64,000 nucleotides of DNA, from NCBI GenBank assembly GCA_028820635.1, contig JAPPIG010000115.1, positions 62,001 to 126,000 on the forward strand. The letters are read 5' to 3'. The notes under the pieces were generated by a model. That model saw only the letters and a program-made list of their open reading frames with translations, ran no database searches and was not told the origin of the DNA. A program made the translations under genes and the position numbers. Source of the stretch: Candidatus Poribacteria bacterium. GTDB taxonomy: Bacteria > Poribacteria > WGA-4E > WGA-3G. Positions 1-64,000 of this stretch are shown one piece after another (positions within the stretch are counted from its first letter, which is position 1; each line of letters starts with the position of its first letter).

Positions 1-582
1 CGAGACATCCACATCATCGGTTACCAAGCCATGCACAAGCGGATCGTCGTTGATATGCCGATGCCAACGCACCTCGCCTTTATGAGATTTCGGAATAAAT
101 TGGAGACATCCACTTTCAAGCGTTGCTTTGTCAAGCGGAAGCCAAACGCTTAGACTATGCGGCAAGACTTCGGGATTCCAGTACGCCTCATCCTGATGCC
201 ACGGCGTTTCGTTGCCGTAGTGTGCGGGTTTCAAAATCATGTGTCCGCCACCACCAACCTTTTCCTTTTGGACACTGAGCAGTTTCGCAGCGAGTCGTTG
301 TGCGTTTTGGAAATAGATAGATTCGCGGAGTTCGGGGAACTGTGCTTCTGGACCCAGCACCTGCGGCAATGTCTCTTGTCCAGTATGTGCACGGGGACCC
401 GCTAAATCAAAATAGCGTCCCTGTTCCTCACCTGTGCGTTCAGTGAAGAGTTCATCGTAAATGCCCTTGAGCCATTCAATTTCGTCATCTGTTGTGATGC
501 GCGGAATGCTCAGATATCCGTTCTCTTGAAAAAAGGTAACCTGTTCGTCAGTTATATCAACGTGAAAGTCATTGGTATTCAT
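1..582 (-). CDS. Phytanoyl-CoA dioxygenase (PhyH) family protein, C-terminus beyond the window
   Basis: Reading the minus strand from an ATG at 580-582 gives 194 codons without a stop, so the 3' end lies outside the window. The translation starts MNTNDFHVDITDEQ and contains WHQDEAYW near residue 128, the HxD half of the 2-His-1-carboxylate iron site of Fe(II)/2-oxoglutarate dioxygenases; the flanking pattern (NGYLSIP, a long GRYFDLAGPRAH stretch, LPLDKATLESGCLQF, IPKSHKGEV) is typical of PhyH proteins. The distal iron histidine and the 2-oxoglutarate arginine should lie in the missing part. The start is 4 bp after the TGA of sppA, so the two are probably co-transcribed and translationally coupled. 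The exact substrate cannot be read; this family is large in Poribacteria and usually acts on small hydrophobic or amino-acid-like substrates. Confidence 0.9.
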   Translation of the reverse strand, partial: MNTNDFHVDITDEQVTFFQENGYLSIPRITTDDEIEWLKGIYDELFTERTGEEQGRYFDLAGPRAHTGQETLPQVLGPEAQFPELRESIYFQNAQRLAAKLLSVQKEKVGGGGHMILKPAHYGNETPWHQDEAYWNPEVLPHSLSVWLPLDKATLESGCLQFIPKSHKGEVRWHRHINDDPLVHGLVTDDVDVS

Positions 583-586
583 AAAA

Positions 587-2404
587 TCACCGAATTAAAA
601 TATCAAAAGGTAAGGCTGTGACCACTCGCTCGTTTTCAAATAGGGTTAACCATGTGATTATCTTATGCCATTGTGCGTTTAGCTTAGAGATTGCTGGATG
701 CTGTTGTGCTAATTGTAAAGGTAATGGCGTTGAAATGCCCGCTTCCTCTTCAAGCATGCTTTCTAAGAATTGTTCAAAAAAGGGTTTTTGCTCTGGCAGG
801 ACGATGATGTCAACTCTATCTTCATCGGTGAGTCCCACATCTTTTTTTGCGATAGCAAGTGCGGTCTCAAGTCCACCGAGTTCATCAACAAGACCGAGTT
901 CTTTTGCCTGTTTTCCTGTCCAGATTCTCCCTTGTGCGACCGCATCAATTTCGTCAAAAGTCGTCTGCCTACCGTCAGCTGCTTTCGTGACAAAATCTTC
1001 ATAGATAGTCTTCATCATTTTTTTAACGCGTTCGCGTTCTGTCTCCGTAAAACTGCCGTAATCTGAATAGAGCGTTGCGTTTTGTCCGTGTGTGATAATC
1101 TCTTTTGTTAAACCGACCTTGTTATAGAGTCCTTTGAGATTGAGTTTGCCACCGAAAACCCCGATTGAACCTGTAAGTGTGCCGGGTTGTGCGACGATTG
1201 TTCCTGCTGCCATTGAAATATAATAACCGCCAGAGGCGGCGTAATTTGCCATAGATACGATAACAGGTTTTTCGCGTTGTGTTCGCACTACCTCACGCCA
1301 AATCAGGTCAGATGCGATTGCAGAACCACCCGGACTATCTACGCGTAGGACGACTGCTTTAATGGCATTGTCGGAGCGCGCTTTTTCAAAAGCCTTCTTT
1401 AACGTTTTTGGCGTAATCATAGACGTTGTGGGAAAAGGCGAGTCAAGATCGGGTAAGATGGGACCGCTGGCATAGATAAGCGCAAGCTGATTTTCTGCAG
1501 GACGCGCCTTTGCGCGCTGCGGCGGATTCAATATTTTGAACAACTCCATCATTCCCATGAAACTATTCATATCCGGTACTTTTCGCTTCGTTTTGTCGTC
1601 CTGTTTAGCGACCTCTGTGTTTGGTGTTTCATTGATTGCATTTAAAAGTTCATCGTAGTATTGTAGCGTGTCAACGAGTTTTGCTTCCTCTGCTTCCTTC
1701 GCCGTGAAGGGACCCCGGTCTATCAACTCGGATGCAATTTCTGGGGTAATCTCGTCTCTACCATCGGCAATCTTTTCCAACATCTGCACATATAGGTCAT
1801 CAAGCAAACCGGTCATTGACTCACGGAAGGCGTCGGACATGCTGTCGCGCGTGAAGGGTTCAATGCCAGATTTGAATTCCCCCATTGCGAGCATATCTGC
1901 CTCAACGTCCAGTTTTTCCAGAAGCCCTTTATAGAAAAGAATTTCTGAGCGCAAACCGATTAGATTGAGGTTTCCAGCGGGCATTAGAACAATTTTGTCC
2001 ATCGCAGTAGCAAGAAGATATTGGGCATTGCCACCGCTTTCAAGATAAGCGATCATCTCTTTTTCAGCGTCTTGGAATTCGTCTAATTTATTTCGGAGTT
2101 CCTGCAGGCTTGCCCATCCTATGCCGATATTCCCGATTTTGAAGATAACGCCAGCGATTTCATCGTCATTTTTGAGCGCGTCCAGTTTCTTGAGAAGTCC
2201 GCGCAAAGTCTTCGTTGAAGAAGTGCCGAAAAAACTAAGTTCTTTTGTATCGGTATAGGTGCCGCTCAATGTGAATTCAACGTATTTTTTAACTGGGGGT
2301 GGTGTCTCTTCTTCGGATTGTTCCTCAGCAGACACTGGCAATAGAAAAAAAATAATTAGGAACAATGGTATCGCTGTCTGCCAAAAGGTTTTTAATGGTT
2401 TCAT
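587..2404 (-). CDS. sppA: Signal peptide peptidase SppA, 67K type
   Basis: 605 residues, the length of the two-domain (67K) SppA that degrades cleaved signal peptides at the membrane. The N-terminus (MKPLKTFWQTAIPLFLIIFF, ending LLPVSA) is a signal peptide or anchor. The N-terminal half carries the general-base lysine in GEFKSGIEPF (K178) and the C-terminal half the nucleophile in YAASGGYYISMAAG (S391), the Ser/Lys dyad split over the two repeats as in E. coli SppA. VDSPGGS (356-361) forms the oxyanion region. The ATG follows a good AAGGAGA ribosome site. The PhyH gene follows after 4 bp. Identification is secure from motifs, order and length. Confidence 0.95.
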   Translation of the reverse strand: MKPLKTFWQTAIPLFLIIFFLLPVSAEEQSEEETPPPVKKYVEFTLSGTYTDTKELSFFGTSSTKTLRGLLKKLDALKNDDEIAGVIFKIGNIGIGWASLQELRNKLDEFQDAEKEMIAYLESGGNAQYLLATAMDKIVLMPAGNLNLIGLRSEILFYKGLLEKLDVEADMLAMGEFKSGIEPFTRDSMSDAFRESMTGLLDDLYVQMLEKIADGRDEITPEIASELIDRGPFTAKEAEEAKLVDTLQYYDELLNAINETPNTEVAKQDDKTKRKVPDMNSFMGMMELFKILNPPQRAKARPAENQLALIYASGPILPDLDSPFPTTSMITPKTLKKAFEKARSDNAIKAVVLRVDSPGGSAIASDLIWREVVRTQREKPVIVSMANYAASGGYYISMAAGTIVAQPGTLTGSIGVFGGKLNLKGLYNKVGLTKEIITHGQNATLYSDYGSFTETERERVKKMMKTIYEDFVTKAADGRQTTFDEIDAVAQGRIWTGKQAKELGLVDELGGLETALAIAKKDVGLTDEDRVDIIVLPEQKPFFEQFLESMLEEEAGISTPLPLQLAQQHPAISKLNAQWHKIITWLTLFENERVVTALPFDILIR

Positions 2405-2560
2405 TTTGTCTCCTTACGGACGGGCGTGATGGCACCGCCGCTGTGATTTTTGTTTTTATTTTACAATATAATAGGGGTTGTGTCAATCAAAAAGTGGGAG
2501 TATTAAGGCATTGAATATAGCTAATAGCAGGTAGACAATTTACTGGGCCAGAAAACGCTA

Positions 2561-3871
2561 TTAACCAACCATTTTTCTCAAGATTAACAAAAATTCTGAC
2601 TTCATGCCATCAGGGTTTTTATTTTTTCGCACGCCGAACAGTTGCCGTGTTTTTATTCTATCTTCATAGACTTTTTCAAACCTGTAACCGCGTTCCGTAA
2701 AGTATTCTGTCAGGATTCGCCACAACTCAACTGTTATTCCATCAATGCGGGGATTGCCGACAAAAATACAGGCGGCAGCGTTCGGTTTCAATCGGTTCAT
2801 TGTGTTTTCAAGGGCGTTTATCGTATGGCAAAAATAGGAGTCAAGCCGATTGCAAAGGTCTTTACGTGTAAGTCTATCTCTAACTTTATCTAATGTTGGT
2901 GTCCGAATGACACGGTCAGCTTTCCGATACGGGATTTCAAGACGTGATAATTCCTTTATTTCCTCATCGGTGTGTCCTAACCAATAGAGGTCCATCTTTG
3001 TAGATCGGATATATTCCTGTGCTTGTAGATAGGGCGGCGATGTGATTAATGCATCACATTCGCGCGGCACAGCAATATAGGAGGAATCAACGCCTCCCTG
3101 AAACTCAACCTGATTTTGATGATGCTGTGTGTGCATCACAAAGTCGTTAATGTTTTCCAACGTTTTCAAGGCGTGGTCGTAAACGATCTCTATTAATTGG
3201 TCTTTCCAATTTTCTTGGAGCAGTTCTTCAATCGCTGCTAATTTTCGTTTGGATCTGGCTAATTTTGGAGTTCGGTGTTCGGTGTAAGAGAAACGTTTGC
3301 TCACCTTCAACAGTGCTAATTTTATGATAGCGGAATAGACGTTATCTTCTTTGCTGTAGATAAACCCCCAGTATTGTGATAGTAACTCTAAGATTTCAGG
3401 TGCGTACCAGTATTGGACATTGGACCAGGCGGGAATAAAACGGTGCTTTTCATTTTCTTGTAGGCTGTCCAGCAGTTTACACAAAGGTTCTTTACGCAAT
3501 TGTTCTTTTCCACGATATACCTTGAGTGGCATGATGTGATTTAAAAGTAGATTGAGATCAAGTAGGACGGTATTGCGTTTACATAGGTACGCCTCAACGC
3601 CCACGGTTCCTGAACCTGCGAATGGATCAATAATCCAATCTCCTTTCTTTGTGTAGGTGTTGATTGCATATCTGACGACTTGTGGTATGAATTTCGCAGG
3701 ATAGGATACGATGGCGTGAGTCAGGTAGCCAGTATCGGTTATTTCAGGCACTAACTCTCGGAATGAGACCAATTCCGTCCCGTCCGATGTTGCATTCTCT
3801 TTTGGGACTTCAAACTCGGTATCTATGGGAAAAAGCGTGAATTGTTCTTCAACATTGCGGTTTTTCATCAT
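2561..3871 (-). CDS. DNA (N4-cytosine or N6-adenine) methyltransferase, apparently solitary
   Basis: 436 residues with SAM-binding motif I DPFAGSGT (82-89) followed, about 190 residues later, by catalytic motif IV TSPPYL (277-282) and an HTDEEI region. The order motif I before motif IV with a long insert between them differs from the usual beta-class order seen in many SPPY enzymes. The insert (120-260) is rich in basic and aromatic residues and could hold the target recognition part. The end (RYRFEKVYEDRIKTRQLFGVRKNKNPDGMKSEFLLIL) is a conserved tail seen in such methylases. No restriction endonuclease gene is seen on either side; an orphan regulatory or defence-antagonising methylase is possible. 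A role in RNA methylation cannot be excluded. No clear ribosome site stands before the ATG; a second ATG is adjacent. Confidence 0.8.
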   Translation of the reverse strand: MMKNRNVEEQFTLFPIDTEFEVPKENATSDGTELVSFRELVPEITDTGYLTHAIVSYPAKFIPQVVRYAINTYTKKGDWIIDPFAGSGTVGVEAYLCKRNTVLLDLNLLLNHIMPLKVYRGKEQLRKEPLCKLLDSLQENEKHRFIPAWSNVQYWYAPEILELLSQYWGFIYSKEDNVYSAIIKLALLKVSKRFSYTEHRTPKLARSKRKLAAIEELLQENWKDQLIEIVYDHALKTLENINDFVMHTQHHQNQVEFQGGVDSSYIAVPRECDALITSPPYLQAQEYIRSTKMDLYWLGHTDEEIKELSRLEIPYRKADRVIRTPTLDKVRDRLTRKDLCNRLDSYFCHTINALENTMNRLKPNAAACIFVGNPRIDGITVELWRILTEYFTERGYRFEKVYEDRIKTRQLFGVRKNKNPDGMKSEFLLILRKMVG

Positions 3872-3893
3872 TGATTATGGGTAACATAACCTA

Positions 3894-4084
3894 ATACCAT
3901 TTCTAAATAATAATATTACATTATTTCATAAATCGGTTGTAAGAATACAACACTCTCTTCTGTAGGAGCGACCTCGAATCAACGCCAAATGCGCCTTTGG
4001 CATTTGGCGGGTCGCGACCGGGAGGTCGCTCCTACAGAAGAGGCTCAAAAATAGAAATGATACTTTGTCAATTAGAAATGGTAT
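3894..4084. repeat. MITE-like element, family 2 (ends ATACCATTTCTAA / TTAGAAATGGTAT)
   Basis: A 191-bp non-coding unit bounded by inverted ends ATACCATTTCTAA and TTAGAAATGGTAT. Its core is a long palindrome starting TGTAGGAGCGACCTC and ending GAGGTCGCTCCTACA; the middle holds a second small hairpin module (AATCAACGCCAAATGCG with its TTTGGCATTTGGCG return) that is not in other copies. The same ends and core recur at 22.2, 34.4, 41.1 and 45.9 kb. No protein is encoded. Confidence 0.75.
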
Positions 4085-4104
4085 AACACAGAGATCACTC
4101 AGAT

Positions 4105-4240
4105 TATAGTGGATTTTACAATTAACTTGGCATTTTGATAGGTAGGAAGGAACTCCGATTCCCGATTACTAACGGCTTAGTCGCTATTCGGAGATCGCTC
4201 CTACAGAAGATGTGTCAACATATTTCTATAATTCACTATA
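4105..4240. repeat. MITE-like element, family 1 (ends TATAGTG / CACTATA)
   Basis: A 136-bp unit with imperfect terminal inverted repeats beginning TATAGTGGATTTTACAATTA and ending ATAATTCACTATA. The inside carries the palindrome module ending CGGAGATCGCTCCTACAG. TA dinucleotides at both ends would fit an IS630/mariner-type target site; that is inference. Related copies lie at 10793, 50027 and 57151. Together with the preceding element it fills the gap of 392 bp between the methyltransferase and the selenoprotein gene. Confidence 0.7.
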
Positions 4241-4263
4241 TAAGAATATCTACGTAAGAACCA

Positions 4264-5619
4264 TTAGAGACCTTCTAATGCACTTATGATGGTGGAAGCA
4301 GAAGTCCTTGAATACGCAGAATCAAGAGATTTCCATCCAATCGTCCCATCCGTCTTAATGATAAAGACTGAAGGTCGGGGAAAATTGGTGTTACTTTGAT
4401 CAACAACGTTGTAATGAGAGGTTGTGCTTAGTCCGCTATCAGATAGCACAGTGAACGTAAGGCTAAGATCATCAACAGTATTTTTGGTTTCAGTGACGGT
4501 ATCGCCACCAATAGCAATGAGCGAGCCACCTGCTTCAGAGATTTCATCTGAATTTTCTTGCAACTCACTGAGTTGCGAACGACAAAACGGTCACCAGTTG
4601 CCCCTAAAAAACACGATGACTATATTACTGCTACCGATGCTGTCCGAAAGGGTGTAGTTGTTTCCATTACCGTCAGGTAACGTAAAATCTGGTGCTGCGG
4701 TGCCGATACTTAAGCCTTCGCCTGGATCCAGTGTCTCAGGCGGAGGGGGTGGTGCAGGAGCTGATTCGGTTGTGAAGGTGATGCTCACTTCCGTTTCGTT
4801 ACCAGCACTGTCTCTGGCAGTACCCGATATTTCATACGTAGTTTCGTGGCTGAGTTCTCGGCCAGCATTCGCTGTGAGCGTGATTGTATTCCCTGAAATG
4901 CTGGCGGTCCAACCGACATCTACTCCGTTTTTCAACAACTTCAGACTTCCACTGCTAATCGGTTCGCTGAAGGTGATTGTGATGCCACTTTCAAACACTG
5001 TTTCTGGGTCAACGTCTTCAGCACCGTCTGACAGACTACTGGTAGTGACCTCAGGCGAGGTGGTATCTCCTGCCATGACGTTGTAGCTGAGCGTGTGGCT
5101 TCCGTCCCCATTCGTCCAAGTAATCGTCAGGGTAAGCGAACCAACAGAGAAAGGTCCACTGATAGTCCGAGAACTACCAGAACCTGAAATTGTGCCTATG
5201 CTTGCTGTAACACTGCCTGGGTTGTTGTCAAAGTTGATGGTGATACTATCGTTCTCTGATATATCTCCGCTTGCAGGTGACGCACTTACAAACGTTGCGA
5301 CTGGGGTTTGAGGTACAACAGGTGTACCCTCCATTGAGTCCTCAATGTCATCAGAGGTATCCCCTTTTGAAGTTTCTTCTTCAGTGGAAGGTTCTTTCTT
5401 CTGATCCTCCGTGGTTTCATCAGTTTTGTCCTCCTGCGGTGCTTTGACGTCAGCAAGGGTGTCCTCAATAGTTACCTCAGTCTCAACAGGGGTCTCCTCC
5501 TTCGAAGCATCGTCATCAAGCATCGTCATAGGTTTCATAACCTGATTTTGCATTTCGTCACATCCAGTAGCGAATACAATTAAAACTGAGATTGATATTA
5601 TAGACAAAAATTTCATCAT
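4264..5619 (-). CDS. Probable selenoprotein: lipoprotein with two Ig-like domains and a C-terminal peroxiredoxin-like domain; in-frame TGA at 4591-4593 read as selenocysteine
   Basis: One reading frame of 452 codons is interrupted only by a TGA at codon 343. Upstream part: lipoprotein signal ending FATGC, an acidic Glu/Thr linker (about 35-105), two SbsA-type Ig-like domains (about 108-180 and 188-280), a proline-rich hinge, then the start of an AhpC/TSA fold (IGTAAPDFTLPDGNG). The frame reads VIVFFRGNW, TGA, PFCRSQLSELQ. In this peroxiredoxin-like family the motif is FYRGxWCPYC, so TGA sits exactly on the first (catalytic) cysteine and leaves UxxC. After TGA the same frame continues with conserved redoxin sequence to FIIKTDGTIGWKSL and a real stop. 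A hairpin 21 nt downstream of TGA fits a bacterial SECIS. The alternative, a pseudogene by a Cys-to-stop change, is less likely because the remainder is intact. The product would be an envelope-anchored thiol/selenol peroxidase or oxidoreductase. Confidence 0.82.
4557..4593 (-). promoter_or_regulatory. Candidate bacterial SECIS element with its UGA
   Basis: On the minus strand the UGA (4591-4593) is followed by 14 nt and then a perfect 7-bp stem GCAACTC / GAGTTGC with loop AGT (plus coordinates 4560-4576). The apical loop begins 21 nt after UGA and has a G in its first two positions, within the published bacterial SECIS geometry. The stem also has to encode protein (SQLSELQ), which limits how freely it can be read as structure. 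Confidence 0.65.
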
Positions 5620-5713
5620 ATATTCTTTCCATTTACGTTACATTGTTTATTGAACATAATGTGGTTGATTAGGTGTGTGAAGTTTAGGCAAACCATTGAA
5701 CTGAGGAAAAAGA

Positions 5714-6913
5714 CTACTGCGAGTCTTCTCCCACTTCTCTCGCTCCTTCAATTTCTTCCTCAGTCAATTGGAAGTCAAACACATCTTCCTCTTCGTCAAT
5801 ATCTGTTGTTTCTGTATCAGGCGGGGTGACCTGCTGTACCTCATCTGCGGGTTGTGCTTCCTCCTGCGTTTCAAGTTTTGGCGCGGTTGCACCGAGGATT
5901 GTTAATCCTACAATCGTCACAACACAAATACTTGTGACCGTCATTGCAATCGGGCGTTTCCAGAGAACCTTGCGCTCACTTCTATCTAAGAAGGGGAGGA
6001 ATAGCAGTAGCAACATGCCGACTGTCGGGATGACAAACGTCCCAAGAATTTCAAAGGGTCCTTGGAAGTATTTGAGCAGTTGAAACAAGAAAAGGAAATA
6101 CCATTCAGGACGTGGATCGTAATCCGCATTGGTTGGATCTGCCACATCTTCAAGCGGAACAGGTGCAAACAGCGCAGCACAGGCGAGTATAACAAAGAGG
6201 ATTAGCATGCCGACAACATCTTCAAATACCTGATCCGGATAAAAAGGTTTTCCCGTTTCCATATCCTCGGGTGTGTTCTTTGGTGTGCCAGAAGAGCCGT
6301 AGAATCGGACAAGGAAAAGATGCAGACCGACTAAACCGAAAGCCAACCACGGCAACCAAATCGTGTGCAGTGCGTAAAACCGTGACAGTGTTACCGCGCC
6401 GACCTCAGCACCACCGCGCATAATCTTTGCGACTACATCGCCTAACACAGGCGCGGCACTTGAGATTTCAATCCCGACAACCGTTGCCCAATACGCTTTT
6501 TCGTCCCACGGTAGCAGATATCCTGTAAATCCGAAACCGAGCGTGACCAATAACAGCAAAACACCAACGACCCATGTGAGTTCACGCGGTGCCTTGTAGG
6601 AACCGTAAAGCACAACGCGGAGTATATGCAGAAAGACGATGATGACCATCGCGCTGGCACCCCAATGGTGCAAACCGCGCACGAACTTACCAAACGGAAC
6701 TTCGTCATTGATGTAATTCACAGCATTATAGGCGTGGTCTGGTGAAGGAGAATAGGATAACGCCAAAAATGCCCCCGTTGCTGCTTGAAGTAGCAGCAGA
6801 AACATCGCCAAACTGCCGAGCGAAAAAAGCAGATTGATATGTTTCGGCAGTGGTTTGCGCAGATGCGCCATCACACCGTCTAATAGGAGGCGATCATTGA
6901 GGAATTGCTTCAT
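5714..6913 (-). CDS. Cytochrome b of a bc-type quinol oxidase complex (b6-like, fused with subunit IV part)
   Basis: 399 residues with about eight membrane segments. Haem ligands are visible as H82/H83...H96 (13 residues between H82 and H96) and H183...H198 (14 residues between), the 14-residue spacing being the cytochrome b6 pattern rather than the mitochondrial one. PEWYF (269-273) is the Qo-site motif normally in subunit IV, here on the same chain. The C-terminal 50 residues are acidic (EEEDVFDFQLTEEEIEGA) and extramembrane. The ATG directly abuts the stop of the Rieske gene upstream, so the two form an operon. No cytochrome c1/f gene follows; the electron acceptor must be encoded elsewhere. 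Confidence 0.95.
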   Translation of the reverse strand: MKQFLNDRLLLDGVMAHLRKPLPKHINLLFSLGSLAMFLLLLQAATGAFLALSYSPSPDHAYNAVNYINDEVPFGKFVRGLHHWGASAMVIIVFLHILRVVLYGSYKAPRELTWVVGVLLLLVTLGFGFTGYLLPWDEKAYWATVVGIEISSAAPVLGDVVAKIMRGGAEVGAVTLSRFYALHTIWLPWLAFGLVGLHLFLVRFYGSSGTPKNTPEDMETGKPFYPDQVFEDVVGMLILFVILACAALFAPVPLEDVADPTNADYDPRPEWYFLFLFQLLKYFQGPFEILGTFVIPTVGMLLLLFLPFLDRSERKVLWKRPIAMTVTSICVVTIVGLTILGATAPKLETQEEAQPADEVQQVTPPDTETTDIDEEEDVFDFQLTEEEIEGAREVGEDSQ

Positions 6914-7381
6914 TTACGCCTCCTTGACATATAAAAGTCCATTTTCTACTTTGACTTCAAGTTTCTGCAACGGTCTGGGTGGTGGACCAGCAACAACGGC
7001 TCCTGTCTTATCAAACACAGCACCGTGGCACGGGCAGAGGAACGATTCCTTGCTCTCGTCCCATCGCACAAGGCAACCGAGATGTGAGCATGTCCGTGAA
7101 AAGACGCTCCATGCTCCGTTACCGGCATCCGTCACGTAAACAGAACGTTTTTTTGTGGCTTTCACCCAACCATCTTTGGCTGTGAACGTATAATTGACCT
7201 TTTTGAAGCGGCTGTTTTTGAGACGGTCTACCGTGCCAACATCAACCCATTGCGATTCGCCTTTTTTCCATGCGGGGGAAATGGCAAATCCGATTAACGG
7301 GATACCAGCGGCTAAACTCATTAATCCACCAATGCAGGCGATGGCGATTTGTAAAAAAGAGCGTCTACCCTCTTTTGACAT
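6914..7381 (-). CDS. Rieske [2Fe-2S] protein of the cytochrome bc complex
   Basis: 155 residues. An RRSFLQ-type N-terminus followed by a hydrophobic segment (about 11-34) fits a Tat-exported, membrane-anchored Rieske subunit. Cluster boxes are CSHLGC (98-103) and CPCHGA (116-121): C98, H100, C116 and H119 as ligands and C103/C118 as the disulfide pair. GPPPRPL (132-138) is the conserved Pro loop. A strong GAGGAG site precedes the ATG. It is immediately followed by the cytochrome b gene with no gap, the usual order for the quinol oxidising complex of the electron transport chain. Confidence 0.95.
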   Translation of the reverse strand: MSKEGRRSFLQIAIACIGGLMSLAAGIPLIGFAISPAWKKGESQWVDVGTVDRLKNSRFKKVNYTFTAKDGWVKATKKRSVYVTDAGNGAWSVFSRTCSHLGCLVRWDESKESFLCPCHGAVFDKTGAVVAGPPPRPLQKLEVKVENGLLYVKEA

Positions 7382-7475
7382 CCTAATTCTCCTCTATTAC
7401 AATATAATCGGATTTCAGAGTGTGAAAACCGTCAACAATCGGGGTTGAAAACCCCTCCTACAAGAAAGAAACGCA

Positions 7476-8543
7476 TTATCTCTTACGGGTTTGTCCTTCA
7501 AACGGGGTACGTAGGTCATATTTACCTTCTTCCAAGACAGGAAGCGTGCCATCGTTAACCATTAACTCCAGCGGTAATTCTTTGGTTTCCAAAGGCATAT
7601 TAACAACGTCTTTAATACGTAAGGATTCATAAATTGCCATCATAATTTCGATGGTGTATCTGGCTTGTTCGCCTCTGCCACGGTGAGTTGGGATTTTACC
7701 TTCTATCCACTCAATTAATTCTTGGAATTGGTTTTTGGGTTCTGGGGGTGGTGTAATTGTCTGCCAACCTTGTGCATCTCCGTTTTGGAGCAGCACTGTT
7801 CCGTTATCACCGTTGCGAATTTGTCCCTCTGTGCCAGCGATTCTGGGCATGGAAACTCCGGGATCAGGCAAGTCACCTTCATAGATAGCGCGTGCACCAC
7901 CTTCAAAGCAGACTAATCCCATACAGAGGTCTTCGCAAATTGTGCGGCGTTCCCACCGATCAGTTGTGCGAGATGTTGTCCCGATAACCCATAACGTCTC
8001 TGGATCGGACAACAGGTAACGCCAACCATCAATTGCGTGTGTGCCGGTGTTGAGTAGACCTGCGTGTGCTTTTGCTCGGTGATGAAGTGTTGTCGGTTGC
8101 CCAATTGCGCCTGCAGCGACAAGACGACGTATTTCTGTGTTCTGTGCGTTGTATCTGCCTTGGTGTCCGATAACAAGTTTGACGTTGTTCTGTTCACATG
8201 CAGAAATCATGTCATCTGCCTGCCCCAACGAAGCAGACATCGGTTTTTCACCGATAATGCCTTTTACACCAGCATTCGCTGCAGCAACTGTGGCTTCAGC
8301 ACGCGGTCCCTGCCACGTTGTGATGCTAACGATGTCTAAATCCTCTTTTGCTAACATTTCATCAACATCGGTGTAGATAGCAGGGATACCGTGTTCATCT
8401 GCGGTTCGTTTTGCGGATTCTTCGTAGATATCCATCGCTGCTACGACTTCAGCATTCTCTTGTTTCTGCCATGCTCTTGAATGGGACCTACCCATGCCGC
8501 CGCACCCAATGACTCCAATACGATATGTTTGATCCGTTGCCAT
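7476..8543 (-). CDS. Gfo/Idh/MocA family NAD(P)-dependent oxidoreductase
   Basis: 355 residues. The N-terminus has a Rossmann dinucleotide fold (GVIGCGGMGRSHSRAW, 10-25) and the family's EKP motif (99-101), whose lysine is catalytic in sugar and inositol dehydrogenases; the C-terminal part has the THAIDGWRYLL region expected for the substrate-binding alpha/beta domain. Members of this family oxidise or reduce sugars and cyclitols; the substrate here cannot be told. An AAGGAG site stands before the ATG. The gene is separated by 94 bp from the Rieske gene and carries a small palindrome (GGGGTTTTCAACCCC in its mRNA sense) behind it. Confidence 0.88.
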   Translation of the reverse strand: MATDQTYRIGVIGCGGMGRSHSRAWQKQENAEVVAAMDIYEESAKRTADEHGIPAIYTDVDEMLAKEDLDIVSITTWQGPRAEATVAAANAGVKGIIGEKPMSASLGQADDMISACEQNNVKLVIGHQGRYNAQNTEIRRLVAAGAIGQPTTLHHRAKAHAGLLNTGTHAIDGWRYLLSDPETLWVIGTTSRTTDRWERRTICEDLCMGLVCFEGGARAIYEGDLPDPGVSMPRIAGTEGQIRNGDNGTVLLQNGDAQGWQTITPPPEPKNQFQELIEWIEGKIPTHRGRGEQARYTIEIMMAIYESLRIKDVVNMPLETKELPLELMVNDGTLPVLEEGKYDLRTPFEGQTRKR

Positions 8544-8819
8544 AATTTAATCTCCTTAGATGATTTGGTTGAGCATTCGGTCATATAAGTTAATGTATCA
8601 ATTTCTGTTGTTTTCGTCAACAAATTTCATGTTTACCACAAAGCCATTCAGATTTCGGTTTTTCTTGACATTTCTGCATGGTCGCGATGGAGCTCGCTCC
8701 TAACAAGAAAAGATATATGAAAAGGTTGACAAACTATAGGAATTATGGAAAACTAAGAGCATCACATAGAAATGGTATAATAAGTTAAAACAATATCCTC
8801 GGAAAAGGATGATGCCCTC
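8544..8819. other. 276-bp divergent intergenic region with a repeat remnant
   Basis: The gap lies between the divergently transcribed oxidoreductase and WD40 genes and should hold both promoters. A remnant of the palindromic repeats is seen at 8681-8707 (GGTCGCGATGGAGCTCGCTCC) and at 8768-8782 a partial family-2 end (AGAAATGGTATAA). No further gene is visible. Confidence 0.45.
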
Positions 8820-10691
8820 ATGCAAAAAACACTGCTATTAATTTTAGCGATGTGTATTATTTCACAAAACATCACCGCACAAGACGCACAGGATTTACAC
8901 AAACGCTACCTACCTAAAGGCGCAAAAGCACGGCTCGGTAAAGGTAGGATAACAGGAAATATAACCTTTTCCCCTGATGGAAAATATTTGGCGGTGGCGT
9001 GTAGCACCGGCATTTGGCTCTACGATGCACACACAGACGTACCTCTCCACTTACTCACTGGACATACAGATATAGTCTTGAGGGTGGCCTTCAGTTCGGA
9101 TAGCATACTCTTGGCAAGTGGGAGTTATGATAAAACCGTGCGGCTGTGGGATGCGCGCACTGGCACAGAACTACGGACGATGAAGGGGCATAACCGCGCT
9201 GTTGAAGGCATTGCGTTCAGTCCGGACGGCACGCTTTTGGCAAGTGGGTCACATGACTCCACCGTCAGCCTATGGGATGTGCAGACAGGCGAAAAACTTA
9301 GGATAATGGATGGGCATACAAAGAGCGTCATTAGTGTTGCGTTTAGCCCAGACGGTGCATTACTGGCGAGTTCCAGCGATGACAGGACGTTGCGGCTGTG
9401 GAATGTTCAGACGGGCGCATTAGTGCGAAAGATCGGCGTGTACGATACAGATCAAATAAAAAGCATTACATTTAGTCCAGATGGCAAGACGATAGCGAGT
9501 GCCAGTAATCACAGCACCGCTCATCTGTGGGACACACAGACAGGTGCCTTACAACACATATTGGAAGGAGATAATGCTGATATTAATGCTATTATTTTCA
9601 GTCCAGATGGGAAGATGTTGGCAACTGCAAGCGAGGACTACACCGCACGTCTATGGGACGCACAGACGGGGGCACATCGCCTCGTGCTGAGGGGACACGC
9701 ATCTGATGTTTCAAGCATCGCGTTTAGTCCGGATGGAAAAACGTTGCGGACTGGCGGTTTAGACGGCACGCTCCGCCTGTGGATACCGAAAACCGGTCTG
9801 CAGTATCGGACAATAAGAGGACACACGAGTGTGGTCTATAGTGTGGCATTTAGCCCGGACGGTAAGACGTTGGCAAGCGGTAGCACAGACAACACCGTTC
9901 ATTTATGGGACGCGAAGACAGGCGAATCGTTGCGGGAACTAAGAGGACATAAGGGACGTATCAATGGCGTAGTCTACAGTCCGGATGGAAACACGGTAGC
10001 GGATGTCGGTGAAAACAATACTATTCGGTTGTGGGATGTCCGCACGGGTGAACATCTGCGTGTTTTTAAAGGGTATCTGCAGCGTATCACAAGTTTAGCG
10101 TTTAGTCCAGATGGCACGAAACTCGTGAGTGCAAGCTGGGACGGCACCGTGTGTATATGGGATGTGCAGACACGTAAATCACAACGTTTTTCGATGGAAC
10201 CGACACGTGCGGTGAATAGCGTTGCGTTTAGTCCGGACGGAGAGACGTTAGCACTTGGAAGCAGGGATGGCACCGTGTATTTGCGGGATATGCAAACAGG
10301 TGAACTCGCTTTTGCGCTAATGGGACATACAAATGCGGTGAAAGCGATAGCGTATAGTCCGGATGGCGGGTTGTTAGCCAGTGCGGCTCATGATGGCACC
10401 GTGCGGCTGTGGAATCCGCAGACAGGCGAGTCTGTCGGCACGCTCAAGACGCAGGATGGAGGTAATCTTTGCGTAGCGTTCAGTCCAGATAGCAAAATGT
10501 TGGCAAGTGGCGGTTGGGGCAAATCCGTTGAGCTCTGGGATGTCCGCACCGGCACCCCTATTATTGAGTTGAAGGGGCATACGTATTGGGTGAATAGCAT
10601 CGCATTCAGTCCTGATGGTTCTATGTTGGCGAGTGGCAGTGGTGATGGCACCGTGCTGTTGTGGAATCTCACTTCTGATGATGTGGATTAG
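8820..10691 (+). CDS. Secreted WD40-repeat protein, 14 repeats
   Basis: 623 residues with a signal peptide (MQKTLLLILAMCIISQNITA). The rest is built of about 14 repeats of 42 residues, each showing the [IV]xFSPDGxxLA strand, a D-[GN]-T-V-x-L-W-[DN] end and often GH at the start. Fourteen repeats would make two seven-bladed beta-propellers. Such proteins serve as protein-interaction platforms; no catalytic domain is attached. Internal DNA repeats are partly conserved, so expansion and contraction by recombination is likely. An AAGGATG site precedes the start. Export rather than a cytoplasmic location is the less common situation for bacterial WD40 proteins and fits a role at the cell envelope or outside. 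Confidence 0.93.
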   Translation: MQKTLLLILAMCIISQNITAQDAQDLHKRYLPKGAKARLGKGRITGNITFSPDGKYLAVACSTGIWLYDAHTDVPLHLLTGHTDIVLRVAFSSDSILLASGSYDKTVRLWDARTGTELRTMKGHNRAVEGIAFSPDGTLLASGSHDSTVSLWDVQTGEKLRIMDGHTKSVISVAFSPDGALLASSSDDRTLRLWNVQTGALVRKIGVYDTDQIKSITFSPDGKTIASASNHSTAHLWDTQTGALQHILEGDNADINAIIFSPDGKMLATASEDYTARLWDAQTGAHRLVLRGHASDVSSIAFSPDGKTLRTGGLDGTLRLWIPKTGLQYRTIRGHTSVVYSVAFSPDGKTLASGSTDNTVHLWDAKTGESLRELRGHKGRINGVVYSPDGNTVADVGENNTIRLWDVRTGEHLRVFKGYLQRITSLAFSPDGTKLVSASWDGTVCIWDVQTRKSQRFSMEPTRAVNSVAFSPDGETLALGSRDGTVYLRDMQTGELAFALMGHTNAVKAIAYSPDGGLLASAAHDGTVRLWNPQTGESVGTLKTQDGGNLCVAFSPDSKMLASGGWGKSVELWDVRTGTPIIELKGHTYWVNSIAFSPDGSMLASGSGDGTVLLWNLTSDDVD

Positions 10692-10792
10692 GTTGTGCGT
10701 CTCTTACATTAAGTCGACACCTATAGGTAAAACGGAGCGAAACCCATAAATCAACGCTATGAATGCGCGTATGACATTCAGCGGTGTCAATT

Positions 10793-10999
10793 TATAGTGA
10801 ACTTTGAAATTAAAGAGACACATTTTCTGTAGGAGCGATCTCCGAATCGCGATGCACCTCACTGATAGTCGGGAATCCAAATCAAGAAATCAACGGTATG
10901 AACGCCTGTAGGCGTTCCCCGGGTATGAATGCCTTTTGGCATTCCCCGGAGTTCCCTCCTACAACTCAAAATGTTCAGTTAATTCTAAAGGTTACTATA
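10793..10999. repeat. MITE-like element, family 1, with nested hairpin modules
   Basis: The ends read TATAGTGAACTTTGAAATTA and TTAATTCTAAAGGTTACTATA, inverted copies with few mismatches. Inside are GTAGGAGCGATCTCCGAATCGCG, a GATAGTCGGGAATCC module and one or two AATCAACGGTATGAACGCC / GGCGTTCCCCG hairpins, ending GGAGTTCCCTCCTAC. The close relative at 57151 (137 bp) lacks the inserted hairpins, so the extra modules were added later. Confidence 0.75.
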
Positions 11000-11285
11000 G
11001 TGAGTGGCGTTTATGTATCTGATACACCTTTCGCCCCTCTGGGGCTTGCTTTAGCGGGTCAACGTTTGCTATACACCTATCGCCTCTCCGAGGCTTTAGT
11101 AAATCGCATCTCAGCACCAGCGGTGCGAAAGGTATATAGCATGAAATCGGGATTACAAATCCCTCCTACAAAGAGGAACGATCTTAAATTGACACCTATG
11201 AGGTAGGACGGAGCGAAACCCGATCTACAAGTAATTTATACAGAAAACCGATATGATATTTTTCCAATTAGATATGGTATAAAAT
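11000..11285. repeat. Cluster of short GC-rich palindromes
   Basis: This intergenic part before the enolase-superfamily gene holds several small hairpins (for example CACCTTTCGCCCCTCTGGGG, CTATCGCCTCTCCGAGGC, CACCAGCGGTGCGAAAGG) and a stretch TTAAATTGACACCTATGAGG that is the inverted counterpart of GACACCTATAGG at about 10718. It looks like a composite of repeat remnants. No coding potential is seen. Confidence 0.5.
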
Positions 11286-11310
11286 ACAAAAAAGAAAGGA
11301 GATTATTGTA

Positions 11311-12396
11311 ATGGCAGACTATGAAGATAAAGGTTCACAGATTCGAGTGACAAATCTTGAGGCTTACCCGATGGGTGAGAAGGCGTACGTCAAGATTGAA
11401 ACTAACATGGACGTTACCGGGTGGGGCGAGATCAACAATATGGAGACAAACGTCACCTGTGAATTGGCACGTTCCTTGTCCACAATGATTATCGGGGAAA
11501 ACCCGACACGTATTGAACATCACTGGCAACGGCTGTTTCGTGCCCATCGCAATATCCGTGGCGGCGGATTGATGGTGCATACGATTTCCGCAATTGATAT
11601 GGCGTTGTGGGATATTGCAGGGAAACTCTGGGGCGTACCCGTTTATCGTCTACTGGGTGGTCCTTGTCGTGATAAAATTTGGAAGTATCCAAGTCCAAAG
11701 GCAATAAAAATCGGTCCGGGTGGTGCTAAAACTTTCGCTGGTACGCTCGATGAGGTCGAGAATATGGTGCAGCGGGTTCGCGATGCCCAAGAGAAAGTCG
11801 GTCCAGGTGGTGCAGTGATGGTTGATGCACATAGTGGCTTGCCGCCACCTGTGGTTAAACAATTTGCAGGCCGTCTCAAATCCGATGATCTGCTTTTCCT
11901 TGAAGAGGCATGGGTGCCGGGCAACATTGAAGTCATGCGAAAGATCCGAGAATCTGTCTCAGTGCCGTTAGCAACTGGTGAACGCGACCGTACAATATGG
12001 GAAGTGCGGGAAATCCTTGAAGCACAAGTAATTGACATTCTCCAACCCGATGTTGGACATGGTGGTGGCATCACGCAGGTCAAGAAAGTTGCCGCACTTG
12101 CAGAGGCACACTACGTGCCAATAGCACCGCACTGCACAATGTCTTATCTCGGCCTCACTGCGAGTTTTCACCTATCTGCCTCGGTGCCGTTTTTCCTTAT
12201 TCATGAAGGCTATGAGAGCAACCTACCTGCACACAAGACGTGGGAGATGGACGATGAAGGTTACGTCTCACTACCTGAAGGTCCGGGTTTGGGTGTTGAA
12301 GTGGATGAGGCAAAGGTTATTGAGATTAGTAATTCGGGAAGAAGGTTTAATTGGCCCAACGCTCGTTTAGCAGATGGTTCTGTCGCTGATTATTAA
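11311..12396 (+). CDS. Mandelate racemase/muconate lactonizing enzyme family protein, galactonate-dehydratase-like
   Basis: 361 residues with the enolase-superfamily layout: capping domain (1-120), then a (beta/alpha)7-beta barrel. Probable metal ligands are D172, E198 and E224 (VDAHS, FLEEAW, ATGERD). D-A-H at 172-174 repeats the D-x-H arrangement of galactonate dehydratase, where H174 would be a catalytic base; ILQPDVGHGGG (243-253) and APH (272-274) provide the Asp-His dyad. The enzyme would dehydrate an acid sugar or a related hydroxy-acid. Substrate is not determined by sequence alone. AGGAG ribosome site, ATG start. A hairpin followed by T6 lies downstream. Confidence 0.88.
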   Translation: MADYEDKGSQIRVTNLEAYPMGEKAYVKIETNMDVTGWGEINNMETNVTCELARSLSTMIIGENPTRIEHHWQRLFRAHRNIRGGGLMVHTISAIDMALWDIAGKLWGVPVYRLLGGPCRDKIWKYPSPKAIKIGPGGAKTFAGTLDEVENMVQRVRDAQEKVGPGGAVMVDAHSGLPPPVVKQFAGRLKSDDLLFLEEAWVPGNIEVMRKIRESVSVPLATGERDRTIWEVREILEAQVIDILQPDVGHGGGITQVKKVAALAEAHYVPIAPHCTMSYLGLTASFHLSASVPFFLIHEGYESNLPAHKTWEMDDEGYVSLPEGPGLGVEVDEAKVIEISNSGRRFNWPNARLADGSVADY

Positions 12397-12424
12397 TTGT
12401 ATATGATAGATTTCTGAATTATTT

Positions 12425-12521
12425 GGACACTTTGCACCAGCGAGGTTGGGAAGAAATCAACGGTATGAACGCCTGTAGGCGTTCCCCGCCTCGCCTACCG
12501 TGGGTGAAAGTGTCCTTTTTT
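12425..12521 (+). terminator. Intrinsic terminator of the enolase-superfamily gene with a repeat module inserted in its loop
   Basis: The stem GGACACTTTGCACC / GGGTGAAAGTGTCC closes at both ends of the region and is followed by TTTTTT (12516-12521). The loop is about 60 nt and contains the mobile-looking module AATCAACGGTATGAACGCC / GGCGTTCCCCG found in four other intergenic regions. Confidence 0.75.
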
Positions 12522-12544
12522 AATTCACCGATAATGCATTTTAT

Positions 12545-12573
12545 GCAACCTTTCCTCCCTAAAAACACGACTA
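12545..12573 (+). promoter_or_regulatory. ECF-type promoter of the sigma-peptidase fusion gene
   Basis: GCAACC (12545-12550), 17 bp, CGACTA (12568-12573), 34 bp before the ATG. The AAC-containing -35 and CGnC-like -10 are the classic ECF pattern. The same layout is seen at 15606, 17718 and (minus) 34366-34394, so self-regulation by the sigma factor is inferred. Confidence 0.65.
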
Positions 12574-12606
12574 TAGACTTTAAGGTAATTTGTTTGGAGG
12601 ATTGGG

Positions 12607-15558
12607 ATGAAAAATGACGATGTTGATCTGATTCAACGCATCTTGTCAGGGGATGAGTACGCTTTCACAGCACTTGTGCAAAAGCATCGAAAGTGGGTTC
12701 ACTCTCTTGCATGGCAAGAAATCGGTGACTTCCATGCAGCGCAAGAAGTTACGCAGGACACCTTTATCCATGCTTTTAACTCCCTGCCAACGTTACGAGA
12801 CCCTAAACGTTTTTTAGGGTGGCTGCGCGTAATAGCAAAACGTCGGTGTGTAGAGTGGATACGAAAAAAGCCAATTGCCATGCAGTCTATAGATGCGATG
12901 CCGAAATCAGAATTGGAGCGTCTGTTCTACGTGAGCTATCTTGAAGAAGAACATTCGCAAGCGTCAACAGATAGATTGCGCGAAGTCGTGGAAAATCTCC
13001 TCCAAAAACTGCCAAAGTCTGAACGTTCCGTAATGGTCCTACATTATTTCAAAGGTTTGACGTGTGAAGAGGTGAGTACGCGTTTAGACGTATCGTTAAA
13101 CACGGTAAAAAGTCGGCTATATCGTGCGCGGAAGAGGTTGGAGAAGGAGGAGTCAATGATTCGCGAAAATTTGAGTCCGAATTTATTGAGAAGCGAACCA
13201 CGATACATCAGCATTCAAGCGACTGCGGTGACGGAAAACGATGAACATTTGGCAGAAGGCGGTTTTAGGCTCAGACGAACCGACAAGTTTTTTACATCTT
13301 ACGGTATTGGCACGAGAGGGCAAGATGGTGGTGATCCATCACCGATGTATATGTTATTACACTATATCAATCACGGCAAGATTAACCTTTTTAGGTTTCC
13401 TGTTACTATCGGAAAAAATTGGGAGCAAGAAGGTGCTTGGAAATCAAAGGCAAGAACGACTTTGGAGGGATATGAAAAGGTTGAAGTGTCGGCAGGAATT
13501 TTCCACAGATGTCTGAAACATAAAACCGTTTTCACGGATGCTGACTTAGAAGATGCCAATGCTGAATTACGAAACGCACTTGTGAACGGTACCCGTTATT
13601 TATGGTTCGCGAAGGGTGTCGGACTCGTAAAGATGCGATATGAACACGCCAACGGAGTCACAACCGAAGCCGAATTGTTTAAATACCATGTTCCGCTTGA
13701 GGGTGGAGAATACCTCCCTGTGCAAGTTGGGGCGCTATGGACATACAAATGGCAAAATAGCTATCGTGACGAGGCGGTTTTTGAGGAATGGCACGTTATT
13801 AGGAATTTCAGTAAACCCGCGGACATCGAAAACCCGTTGGAACTTGCATCGGTAAGATATGAAGTCACAATAGATGCTGATGAGCCACGCGTAGCAAAAG
13901 TCAAATGTATCCTAAGACCGAAAATTGGCAGTGGTGCTGAAAGCGGTAGAAAACATTTGATGTTATCCATGAGCCGCTTTCTTACTGGATGGTTGTATGA
14001 TGGGTATGCTCGCTATCTTCGCGACTTAACAGTCACCGATGCAAACGGAGAAACGTTGCCTATTGAAGAGATTGACAAAACACAATGGATTGTTGAAACG
14101 CAAGGTGACTCGCCTGTGACGTTGCGCTATAAAGCGTTGTTGAACCATGATAAGCGAGATTGGCCTACAGGTAGGGATGAAGTGCCATACACCCAGGAAG
14201 ATTGCATCTTCTGGACCGGATATGCGCTGTTTGTGGTGGGTAAAGTGAAAGATATTGAATTGCAAGTAAACGTTCCTGATAATTGGCATGTCTCAACGGC
14301 ATGGGAGCGGATTGAACCTGGAAAACACCGTTTCGTTTGCAAAGATCAGAATGACTTGATGAATGCGTATCTTGTGTTTGGTGAACACTGTGAACGACTG
14401 GCAAAATCCGGTGATGCAGAGATCGTGCTTGCCATTGGTGGACGGTTTAAAGCGTCTATGGATAGGATTCAGCGTGCTATTGAGGCAATTCTGCGAGCGT
14501 ATACAGAAGTATTTGGGGGCACCCCGAAAGATAAGATGCTGTTTGTCGTTAATCCTTATGGCGCGGAGGGGTATCGTAGCGGCGGCGCATCAGGACGGAG
14601 CATTACTGCTCTGATTGGAGGCGAATTAGATGAAACCAATAGTAGTTTTTGGGCAACTTTGGTGGCAGGCGTAGTTTGCTATATGTGGAATGGAAAAGCT
14701 ATATATTATGCTAAGCAGGAATATTGGTTTACTGAGGGGTTCACTTCGTATTATGCAAATGTTGTTTGTACTCGACTTGGACTTATTTCTGAATACGATT
14801 TTCTAATAAATCTTAAACGTTCATGGGAATCTTATGTATCAGAACAAGGAACACGTTCTATGCGAGAGGCTGGCAAAAACAAATTTGCGAACCGTGAACT
14901 TGTTTATGACGGTGGAAGTCTCGTTGCGATGGCTTTAGACTTACAGATTCGCGCGCTAACGCAAAATCGGAGTAGCTTAGACCATGTGATGAAGCAAATG
15001 TATAAGGAGTTTGGACTTACCCAAAACAGGTTTGCAATTAACGATGTCATCAGGATTGTCAGCCAAATTGCAGGTGAAGATTTTGAGCCATTCTTCAATA
15101 AATACGTAACAGGCACAGAGCGATTGCCTTTAGAAGAATACCTTAAAAATGCAGGAATAGATGCTCAGATAGAATCTGACGAAAAACTACCAAACCTCAG
15201 GTATATCCTCAATGAGATGCTGTCCATTTTTTTTCTCAGGAATACGAAGGTGGGTAGTCTGATTATCTTCCGATCACCCAAGTATCAAGATGGTGACAAA
15301 CTTGTTGCGATCAACGGCACGTCTGTGAAGGTGTTTGACGATATCAGGAGGATGGCAAAAGACTGGAAATCGGGTGATGTCGTAAGGTTAACTCTTGAGC
15401 GAAAAGGGGAAAAAATTATCCTGCCAATTACGTTAGGCGGCATGTCCGGAAAACCACCGCTTGAGGCAGCGAGTATAAATATCACCATTACCCAAAAACC
15501 TGATATTACGGAGACGCAACGTGCTATTTGGACAGGAATATTAGGAAACAGTCCATAA
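12607..15558 (+). CDS. ECF-type sigma factor fused to a degenerate M61-like peptidase and a PDZ domain
   Basis: 983 residues. Residues about 8-80 are sigma region 2 (YAFTALVQKHRKWVHSLAW, EVTQDTFIHAF, KRFLGWLRVIAKRRC) and 130-185 sigma region 4 (KLPKSERSVMVLHYFKGL, VSTRLDVSLNTVKSRLYRAR). From about 200 on the chain is unrelated to sigma factors: a beta-rich part, then a segment resembling M61 glycyl-aminopeptidases (EYWFTEGFTSYYANVV, 705-720, with E710 as in the third zinc ligand). The expected HExxH is replaced by GVVCY (688-692), followed by the family's MWN, so zinc chemistry should be lost. A PDZ domain (about 880-960, GDKLVAINGTSVKVFDDI) ends the protein. No membrane segment is seen. It may sense a peptide or protein by its dead peptidase/PDZ part instead of an anti-sigma factor. 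Start ATG follows TTTGGAGGA. Confidence 0.88.
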   Translation: MKNDDVDLIQRILSGDEYAFTALVQKHRKWVHSLAWQEIGDFHAAQEVTQDTFIHAFNSLPTLRDPKRFLGWLRVIAKRRCVEWIRKKPIAMQSIDAMPKSELERLFYVSYLEEEHSQASTDRLREVVENLLQKLPKSERSVMVLHYFKGLTCEEVSTRLDVSLNTVKSRLYRARKRLEKEESMIRENLSPNLLRSEPRYISIQATAVTENDEHLAEGGFRLRRTDKFFTSYGIGTRGQDGGDPSPMYMLLHYINHGKINLFRFPVTIGKNWEQEGAWKSKARTTLEGYEKVEVSAGIFHRCLKHKTVFTDADLEDANAELRNALVNGTRYLWFAKGVGLVKMRYEHANGVTTEAELFKYHVPLEGGEYLPVQVGALWTYKWQNSYRDEAVFEEWHVIRNFSKPADIENPLELASVRYEVTIDADEPRVAKVKCILRPKIGSGAESGRKHLMLSMSRFLTGWLYDGYARYLRDLTVTDANGETLPIEEIDKTQWIVETQGDSPVTLRYKALLNHDKRDWPTGRDEVPYTQEDCIFWTGYALFVVGKVKDIELQVNVPDNWHVSTAWERIEPGKHRFVCKDQNDLMNAYLVFGEHCERLAKSGDAEIVLAIGGRFKASMDRIQRAIEAILRAYTEVFGGTPKDKMLFVVNPYGAEGYRSGGASGRSITALIGGELDETNSSFWATLVAGVVCYMWNGKAIYYAKQEYWFTEGFTSYYANVVCTRLGLISEYDFLINLKRSWESYVSEQGTRSMREAGKNKFANRELVYDGGSLVAMALDLQIRALTQNRSSLDHVMKQMYKEFGLTQNRFAINDVIRIVSQIAGEDFEPFFNKYVTGTERLPLEEYLKNAGIDAQIESDEKLPNLRYILNEMLSIFFLRNTKVGSLIIFRSPKYQDGDKLVAINGTSVKVFDDIRRMAKDWKSGDVVRLTLERKGEKIILPITLGGMSGKPPLEAASINITITQKPDITETQRAIWTGILGNSP

Positions 15559-15605
15559 TTCGCTTCCTTACCTACCGAACATAAATTTCCCAAATTTCAT
15601 TTTAT

Positions 15606-15633
15606 GCAACCTTTTTCCTTTAATACGCGACTT
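15606..15633 (+). promoter_or_regulatory. ECF-type promoter before the carboxypeptidase-regulatory-like gene
   Basis: GCAACC (15606-15611), 16 bp, CGACTT (15628-15633). The surroundings (TTTTATGCAACCTTT, then AATACGCGACTTAATGAC) match the promoter of the sigma fusion nearly base for base over 35 bp, which argues for control by the same sigma factor. Confidence 0.65.
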
Positions 15634-15697
15634 AATGACACAAGGCAATTTTAGTGTTAAAATTCTTTCCAAAATACATACAAGAGGAGAAGTAACT

Positions 15698-16597
15698 ATG
15701 AATTTTCCAAGTTTCAAACAATACTCTGCAATTCCCGCAATTATTCTTGTTCTCGTTGGTTTTCTGGCACTTCTTGTGGCTTCGTCCCACAATATTGCAC
15801 AAAAGCATACAAGTACTCTCTCTGGTCAAGTTGTGAATATGGAAGGCGATCCAATTCCCGGATTCCAGTTAGCCATTCATCCAATTGACATTGTGGATGG
15901 TGAAATGTGGCACGTTCCAACTCCAGCACATCAATTGAAAACTGATGCTGCTGGACACTTCCAAATTAGCGATATTCTCCCTGGGCATGCACAATTCGTG
16001 GTATCTCCTGAAACAGACGCCTCTGAAGCAGACACCGAGATTCACTCCGTTGATGTCGCGGGCTTAAGTTTTTTGCCAATTGATGCCCCAAAGTTGAAAA
16101 TATCACATCACCCGAATCCTCCGATTTTTGGGGCAAGGTTTGTTGAATCAAAGAAACTGTCGTCTGTAGGTGGTATTCCGTTTTACATCAAATCAGGATT
16201 AGACATCAAAGACATCACAATAAAAGTGCGTCCGCGTATGCGTATACGGGGTAAAGTACTTTTAGCGGACGGAACGCCATTAGTCAAAGCTGCAGTGACG
16301 TTTAATATCAACTATCGGAGTTTTGATGGAGTTAATAGTGGAAATGGAAGTATTACGCCAACGTATACTGACTCGGAGGGTTACTTTGTAAAATACGTGA
16401 ATTTACCCATATTTGCCACAGTATCTGTGGAGTATAACGGCAGCATGGCAACATCCAAAACGGTCAAAATATCAGCGGAGCAACGCCGCCATGATTTGGT
16501 TTTGCGACTGAGTGACATGCCAATTCCAGATGTTACCACTCCTATTCCAGGGGATGTCCAAATAGCACCGCCAACTTCAACGATTCAGGACCGTTAG
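15698..16597 (+). CDS. Membrane-anchored protein with carboxypeptidase-regulatory-like domains
   Basis: 299 residues from the ATG at 15698, chosen because AGAGGAGAAG lies just before it; an upstream ATG in frame lacks such a site. After a hydrophobic anchor or signal (12-35) come two transthyretin-like beta domains: LSGQVVNMEGDPIPGFQLAI...LKTDAAGHFQISDILPG (about 46-110) and RIRGKVLLADGTPLVKAAVTF...TDSEGYFVKYVNLP (about 185-255), the pattern of the CarboxypepD_reg family. It has no enzyme motif and may present or bind ligands at the envelope. It lies directly after the sigma fusion and is behind a near-identical ECF promoter, so it is probably a target or a partner of that regulator. Confidence 0.8.
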   Translation: MNFPSFKQYSAIPAIILVLVGFLALLVASSHNIAQKHTSTLSGQVVNMEGDPIPGFQLAIHPIDIVDGEMWHVPTPAHQLKTDAAGHFQISDILPGHAQFVVSPETDASEADTEIHSVDVAGLSFLPIDAPKLKISHHPNPPIFGARFVESKKLSSVGGIPFYIKSGLDIKDITIKVRPRMRIRGKVLLADGTPLVKAAVTFNINYRSFDGVNSGNGSITPTYTDSEGYFVKYVNLPIFATVSVEYNGSMATSKTVKISAEQRRHDLVLRLSDMPIPDVTTPIPGDVQIAPPTSTIQDR

Positions 16598-16765
16598 ATG
16601 CTAAATAGGCGCGTTTACTGTAGGAACGATCTCCGAATCGCGACGGAACGTATAAATTGAAATGTTGATTTATTGTACCATAGAAATTCTCTTTCTACTG
16701 AAACTTATTTCTTATACCGCACTCACGTTAACTCGTAAAATATCACCAAAAGAGGAGGAGTCGTA
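16598..16765. other. Intergenic gap before the LamG gene with repeat remnants
   Basis: Contains ACTGTAGGAACGATCTCCGAATCGCGACG (16618-16646), a fragment of the palindrome modules, and CGCACTCACGTTAACTCG (about 16718-16736), which resembles the end of the element at 20834-20980. No ECF motif of the GCAACC type is seen, and no gene. Confidence 0.4.
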
Positions 16766-17674
16766 ATGAAAAGGCTATTGTTTCTTTTAACACTCACGGT
16801 GTTTAGCATTACCTTGTCTATCCATGCACATGCTGCAACAATTGTCACAGATGGATTAGTAGGTTATTGGACTTTCGATCTACATGAAACTAAAGATAGA
16901 ATTGCTGAAGATGTGTGGGGCGAAAACCATGTAACAATTAAGGGGAATCCAAAAATAGTCGATGGGTATTTAAGACAAGGACTCAAATTTGATGGTGTTG
17001 GGGATTATGTAATTTTGGATAACCTTGAAAATTTTCAAAATCAACTTGGACCCTCTACTATTGAATTTTGGATCAACACCAGTTATAAAGAAGGTTGGCA
17101 TACCCTCTTTAGAGTAGTTGAACCACCTTGTCATAAAATAAATTGGGGATGGGGGATACTGCTCAACGTATCACGGGATTTTCCTAAATTTCCACTTCCC
17201 CCGAATTTTAATGATGATATAATTTTTAAAGAGAATTCCATTCATATTCAAAAAAGTAATAAAGCTGGGGCAATTGAATGTAATTCCAGCATCTCAAGTT
17301 TTCCCCTTCCAATAGCAGATGGAGAATGGCATCACTTTGTTTATGTTACTGGTATACCGATTATTGATGAATCAGGTAAGGAGTGGACAGAAAATTTTCT
17401 TTATTTAGATGGCGAACGTAGGTCGTTAGGCAGATATCATCACCCAAATCCAGAGCGTTTTCTTCCCTATACAGAACCTGTCTATCTCGGTGCTATTAAC
17501 GATAACGGTAAGGCAAAGGGGTATTTTCGTGGTATGTTGGATGAAGTCCGTGTTTACAATCGCACGCTCACTGATGAGGAAGTGATTCGTAATTATAATT
17601 CTGATATCGGTCTTAGTGTTGAACCTACCGAGAAGTTGCCAACGGTCTGGGGGGCACTGAAGACAAGACGTTAG
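16766..17674 (+). CDS. Secreted LamG-like (concanavalin A-fold) protein
   Basis: 302 residues. A signal peptide (MKRLLFLLTLTVFSITLSIH, ending AHAA) is followed by one LamG_3/laminin-G-like jelly roll: GLVGYWTFDLHETKDRI (about 30-46), LRQGLKFDGVGDYVILDN, STIEFWINTSYKEGWHTLF, DGEWHHFVYVTG and GMLDEVRVYNRTLTDEEV, the typical order of conserved strands. Such domains bind glycans or act as adhesive modules. The protein has no catalytic companion. RBS AGAGGAGGAG precedes the ATG. It sits between the sigma-associated gene and the first permease pair. The last 20 residues hold no anchor. Confidence 0.87.
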   Translation: MKRLLFLLTLTVFSITLSIHAHAATIVTDGLVGYWTFDLHETKDRIAEDVWGENHVTIKGNPKIVDGYLRQGLKFDGVGDYVILDNLENFQNQLGPSTIEFWINTSYKEGWHTLFRVVEPPCHKINWGWGILLNVSRDFPKFPLPPNFNDDIIFKENSIHIQKSNKAGAIECNSSISSFPLPIADGEWHHFVYVTGIPIIDESGKEWTENFLYLDGERRSLGRYHHPNPERFLPYTEPVYLGAINDNGKAKGYFRGMLDEVRVYNRTLTDEEVIRNYNSDIGLSVEPTEKLPTVWGALKTRR

Positions 17675-17717
17675 TATGTAAAAAGTCAACCGAAATATCT
17701 TTGAAAATAAAGAGTAT

Positions 17718-17746
17718 GCACGCTATCAACATCAAGTTTGCGTCTT
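17718..17746 (+). promoter_or_regulatory. Candidate ECF-type promoter of the first permease pair
   Basis: ATGCACGC with GCACGC at 17718-17723, 17 bp, CGTCTT at 17741-17746, 16 bp before the ATG. It is weaker than the three other sites because the -35 lacks AAC, but spacing and -10 agree. Confidence 0.4.
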
Positions 17747-17762
17747 TAATTAATAGGAAATA

Positions 17763-19286
17763 ATGTCCACACTTTGGCTGATTATCCAACGAGAATTTAC
17801 CTCAAATATTTTAACATCCCGATTCATGATTGGGATTATTGTATGTCTGCTTTCAATTGCTGTCGCCGTATTTGTTCAGGTAGACGACTACGAAAAACGT
17901 TTGACGGGATATAATACCGCAGTCCGGGAAGCGAAGGCAGAAGCAGAGGCGTGGGAACTCTATTCCAAAATCAAACCGAAGGCACACCGTAAACCGAATC
18001 CGTTGGGTATCTTTAACGTGGGGACAGAGAACTCCGGAGCTAACACAGTTACCGTTGAGTTGGGAAAGCCTATTTTTGAATTTAACTTTCCTATTTGGGC
18101 GGCACCAACGCAAAAACGGGGTTCGGATAATCCGTTCTTGGCGATGTTCCTGACCGTAGATGTGGTTTTCATCTTCAAATTTGTGCTCAGCGCGTTAGCG
18201 ATTCTGTTTGCTTACAACACGATTTCAGGGGAACGAGAAGATGGCACGTTAAAACTTGTGTTATCCAATGCGATACCGAGAGATACGATAGTGTTTGGTA
18301 AATATCTGGGTGGCATGTTGTCTCTGTTTCCAATCGTTTTGATGAGTTTGATTGTGGCACTGCTGATCGCGTTTTCTTCGCCAGTTATCGCCTTTGATGG
18401 AAACGACATATTGCACATCGTGGCGATGTTCGGTGTTTCATTGTTATATGTGTCAACGTGGTATCTTTTAGGACTTGTCTTGTCTGTTTGGACAAAGCAA
18501 GCCGCAACAACGCTAATCCTTTCCATGTTTATTTGGGTGATCCTCACAAGTGTTCATTCAAATGTGGTGGCATTTGCAGTGGAAAAATTTCCTCCGCATC
18601 CAGTGAAATCTGAAATGACGCTTATCCAACCTGCTGCTGATGTATGGGAGCAATTTAAAAAAGAGCGGGATGCCTATCGAAGACAGAGAGGTTACGAAGA
18701 TTTGCAAAAGTCAATTATTTGGGAACCTGGGGCATCTTCAAGAGGAGTGGGCAGTGGTTCTTGGTCAGGAGGTTATTTTTTTACAGAGAGTTATAGCGTC
18801 ATAAATGTCGCCCAAGCAGATACCTCTATTTTCCAAGAGATTTTAGACTATCAGGAGCAGCTTCGGGTTGAATATACGGATAAGGCAGAAGAAATTCTCA
18901 AAGAACCCGCTGAGGCACGAGAGAAGAATTCCAAGTTCGCAGATGCTCTCTCTCGTATCTCCTTTGCAGATACATATCACTTCGCCGTTGGCGCAATAGC
19001 AGGGACAGACCGGCAGCGTTATAACGATTTTATTAAAAGTTCCAGAGACTATAAACGTCAAATTGTTGAGTATTTGAAAGATAAAAAGGCGTTTTCTTCG
19101 CGCGCGTGGTTTTCTAATGACAAGGGAAATGCGGCGTTGACCGATCTGCCCGTTTTCCAACATCAGCGACTTTCCCTTTCCGAAAGTTTATCGCGTGCGT
19201 CCATGGATATTTTGATTTTATTAGCATGGAATATCGTTCTATTCCTGGCGGCTTATGTCTCTTTCCTACGATATGATTTGAGTTGA
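17763..19286 (+). CDS. ABC-2 type transporter permease, A-like subfamily (first permease pair)
   Basis: 507 residues of the ABC2_membrane_2/DUF3526 (NosY-like) group. TM1 at about 21-40, a periplasmic loop with PNPLGIFNVG (79-88), four more TM segments between 130 and 280, a second large loop of about 190 residues, and the last TM before the tail FLRYDLS. After TM2 comes SGEREDGTLKLVLSNAIPRD (155-174), the cytoplasmic coupling segment that meets the ATPase. It is the most divergent of the A-like genes and has a serine/glycine-rich insert (about 320-340). It is followed after 18 bp by its partner permease; the two should form a heterodimeric channel. No ATPase gene is adjacent. Confidence 0.88.
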   Translation: MSTLWLIIQREFTSNILTSRFMIGIIVCLLSIAVAVFVQVDDYEKRLTGYNTAVREAKAEAEAWELYSKIKPKAHRKPNPLGIFNVGTENSGANTVTVELGKPIFEFNFPIWAAPTQKRGSDNPFLAMFLTVDVVFIFKFVLSALAILFAYNTISGEREDGTLKLVLSNAIPRDTIVFGKYLGGMLSLFPIVLMSLIVALLIAFSSPVIAFDGNDILHIVAMFGVSLLYVSTWYLLGLVLSVWTKQAATTLILSMFIWVILTSVHSNVVAFAVEKFPPHPVKSEMTLIQPAADVWEQFKKERDAYRRQRGYEDLQKSIIWEPGASSRGVGSGSWSGGYFFTESYSVINVAQADTSIFQEILDYQEQLRVEYTDKAEEILKEPAEAREKNSKFADALSRISFADTYHFAVGAIAGTDRQRYNDFIKSSRDYKRQIVEYLKDKKAFSSRAWFSNDKGNAALTDLPVFQHQRLSLSESLSRASMDILILLAWNIVLFLAAYVSFLRYDLS

Positions 19287-19304
19287 GAAAAGGAGTCGAA
19301 ACAG

Positions 19305-20765
19305 ATGGTTTGGCACATTGCAAAGAAAGAGATATACCACAACCTCACGACGCTCCGATTCTCCTTGATGATAATCCTTCTACCTGTGCTGTTTTTGGCG
19401 AATGCACTAATATATAGTCTTGGCGGCGATGGTTACACAACGCAAATCAACACTTATAACCGCCATGTAGAAAATAGTAGAGATTATATCAAAGAACAAG
19501 CGGGTAAGGGTTTGGCAGAATTAGCACTCATAGGACCTGGTGAGATTCTAAGACGCCCTACGCGGTTGACATTCTGTGCCGATGGGACAGATACATTAAT
19601 ACCGCGTTCTGTCAAAATGCAGAATACCGGAACAGCCAGTCGCAGTGGTTATGAGGAATTTGAAGATTTTGCTTGGAGAGCGCCGTGGACATTAGAGTAC
19701 CCTTTGCAAAATACGGGCGGTCCCGGGATGTCACAGATCAAAATAGACTGGGTTTTTATCGGTATCCTGATGAGTTTCTTCGCAATTTTGTTCACTTTTG
19801 ATGCCATTGCTGGGGAACGTTCAAGCGGCACACTGAGCTTAATCATGTCCAATACAGTCGCGCGCGGACAGGTGTTGCTGGGGAAATACATCGGCGCGTT
19901 TTTGACACTCATGGTACCGCTTTTAATTGGTATCCTGATGAATTTATTGGTTATCCTCATTTCAGGAAATATTCCGTTTGAGTTGGAGAATTGGCTATGT
20001 ATTTTGGGAATGGTAGGCTTGTTTGCATTACATATCTCTATTTTTATTTTTCTTGGTCTGTTTTTCTCAAGTCGTGTTTCAAACCCAATTACGAGTTTGG
20101 TATGGCTCTTGTTAACATGGGTCTGCTTAGCGTTTGTGTTTCCGAGTCTACTTGGCACTTTTGTCGGCAACATAAATCCGATTCCCTCTGTTGATGAAGT
20201 TTCTATGCAGAGAGAGGCACAATTAAAGCAGCTGGGAAATGAATACCATCCTTTTGGTAGGTCAGGAGATATACCCACTAAGTTAAGCAAGGCAGCATCT
20301 GCCGAGAATCCCGAAGCAACGCTTCTTTGGGCAACCTACCTCACGAAAGAAATGGAGACGAAAACACGGTTTAATGATGGACATATTGATCAGCAGTTTA
20401 GGCAAGTCCAACTCGCTCGTGACCTTACCCAAATCTCTCCGATAGCGACTTTCCAATATGCGATGGAAGGGTTGGCAAATACAGGTATTACCAGTTATAT
20501 GAATTTTGTTAAACAGGCACGCCGTTATCGGCAAACGTATGTTGACTTCGTAAAAACAGAAGATCAGAGCGACCCAGAAAGTCTACACATCTATCCTGTA
20601 AAAGAAGGATTGTCTCAGAAAACGGTGAATCCAGATACCGTGCCAGTCTTTACAGAGTACATCTCTTACCGTAGCGTGTTATCTCAAGTCGGTTTGCTGG
20701 TACTGTTCAATCTACTGTTCTTAATTATGGCGCAGGTTTCATTTCTCAAAAGTGATATAAAATAG
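19305..20765 (+). CDS. ABC-2 type transporter permease, B-like subfamily (partner of the preceding gene)
   Basis: 486 residues, starting MVWHIAKKEIYHNLTTLRFS like the other B genes. The first loop holds GPGEILRRPTRLTFCADGTD, the B-type counterpart of GPGxLYKKPSxLxFCAEG in its paralogs. Coupling segment AGERSSGTLSLIMSNTVARGQ follows TM2. The second large loop ends with SLHIYPVKEGLSQKTVNPDT and the last TM is followed by FLKSDIK. AAGGAG ribosome site 18 bp after the preceding stop. The substrate is unknown; the large outer loops suggest it handles an envelope lipid, peptide or protein. Confidence 0.88.
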   Translation: MVWHIAKKEIYHNLTTLRFSLMIILLPVLFLANALIYSLGGDGYTTQINTYNRHVENSRDYIKEQAGKGLAELALIGPGEILRRPTRLTFCADGTDTLIPRSVKMQNTGTASRSGYEEFEDFAWRAPWTLEYPLQNTGGPGMSQIKIDWVFIGILMSFFAILFTFDAIAGERSSGTLSLIMSNTVARGQVLLGKYIGAFLTLMVPLLIGILMNLLVILISGNIPFELENWLCILGMVGLFALHISIFIFLGLFFSSRVSNPITSLVWLLLTWVCLAFVFPSLLGTFVGNINPIPSVDEVSMQREAQLKQLGNEYHPFGRSGDIPTKLSKAASAENPEATLLWATYLTKEMETKTRFNDGHIDQQFRQVQLARDLTQISPIATFQYAMEGLANTGITSYMNFVKQARRYRQTYVDFVKTEDQSDPESLHIYPVKEGLSQKTVNPDTVPVFTEYISYRSVLSQVGLLVLFNLLFLIMAQVSFLKSDIK

Positions 20766-21212
20766 ACGCGAGGGTTCACAGCGGAACATCTGTCCAGATA
20801 CCTTGCAATGTATATCAGAAATAGTTTATAATTAACATGAGTTCAGCAAAAGCCGTAGGTTAGGTTAAGCGGTAACAGGCTAACACTACAATATTTCCAC
20901 AAAGACTTCTGTTTTCCAATGACTATTGTTATAGGTGGAAAATCCAACCTAAACCAAAATCCTTATATTGAACTCACGTTCCTGATTATGTAATTTATTG
21001 TGCCTCTTTTGAACGAAGTTTTTGCGTTCTATGTCCCGTTGTTAAAACCGTTTCTGCTTGTTTGTTGCAAAGCAGTTAAAAAAAATAAATTGTTGGATGT
21101 TCCAAAGGTGCATCCGAAAATGCGTATAAGCGATAAAACTAAAGAATCACAACATAGCTAAACGCTGGATATCCATCATTGATCGGTATAAGCGTCATTT
21201 CAAAGGTGAAAA
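20766..21212. repeat. 447-bp gap with one MITE-like unit (about 20834-20980)
   Basis: AACATGAGTTCA (20834-20845) and TGAACTCACGTT (20969-20980) are inverted ends of a 147-bp non-coding unit containing GTAGGTTAGGTT. The same end occurs at 40905 (AACGTGAGTTTGA). The remaining 230 bp before the next gene are AT-rich and hold nothing recognisable except a possible promoter. Confidence 0.5.
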
Positions 21213-21908
21213 GTGTATTTAAAATTTGAAATAGAGTTAAAGTTTAGAGATAAAATATATGGTGGCCTTCCAAAAGATAAAGATGTTTTAAAAAATTACG
21301 TCAAGAATAAATTTAGCAGTGAGGATACCTCGCCAACTGCCGATGATCTTGACCTTACCGAGGAGATTGAAAAACGTACCGTCGGTTTTAAACGCGACGA
21401 TCGCGGCATATACATCGGAAGTTATCAAATTAAGGCGATGCTTGCACAAGCAGCATCGTTATTAGAACTCACAATTACAAAGCGCGGCAGTAAACAGACG
21501 ATGCGTGAGGGACTTATAATCAAAGGACAAGATGAAGATGACACCTTTACCGGTGAAAAGATTTATCTGCTTCCACGCATAATGGAACCTACAGGTATCG
21601 AATCACATGCTGGTAATGTCTCAACACCGCAAGGCAGTAGATCGATTCTTAAAACCCTTGAATATGTATTAGAACCCACAGTCAAATTTCAATTGTGGTT
21701 GCTCAAAAACCGAATAGGCGAGGATAACCGCAGCAAAAAACTTGTAATAAAAGATATAAAGAAATGTTTTCTGTACGGGATGGAGCTGGGTCTCGGTTCA
21801 CACAGAAAATATGAGGCAGGGAAATTCGACGTGGTTCGGTTTGAAGAATTACCTTACGAGGAATCTGAAGAAATTAATTTTGAAATTCCATTACCGAAAA
21901 CCGAATAG
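21213..21908 (+). CDS. Protein of unknown function with a RAMP-like glycine-rich C-terminal loop
   Basis: 231 residues, GTG start behind AAAGGTGA. The N-terminus is a strand followed by GGLPKDKDVLKNYVKNK, the middle has GIYIGSYQIKAMLAQAAS, then LLPRIMEPTGIESHAG, TPQGSRSILKTLEYV, and MELGLGSHRKYEAGKFDVVRF (about 190-210). This order (short first strand, KxxL helix, G-rich loop of form GLGxxRxxxxGxF before the last strand) recalls single-domain RAMP/ferredoxin-like proteins and small proteins carried by phages. No CRISPR array or cas gene is near. A terminator hairpin directly follows, so it is an independent unit inside the permease array. Function unknown; the RAMP comparison is by eye. Confidence 0.55.
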   Translation: MYLKFEIELKFRDKIYGGLPKDKDVLKNYVKNKFSSEDTSPTADDLDLTEEIEKRTVGFKRDDRGIYIGSYQIKAMLAQAASLLELTITKRGSKQTMREGLIIKGQDEDDTFTGEKIYLLPRIMEPTGIESHAGNVSTPQGSRSILKTLEYVLEPTVKFQLWLLKNRIGEDNRSKKLVIKDIKKCFLYGMELGLGSHRKYEAGKFDVVRFEELPYEESEEINFEIPLPKTE

Positions 21909-22010
21909 TTCAGTAGTCGCGTACACGCCAAGCCAAGCATATTCTTTCCATTGCGACAATCCATAACGGATTCGGTTCTAACCCAAAATCAAGATGACGA
22001 ATCAAGTCTC

Positions 22011-22052
22011 AAAGATTTACCTCGGTGATACTCTCGCCGAGGTAAATCTTTT
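22011..22052 (+). terminator. Intrinsic terminator after the RAMP-like gene
   Basis: A perfect 15-bp stem (AAAGATTTACCTCGG / CCGAGGTAAATCTTT) with an 11-nt loop and a T-rich end. It lies 103 bp after the stop codon at 21908. Confidence 0.8.
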
Positions 22053-22055
22053 ATA

Positions 22056-22322
22056 ATACCATTTCTATATGATGATAGAACATTATCTGGTAGGTCGGTA
22101 GAGTTTACGAAACCCATAAATGTCAATTTAGCGGTTCACCACCCGGTAGGCGTGTTTTGTAAACGCGCCGAACCATAAATAATACTATTTCTAATTGACA
22201 AGTTTCATTCCGATTTTTGAGTTTCTTTGTAGGAGCGACCTCCTGGTCGCGACCAGGAGGTCGCTCCTACAGAAGAGAGTGTTGCATTCTTCCAACCAAT
22301 TTATGAATAATGTAATATCATT
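22056..22322. repeat. Composite of MITE-like elements (family 2)
   Basis: Starts ATACCATTTCTATATGATG and contains a second left end ATACTATTTCTAATTGACAA at 22182, followed by the perfect palindrome GTAGGAGCGACCTCCTGGTCG and its return CGACCAGGAGGTCGCTCCTAC. The right end is damaged (ATGTAATATCATTAG). It fills most of the 547-bp gap before the next permease. Confidence 0.65.
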
Positions 22323-22392
22323 AGAACGCGCCTACCATGATGGCGGACCGCTAATCTGAAAAATTAAATGGCACTGCTCTGGCAAAGTAGGT

Positions 22393-22422
22393 TTGAGTTA
22401 TCCGTAATGCGCATGATATACT
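22393..22422 (+). promoter_or_regulatory. Candidate sigma-70-type promoter of the 22.5-28.6 kb permease operon
   Basis: TTGAGT (22393-22398), 18 bp, TATACT (22417-22422), 39 bp before the ATG. No ECF-type motif is visible here, so this operon may be expressed by the housekeeping sigma factor. Confidence 0.4.
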
Positions 22423-22461
22423 ATATGTTCAGTAATCTATTATACATGTAGAGATGTGAAA

Positions 22462-23973
22462 ATGCTCAAAACACTCATTCGCCGAGAACTGCTTGATAAT
22501 TTAATGACATTCCGTTTCGCTGCAGCAGTCTTCATTATGTTGTTACTTGTGGTTGCAAATACCGCTGTGCTTATTAAGGATCATGAGCGACGTTTAGAAT
22601 CTTACAATACAGCACTGAAAAATTACCATGAGAATACACAGGAAAGAAAAACGTATACGTCAATGCCATTGGACGTTGCCCGTCCACCAAATCCGTTGAG
22701 TATCTTCAATGTGGGATTGGACAAACGGTTAGGGAACGAAATTTGGATATTTCATGGGTTAGTTCCCACGCTATGGGATGCTCGGATGCATGGTATAACG
22801 AATCCGCTTCTCAAACTTTTCGCTTCCATTGATATTGTGTTTATTTTTGAAGTGGTGCTGAGTCTCATGGCATTAATTTTCGCCTATGATGCGCTTGCGG
22901 GCGAACGCGAGCGCGGCACATTACGTCTGGTGCTAACGCATCCGGTCAGTCGGGGTCAAATCCTGCTGGCGAAATACATCAGTGCGATGATATGTCTGCT
23001 GGTGCCACTGCTGATAAGCCTAATTCTCGCTGTGATTTTGCTGACGACATCTACCAGTATATCACTGAGCGCAGGCGATTTTTTCCGTATCGGTGGCATT
23101 ATTTTGAGTTCAGTTGCGTATCTGTCGGTATTTTACCTCGTCGGCATGTTGATTTCAGCAGCAACCCGCAGAACCGGCACCGCGCTGATGCTCGCCATGT
23201 TTGTCTGGGGATTTTGGGTGTTGGTATATCCGAATGTGATCCTTGCTACGATTGCATCCCCCGATACCTCTCAGGCGAGTGCAGAATCCGCTAAAAACCA
23301 GATTCAACAGATATGGGAAGAATTAGATAGAGAACGAAAAAAGTTCCTTGCGAATGACGCTGTGCCAGGGGGAAGTCCGCGTTTCGGCATTCGCATAGAA
23401 TCTGGTTTCAACTATTATGAATACCCTATCATAGATTCCTCAGTCCTCAAACATACCCTCGTCTCTGGTGCCAACATTCTAAAACTACATTCGGAATCTG
23501 AACCGATGGTGCCGCATGCACAGAACTATTATCGCTACCTCGGACCACAGATTATTGATGCCGCAGAACGCACGTGGCTTATCCGAAAACCGGCACTCGA
23601 AACCATCTTTGTTCAACCAGCGAGGCTGGATCGCATTCTATTGCGGTTCTCGCCTGTCGGCATATACGACGCTGCAACGCAAGCGTGGGCAGGCACAGAC
23701 CTGTCCGGACTCAAAGATTTCTTTACTGCCGCACGGAAGCATCGCCGGGTTATGATTGATTTTTACTATGATAAAAAAGCGTTCGGTTCTCGTCAATGGT
23801 TTGCCGCGGATAAAGGCGCGGTAGAGTGGGAGAGTTTGCCTCAGTTTTCTTTTCAGAGAAGCAGTACCCAAACAAACGCTGCGCGAGCGTTACCAGATTT
23901 ACTCCTGCTGCTCATGATGAACATTTTTCTCTTTATGTTCATATTTCTGATTTTTATCAGGAGTGAAGTGTAG
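22462..23973 (+). CDS. ABC-2 type transporter permease, A subfamily (second pair)
   Basis: 503 residues from the ATG at 22462, matching the MLKTLIRRELL start of the paralog at 25549; an in-frame GTG two codons earlier is less likely. TM1 18-38, outer loop with PNPLSIFNVGLDKRLGNEI (77-95), TM2 125-145, coupling segment GERERGTLRLVLTHPVSRGQ (147-166), TM3 172-196, TM4 208-233, TM5 239-263, a 210-residue outer loop ending FGSRQWFAADKGAVEW, and TM6 before the tail FIRSEV. The same A gene with its spacer and B gene is present in inverted orientation at 34786-37844. The spacer to the next gene holds GTTATCAGTT-type repeats. Confidence 0.9.
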   Translation: MLKTLIRRELLDNLMTFRFAAAVFIMLLLVVANTAVLIKDHERRLESYNTALKNYHENTQERKTYTSMPLDVARPPNPLSIFNVGLDKRLGNEIWIFHGLVPTLWDARMHGITNPLLKLFASIDIVFIFEVVLSLMALIFAYDALAGERERGTLRLVLTHPVSRGQILLAKYISAMICLLVPLLISLILAVILLTTSTSISLSAGDFFRIGGIILSSVAYLSVFYLVGMLISAATRRTGTALMLAMFVWGFWVLVYPNVILATIASPDTSQASAESAKNQIQQIWEELDRERKKFLANDAVPGGSPRFGIRIESGFNYYEYPIIDSSVLKHTLVSGANILKLHSESEPMVPHAQNYYRYLGPQIIDAAERTWLIRKPALETIFVQPARLDRILLRFSPVGIYDAATQAWAGTDLSGLKDFFTAARKHRRVMIDFYYDKKAFGSRQWFAADKGAVEWESLPQFSFQRSSTQTNAARALPDLLLLLMMNIFLFMFIFLIFIRSEV

Positions 23974-23976
23974 AAT

Positions 23977-24118
23977 AGTTATCAGTTATCAGTTGTCAGT
24001 TAAGAGGTTATCGTTTAACAAACCTTTTTAACCGAAAACTGATAACTGAAAACCGAAAACTATTCTTCTGAAAACTGATAGCCGATACCTGACAACTAAT
24101 AACTGATAGCCGACAACC
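23977..24118. repeat. GTTATCAGTT-type tandem repeats between permease genes
   Basis: Degenerate repeats of AACTGATAACTGA and its complement TCAGTTATCAGTT in both orientations form a long imperfect hairpin. The nearly complementary copy is at 36206-36331. Similar short tandem repeats of this sequence are known from filamentous cyanobacteria; their presence here is seen directly, their role is unknown. Confidence 0.75.
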
Positions 24119-24135
24119 ACGAGGAACATAAAAAA

Positions 24136-25542
24136 ATGATATGGCATATCACAAAACGCGAACTCTACGACAACCTCATTAGCCTTCGATTTGCGCTGGC
24201 AACATTCCTTCTGTTTGGTTTAATGCTGACCAATGCTGTTGTCTATCTCCGCGAACATCCTGAGCGGATGCAGAAATATCACGATGATGTTACAGAAGCA
24301 CAAAATGAGTTAAGTACTCGGACACATTTATATGACATTGCGGTTCATGGCCCTGGTAGTCTTTACAAAAAGCCGTCCGTTCTCCAATTCTGTGCTGAGG
24401 GAGGTGACGTTTTTCTATCAGATAGAGTTTTCGGTGGATTTTTACATTGGCAAGATGGCAACTTAACAGGTTTCTGGAGCACACTTTATCACTACCCGAA
24501 TCCGGATTCAAAAAATATCCGTCCAGACACTATTAAAGTAGATTGGGGATTTGTGATTGGATATGTCTTAAGTCTCATCGCTATTCTGTTCACCTTTGAT
24601 TCAATTTCCGGTGATAGAGAACATGGTACGCTTCGTTTAACTTTGGCAAACGCCATCCCGCGCCATACTGTGTTGATTGGCAAATTTTTAGGCGCATTGG
24701 TTAGTATAAGTGTGCCTTTTACACTTGCGGTGTTGGCAAACCTATTGATAATTTCCACGTCCAGTGCCGTCCAACTTAGCACCGACGCGTGGAGCCGTTT
24801 AGCGATTATTTTCTGTATCGCAATTCTGTACCTGTGTCTATTTCTTGCGTTAGGGTTATTGGTTTCATCACTTGTGCAGCGGAATGCGGCGAGCCTTGTG
24901 ATTCTTCTATTGACGTGGGTTGTTTTTGTCGTTTTTATGCCGAGCACACTTGCGCCTATTACAAGCGGATTTTCTAAACCGATGGGACACTATGAATACA
25001 CACAGCGTCGTTCTAAACTTCACGAGCAACTCAAGAGTGAATACGAGGCGCGCGTGCAAAACATGGATGCGTTTCCATCTAAAAAGATGGAGTTAGCAGG
25101 TGAGTTTGTAATGAACGATGTCGCACAACGGATAAATTTAGGTCAAGAATACGTAAGTCAGCAGCATGCCCAAATTCAACTGATGCGTTCTGTCACGCGC
25201 ATTTCACCTGTTGCGATTGTCCAACATCTTTTTGAATCTTTTGCTGGCAGTGGGTTTGAGCGGCATCGACATTTTGTGGAGAATGTGCAGCGTTACGCGC
25301 GTGAATACCGAGAATTCGTCATGGATATGGATAGATCTGATCCCGATAGTCCGCATATTATTGGAGTTCGTGAGGGTATGTCGCAGAAGCCAGTGAACCC
25401 GGAGTCTATTCCGATATTTGAAGACAGACTCAGTCTCAGTCATGATTTTAACGCTGCGGCGATAGATTTGTTCCTGTTGGTGCTGTTTTTGGTGGTGCTG
25501 CTTTCAGGTGCGTATCTTGCGTTTGTCCGCATTGATGTTTAA
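24136..25542 (+). CDS. ABC-2 type transporter permease, B subfamily (second pair)
   Basis: 468 residues starting MIWHITKRELYDNLISLRFA after GAGGAA. The first loop holds GPGSLYKKPSVLQFCAEGGD; coupling segment SGDREHGTLRLTLANAIPRH lies after TM2. The large second loop contains RISPVAIVQHLFESFAGSGF and HIIGVREGMSQKPVNPESIP, then a last TM with tail FVRIDV. The closest relatives in the window are the B genes at 27194 and 34786. It ends 6 bp before the next A gene, so pairs two and three are one operon of A-B-A-B order. Confidence 0.9.
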   Translation: MIWHITKRELYDNLISLRFALATFLLFGLMLTNAVVYLREHPERMQKYHDDVTEAQNELSTRTHLYDIAVHGPGSLYKKPSVLQFCAEGGDVFLSDRVFGGFLHWQDGNLTGFWSTLYHYPNPDSKNIRPDTIKVDWGFVIGYVLSLIAILFTFDSISGDREHGTLRLTLANAIPRHTVLIGKFLGALVSISVPFTLAVLANLLIISTSSAVQLSTDAWSRLAIIFCIAILYLCLFLALGLLVSSLVQRNAASLVILLLTWVVFVVFMPSTLAPITSGFSKPMGHYEYTQRRSKLHEQLKSEYEARVQNMDAFPSKKMELAGEFVMNDVAQRINLGQEYVSQQHAQIQLMRSVTRISPVAIVQHLFESFAGSGFERHRHFVENVQRYAREYREFVMDMDRSDPDSPHIIGVREGMSQKPVNPESIPIFEDRLSLSHDFNAAAIDLFLLVLFLVVLLSGAYLAFVRIDV

Positions 25543-25548
25543 TTTAAA

Positions 25549-27039
25549 ATGCTTAAAACACTCATTCGCAGGGAACTGCTCAACAATCTCATGACCTTCC
25601 GCTTTGCCGCTGTGATGCTTATTACGTTGCTGCTTGTTGTGGCGAACACCGCTGTGCTTATACAGGATTACGAACAGCGTGTGGAAAGTTATAATGACGC
25701 TGTCAAAATACATTATGAAGGATTACGGAAAGTAAAAACGTATTCTACGATGTACCTGTTTGTGGATCGCGCGCCAAATCCGTTGAGTATTTTCAACGTC
25801 GGATTAGATAAACGCTTGGGGAACCTTATCGGTATCTGGCACGGGTTCGTGCCTACGCTGTGGGATACCGAAATGCACGGAACGGATAACCCATTTATTG
25901 CATTTTTCTCTTCCATTGATATCGTCTTTATCTTTGAAGTTGTCTTAAGTTTAATGGGACTGATATTTGCATACGATGCGATTGCGGGGGAACGCGAGCG
26001 TGGTACGTTACGGCTTGTTTTAGCACAACCTGTCCGACGCGGACAAATTTTGCTTGCCAAGTATATCAGTGCAATGCTGTGTCTATTAGTGCCACTGATT
26101 TTAAGTCTGCTATTGGCACTACTGTTGTTAATCCGATCAATTCCGTTGTCACCTGCTGACTTCTTCCGTATCGGCAGCATTGTTTTCGCATCGTTTGCGT
26201 ATCTATCGCTGTTTTATCTCATTGGAATGTTAATATCAGTTGCGACGCGTAGAACCGGCACAGCCTTAATGCTCGCTATGTTCGTCTGGGGGTTTCTAAT
26301 ACTGGTATACCCGAACCTGATTCGGGCAACGATCAATCCAGGTGGCAATATACAAGAACGTGTAAATACCGTGAATAATCAAGTCCAACGAATTGTAGAT
26401 GAGTATGAAAGAGATCGGAAAAAGTTCCTTGAAAATGAGGGCATCGCGGAGGGGTCGCGGTTTCACGAGGTGTTAGGACTCTATACGCAAGCGTCCGTAG
26501 ATTCAGCAAATATGATGTCTTACATTGAAAATTTGACTAACATTTCAGAGATACCTCCGGATTTTGAAAGATACGTTTCTGTTGCGAAAAGATATTTTGA
26601 CTTTGTTGAACCGCTCACTATCCGTACCACTGAGAGAGTTTGGTTCATCCGTAAGCAGGCACTTGATGACATTTTTGTTCGGCAGGCGACAATGGACAGA
26701 ATACTATTGAGACTCTCACCGGTGGGTATGTATGATGCTGCAACGCAGACGTTGGCGGGTACAGACCTACTGGGACTCAGAGATTTTTTTGAGGCGACGC
26801 GACGGTACCGCAAAATTGTGATTGATTATTTTTACGCAAAAAGGGCATTCGGATCACGGGAATGGTTTGCCGCTGACAAAGGGGCAGTCGATTGGAGCAC
26901 ATTTCCAGAGTTTGTTTTTGAGAGAAGCGATTTCTCGGTCAATGCAGCACGGGCATTACCAGATTTGTTTCTTCTGATTATCTGCAACCTCGTCTTGTTC
27001 ATGGGTATACTTCTCATTTTCACCAAAAGTGAAGTGTAG
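25549..27039 (+). CDS. ABC-2 type transporter permease, A subfamily (third pair)
   Basis: 496 residues. The start is 6 bp after the preceding stop with only a weak site, so translation is likely coupled. PNPLSIFNVGLDKRLGNLIG marks the first outer loop, AGERERGTLRLVLAQPVRRGQ the coupling segment, and REWFAADKGAVDWSTFPEFVF the end of the second outer loop; the tail is FTKSEV. The middle of the second loop is the least similar part between the A paralogs, which would be where different substrates or partners are recognised. Confidence 0.9.
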   Translation: MLKTLIRRELLNNLMTFRFAAVMLITLLLVVANTAVLIQDYEQRVESYNDAVKIHYEGLRKVKTYSTMYLFVDRAPNPLSIFNVGLDKRLGNLIGIWHGFVPTLWDTEMHGTDNPFIAFFSSIDIVFIFEVVLSLMGLIFAYDAIAGERERGTLRLVLAQPVRRGQILLAKYISAMLCLLVPLILSLLLALLLLIRSIPLSPADFFRIGSIVFASFAYLSLFYLIGMLISVATRRTGTALMLAMFVWGFLILVYPNLIRATINPGGNIQERVNTVNNQVQRIVDEYERDRKKFLENEGIAEGSRFHEVLGLYTQASVDSANMMSYIENLTNISEIPPDFERYVSVAKRYFDFVEPLTIRTTERVWFIRKQALDDIFVRQATMDRILLRLSPVGMYDAATQTLAGTDLLGLRDFFEATRRYRKIVIDYFYAKRAFGSREWFAADKGAVDWSTFPEFVFERSDFSVNAARALPDLFLLIICNLVLFMGILLIFTKSEV

Positions 27040-27041
27040 GT

Positions 27042-27190
27042 TAGTTATCAGTTGTCGGTTATCGGTTGTCAGTTAAGAGATAGTTACATAACAATTAATC
27101 TTCCATTGGAGTGTTTTTAAGACAGGGTAAATTATTGTGAAAACCTCTTCACTGACTGCTAACTGCTGACAACTGAAAACTGACAACTAT
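27042..27190. repeat. GTTATCAGTT-type repeats and a non-repetitive insert
   Basis: TTATCAGTTGTCGG-type units at the start and CTGACAACTGAAAACTGAC units at the end flank about 80 bp of unrelated sequence. Same family as at 23977 and 36206. It separates the A and B genes of the third pair, with no other ORF. Confidence 0.65.
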
Positions 27191-27193
27191 AAA

Positions 27194-28597
27194 ATGATTT
27201 GGCATATAACAAAACGCGAAATATACGATAATCTCAATAGCCTACGTTTTGCATTAACAGCAGTTTTGCTGCTGGCGTTGCTGCTGATCAATGCTATTGT
27301 CTATCTGCGTGGACATCCTAATCGGACACAGGCATATCACGATGCTACTGCCGAAGCAGTAAAGAAACTTGAAGAACGTAGCACAAGTTTATATCGCCTC
27401 GCGACAGAGGGACCTGGACTTCTGTATAAAGCACACTCGTCACTCCGTTTTTGTGCGGAGGGTGATGAAGTGTTTTTGCCAACGCACGTCAATGGCGAAA
27501 ACTACTTTAGCGATATTGCCAAGGTGAGACCTCTCTGGAGATTGTCGCACCCACAAGAAACTCCAAATATCTACAATATCCGTCCTGATTTTACCACAAT
27601 GGATTGGGCGTTTATTGTCAGCTATGTGCTGAGTTTTGTGGCAATTCTTTTTACCTTTGATTCAGTCTCTGGTGAACTGGAACGAGGCACATTGCGATTG
27701 ATATTAGCAAATCCTATCCCGCGACACACTGTAATGGTTGGAAAGTTTTTAGGAGCATTCATCAGCATTAACATTCCTTTTGTGATTGCGGTTTTAATGA
27801 ACCTACTTCTGATTTCCATCTCAGATTCAGTGCAACTCAATGCCGAGTTGTGGGGCCGTTTAGGTATCTTGTACGGGATTACAATTCTTTATACCTGTAT
27901 CTTCATTGCTCTGGGGCTTCTCGTTTCCGCTGCGGTACGGGAGAGCGGGGTGAGTCTTGTTGTTCTGTTGTTAATCTGGGTGAGTTTTGTGGTTTTTATG
28001 CCGAATACATTAGCCTCTATCGGTAGTCGCACGTCGGTGCCAATGGCATATATGGAATTTTGGAGCGAGAGAAACAGACTTGATCGTGAGACTCGTAAGG
28101 CATACGAAGATAAATATGGAGACTCACAATCTACGCCACCAGTTCACGTAATTGCTGAGTATCTCACTGTAGATGCAGAACAGAATGAACGTTTTACCGA
28201 AAAGTATCTAAACCAGCAGATTACACAGGGAAAACGGGCGCGTGCGATAACCCGTATCTCACCTGCGGCGATTGTCCAACACCTCTTTGAATCTTTTGCA
28301 GGGACAGGGTTAGAACGGCATCTGCAATTTATTGAGAACACAAAACGGTATGCCCGCGAATATCGAGATTTTGTGATTGATGCTGACAGGGCGGATCCGA
28401 TGAGTCTTCATGCTATTGGAGTGCCTGAGGGTATGTCGCAAAAGCGTGTCAGTCCAGAGGCAATTCCCAAGTTTAAAGACACACTCAGTCTCAATCGTGA
28501 TTTCAACGCTGCGGTGATGGATTTGTTCTTGTTAGTGTTATTTTTGGTTGTGCTGCTTGCAGGGGCATTCCTTGCCTTTGTGCGTATTGACATTTGA
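27194..28597 (+). CDS. ABC-2 type transporter permease, B subfamily (third pair)
   Basis: 467 residues starting MIWHITKREIYDNLNSLRFA. GPGLLYKAHSSLRFCAEGDE in the first loop keeps the B-type pattern; the coupling segment is SGELERGTLRLILANPIPRH, where the usual ER/DR of GERER is changed to EL. The second loop contains ITRISPAAIVQHLFESFAGTG and PEGMSQKRVSPEAIP; tail FVRIDI. It is the last permease on the plus strand. No ATPase gene is found in this operon. Confidence 0.9.
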   Translation: MIWHITKREIYDNLNSLRFALTAVLLLALLLINAIVYLRGHPNRTQAYHDATAEAVKKLEERSTSLYRLATEGPGLLYKAHSSLRFCAEGDEVFLPTHVNGENYFSDIAKVRPLWRLSHPQETPNIYNIRPDFTTMDWAFIVSYVLSFVAILFTFDSVSGELERGTLRLILANPIPRHTVMVGKFLGAFISINIPFVIAVLMNLLLISISDSVQLNAELWGRLGILYGITILYTCIFIALGLLVSAAVRESGVSLVVLLLIWVSFVVFMPNTLASIGSRTSVPMAYMEFWSERNRLDRETRKAYEDKYGDSQSTPPVHVIAEYLTVDAEQNERFTEKYLNQQITQGKRARAITRISPAAIVQHLFESFAGTGLERHLQFIENTKRYAREYRDFVIDADRADPMSLHAIGVPEGMSQKRVSPEAIPKFKDTLSLNRDFNAAVMDLFLLVLFLVVLLAGAFLAFVRIDI

Positions 28598-28743
28598 AAA
28601 TAGTTGGACTGAACGCCTCACATGGCACGAGGGACGGCACGCGGAGCGTGCCTACTACCTTTAAGCACATATTAAATCGGCTATTTATGAACTACCCTCA
28701 ATTAATTTCGTGCGATTTTCCGTTTTTTACTATCTTTTCGTTC

Positions 28744-28765
28744 GTTGCAGACTCTATCTTGCAAC
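28744..28765. promoter_or_regulatory. Inverted repeat GTTGCA-N10-TGCAAC before the small TM genes
   Basis: A 6-bp dyad separated by 10 bp, with the same spacer (GACTCTATCT) as the copy at 37879-37900 before the permease at 36333-37844. The surrounding 50 bp (CGTGCGATTTTC, TACTATCTTTTCGTTC) are also shared. It may be an operator or a leader duplicated together with the genes. Confidence 0.5.
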
Positions 28766-28789
28766 ACAACAATAATAGGAGAAATTAAA

Positions 28790-29011
28790 ATGATAACCAC
28801 ATTGATTATTGTGACTGGAATAGCAGTCACAACACTTGGGATCGTCTGGATGGGGATATCTTTCGTTACAAATTTAACTGGGACAGGAAAAGGGGCAACC
28901 AAACGTGAAATAGAGGCACTACAAGAACATGTTAATCACATTCAGGAAGAAATAATCTCACTAAAAAAAGAGGTTAGACAGCTTATCCAGATTGCTAAAG
29001 GTAGTGAGTAA
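28790..29011 (+). CDS. Small membrane protein with one TM segment and a coiled coil
   Basis: 73 residues from the ATG behind AGGAGAAA. One hydrophobic segment (about 3-28) is followed by KREIEALQEHVNHIQEEIISLKKEV, an amphipathic coiled coil. This architecture resembles the phage-shock protein PspB, but no conserved signature confirms that. It is followed by another small TM gene 14 bp downstream and by the convergent TolC gene. Membrane-stress sensing would fit its context of envelope transporters; this is inference. Confidence 0.6.
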   Translation: MITTLIIVTGIAVTTLGIVWMGISFVTNLTGTGKGATKREIEALQEHVNHIQEEIISLKKEVRQLIQIAKGSE

Positions 29012-29025
29012 AAGGAGGGAATAGT

Positions 29026-29346
29026 ATGCTATTTCTAATACTGACATTACTTGGGGTGCTGCTCTTTTTGATATTCAAATACGTCGCTGTACTGTCCACT
29101 ATTACGGCGGTTCTTATTAGTGGCATAGCAGTTGCTGTGCTTGTAGGTATATGGCAAGGAACATCATATTTCTTGAGACAATCTTCGAATCAAACCTATG
29201 AGCAAGTTGAATCGAATTTGAAGCAGATAGGTGTAGATTTGCAGGAGATCCGTTCTCAGTTAGCGGACGTTGAGCCACACCTGCGGAATCTGGAATTTTT
29301 AAAGTACGCTCCACAGAATACCGAAACTAAGAAAAGCGAAACATAG
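29026..29346 (+). CDS. Small membrane protein with two TM segments and a coiled coil
   Basis: 106 residues. Two hydrophobic segments (about 2-21 and 24-48) precede a charged region with heptad-like leucines (YEQVESNLKQIGVDLQEIRSQLADVEPHLRNLEF). An AAGGAGGG site lies before the ATG, 14 bp after the stop of the previous gene. It looks like the partner of that gene; both are unknown. No homolog is recognised. Confidence 0.6.
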   Translation: MLFLILTLLGVLLFLIFKYVAVLSTITAVLISGIAVAVLVGIWQGTSYFLRQSSNQTYEQVESNLKQIGVDLQEIRSQLADVEPHLRNLEFLKYAPQNTETKKSET

Positions 29347-29383
29347 GTCTGAGCTGTAGGAGGGACTCCGATTCCCACTACAA

Positions 29384-29463
29384 ACGGGTCGCGATTCGGA
29401 GATCGCTCCTACAAAGTAAAAGACGGGTCGCGATTCGGAAATCGCTCCTACAAAGGTAAAAGA
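29384..29463. repeat. Tandem duplication of a palindrome fragment between convergent genes
   Basis: Two copies of about 40 bp, each running ACGGGTCGCGATTCGG then a few bases and ATCGCTCCTACAAA, stand in direct orientation between the small TM gene and the TolC gene. Preceded by GTAGGAGGGACTCCGATTCCC. They could fold as bidirectional hairpins. Confidence 0.6.
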
Positions 29464-29481
29464 CTACTGCTGAAAACCAAC

Positions 29482-30891
29482 CTACTCTATCCAAGCCATT
29501 GTTTCCCGTAGTTTTTCCTTTGCTTTCGCGTAATCTCGGCGTGCTTGATAAAAAACCCGCTGTGCCCCCGTGAATTGCGCTTGCGCCTGAAAAGCATCGT
29601 TGAGAGTCAACCCGCGATAACCTTGTATTTCAACAGTGCCTTCTTCAAGGACCCGTTCTATTGCCCGAAGGTGTTCCCTAAAAATATCCACACGTTTTTG
29701 CTCAATTTCCATCCGTTCTTTCGCATTTGCCACTTCCCGATAATCACGTCGCACCGCCACCTTGATGAGTTTCGTTTTTTCGACGTATTCTAATTGGAGT
29801 CTGTCCAGTTCAGCGAGTTCTGCGGAACGAAGATTTTCTGTCTTTTTCCCATCGTATAACGGAATATTGAGGTTGAAACGCAGCTCCCATCCGTTTTGTG
29901 TTCGCGGATTTGTTTCAAAAATGTTCGCGGCATCCCGTTCTCGGTCAAGTATTATCGGATCATAAAGTGCCTTTGCATCCCAAGTTCTGTTTTGTTGATG
30001 CTGTTGCAATAGCAGATGCAGATCTTTGTAGCGTGCTTCAGCAGAGATTTCAGGAAAACGATTCCACACTGTTTCCACGACCAGACGTTCTTGACGCGCA
30101 ATATCACCTTGTAAGTCGCGTAGGTCCAACCGATTAGCAAGTGCAAGTTCAACAGCAGCCGCCAAGGTTACATCGTCATCAGGGAGGGATTGTGAGAGAA
30201 CAACTTGTGCCAGTGGATCAAGTCCGGTAAGACGGATGAGTTCTGCTGTGTCCACATCAAGTCGTCGTTGGAGTTTGTTAAGGTCAAGTTGCTGTTCGGA
30301 CAATTCAAGTTCCGTATTGAGGCGGATGAGATAAGGAATCCGTTTTTTTTCGTGCTTGGTCTGTGTACTCTTCAGTTTTTTCTGGAGTTCTACCTCAATC
30401 GCTCGGCGTTGCTTAATTTCCTCTTGTGTGAGCGTGATATCGTGCCAAAGATTCCTAACAGCATGAACGGTTTCTTTTCTCACACGTTCGTATTCAATCT
30501 CTGCCTTGCGCACTTCTTCCTGTGCGGTATCAAGCCCTCTCGGAATTTCACCGAATTGGGCGAGGATAACACTCATCTGTGCACGGGTGAGATAGTCTTT
30601 TTCATCAAAATCACCGTTTTTTTGGCGTTGATATTGACTCGTGACCCCTACTTGTGGTAGATATACTGCTTTAGATACGCGCAGGTTTGCTTTTGCACGT
30701 TCTACTACTTTTTCCGCTTTTTTCACCGCCTCGTTGTTCTGCAAAGCGAGTTCTATTGCACGAGTTGACCGAAGTGAGACAAGTTCCTGTGCAGATACAG
30801 TACCAACTCCTTTAAATAACAAACCTTGGCTTACAAACAACAGAAAAATAAAACATAGGCAGGCTGCCAGCGGCGTCAAACTTTTATTCAT
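29482..30891 (-). CDS. TolC family outer-membrane channel protein
   Basis: 469 residues from the ATG at 30889-30891, which has GGAG seven bases upstream; the four residues before it would need a TTG start. A signal peptide is followed by two repeats of the TolC outer-membrane efflux fold: coiled-coil segments ELALQNNEAVKKAEKVVERAK, EVRKAEIEYERVRKETVHAV, and in the second half LANRLDLRDLQGDIARQERL and ELAELDRLQLEYVEKTKLI. TolC channels are the outer-membrane exit ducts for type I secretion and ABC or RND exporters. It closes the minus-strand cluster of ATPase and coiled-coil repeat protein, which suggests a trans-envelope export route with the permeases. Confidence 0.9.
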   Translation of the reverse strand: MNKSLTPLAACLCFIFLLFVSQGLLFKGVGTVSAQELVSLRSTRAIELALQNNEAVKKAEKVVERAKANLRVSKAVYLPQVGVTSQYQRQKNGDFDEKDYLTRAQMSVILAQFGEIPRGLDTAQEEVRKAEIEYERVRKETVHAVRNLWHDITLTQEEIKQRRAIEVELQKKLKSTQTKHEKKRIPYLIRLNTELELSEQQLDLNKLQRRLDVDTAELIRLTGLDPLAQVVLSQSLPDDDVTLAAAVELALANRLDLRDLQGDIARQERLVVETVWNRFPEISAEARYKDLHLLLQQHQQNRTWDAKALYDPIILDRERDAANIFETNPRTQNGWELRFNLNIPLYDGKKTENLRSAELAELDRLQLEYVEKTKLIKVAVRRDYREVANAKERMEIEQKRVDIFREHLRAIERVLEEGTVEIQGYRGLTLNDAFQAQAQFTGAQRVFYQARRDYAKAKEKLRETMAWIE

Positions 30892-30909
30892 TTCAATCTC
30901 CAAAAATTG

Positions 30910-31030
30910 TAGGACTTACGCAATTTTCACGATTCTTGCAATAATTATGGCTAAAATGATGTAATTTCAGCAGAATTTTGAATTATCAGCGCGTTTACAA
31001 AACGCGCCTACCGTTTGTGGGTAAGTCCTA
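30910..31030. repeat. MITE-like element with TAGGACTTAC / GTAAGTCCTA ends
   Basis: A 121-bp non-coding unit bounded by inverted TAGGACTTAC ends, containing GCGCGTTTACAAAACGCGCC. TAGGACTTACGCA-type ends are common in IS630-like derivatives; no transposase is present. It sits between the coiled-coil repeat protein and TolC genes. Confidence 0.7.
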
Positions 31031-31039
31031 AATTGTTTT

Positions 31040-33340
31040 CTACCGTCGGCTAATGCGGATTGTGACAATAACAATACCGATCATAAGGAGTATCAACGCA
31101 CCAAATAATAGCGTCGTTACCGACATTTGTGATTTTGATTCAACTAGTACTGTAATAGAACGGTCGCGTGCAGGAAATTTTCGGTTGTCAACCGTTACTT
31201 CCGCGCTGAGTTTCGCTTGATATTCTCCTACCGTAATGTCAGCAGGCGGATTGAGTGTGAGTTGTATTTCCGTTTCTTCGTTTCGTCCGAGTGATGCGAT
31301 GACTTCTGGTGAAACCGTATATTTCCAATCTGGATTGACATCAACCAGCATGCGGATATCAACGAGATCACGAGTGCCGATATTTTTTAATTTTGCGGTC
31401 ATATTAACTTGCTCATCAATCTTAATAGTTTGGAACGCATTTTGGACAGAAACTTCAATTTCCGGTACACCCTTTGGAATCAGTTCAAACCGCTCTACAC
31501 CACCTTGTATGCTGGCGATTCTCTCAGCGGGTAAATCCAATCGATTGTTTGTTCCTCCGAGTTCGTTTGCCTCGGTTTCATCAAGTACGGCAACATAGAA
31601 CTCAAGTGTGCTATCAAGATAGGATGCATCCAATTCTTCCGGTAGATAAACAATTAACGATAAATTCCGCTTTGACTGTTCCTGCGTAAACTTGACCTGT
31701 GACTGCCGCGACTGTGTATCCGGGTCTTGGAATTCAAAGGAAAGGCGATTTAACAGGTTAATGACACGCAATTGGAACGTATTTTCGGTCTCTGCCAACC
31801 TATCCAACGTTATATCGTAGGTGACACTGCTGCCTAAATTACCTTCCTGTGAAAAACGCAGCGAACTGACATTTACTACATCTAATGCGGATTCTTTTTG
31901 AAGATAGATCAAGCGGGTGTCTGGTTCAGGAAGTTCGGGATATTTCATTGATACCTTGAGGCTATCAACATCTTTCTGGAGTTGAAACGTTAAATTCACA
32001 GTTTCATTGTAACCGAGAACAGCAATCTTTTCTTCATACGGTTTAACGATATTTGTGCTATCTACGGCATCAAGTAAAGAGACATAAATTGCGCGAATTT
32101 CGTTTGCTGCTGCGATTTCTTCGGGAGTCGCATTGATCGGCATTGCTTCTGTCGTTGATGTGTTCTTTAGTTGAATTGTCACCATCATCTGGTTGTCAAC
32201 GCGAAATTTTTTCGCACTCAAAATAGAGATATGGCGTGTGTCCTCTTCAAGATGGATTTTATATAGATATTCCTTGTCTAGGTATCGGAGATTAACCGTG
32301 AGACTATCTACATTCCGTCTTAGTTCAAAATCGAGTGTTTTCTCCTGCCCATCCTTTAAAGTTGGAATGCGGAACTCGTAAGGCGACCCGATAATCGCAT
32401 CGGTTTCGTCTTTGATGGAGACATAGACATTGTTGATCTCTTGTGCTGTGTTAACTTTAGTGTTTTTTGCCTCTTCCTCTTCCACTGCACCATACTTGAT
32501 AACAAGTTCCAGACGTCTCCGATCACCCTCCTTATAACGCCTTGCGGATACAACAGAAATGTAAGGGTCTACCTGTTTCAGGTGAATGTGGCGTTCATCT
32601 GGGGTATCAAGATAGTTCAAGTGAACGACAACATCACGGACATCCTCTTTAATGAGTTCAAATTCCAAAGTGACAGTTTCGTTCTCTTTGAGTGTTTCAA
32701 TACGGCGTTCGTAAGGTTCCGCAATAATTGCCCCGTCTGAACCGAAACCCGCCTTCTCCTTAATTGATACAAAGATGTCATCAATCTGCGCGCTGATGGT
32801 AATGTCTCGTCCCATTACTTTGGAACTCTCAACCAATTTGACAGGCAAGGAACTATTCTGCAATGTAATGGAAAACATCTCACGACCGTCACGTGATTCG
32901 TATAAACGTGTACTTTCAACCGTGATGTGCCAAGCATCTTTGAGTGAATCAAGTTCTACCTTCTGTAGATTGAGTTTTGATTTCTCATATTCTGAGGCAG
33001 CGCTCTCATATTCCTCCTCAGCTTTATTTACCTCCGAGACTGTGACAATGTTGTTTTCCTCTTCTATCATCGCTTGTAAGTTCTCAAGTTCAATCTGTTT
33101 CTTTTTCATTAGGTTTTTCGCCAATTCCATCTCTAAACGTGCGGTCTCTATCAGGATTTGACGACTCTGCTCATCTCTGGTTTTTGTGGTGTCAGCAGCA
33201 TCGGTGGGAGGTGTTTCTTCATGCTCTGCTGCCAGCACAACTTTCAGAGACATCCCCGTCATGATGATGCAAACCAGCATAAGTATTTTAATTTGCACGG
33301 TTTTCCTCTGTTGGTATATATTTCGTTTTATAGAAAACAA
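31040..33340 (-). CDS. Large envelope protein with N-terminal coiled coil, repeated beta domains and a C-terminal TM segment
   Basis: 766 residues. A signal peptide or anchor (about 16-37), then an alpha-helical region (55-130, ARLEMELAKNLMKKKQIELENLQ and further heptads), then three repeats of about 115 residues each containing a VYVSIKD-type strand, GSPYEFRIPTLKDGQEKTLDFEL-like and SLTVNLRYLD-like parts. Near the C-terminus an NEW3-type domain (PEIEVSVQNAFQTIKIDEQVNMTAKLKNIGTRDLVDI) precedes a final TM segment (about 740-760) and basic tail RISRR. The build (coiled coil plus beta domains, inner-membrane anchor) resembles membrane-fusion-like adaptors, although no standard adaptor motif is recognised. 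It lies between ATPase and TolC genes, so a bridging role in the export complex is suggested by context only. Confidence 0.7.
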   Translation of the reverse strand: MFSIKRNIYQQRKTVQIKILMLVCIIMTGMSLKVVLAAEHEETPPTDAADTTKTRDEQSRQILIETARLEMELAKNLMKKKQIELENLQAMIEEENNIVTVSEVNKAEEEYESAASEYEKSKLNLQKVELDSLKDAWHITVESTRLYESRDGREMFSITLQNSSLPVKLVESSKVMGRDITISAQIDDIFVSIKEKAGFGSDGAIIAEPYERRIETLKENETVTLEFELIKEDVRDVVVHLNYLDTPDERHIHLKQVDPYISVVSARRYKEGDRRRLELVIKYGAVEEEEAKNTKVNTAQEINNVYVSIKDETDAIIGSPYEFRIPTLKDGQEKTLDFELRRNVDSLTVNLRYLDKEYLYKIHLEEDTRHISILSAKKFRVDNQMMVTIQLKNTSTTEAMPINATPEEIAAANEIRAIYVSLLDAVDSTNIVKPYEEKIAVLGYNETVNLTFQLQKDVDSLKVSMKYPELPEPDTRLIYLQKESALDVVNVSSLRFSQEGNLGSSVTYDITLDRLAETENTFQLRVINLLNRLSFEFQDPDTQSRQSQVKFTQEQSKRNLSLIVYLPEELDASYLDSTLEFYVAVLDETEANELGGTNNRLDLPAERIASIQGGVERFELIPKGVPEIEVSVQNAFQTIKIDEQVNMTAKLKNIGTRDLVDIRMLVDVNPDWKYTVSPEVIASLGRNEETEIQLTLNPPADITVGEYQAKLSAEVTVDNRKFPARDRSITVLVESKSQMSVTTLLFGALILLMIGIVIVTIRISRR

Positions 33341-33396
33341 TTATTGAGACACGTTAATAGCGCGCTTACAAAGCGCGCTACAAAAAATATCTACAA

Positions 33397-33535
33397 CCTA
33401 TCTCATAAATCATTGTAGGACGAGGTCTCCGGGGAATGCCAAAAGGCATTCATACCGTTGATTTGGTGCCTCGCCATGTCTTAAGGATGGGACAACGGGC
33501 GGGCACAGAGACCCGCCCCTACAATTAAATTATAC
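33397..33535. repeat. Repeat composite with TATCTCATAAAT end
   Basis: Begins CTATCTCATAAATCATTGTA, holds GAGGTCTCCGGGG, the AATGCCTTTTGGCATTC / CATACCGTTGATTTGG hairpin module, and ends in GGGCGGGCACAGAGACCCGCCCC. The sibling element at 39491-39633 has both ends intact. Confidence 0.6.
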
Positions 33536-33565
33536 AATAACTTAATCAATAAATGCACTGTGTTT

Positions 33566-34300
33566 TTACTCACTCGCGTCTTCTTCGGGTTCATATCCAG
33601 CGACATAGTGCAAATACAATTCCTCAAGGTTTTCATTTTGAATCTCTTCGCGGGTTAATTCTCGCTCGAGGTTGCCTTGCACAAGGATTCCGATTCTGTC
33701 AGCGATCTCCTTTGCGCGGAAGATGTCGTGAGTAGACATAAAGATGGCTTTTCCTTCCTCTTTGAGTTGACGCAAAAGGTTCAAGAAATCAGCACCACCC
33801 TTCGGATCAAGCCCGGAAGTTGGTTCGTCAAGCAGAACAGCCTGTGCATCTTTCATAATCGCAATTGCAATGCCGAGGCGTTGCCGCATCCCTTTAGAGA
33901 AAGTTTTGACACGACGTGTAAACGCCTCCTCGGCTAAACCGACTCTGCCGAGTGTCTCATCCAGTTCCGCGTTTGATACTTTCTTCCTGCCGCCAAGTTT
34001 CGCGAAAAAGGATAGGTTTTGTCGCGCTGTAAAGTTCCGATAGAGTTCAACGTTTTCAGAAACGTAGGCGAGATGTTTCTTTGCTTCCAATGGAAACTTT
34101 GGAATCTCAATATCCCCGACAAGTGCGGTGCCGCTTGTCGGTTCAATGAAGTTAAGCAGCATAGATATAGTTGTGCTTTTGCCTGCACCGTTCGCACCGA
34201 GAACGACATAGATTTCGCCATCTTCCACTTTTAAGTTTAATTCGTTGACAGCTAAAACGTTCTCATTATAGACTTTCGTTAGTTCACGGGTTTCTAACAT
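33566..34300 (-). CDS. ABC transporter ATP-binding protein, probably shared by the permease array
   Basis: 244 residues with every ABC motif: Walker A GANGAGKST (35-43), the SENVELY segment in place of the Q loop (80-86, typical for this ABC-2 subgroup), signature FSKGMRQRL (134-142), Walker B AVLLDEP (154-160), D-loop SGLDP and H191 in the H loop. It is the only ATPase gene in a window with thirteen permeases of the same kind. It lies downstream of permeases on the same strand and upstream of the coiled-coil repeat protein and TolC genes. The ECF-type promoter at 34366-34394 gives it its own control. The cytosolic ATPase would drive any of the A/B or C permease dimers if no others exist elsewhere in the genome. 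Confidence 0.93.
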   Translation of the reverse strand: MLETRELTKVYNENVLAVNELNLKVEDGEIYVVLGANGAGKSTTISMLLNFIEPTSGTALVGDIEIPKFPLEAKKHLAYVSENVELYRNFTARQNLSFFAKLGGRKKVSNAELDETLGRVGLAEEAFTRRVKTFSKGMRQRLGIAIAIMKDAQAVLLDEPTSGLDPKGGADFLNLLRQLKEEGKAIFMSTHDIFRAKEIADRIGILVQGNLERELTREEIQNENLEELYLHYVAGYEPEEDASE

Positions 34301-34365
34301 TTTGTGCCTCCTTGTAAGCTTGCGTTTCTATTCTGGACATTCAAGCAACATTGGCTTATGTTGCA

Positions 34366-34394
34366 TAGACGCGTTTTAAGGGTGTAAAGGTTGC
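34366..34394 (-). promoter_or_regulatory. ECF-type promoter of the ATPase gene
   Basis: On the minus strand: ATGCAACCTTT with GCAACC at 34389-34394, 17 bp, CGTCTA at 34366-34371, 66 bp before the ATG. It matches the promoter of the sigma-peptidase fusion gene at 12545 in both hexamers, spacing and an AAAA run before -10, though the two genes are 21 kb apart on opposite strands. Confidence 0.6.
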
Positions 34395-34422
34395 ATATTT
34401 TTATTAATCGATTGACAAGTTA

Positions 34423-34614
34423 ACGGTTTCTAAATGATTATAAAGCATTATTTTGTAAGTCGGGTTGAGTTTGCGAAACCCGACCAAATGCCAAAAAGCG
34501 CATTTGGCGTTGATTTGGACACGTATGACTTTTATATAGGGTTCTATGTCGGGTTTCGCTTCGCTCTACCCGACCTACAGTTTATTATGACAATTCGTCA
34601 ATTAGAAATGGTAT
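34423..34614. repeat. MITE-like element, family 2 variant
   Basis: Right end CAATTAGAAATGGTAT (to 34614) and degenerate left end GGTTTCTAAATGATTATA. Core: GTCGGGTTGAGTTTGCGAAACCCGAC and a returning GTCGGGTTTCGCTTCGCTC with an AATGCCAAAAAGCGCATTTGGCG module. This element and the ATPase promoter fill the 485-bp gap; the remainder (34615-34785) shows nothing further. Confidence 0.6.
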
Positions 34615-34785
34615 TATAAGGTTTCCAATCTGAATTCTTGTGGTAGCCAGGTTTTTAAGACATCTAATAAGTTACACACACTTTTCTGTGAAAAGTTCAA
34701 CAAAAACGGTAGGACCAGAAATGTCACTGTGTGAAGAATGTCAAATTATTGAGAGTCCTTACCTATAACGATTTCATTATCATGA

Positions 34786-36192
34786 TTAGACCTCAACGCG
34801 AATAAACCTAAGATAAGTACCTGACATAAGAACGACAAAAAACAGAATCAACAAGAACAAATCAATAGTTGCAGTGTTGAAATCACGACTGAGACTGATC
34901 GTATCTTCAAAGGTCGGAATTGATTCTGGACTGATAGGCTTCTTCGACATTCCCTCACGAACTCCAATAATATGGAGACTATCAGGATCTGCTCTATCCA
35001 TATCCACGACGAATTCTCGATATTCGCGTGCATAACGCTGCACATTCTCTAAAAATTGTTGATGCCGTTCAAACCCTGTTCCGACAAAAACCTCAAGAAG
35101 ATGCTGCATAAGCGTAACAGGTGAAATACGGGTGACGGAACGTGCCAGTTGAATTTGGGCAATCTGTTGAGTTAACTGTTCTTGGGCCAAACGTTCCTCT
35201 TGTTCAGTGCCTTTGGCGACATACTCACTATCTATCTGTATCTTTTTATTTGGCAACCCGCGCGTCTCTTGCAAAAGAGCAACGTATTCTTCCGTGAGGT
35301 CTTTTATGTCTTGGTTTCGGCGTTTGAAGTATTCATCATAAGTCATTGGGTTTGAGAAACCACTTGCAATAGAAGCGAGAGTACTCGGTACAAATACGAC
35401 AAAAACACACCACGTCAATAAGAGGATCACAAGGCTCGCAACACTGTTCTGCACAGATGACGAAACGAACAAACCTAACGCAATAAACAGGCATAGGTAC
35501 AAAATCGAAATAATGAAAATAATACATAAACGTATCCACACATCTGTACCAAGATCAATGTCTCTGGACATAGAAATTACCAATAGATTCATCAATATCG
35601 CAAGAGTAAACGGAATGCTAATACTTACTAATGCACCTAAAAATTTGCCAATCAATACAGTGTGTCGTGGCACTGAATTCGCCAACATCAATCGGAGCGT
35701 ACCGCGTTCACGTTCACTGGAAATAGAATCAAAGGTGAACAGAATTGCTATCAGACTCAGAACATACCCGATTACAAATCCCCAGTCTACTTTGACAGTA
35801 TCCGGACGTATATTGAATACATTAGGAAACGCTCCGGGATAATACAACGACCAGAAAGCCCTTAAATTATTGGCGATCTGAACCCTAGATATGCCGTAGG
35901 CATAATCTGGCAAAAAGATGTCACCCCCTTCTTCACAAAAATAGAGTGAAGACGGCTTTTTGTAAAGATTTCCTGGTCCTTCTTGCGCAATGCCAAATAA
36001 ATCCGTCCGAGATCTTAAGGCACTCACAGATGCTGTGGTAGCATCGTGATATTTCTGCATACGCTCAGGATGTTCTTGGACATGGATAACTGCATTAATC
36101 AACATCAAAACGAAAAGCAACACAGTCGTAAGTGCAAATCGGAGGCTATTAAGATTGTCATACAGTTCGCGTTTTGTGATATGCCATATCAT
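34786..36192 (-). CDS. ABC-2 type transporter permease, B subfamily (fourth pair)
   Basis: 468 residues, MIWHITKRELYDNLNSLRFA, start after GAGGAA. It is the closest paralog of the B gene at 24136, with the same length and GPGNLYKKPSSLYFCEEGGD in the first loop; the coupling segment is SSERERGTLRLMLANSVPRH. Second loop: RISPVTLMQHLLEVFVGTGF and VREGMSKKPISPESIPTFED; tail FIRVEV. Upstream on the minus strand is its A partner, separated by the GTTATCAGTT-type spacer. Downstream follows, after 485 bp, the ATPase gene, making this the pair nearest to its motor. Confidence 0.9.
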   Translation of the reverse strand: MIWHITKRELYDNLNSLRFALTTVLLFVLMLINAVIHVQEHPERMQKYHDATTASVSALRSRTDLFGIAQEGPGNLYKKPSSLYFCEEGGDIFLPDYAYGISRVQIANNLRAFWSLYYPGAFPNVFNIRPDTVKVDWGFVIGYVLSLIAILFTFDSISSERERGTLRLMLANSVPRHTVLIGKFLGALVSISIPFTLAILMNLLVISMSRDIDLGTDVWIRLCIIFIISILYLCLFIALGLFVSSSVQNSVASLVILLLTWCVFVVFVPSTLASIASGFSNPMTYDEYFKRRNQDIKDLTEEYVALLQETRGLPNKKIQIDSEYVAKGTEQEERLAQEQLTQQIAQIQLARSVTRISPVTLMQHLLEVFVGTGFERHQQFLENVQRYAREYREFVVDMDRADPDSLHIIGVREGMSKKPISPESIPTFEDTISLSRDFNTATIDLFLLILFFVVLMSGTYLRFIRVEV

Positions 36193-36205
36193 TTCTTATA
36201 TTCCT

Positions 36206-36331
36206 CGTGGTTGTCGGTTATCAGTTGTCAGTTATCGGCTATCAGTTTTCAGAAGAATAGTTTTCGGTTAAAAAGGTTTGTTAAACGATAACCTCTTAAC
36301 TGACAACTGATAACTGATAACTGATAACTAT
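36206..36331. repeat. GTTATCAGTT-type repeats, inverted copy of the spacer at 23977
   Basis: Nearly the reverse complement of 23977-24118, including AACAAACCTTTTTAACCGAAAA in complementary form and the flanking TAGTTATCAG/ATTCTACACTTCACTCC. The match continues into the flanking genes. Confidence 0.75.
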
Positions 36332-36332
36332 T

Positions 36333-37844
36333 CTACACTTCACTCCTGTGGAAAACAAAAAATATTCCCCAAAAAAGAATTAAGTTCACCATGAGCATCA
36401 GCAGTAAATCCGGTAGTGCTCGCTTTGCACTTACATGCACATCACTTCTCTGAAAAGAAAACTGAGGAGAACTATCCCAATCCACTGCCCCTTTGTCAGA
36501 AGAAAACCATTTTCTATCCCCAAATGCGTTTTTGTCATAAAGATAGTCAATCAAAGTCCTTCGGTACTTTCGCGTCGCCTCGTAAAAATCTCTAAGTCCG
36601 AACAGGTCTGTACCTGCCCACGCTTGCGTCGCAGCGTCATACATCCCGACTGGCGAGAACCTCAAAAAGATCCGATCAACTATCGCTGGTCGAAAGAAAA
36701 CAGATTCAAGTGCCTGTTTTCGCACGAGCCACGCTCGCTCTGCAGCGTCAATGGTCTTCGGTACGATCGTACGGTAATAGTTCTGAACATGCGGCACCCG
36801 AGGTTCAAATTCATCATCAAGTTTATTTACGTATGAAATAGCCAAATAGGTGTATAGAAGTGTTGACTTCGCTTTATGCCATATCTCGTCAAAACCTGAG
36901 CCACCTGCCACGCCAAGATGTGAATCCTCTCCAGGAATAGGATCATTGGCAAGGTAGTCCTTACGTTCTCTGTCGAATTCTTCCCATATCTGTTCAATTT
37001 GATTAAAAGCAGGGACCAAACGCTCTTGAGAAGACTCCGCGGACGTAATCGCAACAAGGATCACATTCGGATATACCAGCACCAAAAAACCCCAGACAAA
37101 CATCGCAAGCATTAAAGCAGTGCTTGTTCTGCGGGTGATTACTGAAATCAACAGGCCGATGAGATAAAATATCGACAAATACGCGATTGAACTTAAGACA
37201 ATTCCACCGATCCGAAGAAAATCATCAACCTTTAGTGATACAATAGGAGATGTCGTTAGCAAAATCACAACTAAGAGAAAACTCATCAAAAGTGGTACCA
37301 GCAAACACATCATTGCACTAATGTATTTCGCCAATAAGATTTTAGCACGACTCACCGGATGTGTTAGGACAAGACGCAACGTGCCGCGCTCACGTTCTCC
37401 CGCAAGTGCATCGTAGGCAAAAATAAGTGCCATAAGACTCAGAACTACCTCAAAGATAAAAACAATATCTATCGATGAGAAGAGATTCAGAAGCGGATTC
37501 GTTGATCCATGCACCTGACCATCCCACAGTGTAGGCACAAAACCGTAAAATACAAATATTTCGTTACTCAACCGTTTATCCAAACCAACATTGAATATAC
37601 TCAATAGATTTGGTGGACGGACAACATCCCAACTTATACTTACACTCGAATAGGTTGTTCTTTCCTGCATTCGCTCATGATTCGCATTAACAGCAGCATT
37701 ATAACTTGCTAACCGTCGGTCATAATCCTTAATCAGCACAAATGTATTGGCAACAACAAGCAACAACATAATAACAACCGTCGCTATAAATCGGAACGTC
37801 ATCAGATTATCAAGAAGTTCTCGACGGATAAGTGTTGATAACAT
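36333..37844 (-). CDS. ABC-2 type transporter permease, A subfamily (fourth pair)
   Basis: 503 residues counted from the ATG at 37842-37844, which follows GAGAGGAA; a GTG one codon earlier is in frame. Start MLSTLIRRELLDNLMTFRF, first loop RPPNLLSIFNVGLDKRLSNE, coupling segment AGERERGTLRLVLTHPVSRAK, second loop ending RKWFSSDKGAVDWDSSPQF, tail FHRSEV. With the B gene downstream it is the inverted duplicate of the pair at 22462-25542. The leader contains the dyad at 37879-37900 and a GCAACT-N17-TAGTAG motif at 37954-37982. Confidence 0.9.
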   Translation of the reverse strand: MLSTLIRRELLDNLMTFRFIATVVIMLLLVVANTFVLIKDYDRRLASYNAAVNANHERMQERTTYSSVSISWDVVRPPNLLSIFNVGLDKRLSNEIFVFYGFVPTLWDGQVHGSTNPLLNLFSSIDIVFIFEVVLSLMALIFAYDALAGERERGTLRLVLTHPVSRAKILLAKYISAMMCLLVPLLMSFLLVVILLTTSPIVSLKVDDFLRIGGIVLSSIAYLSIFYLIGLLISVITRRTSTALMLAMFVWGFLVLVYPNVILVAITSAESSQERLVPAFNQIEQIWEEFDRERKDYLANDPIPGEDSHLGVAGGSGFDEIWHKAKSTLLYTYLAISYVNKLDDEFEPRVPHVQNYYRTIVPKTIDAAERAWLVRKQALESVFFRPAIVDRIFLRFSPVGMYDAATQAWAGTDLFGLRDFYEATRKYRRTLIDYLYDKNAFGDRKWFSSDKGAVDWDSSPQFSFQRSDVHVSAKRALPDLLLMLMVNLILFWGIFFVFHRSEV

Positions 37845-37878
37845 CACGTATTCCTCTCAACAAACAATTTTTTGTTGT

Positions 37879-37900
37879 GTTGCAAGATAGAGTCTGCAAC
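37879..37900. promoter_or_regulatory. Inverted repeat GTTGCA-N10-TGCAAC, second copy
   Basis: Same dyad and spacer as at 28744-28765, in inverted orientation, about 35 bp before the A permease ATG. The copy sits before two unlike genes (a permease here, small TM proteins there), so it may be a shared operator, or a relic of the inverted duplication. Confidence 0.45.
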
Positions 37901-37953
37901 GAACGAAAAGATAGTAAAAATAGAAAATCGCACGAGATTATTTGTTTCAACAT

Positions 37954-37982
37954 CTACTACAAATGAAGCCAATAAAAGTTGC
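37954..37982 (-). promoter_or_regulatory. Candidate GCAACT-N17-TAGTAG promoter before the fourth permease pair
   Basis: GCAACT at 37977-37982, 17 bp, TAGTAG at 37954-37959 on the minus strand. A near-identical region (AGATGCAACTTTT, CATTTGTAGT) lies at 47555-47583 before the C gene at 46070-47485. The -35 matches that of the three secreted coiled-coil genes. Confidence 0.35.
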
Positions 37983-38036
37983 ATCTTTTCACGTTAAGTA
38001 TTTGGAAATTGCTACGGTTTACCGCAATTTACTGTA

Positions 38037-39455
38037 TCAGATATCGGAACGGAAGAATTTCAGGAATGCCACAGTTGTCAACACCACCGCAAAGAAACAG
38101 AGCATCAGCACATCCACTGCCGATTGGCGAAATGTCTCTCCTAAGGTTGGGGTTTCTAAAGATGATGGCTGCCTGATTTTGACGATGTCTCTCTCTGGGT
38201 GGAACGTTCTCATATTAGCATGATCTACAATTTTACTGAACACATCCGTATGAAGCGCATCATAGTAACGCTCACCTGCTTGAAAATAGGCATTTCTCTT
38301 TCGTTTTCCAGTTTGTGTTAAATTTGTAGCGAGATAGGTTAGGGAGGATGTCGGTGTGATTCGTGAAAGCGTTTCACCGACCTGCTCTTGACGCTTTTTT
38401 TCTCGCTGATAGTTTCGATCTATTACATCAGTGTGCTCTCTGAATTTCTGCCGAAATTCCTCTTCAAGAGGTTTCATCTGTTCATCCACCTCGTCTCCGC
38501 TTGCGAACTTTTCTTCTAAGGAAGGTTGCGGACGATTCTTCCAGACTTCTTTGTGTATTTCCCTTTTTTTCTCTTCAAGTTCTGCGTTGAAATTCTCACG
38601 GAGAGCCGTCTTTTCCAGATAGACACTCTGTGATGTTCGCGTTGGCGCGATAAATTTCGCCGCGATAAATCCGACGCGCGGCGTAATCAGCACGGCAAAC
38701 ACCCAAACCGTAAAGGCGACGATGAGTGCAGTCTTGGAATTATCTAAGTAAGTTGAAATGACTGTCCCTATCGCAAAGAAGACCGCAATATAGAGCAGCG
38801 AGGCGAGAGTTAGACTGAACACACGTGGAAAAATTTTAGGTTCACCGAGGGGGAAACCTTGCCAAACAAGTACCAATAAACCGAATAGAAGGGACACCAA
38901 AAACGGCACCACGAACACTATATATCCGCCAATTAATTTACTCCACAGAAAGAGGTCACGCGGCAGAGAATTCGCTAAGGTGATCCGAAGGGTACCCGCT
39001 TCTCGCTCTCCGGCAACTGCATCAAAGGTAAATAGCAGCGCGAGCAAGCTGAAAACAGTGCCTACAAGAAAAAGAAAGTCAAGATGTCCTAAAAGATAGG
39101 AGAGGGAATCCGAAACCAAAGCTGGAGCTCCTTGAATAATTCCATTACGGGTCATGCCAAGGTAGCTTGGCAGCGCGTCTCCTAATCCATTTGCAAACAC
39201 ACTCAAAGGTGTCGGTTTGAGAAAGAGTTTAGAAATCTCAATCTCCGGTTCCAGTGCCAACTTCGGGTTTACTGTCTTCTCTTCAATATTTGCGAGTTTA
39301 ACTGCTTCTCGATAGTCAACGAGGTTTTGGAGGTAATTTTGATAATTGATAGAAAGGGTGAGTGGAACAAGTAACAGACACATCAAAAGTAAGACAATAA
39401 ATCGAACGCTCAAAATATGATGCGTTATCTCTTTTCGAATTAGCGTTAGTAGCAT
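38037..39455 (-). CDS. ABC-2 type transporter permease, C subfamily
   Basis: 472 residues starting MLLTLIRKEITHHILSVRFI after ATGGAGAA. C genes share the outer-loop motif KPTPLSVFANGLGDALPSYL with the A group but have their own coupling segment AGEREAGTLRITLANSLPRD and a charged second loop with helical character (EEKKREIHKEVWKNRPQPSLE). The end is TLGETFRQSAVDVLMLCFFAV and tail FFRSDI. There is no B-type partner beside it, so a homodimer or pairing with another C protein is likely. The sequence downstream of its stop (37940-38036) is repeated after the C gene at 47640. Confidence 0.9.
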   Translation of the reverse strand: MLLTLIRKEITHHILSVRFIVLLLMCLLLVPLTLSINYQNYLQNLVDYREAVKLANIEEKTVNPKLALEPEIEISKLFLKPTPLSVFANGLGDALPSYLGMTRNGIIQGAPALVSDSLSYLLGHLDFLFLVGTVFSLLALLFTFDAVAGEREAGTLRITLANSLPRDLFLWSKLIGGYIVFVVPFLVSLLFGLLVLVWQGFPLGEPKIFPRVFSLTLASLLYIAVFFAIGTVISTYLDNSKTALIVAFTVWVFAVLITPRVGFIAAKFIAPTRTSQSVYLEKTALRENFNAELEEKKREIHKEVWKNRPQPSLEEKFASGDEVDEQMKPLEEEFRQKFREHTDVIDRNYQREKKRQEQVGETLSRITPTSSLTYLATNLTQTGKRKRNAYFQAGERYYDALHTDVFSKIVDHANMRTFHPERDIVKIRQPSSLETPTLGETFRQSAVDVLMLCFFAVVLTTVAFLKFFRSDI

Positions 39456-39490
39456 TTTGCATTCTCCATATATCAGGTATAACTACAGTC

Positions 39491-39633
39491 TATCTCATAA
39501 ATTGTTATACACGGTTCTCGCCAGAAAATTTAACTTTATCGTAGGGGCGGGTCTCTGTGCCCGTCCGTTGCTTGGCACGTTCTATGCAGTGGCGAGGCAC
39601 AGAGACCTCGCCCTACATAAGATTTATGAGATA
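39491..39633. repeat. MITE-like element, TATCTCATAAAT ends
   Basis: A 143-bp unit with inverted ends TATCTCATAAAT and ATTTATGAGATA. Inside, GTAGGGGCGGGTCTCTGTGC and GGCACAGAGACCTCGCCCTAC form a long hairpin. Confidence 0.7.
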
Positions 39634-39694
39634 CGCTCTATCCTCAGGATTTACAAACCTGTATTTGTGGGTGCTATTAAAATAACTCAAGTTG

Positions 39695-40807
39695 CTACGG
39701 ACAAGGTTTTATATGTGCCAACGCCGCTTTTAATGCGGGGTCGGCAGTTTCCTCATCTTTATGCTTCTGTGCATCTTGTTCTCTAACCTCTTTCTCATTG
39801 GCAATAATCTTCCTGATAAAAGTCGTTTTATACTTGTTCCACTCATCTTGAGCGGGTATACCGAAAAAATCTACTTTTTGAAAGTCTGGGTTGTCTTCTA
39901 AAAAAGCCAAAATATGCCGCTTAGACAAACAAGATGCATAATGCATAAAGTTTTCTATGGTAAGTCCATTATCTAAAATTAATTGAAGCCACTTTGTCCG
40001 TGGATACCGTTTATCAATCTCATTAATTGTGAGTTCGCTTGATTTGCCTCCAACTATACCCACTTTGATTTTTATAACGTAACAGTCAAACTCCGTGTCA
40101 AAGGTGCTCATCAATGCTTCCACGGTTTGCGGTCCGGTATACTCTGTATCCTCGTCTTCAAAATATGGTGTGCCCGCTTTGAATTCCATGCTATCACAAA
40201 ATACATGGCCGGTTAAGTCAATAGGTGGCTGGATGCTACCAAGAGTTTCGCAAATCATCAGTTCTTCCTCCTTCAAACGTTGTCGTGCGCGTCTGAGTCT
40301 ACTCTTAATCGTGTTGATAGATACGCTCAGAAGTTTGCTAATTGCTTCGGATGTCATTTCATGAAGATAATAGAGCACTACCACTGTCCGTTGGTTCTCA
40401 GGTAGTTTTTCCAAAAGGTTATTAACAATTTCGCGGTACTGCTCTGCTGCTTTATCTTCACGTTGTTCTGCAACATAGTTTGCAAAAGCGAATTTCTCCA
40501 AGTCTGCTTTATCGGTGGCGTCTAAAGATAGCATTGCAGGCTTTTCTCTTTGGAGCCAGCGTGTACAACGCCGCTTGGCAATTACATAAAGCCATCTTAC
40601 AAACTTATTCGGGTCTTTTAGCGTAGACAGTTTCTCATAAGCCTGTAGGAAGACATCTTGGGTAATTTCTTCAGCAATGTGAAAATCTCCAATTCTCTGC
40701 CACGCCATCGCGTGAACATTCTTTTGGTATTTTTCGACTAAAGTATTGAACGCTGTGTCGTCGCCAGACAAAATGTTGTGAACTAATTCAACATCGTCTT
40801 TTTCCAT
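39695..40807 (-). CDS. ECF-type sigma factor with a C-terminal domain shared with secreted coiled-coil proteins
   Basis: 370 residues from the ATG at 40805-40807, which follows GGAGGA; five residues upstream would need a TTG. Region 2: TAFNTLVEKYQKNVHAMAWQ, EITQDVFLQAYEKL, KFVRWLYVIAKRRC. Region 4: LPENQRTVVVLYYLHEM, SKLLSVSINTIKSRLRRARQ. From about 215 a separate domain begins with EYTGPQTVEALMSTFD and contains DKRYPRTKWLQLILDNGLTI, SCLSKRHILAFLEDNPDF and DEWNKYKTTF. The same domain, with very similar words, is the globular part of the three signal-peptide-bearing proteins at 49.2-52.6 kb. In the sigma factor it has no signal peptide or TM and is followed by a basic/acidic tail (EVREQDAQKHKDEE). 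A possible sigma target site is at 40844-40872. Confidence 0.9.
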   Translation of the reverse strand: MEKDDVELVHNILSGDDTAFNTLVEKYQKNVHAMAWQRIGDFHIAEEITQDVFLQAYEKLSTLKDPNKFVRWLYVIAKRRCTRWLQREKPAMLSLDATDKADLEKFAFANYVAEQREDKAAEQYREIVNNLLEKLPENQRTVVVLYYLHEMTSEAISKLLSVSINTIKSRLRRARQRLKEEELMICETLGSIQPPIDLTGHVFCDSMEFKAGTPYFEDEDTEYTGPQTVEALMSTFDTEFDCYVIKIKVGIVGGKSSELTINEIDKRYPRTKWLQLILDNGLTIENFMHYASCLSKRHILAFLEDNPDFQKVDFFGIPAQDEWNKYKTTFIRKIIANEKEVREQDAQKHKDEETADPALKAALAHIKPCP

Positions 40808-40843
40808 CAGATTCCTCCACAATAAATTGGTTTACGACTATAC

Positions 40844-40872
40844 ATGATACAATTTGAAGGGGAAAAGGGTGC
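40844..40872 (-). promoter_or_regulatory. Candidate promoter before the second ECF sigma factor
   Basis: GCACCC at 40867-40872, 17 bp, TATCAT at 40844-40849 on the minus strand, within ATGCACCCTTTTCC that resembles the -35 surroundings of the other sites. It shares -35 traits with both groups of promoters here and is not firmly placed. Confidence 0.35.
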
Positions 40873-40904
40873 ATAACGTGAAAAAAATGTGAAATTCTAA
40901 ATTA

Positions 40905-41152
40905 ACGTGAGTTTGATAAATCCCGTAGGTTGGTTGAACCGAAGGTGAAACCCAACATTTCCAGTCTGTAAAATCGTTTGATGTTCAAATCAACGCAGCG
41001 TGCGCCAAATCAACGGTATGAATGCCATTTGGCATTCCAGTATGGTATTCGGTGGGTCGCGAGCTGGAGCTCGCTCCTACAGAAGAGGGTGTTGCATTCG
41101 GACAACCGATTTATGAAATAATGTCCTATCATTATTTAGAAATGGTATTATT
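40905..41152. repeat. Composite repeat region before the second sigma gene
   Basis: Starts with AACGTGAGTTTGATAAATCC, the end type seen at 20834, holds AATCAACGGTATGAATGCC / GGCATTCC, then TCGCGAGCTGGAGCTCGC and the right half of family 2 (GTGTTGCATTC, ACCGATTTATGAAATAATG, ATTTAGAAATGGTAT). No gene is seen in this 388-bp gap. Confidence 0.6.
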
Positions 41153-41195
41153 ACTTCTAAGACATTCAACATCAGTTATTTATACATGTCCTTGC

Positions 41196-41645
41196 TCACT
41201 TAGATGTGGCATTAACAACTTTATATTGACGTGGCACTTTAAGATCAATGTTAACCGTCAACCACTTTAATCCCGCTTTCCAATGCTGTTTTCCGCGTTT
41301 GAATTTAACGTCAATCCGTACATCTGGTGGGTCGCGTTTAATTTTAACTTCCAAATCTTTGAGCATATCCTTAATCCATTGCTTCGAATTCGGTTGAAAC
41401 ATCATCCCCGATTTCCACTCCTTTTTGATATCAACGTCAATTTGATCCGTGAGGCGATCCGTTTTCTCAATAGAAACCTCACCAATCTCCGCATTAACGA
41501 TTAATTGCCCTTTCGGATCAACTTTGTAGTGGTTATGTGTCATGTCCACGATATTTATTTCATCTGTTACGATCCTGGTGCAGCTAACCACTGTAATAAT
41601 AAGGAAAACGGTAATGAGAATGATAACGCGTTTATATTTTTTCAT
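41196..41645 (-). CDS. Lipoprotein-like protein with a DUF4097-like half-domain, first copy
   Basis: 149 residues. The N-terminus KKYKRVIILITVFLIITVVSC carries a lipobox-like VVSC. PKGQLIVNAEIGEVSIEKTDR and WLTVNIDLKVPRQYKVVN resemble the start of DUF4097 beta-helix proteins, but the chain ends right after TSK, where a DUF4097 protein would continue with its repeats. The paralog at 41854 ends at the same point, so this is a stable short form rather than a recent truncation. Function unknown. Weakly spaced ribosome site AAAAGGAGC. Confidence 0.7.
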   Translation of the reverse strand: MKKYKRVIILITVFLIITVVSCTRIVTDEINIVDMTHNHYKVDPKGQLIVNAEIGEVSIEKTDRLTDQIDVDIKKEWKSGMMFQPNSKQWIKDMLKDLEVKIKRDPPDVRIDVKFKRGKQHWKAGLKWLTVNIDLKVPRQYKVVNATSK

Positions 41646-41738
41646 ATTATGCTCCTTTTTGTGAGTTTGTGGGCCTCTTTGAGTTCTATGACCCGTTGGT
41701 TGTACTTACTACTGCTATTCCATATAAATTGTCTAAAA

Positions 41739-41764
41739 GTCGCGAGCTGGAGCTCGCTCCTACA
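41739..41764. repeat. Palindrome module fragment GCGAGCTGGAGCTCGCTCCTAC
   Basis: A single copy of the GAGCTCGCTCCTAC-type module between the two DUF4097-like genes. Variants stand at 8681, 41050 and 44036. Confidence 0.5.
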
Positions 41765-41853
41765 AGAAAGGCGTGCTGAAAATAGCAGAATTTATGATTC
41801 ATATTATTTTATCTGCAATTTAAAAGTGGATAAGCATTACTTTTGGGCATATT

Positions 41854-42303
41854 TTACTTAGATGTGGGATTTAAAATGACCTCGTATTCACGCGGCACCT
41901 TAAGCTGTACGTGAACCGTCAACCATTCTAATCCGTCCTGCCAATGTTCTCGCCCACGTTTGAATTTACCTTCAATTCGGATATTTGGAGGTTCTTCTGT
42001 AATTGTGAACTCTAAATCCTTGAGCATTTCCTTAATCCATTTAGTCGGTTTCGGTTGAAACATAAGCCATCTTGATTTCCATTTTTCTCTGATATTGATT
42101 TCAACCAGAGACCGATCTGTGAACTCAATCTTAATTGTGCCGATCTCAATGTCAACTGTTAAATGTCCGTTAGGATCAGCGGGGGGACTTTTTTTTATAA
42201 TTTCTGAGAATCCTATTTCTCCTTTGACTAAAATGAAGATTATCAATGATATAGACAACAGGAGGATAATCAGAAATATGATTGATCGGTTAGACTTTAT
42301 CAT
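41854..42303 (-). CDS. Membrane-anchored DUF4097-like half-domain protein, second copy
   Basis: 149 residues, the same length as its neighbour; one TM segment near the N-terminus (about 9-28) without a lipobox cysteine. PNGHLTVDIEIGTIKIEFTDR, WLMFQPKPTKWIKEMLKDLEF and RGREHWQDGLEWLTVHVQLKVPREYEV align throughout with the copy at 41196. It ends in TSK and a TAA. A conserved WIKEMLKDLEF core is not part of DUF4097 as far as can be judged. Both lie between the second sigma gene and a permease pair. Confidence 0.7.
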   Translation of the reverse strand: MIKSNRSIIFLIILLLSISLIIFILVKGEIGFSEIIKKSPPADPNGHLTVDIEIGTIKIEFTDRSLVEINIREKWKSRWLMFQPKPTKWIKEMLKDLEFTITEEPPNIRIEGKFKRGREHWQDGLEWLTVHVQLKVPREYEVILNPTSK

Positions 42304-42377
42304 TATAAATTCCTTTCATTGTTTCGTTTTATCAACTCGAAATGTGAGAGTATGTGATGCCGATTAGTTTATAGCAA

Positions 42378-43913
42378 TCAGACCTCCGTGCGTAAAAAGA
42401 CAAGAAACGCTCCAGAGAAAAATACTACGAGAAGTAAGACGAGTAAAAGCAGATCCAGAGTCGCGGAGTTGAACGTATCCTTGAAAGTGATTTTATCTTC
42501 AAATTTCGGGATCGTTTCAATCGTTACCGTCTTCTTAGACATGCCTTCAGGAATACCGATAAGGTGGAGGCTTTCGTTGTCTGTTCTATCAATGTCAACA
42601 ATAAATTGCCGAAATTGTTTCTTGTAAAGATGCACGTTGTCTAAGAATTGTAAGTGACGATTAAAACCAGTGCCAGCCATTGATTCAAGCGCATATTGGA
42701 CAATCGCTGCAGGAGAAAACCGGGTTGCTGCTCTTGCACTCTGAATCTGAGCGGTTTGTGCGTCTAAATGAGATCGATTAAAACGTTCTCGGATTTCTAC
42801 ATCTTTTTTAATAAATTCTGACTTGATTTGTAATTCTTCATTTCCATCTTTCTGCCATACTGAATTATATTCTTCTTGAGCGGCTTTAATATCTTCAGGG
42901 GACACATTTTCGCGTGGCATTTTCGCCAGTTGCTGAAGTTTACTTTGCGCGCCAGAAAGTTTCTTCTCTTTGACTTTCTTTATTTGCTCGTCGTAATCTG
43001 TGTTATTCTCGTCAATCGCTAACTTTTTCTCCGCTTGAAATTGATCGTTTGTTTGTAAAGGTGGCATCCACTTTGTAGAAAGAGTTCCAAGAGTTGATGG
43101 AACAAAAACCACTACTGTTACCCAGATCAACAAAACGACGATCAAACTGAGCCGAGGTTCTCGAGTCCCCGCTGAAATCATTAAACCTAATCCAATGAAG
43201 ATACCTGCATAACTTACTGCAATGAGCAGGATTATTCCCAAACGTCCCCAGTCCATTGTACTTAGTTGTGTCCAACTATCTGTGGAAATCACAGCAAGAT
43301 TCACCAACACAGCAAAAACGAAAGGAATGAGAATGGCTATCAAGGTCCCCAAGAATTTACCGGCTAATAAGGTAGGACGCGAAATTGGGTTTGCCAGACA
43401 CAAGCGCAGGGTGCCTCGTTCGCGTTCACCAGAAAACGAGTCGAATGTAAACAGGAGTGGGATAAGAGAGAGTAGATAGGTGATAATAAATACCCAATCT
43501 ATCTTTGTTGCTTGTGGACGGAGGTCTTTCGCATCTGGATTCACACTGCCATAACTGATCCACCAATTGCTTCTGACTCTACCACCAAAACCTGATTTTG
43601 ACCAAGACCCCGGACTGTATATATTACTCGGTAAGTAAGCATCATCTCCATCGGCGATGAAGGACAGTGAAGCAGGACTTTTGTAGAGATTGCCTGGTCC
43701 CTTTCTTATCAGCGTGTACAACTCTGCGCGATCTTTCAATTGGTCAAGGTTTCTGGTGATATTGTTGGAATATCTACGCACATTTTCAGGGTGTGTTTTT
43801 ATATGCACCCAAGCGTTTGTAAACATTAAGACTAAAAGTATTACCGTCGTTAAGACAAATCGCAGGCTATTGATGTGGTCAAAAAGTTCTCGTTTGATAA
43901 TATGTAATATCAT
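42378..43913 (-). CDS. ABC-2 type transporter permease, B subfamily (fifth pair)
   Basis: 511 residues, the longest of the permeases. MILHIIKRELFDHINSLRFV, first loop GPGNLYKSPASLSFIADGDD, coupling segment SGERERGTLRLCLANPISRP. The second loop holds an extra stretch of about 45 residues rich in Lys/Glu (EKKLAIDENN, KKVKEKKLSGAQSKLQQLAK), predicted helical, absent from the other B genes. Then RFSPAAIVQYALESMAGTGF and IPEGMSKKTVTIETIP; tail FLRTEV. AAAGGAGA site before the ATG. Its A partner is upstream on the minus strand after a 395-bp repeat-rich gap. Confidence 0.9.
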   Translation of the reverse strand: MILHIIKRELFDHINSLRFVLTTVILLVLMFTNAWVHIKTHPENVRRYSNNITRNLDQLKDRAELYTLIRKGPGNLYKSPASLSFIADGDDAYLPSNIYSPGSWSKSGFGGRVRSNWWISYGSVNPDAKDLRPQATKIDWVFIITYLLSLIPLLFTFDSFSGERERGTLRLCLANPISRPTLLAGKFLGTLIAILIPFVFAVLVNLAVISTDSWTQLSTMDWGRLGIILLIAVSYAGIFIGLGLMISAGTREPRLSLIVVLLIWVTVVVFVPSTLGTLSTKWMPPLQTNDQFQAEKKLAIDENNTDYDEQIKKVKEKKLSGAQSKLQQLAKMPRENVSPEDIKAAQEEYNSVWQKDGNEELQIKSEFIKKDVEIRERFNRSHLDAQTAQIQSARAATRFSPAAIVQYALESMAGTGFNRHLQFLDNVHLYKKQFRQFIVDIDRTDNESLHLIGIPEGMSKKTVTIETIPKFEDKITFKDTFNSATLDLLLLVLLLVVFFSGAFLVFLRTEV

Positions 43914-43977
43914 TCAGTGTCTCCTTTAGAATGCTGTTTGTTTAGTAAACGCGAGTTCGTAATTCGGCATTTCTTAC

Positions 43978-44228
43978 ATTCTGTAGGAGCGACCTCCTGG
44001 TCGCGATCAGTCTTAATCAGTCTTAATATGTCGCGAGCTGGAGCTCGCTCCTACAAGAAGAGAATTGGACAGACAAGTCTCCTTCCAACAAGAGTTCGTA
44101 GGTTGCGTAGAACAACGCGAAACCCATAGGCGTCAATTTAAGGACATATCCTATTGTTGGAGGGGTTTTCAACCCCGATTTAACGGATTAGGTCACAAAA
44201 TCGGGCTTACAAAGCCCTCCAACAAGAG
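43978..44228. repeat. Palindrome modules between permease genes
   Basis: GTAGGAGCGACCTCCTGGTCGCG with GCGAGCTGGAGCTCGCTCCTAC at about 43982-44052, a repeated CAGTCTTAAT, and a separate unit from about 44154 to 44228 starting TGTTGGAGGGG and ending CCCTCCAACA, enclosing GGGGTTTTCAACCCC. The whole 395-bp gap has no coding sequence. Confidence 0.65.
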
Positions 44229-44308
44229 ATAATCCGCAATTTTGTTCTAAAATTAACATTTATAGGTTTCACTGCGTTCTAACTAACCTACGCAGACTAT
44301 GCATTCAG

Positions 44309-45784
44309 CTAAACTTCAATTTTAACAAAAAGCAGAAATGCCACTGTGAACAAAACCGTATTGATAAGTAGCAGCAAAAATAATTCGGGAAATGCTCGCG
44401 TTGCGTTTTCCCAAACATCTGCCCGTTCATAACGGAATTGCGGTAAATCCCACCAATCTACTTCACCCTTGCTCGTGTCAAACCATTGCCGACTACCGAA
44501 TGCCTTTTTCTCATGAAAATAGTCTATGATGGAACGCCGATACTGCTGTGCAGCATCAACATAATCAAACATACCATCCAGATCAGTACCCGCCCACGCG
44601 GAAGCCGCAAATGTATACAAACCTGCTGGACTGAGTTTCATCAAATGTTCATGCCATCTTGCTTCTCGGAAGGTTGTTTTATCTAAATTCTGTTTTCGTA
44701 TTAAAGCGGTCTGTTCCGCCAAACGGATACGTAAAGCTTCCATCGTTTGATGGTATTTTTGGACGTGAGGAACTAAATGCTCAGATTTCGCTTTCACTTT
44801 GGAGGTAAGCATTTGTCGCCCATCACCGTAGCTGCGACCCTGTTCATGATAACTCAGATTAAACCACGGTGGGTCCTCCTCAAGCGGGCTGTTTGCTATA
44901 AATCGCTGTTCTTCCCTGTCGACCTCTTCCCAAATCTGATTCACATGTTCTTCAGTAGATGTTCTTTCTGCTTGTGTATCGCCCACCGGATCAATGGTAA
45001 ATCGGCTCCAGTTGGGATAAACGAGAACTGAAATGACCCATACAAACATACAGAGCATCAGCGAGGTGGCTGTTCGGCGCGTCATCGTAGAAATCAACAA
45101 TCCAATTAGGTAAAATACAGACAGATAGATGCTTGTTGTCAGGACTATTCCACCTATCCGCACAAAATCCTGCCCGCTTAGTTGAATTGAACCGCTAATA
45201 GATAACAGCAACATCACCATCAGCAGACTCATCAGCACGGGGAGTAACAGGCAGATCATCGCGCTAATATATTTTGCAAGCAGAATACTGCCGCGCCGCA
45301 CAGGATGGGAAACAACCAAACGCAAGGTGCCTGCCTCCCGATCACCTGCTATAGCATCGTAAGCAAAAAGCAGTGCTATCAAACTTAGCACCACTTGGAA
45401 AATAAAGACGAGGTCAATCTTTGAAAAGAGGTTTAGAAATGGATTATCAAGGCTACGCGCCGAAGCATTCGAAATCATCGGGACAGAACCGTGATAAATT
45501 TCAAGGGTGCCCCCAAGTCGCTTGTCCAATCCTGAACTAAAGAGACCTAAGGGGTTAGGAGGGCGTTCAACATAAAGTTTTAAAAATGAATAGGTTTTTG
45601 CTTCTTGTGCTTTTTCACGATGCACATTTTCTTGATGGCTATATCTGTCCAATCGGCGTTCATAATCTTCAAGAAGAACGACAGCATTCGCGACAACAAG
45701 CAGGAGCGTAATGATGACAGCAGCGAAAAAACGGGCACTCATCAGATGTGCAAGAAGTTCTTGTCTAATAATTGTTCGTAGCAT
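44309..45784 (-). CDS. ABC-2 type transporter permease, A subfamily (fifth pair)
   Basis: 491 residues starting MLRTIIRQELLAHLMSARFF after AAGGAGC. First loop ERPPNPLGLFSSGLDKRLGG, coupling segment AGDREAGTLRLVVSHPVRRG (Asp for Glu in the usual GER). Second loop ends RQWFDTSKGEVDWWDLPQF, keeping the W-F-x-x-x-K-G-x-V-D-W motif of the A group; tail FVKIEV. It is more diverged from the other A genes than those are among themselves, apart from the gene at 17763. Confidence 0.9.
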   Translation of the reverse strand: MLRTIIRQELLAHLMSARFFAAVIITLLLVVANAVVLLEDYERRLDRYSHQENVHREKAQEAKTYSFLKLYVERPPNPLGLFSSGLDKRLGGTLEIYHGSVPMISNASARSLDNPFLNLFSKIDLVFIFQVVLSLIALLFAYDAIAGDREAGTLRLVVSHPVRRGSILLAKYISAMICLLLPVLMSLLMVMLLLSISGSIQLSGQDFVRIGGIVLTTSIYLSVFYLIGLLISTMTRRTATSLMLCMFVWVISVLVYPNWSRFTIDPVGDTQAERTSTEEHVNQIWEEVDREEQRFIANSPLEEDPPWFNLSYHEQGRSYGDGRQMLTSKVKAKSEHLVPHVQKYHQTMEALRIRLAEQTALIRKQNLDKTTFREARWHEHLMKLSPAGLYTFAASAWAGTDLDGMFDYVDAAQQYRRSIIDYFHEKKAFGSRQWFDTSKGEVDWWDLPQFRYERADVWENATRAFPELFLLLLINTVLFTVAFLLFVKIEV

Positions 45785-45908
45785 AACAGCTCCTTATAAG
45801 TTTGGGTTTGTCTATTAGAGATGTTTCAGATAATTAAGATAGTTAAAACTGTGCGGGATAGAGGGTAGGTAGGTTACGTTATCTGTAACCCGCGCAGTAG
45901 AGGAAATA

Positions 45909-46066
45909 ATACCATTTCTAATTGACAAAGTATCATCCCGATTTTTGAGTTTCTTTGTAGGAGCGACCTCCTGGTCGCGACCAGGAGGTCGCTCCTACAG
46001 AAGAGAGTGTTGCAATTTTACAACCGATTTATGAAACAATGTCCTATCATTATTTAGGAATGGTAT
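45909..46066. repeat. Best-preserved MITE-like element, family 2 (158 bp)
   Basis: Intact left end ATACCATTTCTAATTGACAA and right end ATTATTTAGGAATGGTAT (inverted), with the perfect palindrome GTAGGAGCGACCTCCTGGTCG / CGACCAGGAGGTCGCTCCTAC between. GTGTTGCAATTTTACAACCG marks the right arm. No nested module. A useful reference copy for the family. Confidence 0.8.
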
Positions 46067-46069
46067 AAG

Positions 46070-47485
46070 TTAAATATCAGAACGGAAGAATTTTAGAAAC
46101 GCCACAGTTGTCAACACAACTGCGAAGAAGCAGAGCAGCAGCACATCTACTAAGGATTGACGAAATGTCTCTCCTAAAGTCGGGGTTTCCACAAGGGGTG
46201 GCGGTGTTAGTTGGATATTATCCTTCGGGTTCATTATTCTCACAGGGATATAGTCTCTAATTTTACTAAACAATTCCGCATGTAGTGAATTGAAATATCG
46301 TTCTCCTGCTTCAAAGTAGTTCGTTCGCTTTGCTTTCCCTGTCCGCGTTAAATTTGTCGTGAGATAGATGAGCGAAGATGTCGGTGAGATTCGGGAAAGC
46401 GTTTCAGCCACACTTTCTTGTCTGGCTTGCTCACGATTATAACGGCGGTCAATCTCATTGGCACTGTCATTGTATTTCTGCCGATACTCCGCTTCGACCG
46501 GTGCAAGCTGTTTATCTATTTCCGAGGACGCATTCACCTGTTCCTGTATAGAAGGTGACGGACGGTCTTTCCAGTATTCTGTTTGTATCTCACCCCGCTT
46601 TTCTCTAACTTCATCGTTGAAATTCTCACGAATGGCAGTCTTTTCCAGATAGATGCTCTGTGAAGTTTGTGTCGGTGCGATGAACTTTGCCGTGATAAAT
46701 CCAACGCGAGGTATAATCAGAACAGCGAATACCCACACGGTGAATGCGATGATAAGTGCTGTCTTGGAATTATCCAAATAGGTGGAAATCACCGTCCCGA
46801 TCAGAAAAAAGACTGCAATATAGATCATTGAAACAAGTGTAAGACTCAGGACTCTTGGAAAAATATCTGATTCACCTAACGGAAATCCTTGCGATACCAG
46901 TAGCAGTAAGCCGAACAGGAATGACACCAGAAAGGGGATGATGAACACAATGTATCCGCCAATCAATTTGCTCCAGAGAAACAGGTCTCGCGGGAGCGCG
47001 TTTGCCAAAGTGATACGGAGTGTGCCTGCCTCTCGCTCACCGGCAACTGCATCGAATGTGAACAGCAGCGCGAGTAAACTAAATACAGTGCCAACAAGAA
47101 ATAGAAAGTCAAGATGTCCCAAAAGATAAAAGAGTGAAGTGGAAACCAACGCAGGCGGACCTTGTGTTATACCGTTGCGTGTCATACCAAGATAACTTGG
47201 CAGTGCATCTCCTAATCCGTTCGCGAATACACCTAAGGGTGTAGGTTTGAGGTAAAGTTTAGAGAATTCCAACTCCGGTTTCAGTTCCATGTTCGTGTTT
47301 ACAGTGATTTCTTCGGAGTTGTCAAGTTTCACCGTTTCCTGATAGTCGATAAGGTTTTGGCGATAGCTGCGATAATTGATTGTCAAGGTAAGTGGAATCA
47401 GTAAGAGACACATCAGAAGCAGTACAATAAACCGCACACTGAGAATATGATGCATCATCTCTTTTTGGATCAATGTCATTAACAT
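46070..47485 (-). CDS. ABC-2 type transporter permease, C subfamily
   Basis: 471 residues, MLMTLIQKEMMHHILSVRFI. First loop LKPTPLGVFANGLGDALPSY, coupling segment AGEREAGTLRITLANALPRD, second loop helical and charged (EVREKRGEIQTEYWKDRPSPS), end TLGETFRQSLVDVLLLCFFA and FFRSDI. AAAGGAAA site. It sits directly beside the C gene at 47640, so C proteins may form a heterodimer. The upstream gap has a GCAACT-N17-TAGTTA motif at 47555-47583. The stop codon region touches the family-2 element. Confidence 0.9.
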   Translation of the reverse strand: MLMTLIQKEMMHHILSVRFIVLLLMCLLLIPLTLTINYRSYRQNLIDYQETVKLDNSEEITVNTNMELKPELEFSKLYLKPTPLGVFANGLGDALPSYLGMTRNGITQGPPALVSTSLFYLLGHLDFLFLVGTVFSLLALLFTFDAVAGEREAGTLRITLANALPRDLFLWSKLIGGYIVFIIPFLVSFLFGLLLLVSQGFPLGESDIFPRVLSLTLVSMIYIAVFFLIGTVISTYLDNSKTALIIAFTVWVFAVLIIPRVGFITAKFIAPTQTSQSIYLEKTAIRENFNDEVREKRGEIQTEYWKDRPSPSIQEQVNASSEIDKQLAPVEAEYRQKYNDSANEIDRRYNREQARQESVAETLSRISPTSSLIYLTTNLTRTGKAKRTNYFEAGERYFNSLHAELFSKIRDYIPVRIMNPKDNIQLTPPPLVETPTLGETFRQSLVDVLLLCFFAVVLTTVAFLKFFRSDI

Positions 47486-47554
47486 GTTGAATTTCCTTTA
47501 TTTTTGCAGGTGGTTAACTCGTGTGACCTCATATAATAGGGCTGTTTCAACATG

Positions 47555-47583
47555 TAACTACAAATGATTTCGCTAAAAGTTGC
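47555..47583 (-). promoter_or_regulatory. Candidate GCAACT-N17-TAGTTA promoter before a C permease
   Basis: GCAACT at 47578-47583, 17 bp, TAGTTA at 47555-47560 on the minus strand. The 90-bp region repeats that at 37940-38036. Confidence 0.35.
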
Positions 47584-47639
47584 ATCTGTTTCACATCAAG
47601 CATTTAAAAAATTGCTACGGTTTACCACAATTTTCTGTA

Positions 47640-49049
47640 TCAAATATCAGAACGGAAGAATTTCAGGAATGCCACAGTTGTCAACACAACTGCGAAGAAG
47701 CAAAGTAGCAGCACATCTACCATCGATTGACGGAGTGTTTCTCCTAATGTTGAAGTCTCTAAAGGTGGTGGTTGTGTAATTTTGACAGTATCCTCTGATG
47801 TAAATACTCTTGCTGAAGCATGATCCGAAATTTTGCTGAACAAATCTGTATGGAGCATATCGTAATAACGATCTCCCACTTGAAAATAGATGCTTCTTGC
47901 CCCTTTTCCTGTCTGTGTTAGGTTCGTAGCGAGATAGGTGAGAGAAGATGTCGGTGTGATTCGGGAAAGCATCTCACCGATCTGCTCTTGTCGTTCGGTT
48001 TCACGTTTGTAATCGCGATCGAGTTTGTCAGCGTAGTCTTGGAATTTCGCTCGATATTTCTCTTCAAGAGGTTTCACGCGTTCATCAACTTTTTTAGCAT
48101 TTTCTCCTCCTACTATTACATTACCGTTTTCATCTGGAGGGAGTTCCCTTATGGCTTTCCATTTTTCTTCATCGACTACCGCGTTGAAATCATCTCGCAT
48201 GGCTGTTTTTTCCATATAGACGCTTTGTGAGGTTCGTGTTGGCGCAATAAGTTTGGCAGCGATAAACCCAACGCGTGGAGTAATCAACACTGCAAACACC
48301 CAGACGGTAAAGGCGAGGATGAGTGCCGTTTTAGAATTGTCTAAGTAGGTGGAAATCACTGTGCCGATTGCGAAAAAGACACCAATATAGAGCAACGAGA
48401 TGAGGGTTAAACCCAAGACTCTCGGAAAAATTCCATGTTCACCGAGCGGGAAACCCTGCCAGACAAGTATCAGTAAACCGAACAGCAACGACACCAAGAA
48501 CGGGACGACAAACACCACGTATCCGCCTATCAATTTGCTCCATAAAAATAGGTCGCGCGGCAGGGCGTTTGACAAAGTTATACGGAGTGTGCCTGCCTCT
48601 CGCTCACCAGCAACCGCATCAAATGTGAACAACAGTGCGAGGAGACTGAAGACAGTACCTACCACAAATAGAAAGTCAAGGTATCCAAAAAGCTGGGAGA
48701 GAGAGGAGACCAGGGCGGGTGCTCCTTGTGTAATCCCATTACGTGTCATGCCAAGATAACTCGGCAATGAATCCGATAATCCGTTTGCGAATACGCTCAA
48801 TGGGGTCGGTTTGAGGATAAGTTTGGAAACCTCCTGCTCTGGTTCCAATGGCAGCTTCGGGTTTACTGTGGTTTCTTCGATGTTTACGAGTTTAACGGCT
48901 TCTTGGTAATCTACTAAGCTCTGGCGATAATTTCGGTAATTGGTAGAAAGTGTGAGCGGGACGAGAAGGAGACACATCACAAGGAGCGCGACGAAACGGA
49001 CACTCAGAATATGATGCATTATTTCTTTGCGAATTAGCGTTAGTAACAT
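47640..49049 (-). CDS. ABC-2 type transporter permease, C subfamily
   Basis: 469 residues from the ATG at 49047-49049, chosen because ATGGAGAA stands before it and the paralogs start MLLTLIRKE. An 18-residue upstream extension is in frame. First loop LKPTPLSVFANGLSDSLPSY, coupling segment AGEREAGTLRITLSNALPRD, second loop with a PPDENGNVIVGGENAKK stretch that is absent from the other C genes, end TLGETLRQSMVDVLLLCFFA and FFRSDI. It is the last permease gene before the secreted coiled-coil paralogs. Confidence 0.9.
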   Translation of the reverse strand: MLLTLIRKEIMHHILSVRFVALLVMCLLLVPLTLSTNYRNYRQSLVDYQEAVKLVNIEETTVNPKLPLEPEQEVSKLILKPTPLSVFANGLSDSLPSYLGMTRNGITQGAPALVSSLSQLFGYLDFLFVVGTVFSLLALLFTFDAVAGEREAGTLRITLSNALPRDLFLWSKLIGGYVVFVVPFLVSLLFGLLILVWQGFPLGEHGIFPRVLGLTLISLLYIGVFFAIGTVISTYLDNSKTALILAFTVWVFAVLITPRVGFIAAKLIAPTRTSQSVYMEKTAMRDDFNAVVDEEKWKAIRELPPDENGNVIVGGENAKKVDERVKPLEEKYRAKFQDYADKLDRDYKRETERQEQIGEMLSRITPTSSLTYLATNLTQTGKGARSIYFQVGDRYYDMLHTDLFSKISDHASARVFTSEDTVKITQPPPLETSTLGETLRQSMVDVLLLCFFAVVLTTVAFLKFFRSDI

Positions 49050-49215
49050 TTGGTATTCTCCATATATGATGGCAAAAAAACCCCCTAAGACTACACAAAT
49101 CACGTTTTTTACCGCTCCAAATTAACTGGATGTTGGTAAAAGATGTGTTGTGTAAGTTTACAGTAATTAAACGTGAACAGGATAGTCCGTAGGAGTCTAT
49201 CGCGTTATCTTTATG

Positions 49216-50010
49216 TTATATTTGAATAGTGGAAGGTTTCTTTTTCATATTTTGGTTTGGACTCTGAGGAGGCATTGATTTTTTAAGGCGTTCTAAAGTT
49301 TCGCGTAAACGCTCAATCTGTTCCTTGGCGTTTTCAATCTGTTTTCTAACGTTCTCCAGTTGTTGTGAATTGAACTTATTCTTTAAGCGTTCAGCCCGTT
49401 CCTTGGTTTGTTCAGCCAAGTTTTTAACGCGCTCAGCTTGTTCTTTGGCTTGTTCAGCCCGTTCTGCTGTTTTCCGAATCTTCTTAAGATGTTTGTTTAC
49501 CAACTTATCAAAATAAGCGGCTTTATAAGTTTCCCAATCATCCGTCACGGGCATATCAGAAAGGACGGTCATACCATGAAACCCTGTTTTCCAAAAATCT
49601 GGATTATCTTCCAGAAACGCCAAAATATGCCTTTTTGATAAACAATATGCATAGTTGCGGAAATTTTGTATAGTGAAACCTTTGTCCAACAAGGTTTTAA
49701 GCCACTCACTCCGCGGATATCGTGCATCTATCTCTTCATTTGTAAACTTGCTGGATTGGCTATGTTTATCTGCAGATATAGTTATCGTGGTCCTCAAATG
49801 GACCCGGTTGTACTGGGCATCAAAGATATTCATCAATGCCTGCACTGTTTGCGGACCAGAATATTCTTCGGGGAGGTCTGGTGGTATCTGCTTGAATTCC
49901 GTCGTTTCGCCGAATGAGAAAGTGAAAGAATCGGCTTGAGACGCGAAAAAGAAAGCAAATCCCATAACTATCAAAAGTGTGAACATTGGCATAACAATTT
50001 TCCGTTTCAT
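49216..50010 (-). CDS. Secreted sigma-linked-domain protein with a coiled-coil tail, paralog 1
   Basis: 264 residues. Signal peptide (MKRKIVMPMFTLLIVMGFAF, ASQA), then the domain shared with the second sigma factor: EYSGPQTVQALMNIFDAQYN (about 49-68), DARYPRSEWLKTLLDKGFTI, YAYCLSKRHILAFLEDNPDF and DDWETYKAAYFDKLVN. From about 178 a continuous Glu/Arg/Lys heptad region (EQAKEQAERVKNLAEQTKER) follows, ending in KKKPSTIQI, a C-terminus identical in all three paralogs. The protein should be exported and could form a rod. A MITE-like insert separates it from its likely promoter. Function unknown. Confidence 0.85.
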   Translation of the reverse strand: MKRKIVMPMFTLLIVMGFAFFFASQADSFTFSFGETTEFKQIPPDLPEEYSGPQTVQALMNIFDAQYNRVHLRTTITISADKHSQSSKFTNEEIDARYPRSEWLKTLLDKGFTIQNFRNYAYCLSKRHILAFLEDNPDFWKTGFHGMTVLSDMPVTDDWETYKAAYFDKLVNKHLKKIRKTAERAEQAKEQAERVKNLAEQTKERAERLKNKFNSQQLENVRKQIENAKEQIERLRETLERLKKSMPPQSPNQNMKKKPSTIQI

Positions 50011-50026
50011 TTTATCTCCTTCGTTC

Positions 50027-50225
50027 TATAGTGGATTCTACAATTAACTTATATCTGAACTGTGAATCAACGCTGAATGCGCTTTTGGCATTCAGCGGGA
50101 GGGAACTCCGATTCCCGACTAACAGTGGTTTCGTCGCGATTCGGAAATCGGAATCAACGCCAAATGCGCTTTTGGCATTTGTCGCCTACAGAATATATGT
50201 GAACTTATTTACAGAATTTACTATA
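50027..50225. repeat. MITE-like element, family 1, between leader and gene
   Basis: A 199-bp unit with ends TATAGTGGATTCTACAATTA and ACAGAATTTACTATA, containing two AATCAACG hairpin modules (around 50084 and 50151) and GTCGCGATTCGGAAATCG. It lies between the conserved leader (50226-50330) and the ribosome site of paralog 1, splitting what is continuous in paralogs 2 and 3. Confidence 0.75.
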
Positions 50226-50285
50226 AATTGTAGATGTGGATCTCTGTTTGTAAACCTGCGTTTGTCCATCAATCCTTTGCTAATT

Positions 50286-50314
50286 TCTATACCCTCAACT
50301 CCCAGAAAAGTTGC
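50286..50314 (-). promoter_or_regulatory. GCAACT-N17-TATAGA promoter motif of coiled-coil paralog 1
   Basis: GCAACT at 50309-50314, 17 bp, TATAGA at 50286-50291 on the minus strand. The flanks (CTTTTCTGGGAGTTGAGG, AATTAGCAAAGGATTG, GCAGGTTTACAAACAG) recur upstream of paralogs 2 and 3. Confidence 0.5.
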
Positions 50315-50400
50315 AGAAATTATGTGTGGGTGTAGGTACCACAAGTCTCAATGATGAAAATAGAATTACCCACAAGGAATCTATAGCGTTACCATTCATG

Positions 50401-51444
50401 CTATATCTGGATAGTAGAAGGCTTCTTTTTGATCTTCTGGTTTGGCTCCTGAGGCGGCATCGATTTTTGAAGGCGTTCCAAAGTTTTTCGTAAGTGTTCA
50501 ATCTGTCTTTTGACATTTTCAAGTTGTTGTGAATTGAACTTATTCTTTACGCGTTCAGCTTGTGCTTTGGCTTGCTCAGCCAGCCTCTTTGCGTTTTCAA
50601 CCCGTTCCTTGGCTTGTTCTACTACCACCTGTGCGTGCTCAACTCGTTCTTTGGCTCGTTCAACCTGTTCGGCAGCTTTTTGAAGCTTAGCGTGCTCGTT
50701 TGCCAACTTATCAATATAGGCGGCTTTATAGGTTTCCCAATTATCCGTTGGTAGAATGTCGAGAATCACCGCATTGCGAAGATTGGGGTTATCTTTCAGA
50801 AAAGCCAAAGTGTGCCGTTTTGACAGGTAGGACGCATACTCTCCGAAATGTCCTATGGTGATACCTTTGTCTAAAAGCATCTGAAGCCATGCTGCTCGCG
50901 GATATCGTGCATCAATTTCCTCGTTTGTAAACTGGCTGACGTGTCTTTTTCCGTCAACGCTATCAATTATATGGGATAAGTTTATTTTTCCCTCACCGGA
51001 AAGTTTTATAGAGGCACCATCATTCAGACGCATCTTAAGCCAATCTATCTGTTGATGTTGCGTATCAATTTCCTCGTTTGTAAACTGGCTGACGTGTCTT
51101 TTTTTCCCAACACTATCAATCTTATGGGAGAGGTTTACTTCACTCGTTGTTAGTACAGAAGCACTGACTGTTCCACCATCGGTTTTACGATATATAACCA
51201 CCGCGGTTTTTAAATGGTTGCGATTGTAGGTTTCGTCAAACGCTTCCATCAGTGCTTGCACGGTTTGTGGTCCATTATATTCTTCAGCGTTACTTAGCGC
51301 GTCTTTCGTTAATTTTGTCATTTCAACCATACTGAACCCTCCTGGATTATCTGCTATTTCTGGGTTCGCTTGCGATCCAAAAAAGATGGCTATACCCAGC
51401 ACTGTCAAAATCGAAAAAAATCGTATAGTGTGTTTACGTTGCAT
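50401..51444 (-). CDS. Secreted sigma-linked-domain protein with a coiled-coil tail, paralog 2
   Basis: 347 residues. Signal peptide MQRKHTIRFFSILTVLGIAI with SQA. EYNGPQTVQALMEAFDETYN, then an internal tandem duplication of about 55 residues (two copies of GKKRHVSQFTNEEID / DGKRHVSQFTNEEID with their WLKMRLNDG and WLQMLLDKG ends), YASYLSKRHTLAFLKDNPNL, DNWETYKAAYIDKLAN and a long E/R/A/K coiled coil ending KKKPSTIQI. The domain word RYPRAAWLQMLLDKGITI shows the relationship to the second sigma factor. AAGGAGA site before the ATG. Function unknown. Confidence 0.85.
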   Translation of the reverse strand: MQRKHTIRFFSILTVLGIAIFFGSQANPEIADNPGGFSMVEMTKLTKDALSNAEEYNGPQTVQALMEAFDETYNRNHLKTAVVIYRKTDGGTVSASVLTTSEVNLSHKIDSVGKKRHVSQFTNEEIDTQHQQIDWLKMRLNDGASIKLSGEGKINLSHIIDSVDGKRHVSQFTNEEIDARYPRAAWLQMLLDKGITIGHFGEYASYLSKRHTLAFLKDNPNLRNAVILDILPTDNWETYKAAYIDKLANEHAKLQKAAEQVERAKERVEHAQVVVEQAKERVENAKRLAEQAKAQAERVKNKFNSQQLENVKRQIEHLRKTLERLQKSMPPQEPNQKIKKKPSTIQI

Positions 51445-51523
51445 AATGTCTCCTTCATTAATTAAAACTGTGAGGTGATCTCCCTGTTTGTAAACCTGCG
51501 TTGTCTGCTAATCCTTGCTAATT

Positions 51524-51552
51524 TCTATACACTTGACTCTCAGAAAAGTTTC
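51524..51552 (-). promoter_or_regulatory. GAAACT-N17-TATAGA promoter motif of coiled-coil paralog 2
   Basis: GAAACT at 51547-51552, 17 bp, TATAGA at 51524-51529 on the minus strand, in a leader closely similar to that of paralog 1. Confidence 0.45.
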
Positions 51553-51633
51553 AGAAGATATATAGGTGTCAGTATTATAGTATCAATGATGAAACAGAAT
51601 ATCTTACCAGGAATCTATAGCGTTTTATTCATG

Positions 51634-52596
51634 CTATATTTGGATAGTAGAAGGCTTCTTTTTCATCTTCTTGTTTGAATCCTGAGGAAGCATTGACTCT
51701 TTAAGACGTTCTAAAGTCTCCCGCAAGTGTTCAATCTGTTTCCTAACGTTCTCAAACTGTTGTAAATTGAGTTTATTCTTCGCGCGTTCAATTTGTTCCT
51801 TGGTTCGTTCAACTTGCGCTTTGGCGCGTTCAATCTGTGCCATTACTTGTTTAGCTTGTTCCTTACCCTGTTCAACTTTTTCTTTTTTCCGTTCAATCTT
51901 CTCTGCTGCTTCCCGTATCTTCTCGATATGTCTATTTACCAACTTATAAATAAAAGCGGCTTTATAACGTTCCCAATCATTTCCCTTAATTATCCGTTGG
52001 TAAGTTTCCCAATCATCCGTTGGTGGAATGTGGATCATCACCGGATTGCGAAGATTGGGATTGTCTTTCAGAAAAGCCAAAGTGTATCGCTTTGACAAAT
52101 AGGAGGTATAATCTCCGAAATTTTCTATGGTGATACCGTTGTCTAAAAGCAGCTGAAGCCATGTTTCACGAGGATATTGTGCATCAATCTCCGCGATTGT
52201 AAACTGGCTGATGTGCGTTTTTCCGTTTTTTAGAATAGTTCCGCTATCGGTTTTACGGTGTACAATCACTGTCACTGTGGTTGCTAAATGGTTGTGATTG
52301 TAGATTTTATCAAATGTATCTATCAATGCTTGCGCGGTTTGCGGCCCAGTATGGTCTTTAGCGGTACTTAGAACATTTTTCGTTAGTTTTGTGGTTTCAA
52401 TCAAACTGAACCTTCCTGAATTGTTCGTTGCTTCTGTCTTTTCAATCGAAGTGAACCCTTCTGAATTTTTCTTTTTGATGGAAGTGAACCCTTCTGAATT
52501 CCCTGGTGTTTCTGAGTTCACTTGCAATCCGAAAAAGATAGCAATACCCAGCACTGCTAAAAGTGAAAATATCCGCATAGCGATTTTACCGTTCAT
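51634..52596 (-). CDS. Secreted sigma-linked-domain protein with a coiled-coil tail, paralog 3
   Basis: 320 residues. Signal peptide MNGKIAMRIFSLLAVLGIAI, then two small repeats of NSEGFTSIKKK / NSEGFTSIEKT, the domain (HTGPQTAQALIDTFDKIYNH, DAQYPRETWLQLLLDNGITI, YTSYLSKRYTLAFLKDNPNL), a duplicated TDDWETYQRIIKGNDWERYK stretch, and a coiled coil (EKKEKVEQGKEQAKQVMAQI) ending KKKPSTIQI. AAAGGAGA site. It is the most upstream of the three. All three keep the same order as the extension of the sigma factor, but with export signal and coiled coil added. Confidence 0.85.
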   Translation of the reverse strand: MNGKIAMRIFSLLAVLGIAIFFGLQVNSETPGNSEGFTSIKKKNSEGFTSIEKTEATNNSGRFSLIETTKLTKNVLSTAKDHTGPQTAQALIDTFDKIYNHNHLATTVTVIVHRKTDSGTILKNGKTHISQFTIAEIDAQYPRETWLQLLLDNGITIENFGDYTSYLSKRYTLAFLKDNPNLRNPVMIHIPPTDDWETYQRIIKGNDWERYKAAFIYKLVNRHIEKIREAAEKIERKKEKVEQGKEQAKQVMAQIERAKAQVERTKEQIERAKNKLNLQQFENVRKQIEHLRETLERLKESMLPQDSNKKMKKKPSTIQI

Positions 52597-52681
52597 AATG
52601 TCTCCTTTGTTAGAGTAAATTGGTGAGGTAATTCCTCTTTTGTAAGGTGCGTTTTTGTGCCATCAATCCTTTGTTAATTGT

Positions 52682-52710
52682 TTTACACACGATTTCTTCA
52701 GAAAAGTTGC
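52682..52710 (-). promoter_or_regulatory. GCAACT-N17-TGTAAA promoter motif of coiled-coil paralog 3
   Basis: GCAACT at 52705-52710, 17 bp, TGTAAA at 52682-52687 on the minus strand. The leader to the ATG (AACAAAGGATTGATGG) resembles that of the other two paralogs but the -10 is less certain. Confidence 0.35.
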
Positions 52711-52741
52711 AAAAAAAAAAGTAATTGTGAAAATTCACATC

Positions 52742-53152
52742 TTATTTGTCCAAAAGTTCAGCTTTATATTCCTCTACAATCTCATTCAGAACAGATTCAG
52801 GAATATCCTCTAATTGTGATGCTAACTCTTCTTCGACGTTAACCATTAGGCTGTGATCGAACGTTTCGCGCTCGGCGCATGGATCAAAGGATTCACCCTG
52901 TGCTTCCAACAAAACCGCTAAACGGGCAGGAGTCAACCCCGCAGAAATACCGTGTAAATCCCATGCAGTGCCACGGTAACCTCTTTCATAATCACTACCG
53001 AGGTATTTCTGTAGGATCTCTTCTCTTTCGGCACCTTGTGCGCCGCTATTTTCAAGTTCTTCTGCAGCAGCGATTGCTCGCGAATCCAATTCTATTTGGA
53101 ATGCGGTTGAAGCATCTGCTGCCGCAACTGGATAGATTTTATAAGTTTCCAT
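52742..53152 (-). CDS. Small acidic protein of unknown function
   Basis: 136 residues, ATG after GTGAGGAAA. The sequence is acidic (several EEL/EYK helices) without signal peptide or TM segment. ELDSRAIAAAEELENSGAQG and HGISAGLTPARLAVLLEAQG are the longest readable features; a helix with SLMVNVEEELASQLEDIP closes the chain. No conserved motif is recognised. It stands alone between the coiled-coil genes and the nnr gene; nothing in the sequence ties it to either. Confidence 0.6.
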   Translation of the reverse strand: METYKIYPVAAADASTAFQIELDSRAIAAAEELENSGAQGAEREEILQKYLGSDYERGYRGTAWDLHGISAGLTPARLAVLLEAQGESFDPCAERETFDHSLMVNVEEELASQLEDIPESVLNEIVEEYKAELLDK

Positions 53153-53167
53153 TTTTCCTCACAAATT

Positions 53168-53335
53168 AGGTAATAGTCGGGAATCGGAGTTCCCTCCTAC
53201 CGTTAGGAGGTAATAGTCGGGAATCCAAATCAAGAAATCAACGGTATGAATACCTTTTTGGTATTCACCGGGTATGAATGCCATTAAGGCATTCCCCGGA
53301 GTTCCCTCCTACCGTAGGAGCGACCTTACTCACGA
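53168..53335. repeat. Palindrome modules between the small gene and nnr
   Basis: TAGTCGGGAATCGGAGTTCCCTCCTACCG occurs with two AATCAACGGTATGAATACC/GGTATTCACCGG hairpin modules and a second GGAGTTCCCTCCTAC. The doubled module resembles 10889-10950. Confidence 0.6.
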
Positions 53336-53338
53336 TAT

Positions 53339-54910
53339 TTAGATGGACACAACATTAAGATAATCGGGTATCAACGAAGAAATTGCTTGTGGAACTGCCT
53401 GTAGTACATCGCCTGCAATAAGCCCATGCATCCCTAACTTTTCAGCGGCGATGTTTCCTGCTAATCCGTGTAGGTAAACGCCAAGCACCGCTGCTGTTTC
53501 GCTTGACATGTTTTGCGCCATCAATCCCGCAATTATGCCTGTTAACACGTCCCCCATCCCCGCTGTTGCCATGCCGGGATTCCCTGTTGAATTGATCCAA
53601 ATTTCACCGCTTGGATTTGAAGTGACGGTAGGTGCACCTTTAAGTACAAGCGTTACACCGTATTGATTTGCGAATTCTTCGGCAGTACCAATTCTGTTTG
53701 ATTCTAATGTTGAGATAGGGATATTCGTTAGCCGTGCCATCTCACCCGGATGTGGTGTGAGAACTGTTTCTGTCCCAAGTAATGAGATAAGGTCTGTTGC
53801 TTGTGCTAAAGCATTTAATCCATCTGCATCTATGACCATCCGTAAGCCAAGTCCCTGTTCCTTATTTTCCTTAACTAATTGATGAACAAGTTTCACAGTT
53901 TGCGGATGTTGAGAAAGACCAGGTCCGATGGCAAGAACAGATTTCGTCTTTTTTGCGTATTCAAGGATGGTTGAGGTTGATGATTCTGCTAAACTTCCTG
54001 CTTCTGTTTCCGGCAGGGGCAACGTCATCACCTCAGACAACTTAACTTCTAAAATTGGATTTAGGCTTTTTGGAATAGTGAGCGTTACCAAACCAGCACC
54101 TACACGGAAAGCTGCTTCGCTTGCAAGTGCCGCTGCGCCCGTCATCCCCGTTGACCCCGCAACCACAAGCACACGTCCGTAACTCCCCTTGTAAGATGCC
54201 GGCGAACGAACCGGTATCCATGCTGCAGCGTCTTTTTCAGTTGTCCAATTCACCTTAATATTTTGCGCGTCAATAATCTGCTGTGGAAAACCGATGTCAA
54301 CGACTTCTATTTTACCTGCAAACTCGGCACCCGGATGCACCAACAACCCTCTTTTCGGCAAACCTATTGTTATTGTTCTATCCGCTTGCACACAAGTGCC
54401 TAAAGGAGTACCAGAATCTGCGTCTAAACCGGAAGGTAAATCAACTGCAAGAATGGGTATAGGGAGGTCATTTATAGCATTGATTATGTTTGCAACGGGT
54501 TCGCGCACAGCACCCCGCAATCCTGTGCCAAAAATCGCATCTACAAGCAACTCACATCCGAGAATGTCAATAGATGTGTCTGTCAGAATTTCCTCAATCT
54601 GCAACACAAGATTTTTGGCAATATCCAAATTGGTGCGTGCTTCTCCAGTAAAACTTTCTGCTGGGGAAACAAGAAAGATTTGCACTTCACGTCCAGCATG
54701 TGCGAGTTGTCGGGCAATAACCAGTCCATCACCGCCGTTATTCCCTTTGCCGACAAAAACACCAACACGTTGTGCAGTCGGATAATGTTGTTCAATCGCG
54801 CGGACGATTTCACTTCCCGCAGTTTCCATGAGAACAATGCCGGGAATGCCGATGCCTTCAATCGTGTTTTTGTCAATCTGGCGCATTTCGGCTGCAGTTA
54901 CTACTTTCAT
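53339..54910 (-). CDS. nnr: Bifunctional NAD(P)H-hydrate repair enzyme (epimerase and ADP/ATP-dependent dehydratase)
   Basis: 523 residues from the ATG at 54908-54910. The N-terminal half is the YjeF_N epimerase (VTAAEMRQIDKNTI, VFVGKGNNGGDGLVIARQL, VDAIFGTGLRGAV) and the C-terminal half the ribokinase-like dehydratase (TPHPGEMARL, GNPGMATAGMGDVLTGIIAG, where the metabolite-kinase-like GxGDVL motif ends with Asp). Together they repair damaged NADHX and NADPHX. The 25-residue upstream extension starts inside the reading of the neighbouring gene and has no good ribosome site, so it is left out. A weak AAGG stands before the chosen ATG. Confidence 0.93.
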   Translation of the reverse strand: MKVVTAAEMRQIDKNTIEGIGIPGIVLMETAGSEIVRAIEQHYPTAQRVGVFVGKGNNGGDGLVIARQLAHAGREVQIFLVSPAESFTGEARTNLDIAKNLVLQIEEILTDTSIDILGCELLVDAIFGTGLRGAVREPVANIINAINDLPIPILAVDLPSGLDADSGTPLGTCVQADRTITIGLPKRGLLVHPGAEFAGKIEVVDIGFPQQIIDAQNIKVNWTTEKDAAAWIPVRSPASYKGSYGRVLVVAGSTGMTGAAALASEAAFRVGAGLVTLTIPKSLNPILEVKLSEVMTLPLPETEAGSLAESSTSTILEYAKKTKSVLAIGPGLSQHPQTVKLVHQLVKENKEQGLGLRMVIDADGLNALAQATDLISLLGTETVLTPHPGEMARLTNIPISTLESNRIGTAEEFANQYGVTLVLKGAPTVTSNPSGEIWINSTGNPGMATAGMGDVLTGIIAGLMAQNMSSETAAVLGVYLHGLAGNIAAEKLGMHGLIAGDVLQAVPQAISSLIPDYLNVVSI

Positions 54911-54953
54911 GCAGTTTCGCCTTGTAATTTTTCTTAAAGTGGTTGATTTATCA

Positions 54954-55160
54954 TTATAGCGGCAGTGATATTGGTTCACATGCATGACGAGTCAGGTATT
55001 CAAGAACTTCCTCTTGCATTTTTTCTATCTCTGCTCGATACCCGCTTGTAACCAACGAAAATTCTTCCGGTGTGGCTTTAACACGTAATTGCAAGAGTAT
55101 TTCTTGAAAGTGCGCTATGCGTTGTTGAGTTGTTTTAAGTTCTGTGTCATCTTGAATCAT
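54954..55160 (-). CDS. Small helical protein downstream of the nucleotidyltransferase
   Basis: 68 residues (MIQDDTELKTTQQRIAHFQE, ATPEEFSLVTSGYRAEIEKM). Mostly helical, no TM. The ATG overlaps the stop of the nucleotidyltransferase gene by 4 bp, so it is translated together with it. Such a linked small gene can be the partner of a toxin-antitoxin-like pair, but the sequence gives no proof. Confidence 0.55.
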   Translation of the reverse strand: MIQDDTELKTTQQRIAHFQEILLQLRVKATPEEFSLVTSGYRAEIEKMQEEVLEYLTRHACEPISLPL

Positions 55161-55597
55161 TTCCTCACCTCTATGATGCCTCTGCGAGTTCCATCACGTT
55201 TGACTTGCCAACCTGCTATAAACTCGTCAAGGGTCTCTAAAAACAGTAATGATGGACGTATCCAGAAAATACTGGCTCCGAATTCCTCCGCTGCTTGTTG
55301 ATGGTTCAAAATATTTTTGACTTCTTCACTGCAAACTGCCATGTCAAAATCGTCATCAAAGATAATTACGACATCAATATCATTCGGTTCTGGCTTTGCC
55401 GTGATATAACTCCCAAAAATAAGTATTCGCTCAAGATGGTCTGTGCTTTTTGCAAGCTGATAGATACGTTGCAAACGCTGAGTCACAGTCATCCGTTGCG
55501 GGGTTCCACTACCAAATTGCGCAATGACTTCATCAATCGTTGCCGTGTGTATTCCTTCAGGCAACTCACCCGCAAGATTTAAATTAGGGAGCGTCAT
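55157..55597 (-). CDS. Nucleotidyltransferase-fold protein, DUF6932-like
   Basis: 146 residues. LPEGIHTATIDEVIAQFGSG is the N-terminal motif of a small group of nucleotidyltransferase-like proteins; LIFGSYITAKPEPNDIDVVI carries GS and the DxD motif (about 58-78) that bind metal and NTP. It could modify a protein or RNA, or act in a toxin-antitoxin context. It starts 6 bp after the preceding gene and overlaps the next by 4 bp, giving a three-gene operon. Confidence 0.75.
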   Translation of the reverse strand: MTLPNLNLAGELPEGIHTATIDEVIAQFGSGTPQRMTVTQRLQRIYQLAKSTDHLERILIFGSYITAKPEPNDIDVVIIFDDDFDMAVCSEEVKNILNHQQAAEEFGASIFWIRPSLLFLETLDEFIAGWQVKRDGTRRGIIEVRK

Positions 55598-55602
55598 TCA
55601 AC

Positions 55603-56010
55603 TTATTCTCTGTTAAGATTTAATTTATCAGCAAATTCTAACAACTGAACTTCCATTTTTTGAGCTGCCTGTTCTAAACTCTCCTGCACTATCTGAATTT
55701 CCTGCACTCGTTCATCTTGGTGAGTTTTCAGGCAGAACGTCAAATTCATACGGAGGTCAAACAAACTTTGTTGAATATGATCTTCAAAGGAACCCTTTGG
55801 GTACATCCACCGCCTGCCGCGCGTTTGCCGCAGGTTGAAGTGGCAATGTCCATTGTCTCCGCCAAAGCAATCAAACCTCATAACCTCATCGTCATAAATA
55901 TATAGGGATGCTGCGGGACCGCGTCCACCAACATCGTCTCGCCAATATGCCTGTAACACGACATTATCTTGGATAGGATATTCGACTAAATCATGTTTTT
56001 GGTTCGCCAT
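55603..56010 (-). CDS. Uncharacterised protein in the nucleotidyltransferase operon
   Basis: 134 residues from the ATG at 56008-56010, which follows AGGAGGA; 19 upstream residues in frame are left out. A beta-rich part (LYIYDDEVMRFDCFGGDNGHCHFNLR), then RRWMYPKGSFEDHIQQSLFDLRMNLTFCLK and a helical tail. The RFDCFGG-x-GHxHFN segment with its histidines and cysteine may bind a metal; that is conjecture. No family is firmly recognised. It is the first gene of the operon with the nucleotidyltransferase. Confidence 0.65.
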   Translation of the reverse strand: MANQKHDLVEYPIQDNVVLQAYWRDDVGGRGPAASLYIYDDEVMRFDCFGGDNGHCHFNLRQTRGRRWMYPKGSFEDHIQQSLFDLRMNLTFCLKTHQDERVQEIQIVQESLEQAAQKMEVQLLEFADKLNLNRE

Positions 56011-56179
56011 CTGTAGTCCTCCTTTTCTCATAAAAGGGATCTGTGGGCAGAATTTAGTGTCGCGCACTGAATAAAAAGTGTCTTGAGTTTCAACTTGAGA
56101 TGTGATAAATTATAGCATTGTTAAAAATAGTGGTCAACATGTAACTTGTGTTATAGCCTTAAAGTAGTGGAGAACTAAC

Positions 56180-57145
56180 TTGCAGATTTCCATTGATGCG
56201 GCGCGCCAACTCGCTGAAACTTTCTTGATGACAAGTGGTATGTCCGCGACAGATGCCGCTGTTATTGCGGATATCCTGTTAGAAGCGGAGCTGCGTGGAC
56301 GAAAAACACATGGTTTTATCAGATTACCCGGAATCAGAAGTCGTTATGAACAGGGCAAACGGTCTAAAATCCAAGTTGACAAAGAAGAAGGGCAGTGCAT
56401 CCGGGTTGATGGTGGAAACCAACCGGGTTATCTCGTTGCTTACCGTGCAATGGAATTAGCGATTGAAAGGGCAAAGCAAACTGGGGCAAGCATTTGTGGC
56501 GTTTACAACACATCACACTGTGGCATGGCAGGTTATTATATAGATATGGCGCGGAAGAAAGATCTCATTGGGATTTTATTTGCTGACTGTTTGCCGCGGA
56601 TTACACCAGAAGGTGGAACCGAAGCAATTTTGGGTACAAACCCCATCGCTGTTGGAATTCCTTCCAACAAAGTTCCACTTCTGTTTGATATGTCTACTGC
56701 AGCAATTACCAACGGAGACTTGCTTGTAGCGATGCGGGAGAATATATCAATTCCTGAAGGTCTCGCGTTTACCCCTGAAGGTGAACCGACAACGGATGCA
56801 GAACAAGCCTTAAAGGGAAGTGTCCGTCCTTTCGGTGGACATAAAGGTTTTGGACTTGCCCTCATCACACAAATTCTTGCAGGGGCACTTGTGAACGCTG
56901 CAACTATCCCGCCTCCAGGGACAAATTACGGTTTGCTCCTAATTGTTCTTGACCCATCGGTTTTTGTTCCCATAGAACAATTCAAAACTGAAGTAGACAG
57001 TTTGATTGATCATATTAAGGCAAATCGGCGGGAAGCAGGCGTTAAAGAAATACTTATCCCTGGCGAACGCGCATATCGTCAACGGGAAATATATCTTAAG
57101 TCAGGGATAGACTTAGACGATACACTTGTAAATCAATTAAAGTAA
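56180..57145 (+). CDS. Malate/L-lactate dehydrogenase family (LDH2/MDH2) oxidoreductase
   Basis: 321 residues with a TTG start that follows GGAG. RGRKTHGFIRLP (38-49) and NTSHCGMAGYY (about 114-124) are the conserved substrate and NAD-binding regions, with H in both; TNPIAVGIPS and LFDMSTAAITNGDLL follow. The loop after ILAGAL is about 20 residues shorter than in most members. The enzyme reduces or oxidises 2-oxoacids with NAD(P). Probable substrates include sulfolactate, ureidoglycolate or malate; which one is unclear. Its gene runs opposite to the nucleotidyltransferase operon. Confidence 0.88.
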   Translation: MQISIDAARQLAETFLMTSGMSATDAAVIADILLEAELRGRKTHGFIRLPGIRSRYEQGKRSKIQVDKEEGQCIRVDGGNQPGYLVAYRAMELAIERAKQTGASICGVYNTSHCGMAGYYIDMARKKDLIGILFADCLPRITPEGGTEAILGTNPIAVGIPSNKVPLLFDMSTAAITNGDLLVAMRENISIPEGLAFTPEGEPTTDAEQALKGSVRPFGGHKGFGLALITQILAGALVNAATIPPPGTNYGLLLIVLDPSVFVPIEQFKTEVDSLIDHIKANRREAGVKEILIPGERAYRQREIYLKSGIDLDDTLVNQLK

Positions 57146-57150
57146 CACAT

Positions 57151-57287
57151 TATAATGAACTTTGAAAATAAAGATACACGTTTTTTGTAGGAGCGATCTC
57201 CGAATCGCGACGAACCTCGCTGATAGTCGGGAATCGGAGTTCCCTCCTACGGCTTAAAATGTTTCGTTAATTCTAAAGTTCACTATA
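57151..57287. repeat. MITE-like element, family 1, simple copy
   Basis: A 137-bp unit with ends TATAATGAACTTTGAAAATA and AATTCTAAAGTTCACTATA, containing GTAGGAGCGATCTCCGAATCGCG and GATAGTCGGGAATCGGAG, closing with TTCCCTCCTAC. It begins 5 bp after the preceding stop codon. No nested hairpins. Confidence 0.75.
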
Positions 57288-57324
57288 ACAAAGCGATCTT
57301 TGGGTCGTAATGAAAGGAAATTAT

Positions 57325-58329
57325 ATGGCAACTTTTAAAGCAGGTATTATTGGTTGTGGTGGACGCGGGCGTGCGCATGCACAGGGGTATCAGGCATCGG
57401 AAGATGTTGAGATTGTCGCATGTTCAGACCCCGTTGAAGGTGCGCGTAACAAATTTGCAGAACAATTTGATGTGCCACGAACCTATGAAGATTATCATGA
57501 GATGCTTGAAAAGGAAGAACTTGATTTTGTCAGCGTCTGTACGTGGATTGCACTGCATAGGGATATGGTTATCGCTGCTGCTAATAGTGGTATCAAAGCC
57601 ATTCATTCTGAGAAACCGATGGCACCCACATGGGGAGATGCGAAAGCACTTTATCAGGCATGTGTGGATAACGATGTCGTCATAACGTTCTGCCATCAAC
57701 GTCGTTTTGGTGCACAGTTTATCAAGGCAAAACAGCTGGCAAACGATGGAACTATCGGTGAAATTCGACGAATGGAAGGTTCATGTTCCAATTTGCTTGA
57801 TTGGGGAACACATTGGTTTGATATGTTCCAATTTTATAATAATGACGAACCAATTGACTGGGTTATCGGTCAAATAGATGTGACTGAGGAAAGAATAGTT
57901 TTCGGCACTCAGGTTGAAACGAGTGGTTTAACGTGGTACCGATGGAAAAACGGCGTAGAAGGTTTGCTGACAACAGGTAGTGTCTCTTTAAAAGGATTCG
58001 CAAATCGTATCATCGGCACTAAAGGCATCATTGATGTTGGGGGTGGTGCGCCAGTTCGCGTACTGCGAGAAGGGTCCAGCGAATGGGAGCAACCCGATCT
58101 GAGCGATGTCACACCAAAAGGGAACGACACAACCCTTTCTATGCTTGATCTAATTGACAGTGTTAAGACAGGTCGTGAACCAGAACTTAGTGGACGCAAG
58201 GCACTCCAGTCAACTGAGCTAATTTTTGCAACGTATCACTCAAGTCGAGAACGGGCAAAAATTACTTTGCCGCTGACTGCTGATGACTCAGCATTATTAA
58301 CGATGATTGAGAATGGTGATATTGGTTGA
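57325..58329 (+). CDS. Gfo/Idh/MocA family oxidoreductase
   Basis: 334 residues from the ATG at 57325, which follows AAAGGAAA; an in-frame ATG five codons earlier overlaps that site. GIIGCGGRGRAHAQGYQ (7-23) is the Rossmann motif and SEKPMAP (95-101) contains the catalytic EKP. THWFDMFQFY is the conserved region of the second domain. Substrate probably a sugar or cyclitol. It is related to, but clearly different from, the gene at 7476. A 9-bp hairpin without a T tract lies 45 bp downstream. Confidence 0.88.
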   Translation: MATFKAGIIGCGGRGRAHAQGYQASEDVEIVACSDPVEGARNKFAEQFDVPRTYEDYHEMLEKEELDFVSVCTWIALHRDMVIAAANSGIKAIHSEKPMAPTWGDAKALYQACVDNDVVITFCHQRRFGAQFIKAKQLANDGTIGEIRRMEGSCSNLLDWGTHWFDMFQFYNNDEPIDWVIGQIDVTEERIVFGTQVETSGLTWYRWKNGVEGLLTTGSVSLKGFANRIIGTKGIIDVGGGAPVRVLREGSSEWEQPDLSDVTPKGNDTTLSMLDLIDSVKTGREPELSGRKALQSTELIFATYHSSRERAKITLPLTADDSALLTMIENGDIG

Positions 58330-58373
58330 TTATTAAAGTTGTAGGTTCACTCCACATGTTGTAAACAAATATA

Positions 58374-58396
58374 TGGGCAGGTTGCGGACCTGCCCA
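58374..58396 (+). terminator. Hairpin after the Gfo/Idh/MocA gene
   Basis: Stem TGGGCAGGT / ACCTGCCCA with a TGCGG loop, followed by an A-rich not T-rich stretch. A factor-independent terminator is not certain. In the other 280 bp of this gap (58397-58676) an 8-bp hairpin GCGAAGTT / AACTTCGC (58633-58658) lies just before the ribosome site of the giant gene; otherwise nothing recognisable. Confidence 0.4.
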
Positions 58397-58676
58397 CGAA
58401 AAAATCAGTCATGCAGGTACTAATGAGTAGGTTTTAATCAACCTAATTAAAAATATTGCGTCTAATATATCAGTTAAATAATCACCTTATCTGTTATAAA
58501 TCTCAAAAACATAGATATAGGGACGTGCCAACACTGTGAAACATCGCATCATTGTGCTATTGGATTGATGCGAGTCAATGTTGTGTTGAATGTTATCTGT
58601 GCTAATAAGAAATTAATACTTGTGAATTCCATGCGAAGTTAAATAGACTAAACTTCGCGGTAGCGGGGGAATACGC

Positions 58677-61600
58677 GTGTCAAAAATTAAAAATAGTTTA
58701 TCTGCTCTATGTTATAAGAAAAAGAATACTAAATTGTCGTTCGGTTTTCGTTGGACAACCTTTCTCATTTTTCAATTGTTTGTTGCACTGTTATTTATAC
58801 AACCTGCCGCTTGGGCAGGTCTTTTAAGCCTCTCCGTAGATGCAAACGGAGATACAGTATTTAACGGTGAAGAGGAAAAGTTGGAGATCACCTTTGAAAC
58901 CGGCGATGATGGTGCTGTTGGCCAAACTTATGCATATAAGATTTTAGCGAATGGTCAAACAATTTTCACCGGTCCTGGACCAGATAGTCAATTAACGAAA
59001 AATCAGACTGTACGGGTAGAATGGGATGGGAGAGTCGGAAGTGGTGACCAGCGTAAAAAACTTGCAGATGGAGAATACACGATCAAAGTTGAGCTGACGC
59101 AATCTAATGGTTTACCTGTTCCAGCTCCGGAAAGAGGAGAATTAGAGGTAAATGCAACATTAGACACTACTGCCCCAAAGATTACAATAGGTATTGGGGA
59201 TAATGCGTTTTCGCCGGTGTTAGGCACTATTCCTGTTTACTACAGTTTAAGCGAGAATGCTACCAGGGCACAGTTGGAATTCCAGAGAGCCCCCGGAGAT
59301 GCCACAATTGGCCGTCCTATTCAAGTGAGCAGCGAGCGTGGAAATCATACTTACAATTGGAATGGTGCAGATAGTACCGCCAACCGATTTGCCGATGGGC
59401 AATACACGTTGAAACTATGGGTAAAAGACAATGGGGGAAATGAAGCAACTACTGCTAAAACAGAAACTATTACAATTGACTCAACTGAACCTCGTATCAC
59501 AGGTATATTCCTAAGCGATTCAATATCACTTATAGATGGTATGTTTGTGAACGCGTCAATTCCGACGGTCAGTTTCACTGCAGACGATGGAGAAGGCACG
59601 GGTATTGACCTCACTGGCAGCGATACAGAAATACAGATTAAGCGTGTTAATGGTACAGACGTAAACGGCACATTAACCTACGGAAACAGAGCCACGTTTT
59701 CACTAAGTAATTCCATTGACGCATTAACAGAAAATGGAAGTTATGAAGTTTCCGTTTCTATAGCCGATAACGTAGGAAACGTCACCTCAAGGCAGGCTAA
59801 ATTTACCTTTGATAACGCTGCACCAACCTTAAAAAGTGTGGCAACCAATAAAGGTGAGTTTGTTTCCGGTAGTGGTCTCAAGGGATTGACTGATTTTGTT
59901 GAAGCAGCGTTAGAAGATAATATTGAACTTAACTTGGATGATTCAACAATACATCTGAGGGGGCCTGATGGAAATGTCATACTCGGGCAGCAGACTCGCC
60001 CTGGCAATAATAAAATACGGTGGCGCTTGTTCTCGCCCTTGTCAGCAAAAGATGGAATCCAAGATGGTCAATATACTGTTGAGATTGTCGGAACAGATAA
60101 AGCAGGAAATAGCACCTCACCAATTCAAATCTCGTTTCTATTTGATAATCTGGCACCGGAACTCGTCTCACTCAAACCGGTACAGGATGGTGAACCTTTT
60201 TCTATCTTAGGGAATACTGTTTATCATAATCTTCCCCTCAATCAGTTTATTGCGACCTTCAATGATGGTGAATTTGGAACTGGCGTTGTCTTTTCAGGTG
60301 ACCAGGAACCTACTCGTATTGTTTTTGGCACACCTAATCCAGATGGCAGTATTAATGCTATCTCCGGTCAATCATTTCCAGACAGAAATAACAACGAACT
60401 AACTTACATTTTGGATTCGCCGATCCTGAAAACAGATGGAAGCCAAGACGGGAACTATATACTTAATGTCAAGGCAACAGATTCTCTCGGGAATACCAAA
60501 ACCTACACGTACCAAGTTATCTACGACACACAACTTCCAACACTTAATACGACAGTTCCTGCCGCTAATCAGACTGTTTCTAATTTATCTGAAGTTACGA
60601 TCAAACTTAATGAAACAACCAGTGGTATTGATTTCAGGCGTAGTACATTCCGACTAATACGTGGTGCTGAAGGGAATCAAGTTGAAATTCCTGTGAATAT
60701 TTCAAATAACGGCACTGATACTGCTACGCTCAGACTTTTGCAGCCGATCGCGTTGGACGGTTCAGATGATGGCACTTACACAATTGAAGTAACTCCGACT
60801 GACCTTGCGGGAAATATCGGGGCAGTTGTCCGACGCCAATTCTATCTGGTTAGCCAGACACAACCACGAGTGCAATTAGTAACTCCAGAAACTGGAACTG
60901 TCAGTAATTTGAGTAATATTACAGTAGAAATTGTTAATTATATAGGTTCAGGTATCAACTTTGATGCCTCAACAATCACCGTCAGAAATGCACAAGGGCT
61001 GATTGTTCCACAATCAAAAGTTGAAGTTGACGCAGCAAGCAATCAGTTAACTTGGAGTACCGAAGCAACAATTCCACGAAACGGCACCGCAGATGGCGAA
61101 TATACCATGACCGCAACCTTCGTGGATTTTTCTGGAAATCAATTTACACAGAGTTTCCCCTTTATATTGGATACCCAATTCCCGGCAATTGACACGGTTA
61201 AAGTTGGCACTGACCCACAATTCCAACTTTCACTTGACAGTGCTACAGACGTTATAGAATCGTTCTCTCAGATAACCGTTGCATTCGATGAAACTGATGT
61301 TGACTTTGAGAACACAGCAGTCTCTTTAACGGGACCAGACGGGACTGAAATCGCCCTTCACCGAAGTAATGACGGTGCAGGCTTATTGACGCTTAATTTC
61401 CAAAACCTTGCGAAACTCGGAACATATATCCTTACAGTTACACCAAGAGACAATATAGGTAATGTTTCCGAAACTCCGTTTATCTATAGGTTCCATTTGG
61501 ACATCGCCGTACCTGTTGTTACATCGGTTTTAATTGGTGGCCAGAGTGGAGCTGTTGTCTATGTGAACGGTAGCACTGGGGAGATTATAGCAACGTTAGC

Positions 61601-64000
61601 AGATACCACAGGAATTGGTATAGCGGTAGGAGAAGACGAATCCAACATCGTTGTAACGAGTGCCAGTGGACTACCGGTGCCTGGAGTCATAACAACCAAA
61701 GGCAATAATCAACTAATTTGGCGACCGATAGCACTTCCAACTGACGGGAGTGCTGATGGAAGCTACACTGTTGCTGTCACACCAGTAGATAAAGCGGGAC
61801 GTACAGGGGACGTTGCGTATCGAGCATTTATATTTGATACACAGGAACCCCGAATTACGGCTGCTACACGCGTAACGTTGCATCAACCGATCTCTTATAT
61901 CGGAGAAAGTTTGACGGGGTTACAACTCACCGTTGAAGATGTTGGGCCAGCATCGCTCGAACTTGACGATCAGACAATTGAACTCAAAAAGAAAGATGGT
62001 GAAGTAGTTCAAGGACAAATAACACATGACGGTATAAACCAACTCTTCTTTACTCTTTCTGTACCTTTACCGACCGATGGTAGTGCTGATGGAGAATACA
62101 CTTTGACGGTTAGCCTCGTTGACAAAGCAGGTAATCCGTATCGGGTTGAACACGACATTTTTTATGATTCTCAAGTGCCGCACTTATCTGCAGTCACGTT
62201 GAATACCGAAACTCCCGTAAACCTAACACCTTATCAACTTACGGATGTATCTGAATCTATCAACAAACTTACGCTAAATTTTGTAGAGGCGACCCGTGTT
62301 GACTTTGAAAATACGGTGATTAGTCTAAGAGGTCCAAATACCACTGTGATTCCGCTCGCCTTAGAAAACAACGGTGTTGACCAAGTGACAGCAAGTTTTG
62401 TCTCTCTCACACAGGGTGGTTTGTATACATTGTCAGTAACACCTCGGGATATAGCAGGCAATACCGCACAAGGTGCAGTGTCCTACCCGTTCCAACTTCA
62501 GTTTGAAGTGCCTGGACTATCTTCTGTGAAAGCAAACACAATAGATACTTCGGTAGAACTTCTCCAACATGAAATTGTTGAGATTTCTGCACCTATTGAC
62601 AGCCTGACACTTGACTTCACGGATGCTACACAGATTGACTCCGAAAATACCAGAGTAGTGTTGACAGGACCAGATGCACAAGAAATTTCCATCACCCAAG
62701 AAAACAATGAAAACTTGCAGTTAATAGTCCATTTTATTTCTTTAACACAAAGCGGTCTCTACACTCTTTCTGTCACACCACAGGATAAATCGGGTAATAT
62801 CGCCCAGAGTGCCACTCAATACCGGTTTCGACTTGACATCGTCCTGCCAGCAGTTAGTTCAGTCCTAATTGATGGCAAACTCGGTGCACCTATATACGTC
62901 AATAATGTTGATGTTGAGATCGTCGCTACATTCACAGAACCAACCGGAGTCGGGTTAGCATTAGGTAATGACGGATCAACCATTGTCGTCAGTAATGCAG
63001 AAGGGCTTCCGATATCCGGGACTACGACTTCCAATGGGACAAATCAGTTGACTTGGACTCCTACAGCACTTCCAATTGACGGCAGTGCTGATGGAAAATC
63101 TACTGTTGCTGTCACACCAGTAGATAAAGCCGGTCGTACGGGTGATGTTGCATATCGCTCATTCATATATGATACGCAGGAACCCCGCATAACGGCGGCT
63201 ACACCTATAACACTTCATCAACCGATCTCCTATATTGGTAGTTTGACGCAATTCCAGCTTACCGTTGAAGATGTTGGTCCAGCATCGCTTGAACTGGACG
63301 ATCAAACAATTGAACTACAAAACAAAGATGGTGAAGCGGTGCAAGGGCAAATAACACATGATGGAGTAAACCAACTCTTTTTCACACTCTCCGCTCCTTT
63401 ACCAACAGATGGCAGTGCTGATGGAGAATACACGCTGGCGGTTAACCTCGTTGATAAAGCTGGTAATCCACATCAGGCAGTTCACAACATTTTTTATGAT
63501 TCACAAGTGCCGAGATTATCTTCAGTCACTTTAAATACCGAGACACCTTTAGACCTAACACCTTATCAAGTTACGGATCTATCTGAGTCTATCAACCAAC
63601 TCACCTTAAATTTTGTAGAGGCGACCCAAGTTGACTTTGAAAATACGGTGATTAGTCTAAGAGGTCCGGATGACGCTGCGATTCCGCTTACTTTAGAAAA
63701 TAACGGTGTTGATCAAGTGACAGCGAGTTTCGTCTCTCTCACACACGGCGGCTTGTATACACTTTTCGTAACACCACAAGATAAAGCGGGGAATGCTGCA
63801 CAAGGTGCAGTGTCCTACCCATTCCGCCTTGAGTTTGAAGTGCCGGGTCTATCGTCCGTGAAAGCAGACACAGCAGATACTTCCGTAGAACTCACACCTT
63901 ACGAGACTACCGAAATCTCTGAATCTATCAGCAGCTTCACGCTTCAGTTCACAGATGCAACGCGGATTGACTTTGAAAATACAAGAGTAACACTAACTGG
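58677..64000 (+). CDS. Giant secreted protein of Ig-like repeats, C-terminus beyond the window
   Basis: GTG start at 58677 behind GGGGGA; the in-frame upstream sequence has a TAG shortly before. The frame stays open to the window end (1,774 codons). A signal peptide with a long basic N-region ends FIQPAAWA. The first 240 residues hold FlgD-type Ig-like domains (VEWDGRV...LADGEYTIKVEL; YNWNGADS...FADGQYTLKLWV). Then follow about a dozen bacterial Ig-like domains with DGSADGEYTLTVSLVDKAGN and DFENTVISLRGP signatures. From about 61,500 two domain groups repeat with a period of 1,335 bp. It is likely exported and may form a long adhesive or structural filament; no sorting signal is visible because the end is missing. 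Confidence 0.9.
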   Translation, partial: MSKIKNSLSALCYKKKNTKLSFGFRWTTFLIFQLFVALLFIQPAAWAGLLSLSVDANGDTVFNGEEEKLEITFETGDDGAVGQTYAYKILANGQTIFTGPGPDSQLTKNQTVRVEWDGRVGSGDQRKKLADGEYTIKVELTQSNGLPVPAPERGELEVNATLDTTAPKITIGIGDNAFSPVLGTIPVYYSLSENATRAQLEFQRAPGDATIGRPIQVSSERGNHTYNWNGADSTANRFADGQYTLKLWVKDNGGNEATTAKTETITIDSTEPRITGIFLSDSISLIDGMFVNASIPTVSFTADDGEGTGIDLTGSDTEIQIKRVNGTDVNGTLTYGNRATFSLSNSIDALTENGSYEVSVSIADNVGNVTSRQAKFTFDNAAPTLKSVATNKGEFVSGSGLKGLTDFVEAALEDNIELNLDDSTIHLRGPDGNVILGQQTRPGNNKIRWRLFSPLSAKDGIQDGQYTVEIVGTDKAGNSTSPIQISFLFDNLAPELVSLKPVQDGEPFSILGNTVYHNLPLNQFIATFNDGEFGTGVVFSGDQEPTRIVFGTPNPDGSINAISGQSFPDRNNNELTYILDSPILKTDGSQDGNYILNVKATDSLGNTKTYTYQVIYDTQLPTLNTTVPAANQTVSNLSEVTIKLNETTSGIDFRRSTFRLIRGAEGNQVEIPVNISNNGTDTATLRLLQPIALDGSDDGTYTIEVTPTDLAGNIGAVVRRQFYLVSQTQPRVQLVTPETGTVSNLSNITVEIVNYIGSGINFDASTITVRNAQGLIVPQSKVEVDAASNQLTWSTEATIPRNGTADGEYTMTATFVDFSGNQFTQSFPFILDTQFPAIDTVKVGTDPQFQLSLDSATDVIESFSQITVAFDETDVDFENTAVSLTGPDGTEIALHRSNDGAGLLTLNFQNLAKLGTYILTVTPRDNIGNVSETPFIYRFHLDIAVPVVTSVLIGGQSGAVVYVNGSTGEIIATLADTTGIGIAVGEDESNIVVTSASGLPVPGVITTKGNNQLIWRPIALPTDGSADGSYTVAVTPVDKAGRTGDVAYRAFIFDTQEPRITAATRVTLHQPISYIGESLTGLQLTVEDVGPASLELDDQTIELKKKDGEVVQGQITHDGINQLFFTLSVPLPTDGSADGEYTLTVSLVDKAGNPYRVEHDIFYDSQVPHLSAVTLNTETPVNLTPYQLTDVSESINKLTLNFVEATRVDFENTVISLRGPNTTVIPLALENNGVDQVTASFVSLTQGGLYTLSVTPRDIAGNTAQGAVSYPFQLQFEVPGLSSVKANTIDTSVELLQHEIVEISAPIDSLTLDFTDATQIDSENTRVVLTGPDAQEISITQENNENLQLIVHFISLTQSGLYTLSVTPQDKSGNIAQSATQYRFRLDIVLPAVSSVLIDGKLGAPIYVNNVDVEIVATFTEPTGVGLALGNDGSTIVVSNAEGLPISGTTTSNGTNQLTWTPTALPIDGSADGKSTVAVTPVDKAGRTGDVAYRSFIYDTQEPRITAATPITLHQPISYIGSLTQFQLTVEDVGPASLELDDQTIELQNKDGEAVQGQITHDGVNQLFFTLSAPLPTDGSADGEYTLAVNLVDKAGNPHQAVHNIFYDSQVPRLSSVTLNTETPLDLTPYQVTDLSESINQLTLNFVEATQVDFENTVISLRGPDDAAIPLTLENNGVDQVTASFVSLTHGGLYTLFVTPQDKAGNAAQGAVSYPFRLEFEVPGLSSVKADTADTSVELTPYETTEISESISSFTLQFTDATRIDFENTRVTLT

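Follow-up and report, generated by a model that had tools for sequence, protein, structure and literature searches.

A predicted selenocysteine-containing Prx-like lipoprotein with Ig-like domains in a Poribacteria genome

Relation to described redoxin families

The TlpA/ResA thiol-disulfide oxidoreductases are membrane-anchored, extracytoplasmic proteins with a W-C-x-x-C motif. Selenoproteins that combine PF00578 with UxxC form an established 'Prx-like' thiol:disulfide oxidoreductase family ('Prx-like 1' of the GOS survey) to which, judged from its sequence, the redoxin domain described here belongs, the Pfam domain, the U-x-x-C motif, the Cys homologues and the bacterial SECIS (bSECIS) element all being shared (PMC13188914, PMC1088965, PMC2398784). 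What sets it apart from that family is its attachment to Ig-like domains and, at the N-terminus, to a lipoprotein signal; Prx, Prx-like 2 and Prx-like 3 fusions have been described in ocean metagenomes, with partners other than those found here (PMC2398784). The closest Cys homologues that we found are 'peroxiredoxin-like family' proteins (FYRGxWCPYC), which have Cys in place of Sec and are without the in-register hairpin described below.

Two further comparisons delimit the assignment. With the Sec-peroxiredoxin PrxU (TxxU) the fold superfamily is in common, but Sec here occupies the Thr/Ser position of TxxC rather than the peroxidatic position (the NF040737 score is 28, against a cut-off of 270), and a classical (seleno)peroxiredoxin of the PxxxTxxC/U type was rejected because Sec, not Thr/Ser, stands three residues before Cys346 (FFRGNWUPFC). 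The protein can be likened to TlpA/ResA in its predicted membrane anchoring and extracytoplasmic place and in its W-C-x-x-C layout, although it falls below the curated cut-offs (ResA 45.6 of 170). The label 'peroxiredoxin-like' given in the first-pass annotation thus holds for the redoxin domain, and is refined here to a Trx/TlpA-like U-x-x-C of the 'Prx-like' family, as opposed to the TxxU of true Sec-peroxiredoxins.

Gene and domain layout

The window, which is the whole 64-kb stretch of DNA that was analysed (G000:C9:62001-126000), comes from a MAG-like assembly of ~6 Mb in 136 contigs that is 94% complete. The lipoprotein reading frame reported earlier is present and lies on the minus strand, which had been omitted (Table 1). 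Its only in-frame TGA takes the place of the first Cys of a C-x-x-C motif, as had been proposed, giving FFRGNW-U-PFC in translation, and the frame indeed stays open beyond it for 108 sense codons followed by TAA. The match to PF00578 bridges the TGA codon. By sequence inspection and pattern, the N-terminus (MMKFLSIISISVLIVFATGC) has the signal peptide, lipobox and Cys+1 of a bacterial lipoprotein, with lipidation predicted; the lipobox is preserved in three orthologues (L022 and L023 among those named).

Table 1. Features of the selenoprotein gene, in window coordinates
Feature	Position	Strand	Basis or detail
Selenoprotein gene	4264..5619	(-)	ATG at 5619, TAA at 4264; 451 aa when the UGA is decoded as Sec
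Lipoprotein signal peptide, lipobox FATGC, Cys20 the predicted lipidated residue	5560..5619	(-)	sequence inspection and pattern
Acidic Thr/Glu-rich linker	5305..5559	(-)	translation
First Ig-like/beta-sandwich domain	5062..5295	(-)	weak CopC match, residues 109-186
Second Ig-like domain, Big_5 (PF13205)	4768..5067	(-)	Pfam, residues 185-284
Prx-like redoxin domain, AhpC-TSA (PF00578)	4333..4707	(-)	Pfam, residues 305-429, E 1.5e-27
UGA codon for predicted Sec343	4591..4593	(-)	translation and homologue comparison
Cys346, U-x-x-C partner	4582..4584	(-)	translation and homologue comparison
bSECIS hairpin	4560..4576	(-)	7 bp, AGU loop, UGA-to-loop 21 nt

Two neighbouring features were noted. Genes for cytochrome b and a Rieske iron-sulfur protein lie directly upstream on the same strand (window 5714-7381 (-), by sequence inspection). 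There is also an intergenic inverted repeat, ctgtaggagcgacctc ... gaggtcgctcctacag (window 3964-4037 and 4190-4210), with a partial second copy just past the selenoprotein gene; it resembles a dispersed element of the REP or MITE type.

The UGA site, its hairpin and the Sec machinery

To place the UGA codon in context, we use 41 readable redoxin domains, spread over 36 loci within the same class and gathered by matching the query domain. All 41 have TGA at the Sec343 site, and the length after U is 108-115 residues in 40 of the 41, counts that are not independent events since the homologues are mutually related and were selected by match. The match lists (from 40 related genomes of the phylum, then 16 further or repeated ones) contained no close homologue of the domain without the TGA. 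Cys homologues with the motif FYRGxWCPYC and ~30-43% identity are widespread in other phyla, as found with a search pattern that required Cys and that speaks to their existence, not their frequency; they align C-P-x-C onto U-P-x-C. The in-frame UGA is thus at a redox site that aligns with Cys, the homologues having TGA in the same class and Cys in other phyla. Among the three orthologues from G000, G016 and G009, the region 3' of the UGA is under purifying selection, with dN/dS somewhat above that of the upstream part (0.42-0.48 after the codon, 0.27-0.41 before it).

The hairpin that follows, GCAACUC-AGU-GAGUUGC, has arms at 4576-4570 and 4566-4560 around a loop at 4569-4567, and its first paired base is 14 nt past the UGA, so that the geometry is as first described and falls within bacterial SECIS constraints. 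The published bSECIS criteria are a loop of 3-9 nt, a stem of 4-16 bp, a G in the first two loop positions, a distance of 16-37 nt from the UGA and an MFE of at most -7.5; here the loop is 3 nt, the stem 7 bp, the G is present, the distance is 21 nt and the 37-nt segment running from the UGA folds at -10.7 kcal/mol. A lone hairpin is nevertheless weak evidence, because 12% of the TGA triplets across the window are followed by a 7-bp hairpin at a permitted distance and the single-sequence fold z-score is only -2.0.

Conservation of the hairpin in exact register across the 41 homologues, on the other hand, is more than would be expected by chance. At least six of the seven pairs form in every Sec homologue and all seven in 34/41; none of 81 Cys homologues has the full seven pairs in that register. 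In register, 97% of cells are paired, as compared with 14-52% after the partner has been shifted by 1-3 columns. The same constraint is seen in codon choice within the stem, where one Leu is CTC in 40/40 (background 19%), the Glu is GAG in 40/41 (28%) and another Leu is TTG in 39/41 (17%). Equally conserved Leu, Glu, Arg and Gly codons elsewhere in these domains vary: a conserved Leu outside the stem is CTC in 14, CTT in 13, CTG in 7 and TTA in 2, and a conserved Arg uses all six codons. Compensatory stem changes are also present, with CAG..CTG in L085 and L087 (A-U to G-C) and TTC..GAA in L047 (C-G to U-A). A frozen hairpin with compensatory changes makes this a clean natural case of a coding-region SECIS.

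The assembly that includes the window also contains all four genes for selenocysteine synthesis and insertion, selA, selB, selC and selD: SelA (531 bits), SelB (349 bits) directly adjoining tRNA-Sec (78 bits, anticodon tca (UCA)), and SelD (370 bits). The selD gene is a selenoprotein gene as well, with TGA at the catalytic CAG-U-ASK (G000:C112:62937-63863; L019, L090). Of 85 genomes in the phylum, 76 have SelB above its curated cut-off and 81 have a SelA match, some of the latter being weak matches to paralogues only. Two sampled genomes of family f6 (G039, 95% complete, and G042, 76%) have no SelA, no SelB above cut-off and no match to the redoxin domain, a joint absence that Sec dependence of the gene would predict. 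An orthologue adjoins or lies near the lipA-tRNASec-selB-lepB cluster in G009 (C1:2626500-2634500, L073) and in G016 (C94, L074); in G000 the cluster is on contig C49, away from the gene in the window.

Taken with the machinery, the TGA/Cys homologues and the conserved SECIS, which bear out the original proposal of a probable selenocysteine-containing peroxiredoxin-like lipoprotein, these data make it very probable (roughly 96%) that the gene encodes a genuine selenoprotein, an exported lipoprotein with Sec343 inserted at the UGA by SelB. We weighed two other explanations of the codon. If the UGA were an ordinary stop, the product would be a 342-aa Ig lipoprotein, with the downstream frame decaying or separately translated, and Ig lipoproteins without a redoxin domain do exist, many members of the genus having them as proteins of ~220 aa; this is highly improbable, however, given that the TGA, the downstream frame and the hairpin are kept in 41/41 domains across different fusion contexts, that selection after the UGA is purifying, and that both the PF00578 match and a confident predicted fold (pLDDT 94) run across the codon. 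Pseudogene decay was rejected on the same retention of the frame in 41/41 and on purifying selection. Genome-wide reassignment or suppression of UGA to another residue (Trp or Cys) would also leave the frame open, as any sense reading does, but several homologues from the same clade end on TGA as their own terminal stop, the Sec machinery is complete and a site-specific hairpin would serve no purpose; readthrough of this kind was rejected and is the least probable of the explanations considered.

For the selenoprotein, genes and RNA together suggest a conventional route. SelA, with selenophosphate from SelD, would make Sec-tRNA(UCA), which SelB would deliver to the UGA marked by the hairpin. 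Our picture of how bacterial selenocysteine works is unchanged; what is added is a well-supported selenoprotein that standard stop-codon reading splits in two.

Redox chemistry and lipoprotein architecture in the clade

Modelling of the C-terminal 159 residues with AlphaFold2, aligned with Cys homologues, gave a pLDDT of 94, and the nearest PDB folds are the Bcp4 and AhpE peroxiredoxins. A sequence alignment to 2cx3, a bacterioferritin-comigratory-type thiol peroxidase, pairs Cys346 with the peroxidatic Cys and Sec343 with a Ser/Thr position; in an alignment to ResA, Sec343 and Cys346 fall on C-x-x-C. With Sec accepted, the peroxiredoxin folds and the 2cx3 alignment could therefore be taken to indicate a Prx-type peroxidase with a peroxidatic Cys346 and a resolving Sec343, instead of an oxidoreductase in which Sec343 is the nucleophile. 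We regard this as possible but somewhat doubtful, since U-x-x-C preceded by Trp is the Trx/TlpA/ResA layout, which is also matched, and since the known family carries the name thiol:disulfide oxidoreductase. In the favoured reading, the protein would be held at the membrane through Cys20, with the acidic linker and the two Ig-like domains acting as a spacer that places the C-terminal thioredoxin-fold domain towards the periplasm or cell surface. There, outside the cytoplasm, Sec343-Cys346 may cycle as a selenenylsulfide/selenolate pair and so reduce disulfides or peroxides.

Of the 18 genomes sampled from the genus, three have the Ig-fused orthologue, and G011 may have a fourth in fragments. 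Other genomes of the genus have the ~220-aa Ig proteins without redoxin, so that two local families seem to have been fused in this gene. In the wider clade, paralogues carry CarboxypepD_reg between a Cys-bearing signal peptide (e.g. LLAAFGC) and the same UxxC module, which suggests that exported, lipid-anchored selenoproteins are recurrent there. The fusion to an Ig-like lipoprotein, previously singled out as an unusual place for a selenoprotein, is therefore real, but a lipoprotein setting is no one-off, as the paralogues use CarboxypepD_reg spacers.

No description of either the Ig-like or the CarboxypepD_reg lipoprotein arrangement was found in the literature searched, the coverage of which was incomplete, and only the Ig-fused architecture looks new. 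We tentatively suggest, at a little under even odds, that a set of envelope-anchored selenoenzymes has been expanded in this clade, with a single Prx-like UxxC module mounted on varied beta-sandwich spacers (Ig-like or CarboxypepD_reg). If so, this would be an extracytoplasmic selenium-dependent redox system undescribed in the literature searched. In either case, Sec, a trait found across the phylum in this uncultured group, serves several predicted exported lipoproteins.

The 64-kb window held no other convincing candidate for a TGA-containing redox motif. Elsewhere in the assembly, TGA occupies the peroxidatic position in two adjacent Prx genes (DFTGG-U-TAEL and DFGRG-U-TAEV; G000:C118:168750-169583, L203), as in classical Sec-peroxiredoxins. 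More thioredoxin-fold genes containing TGA are found at C62:54977-56404, C135:165581, C63:20014, C49:185428 and C45:63143, the types being two tandem Prx-like UxxC, one UPNC, one U-P-N-S, one WGSW-U-AC and one SelW-like CxxU. Counting the Sec343 gene and selD, the assembly has at least nine selenoprotein candidates.
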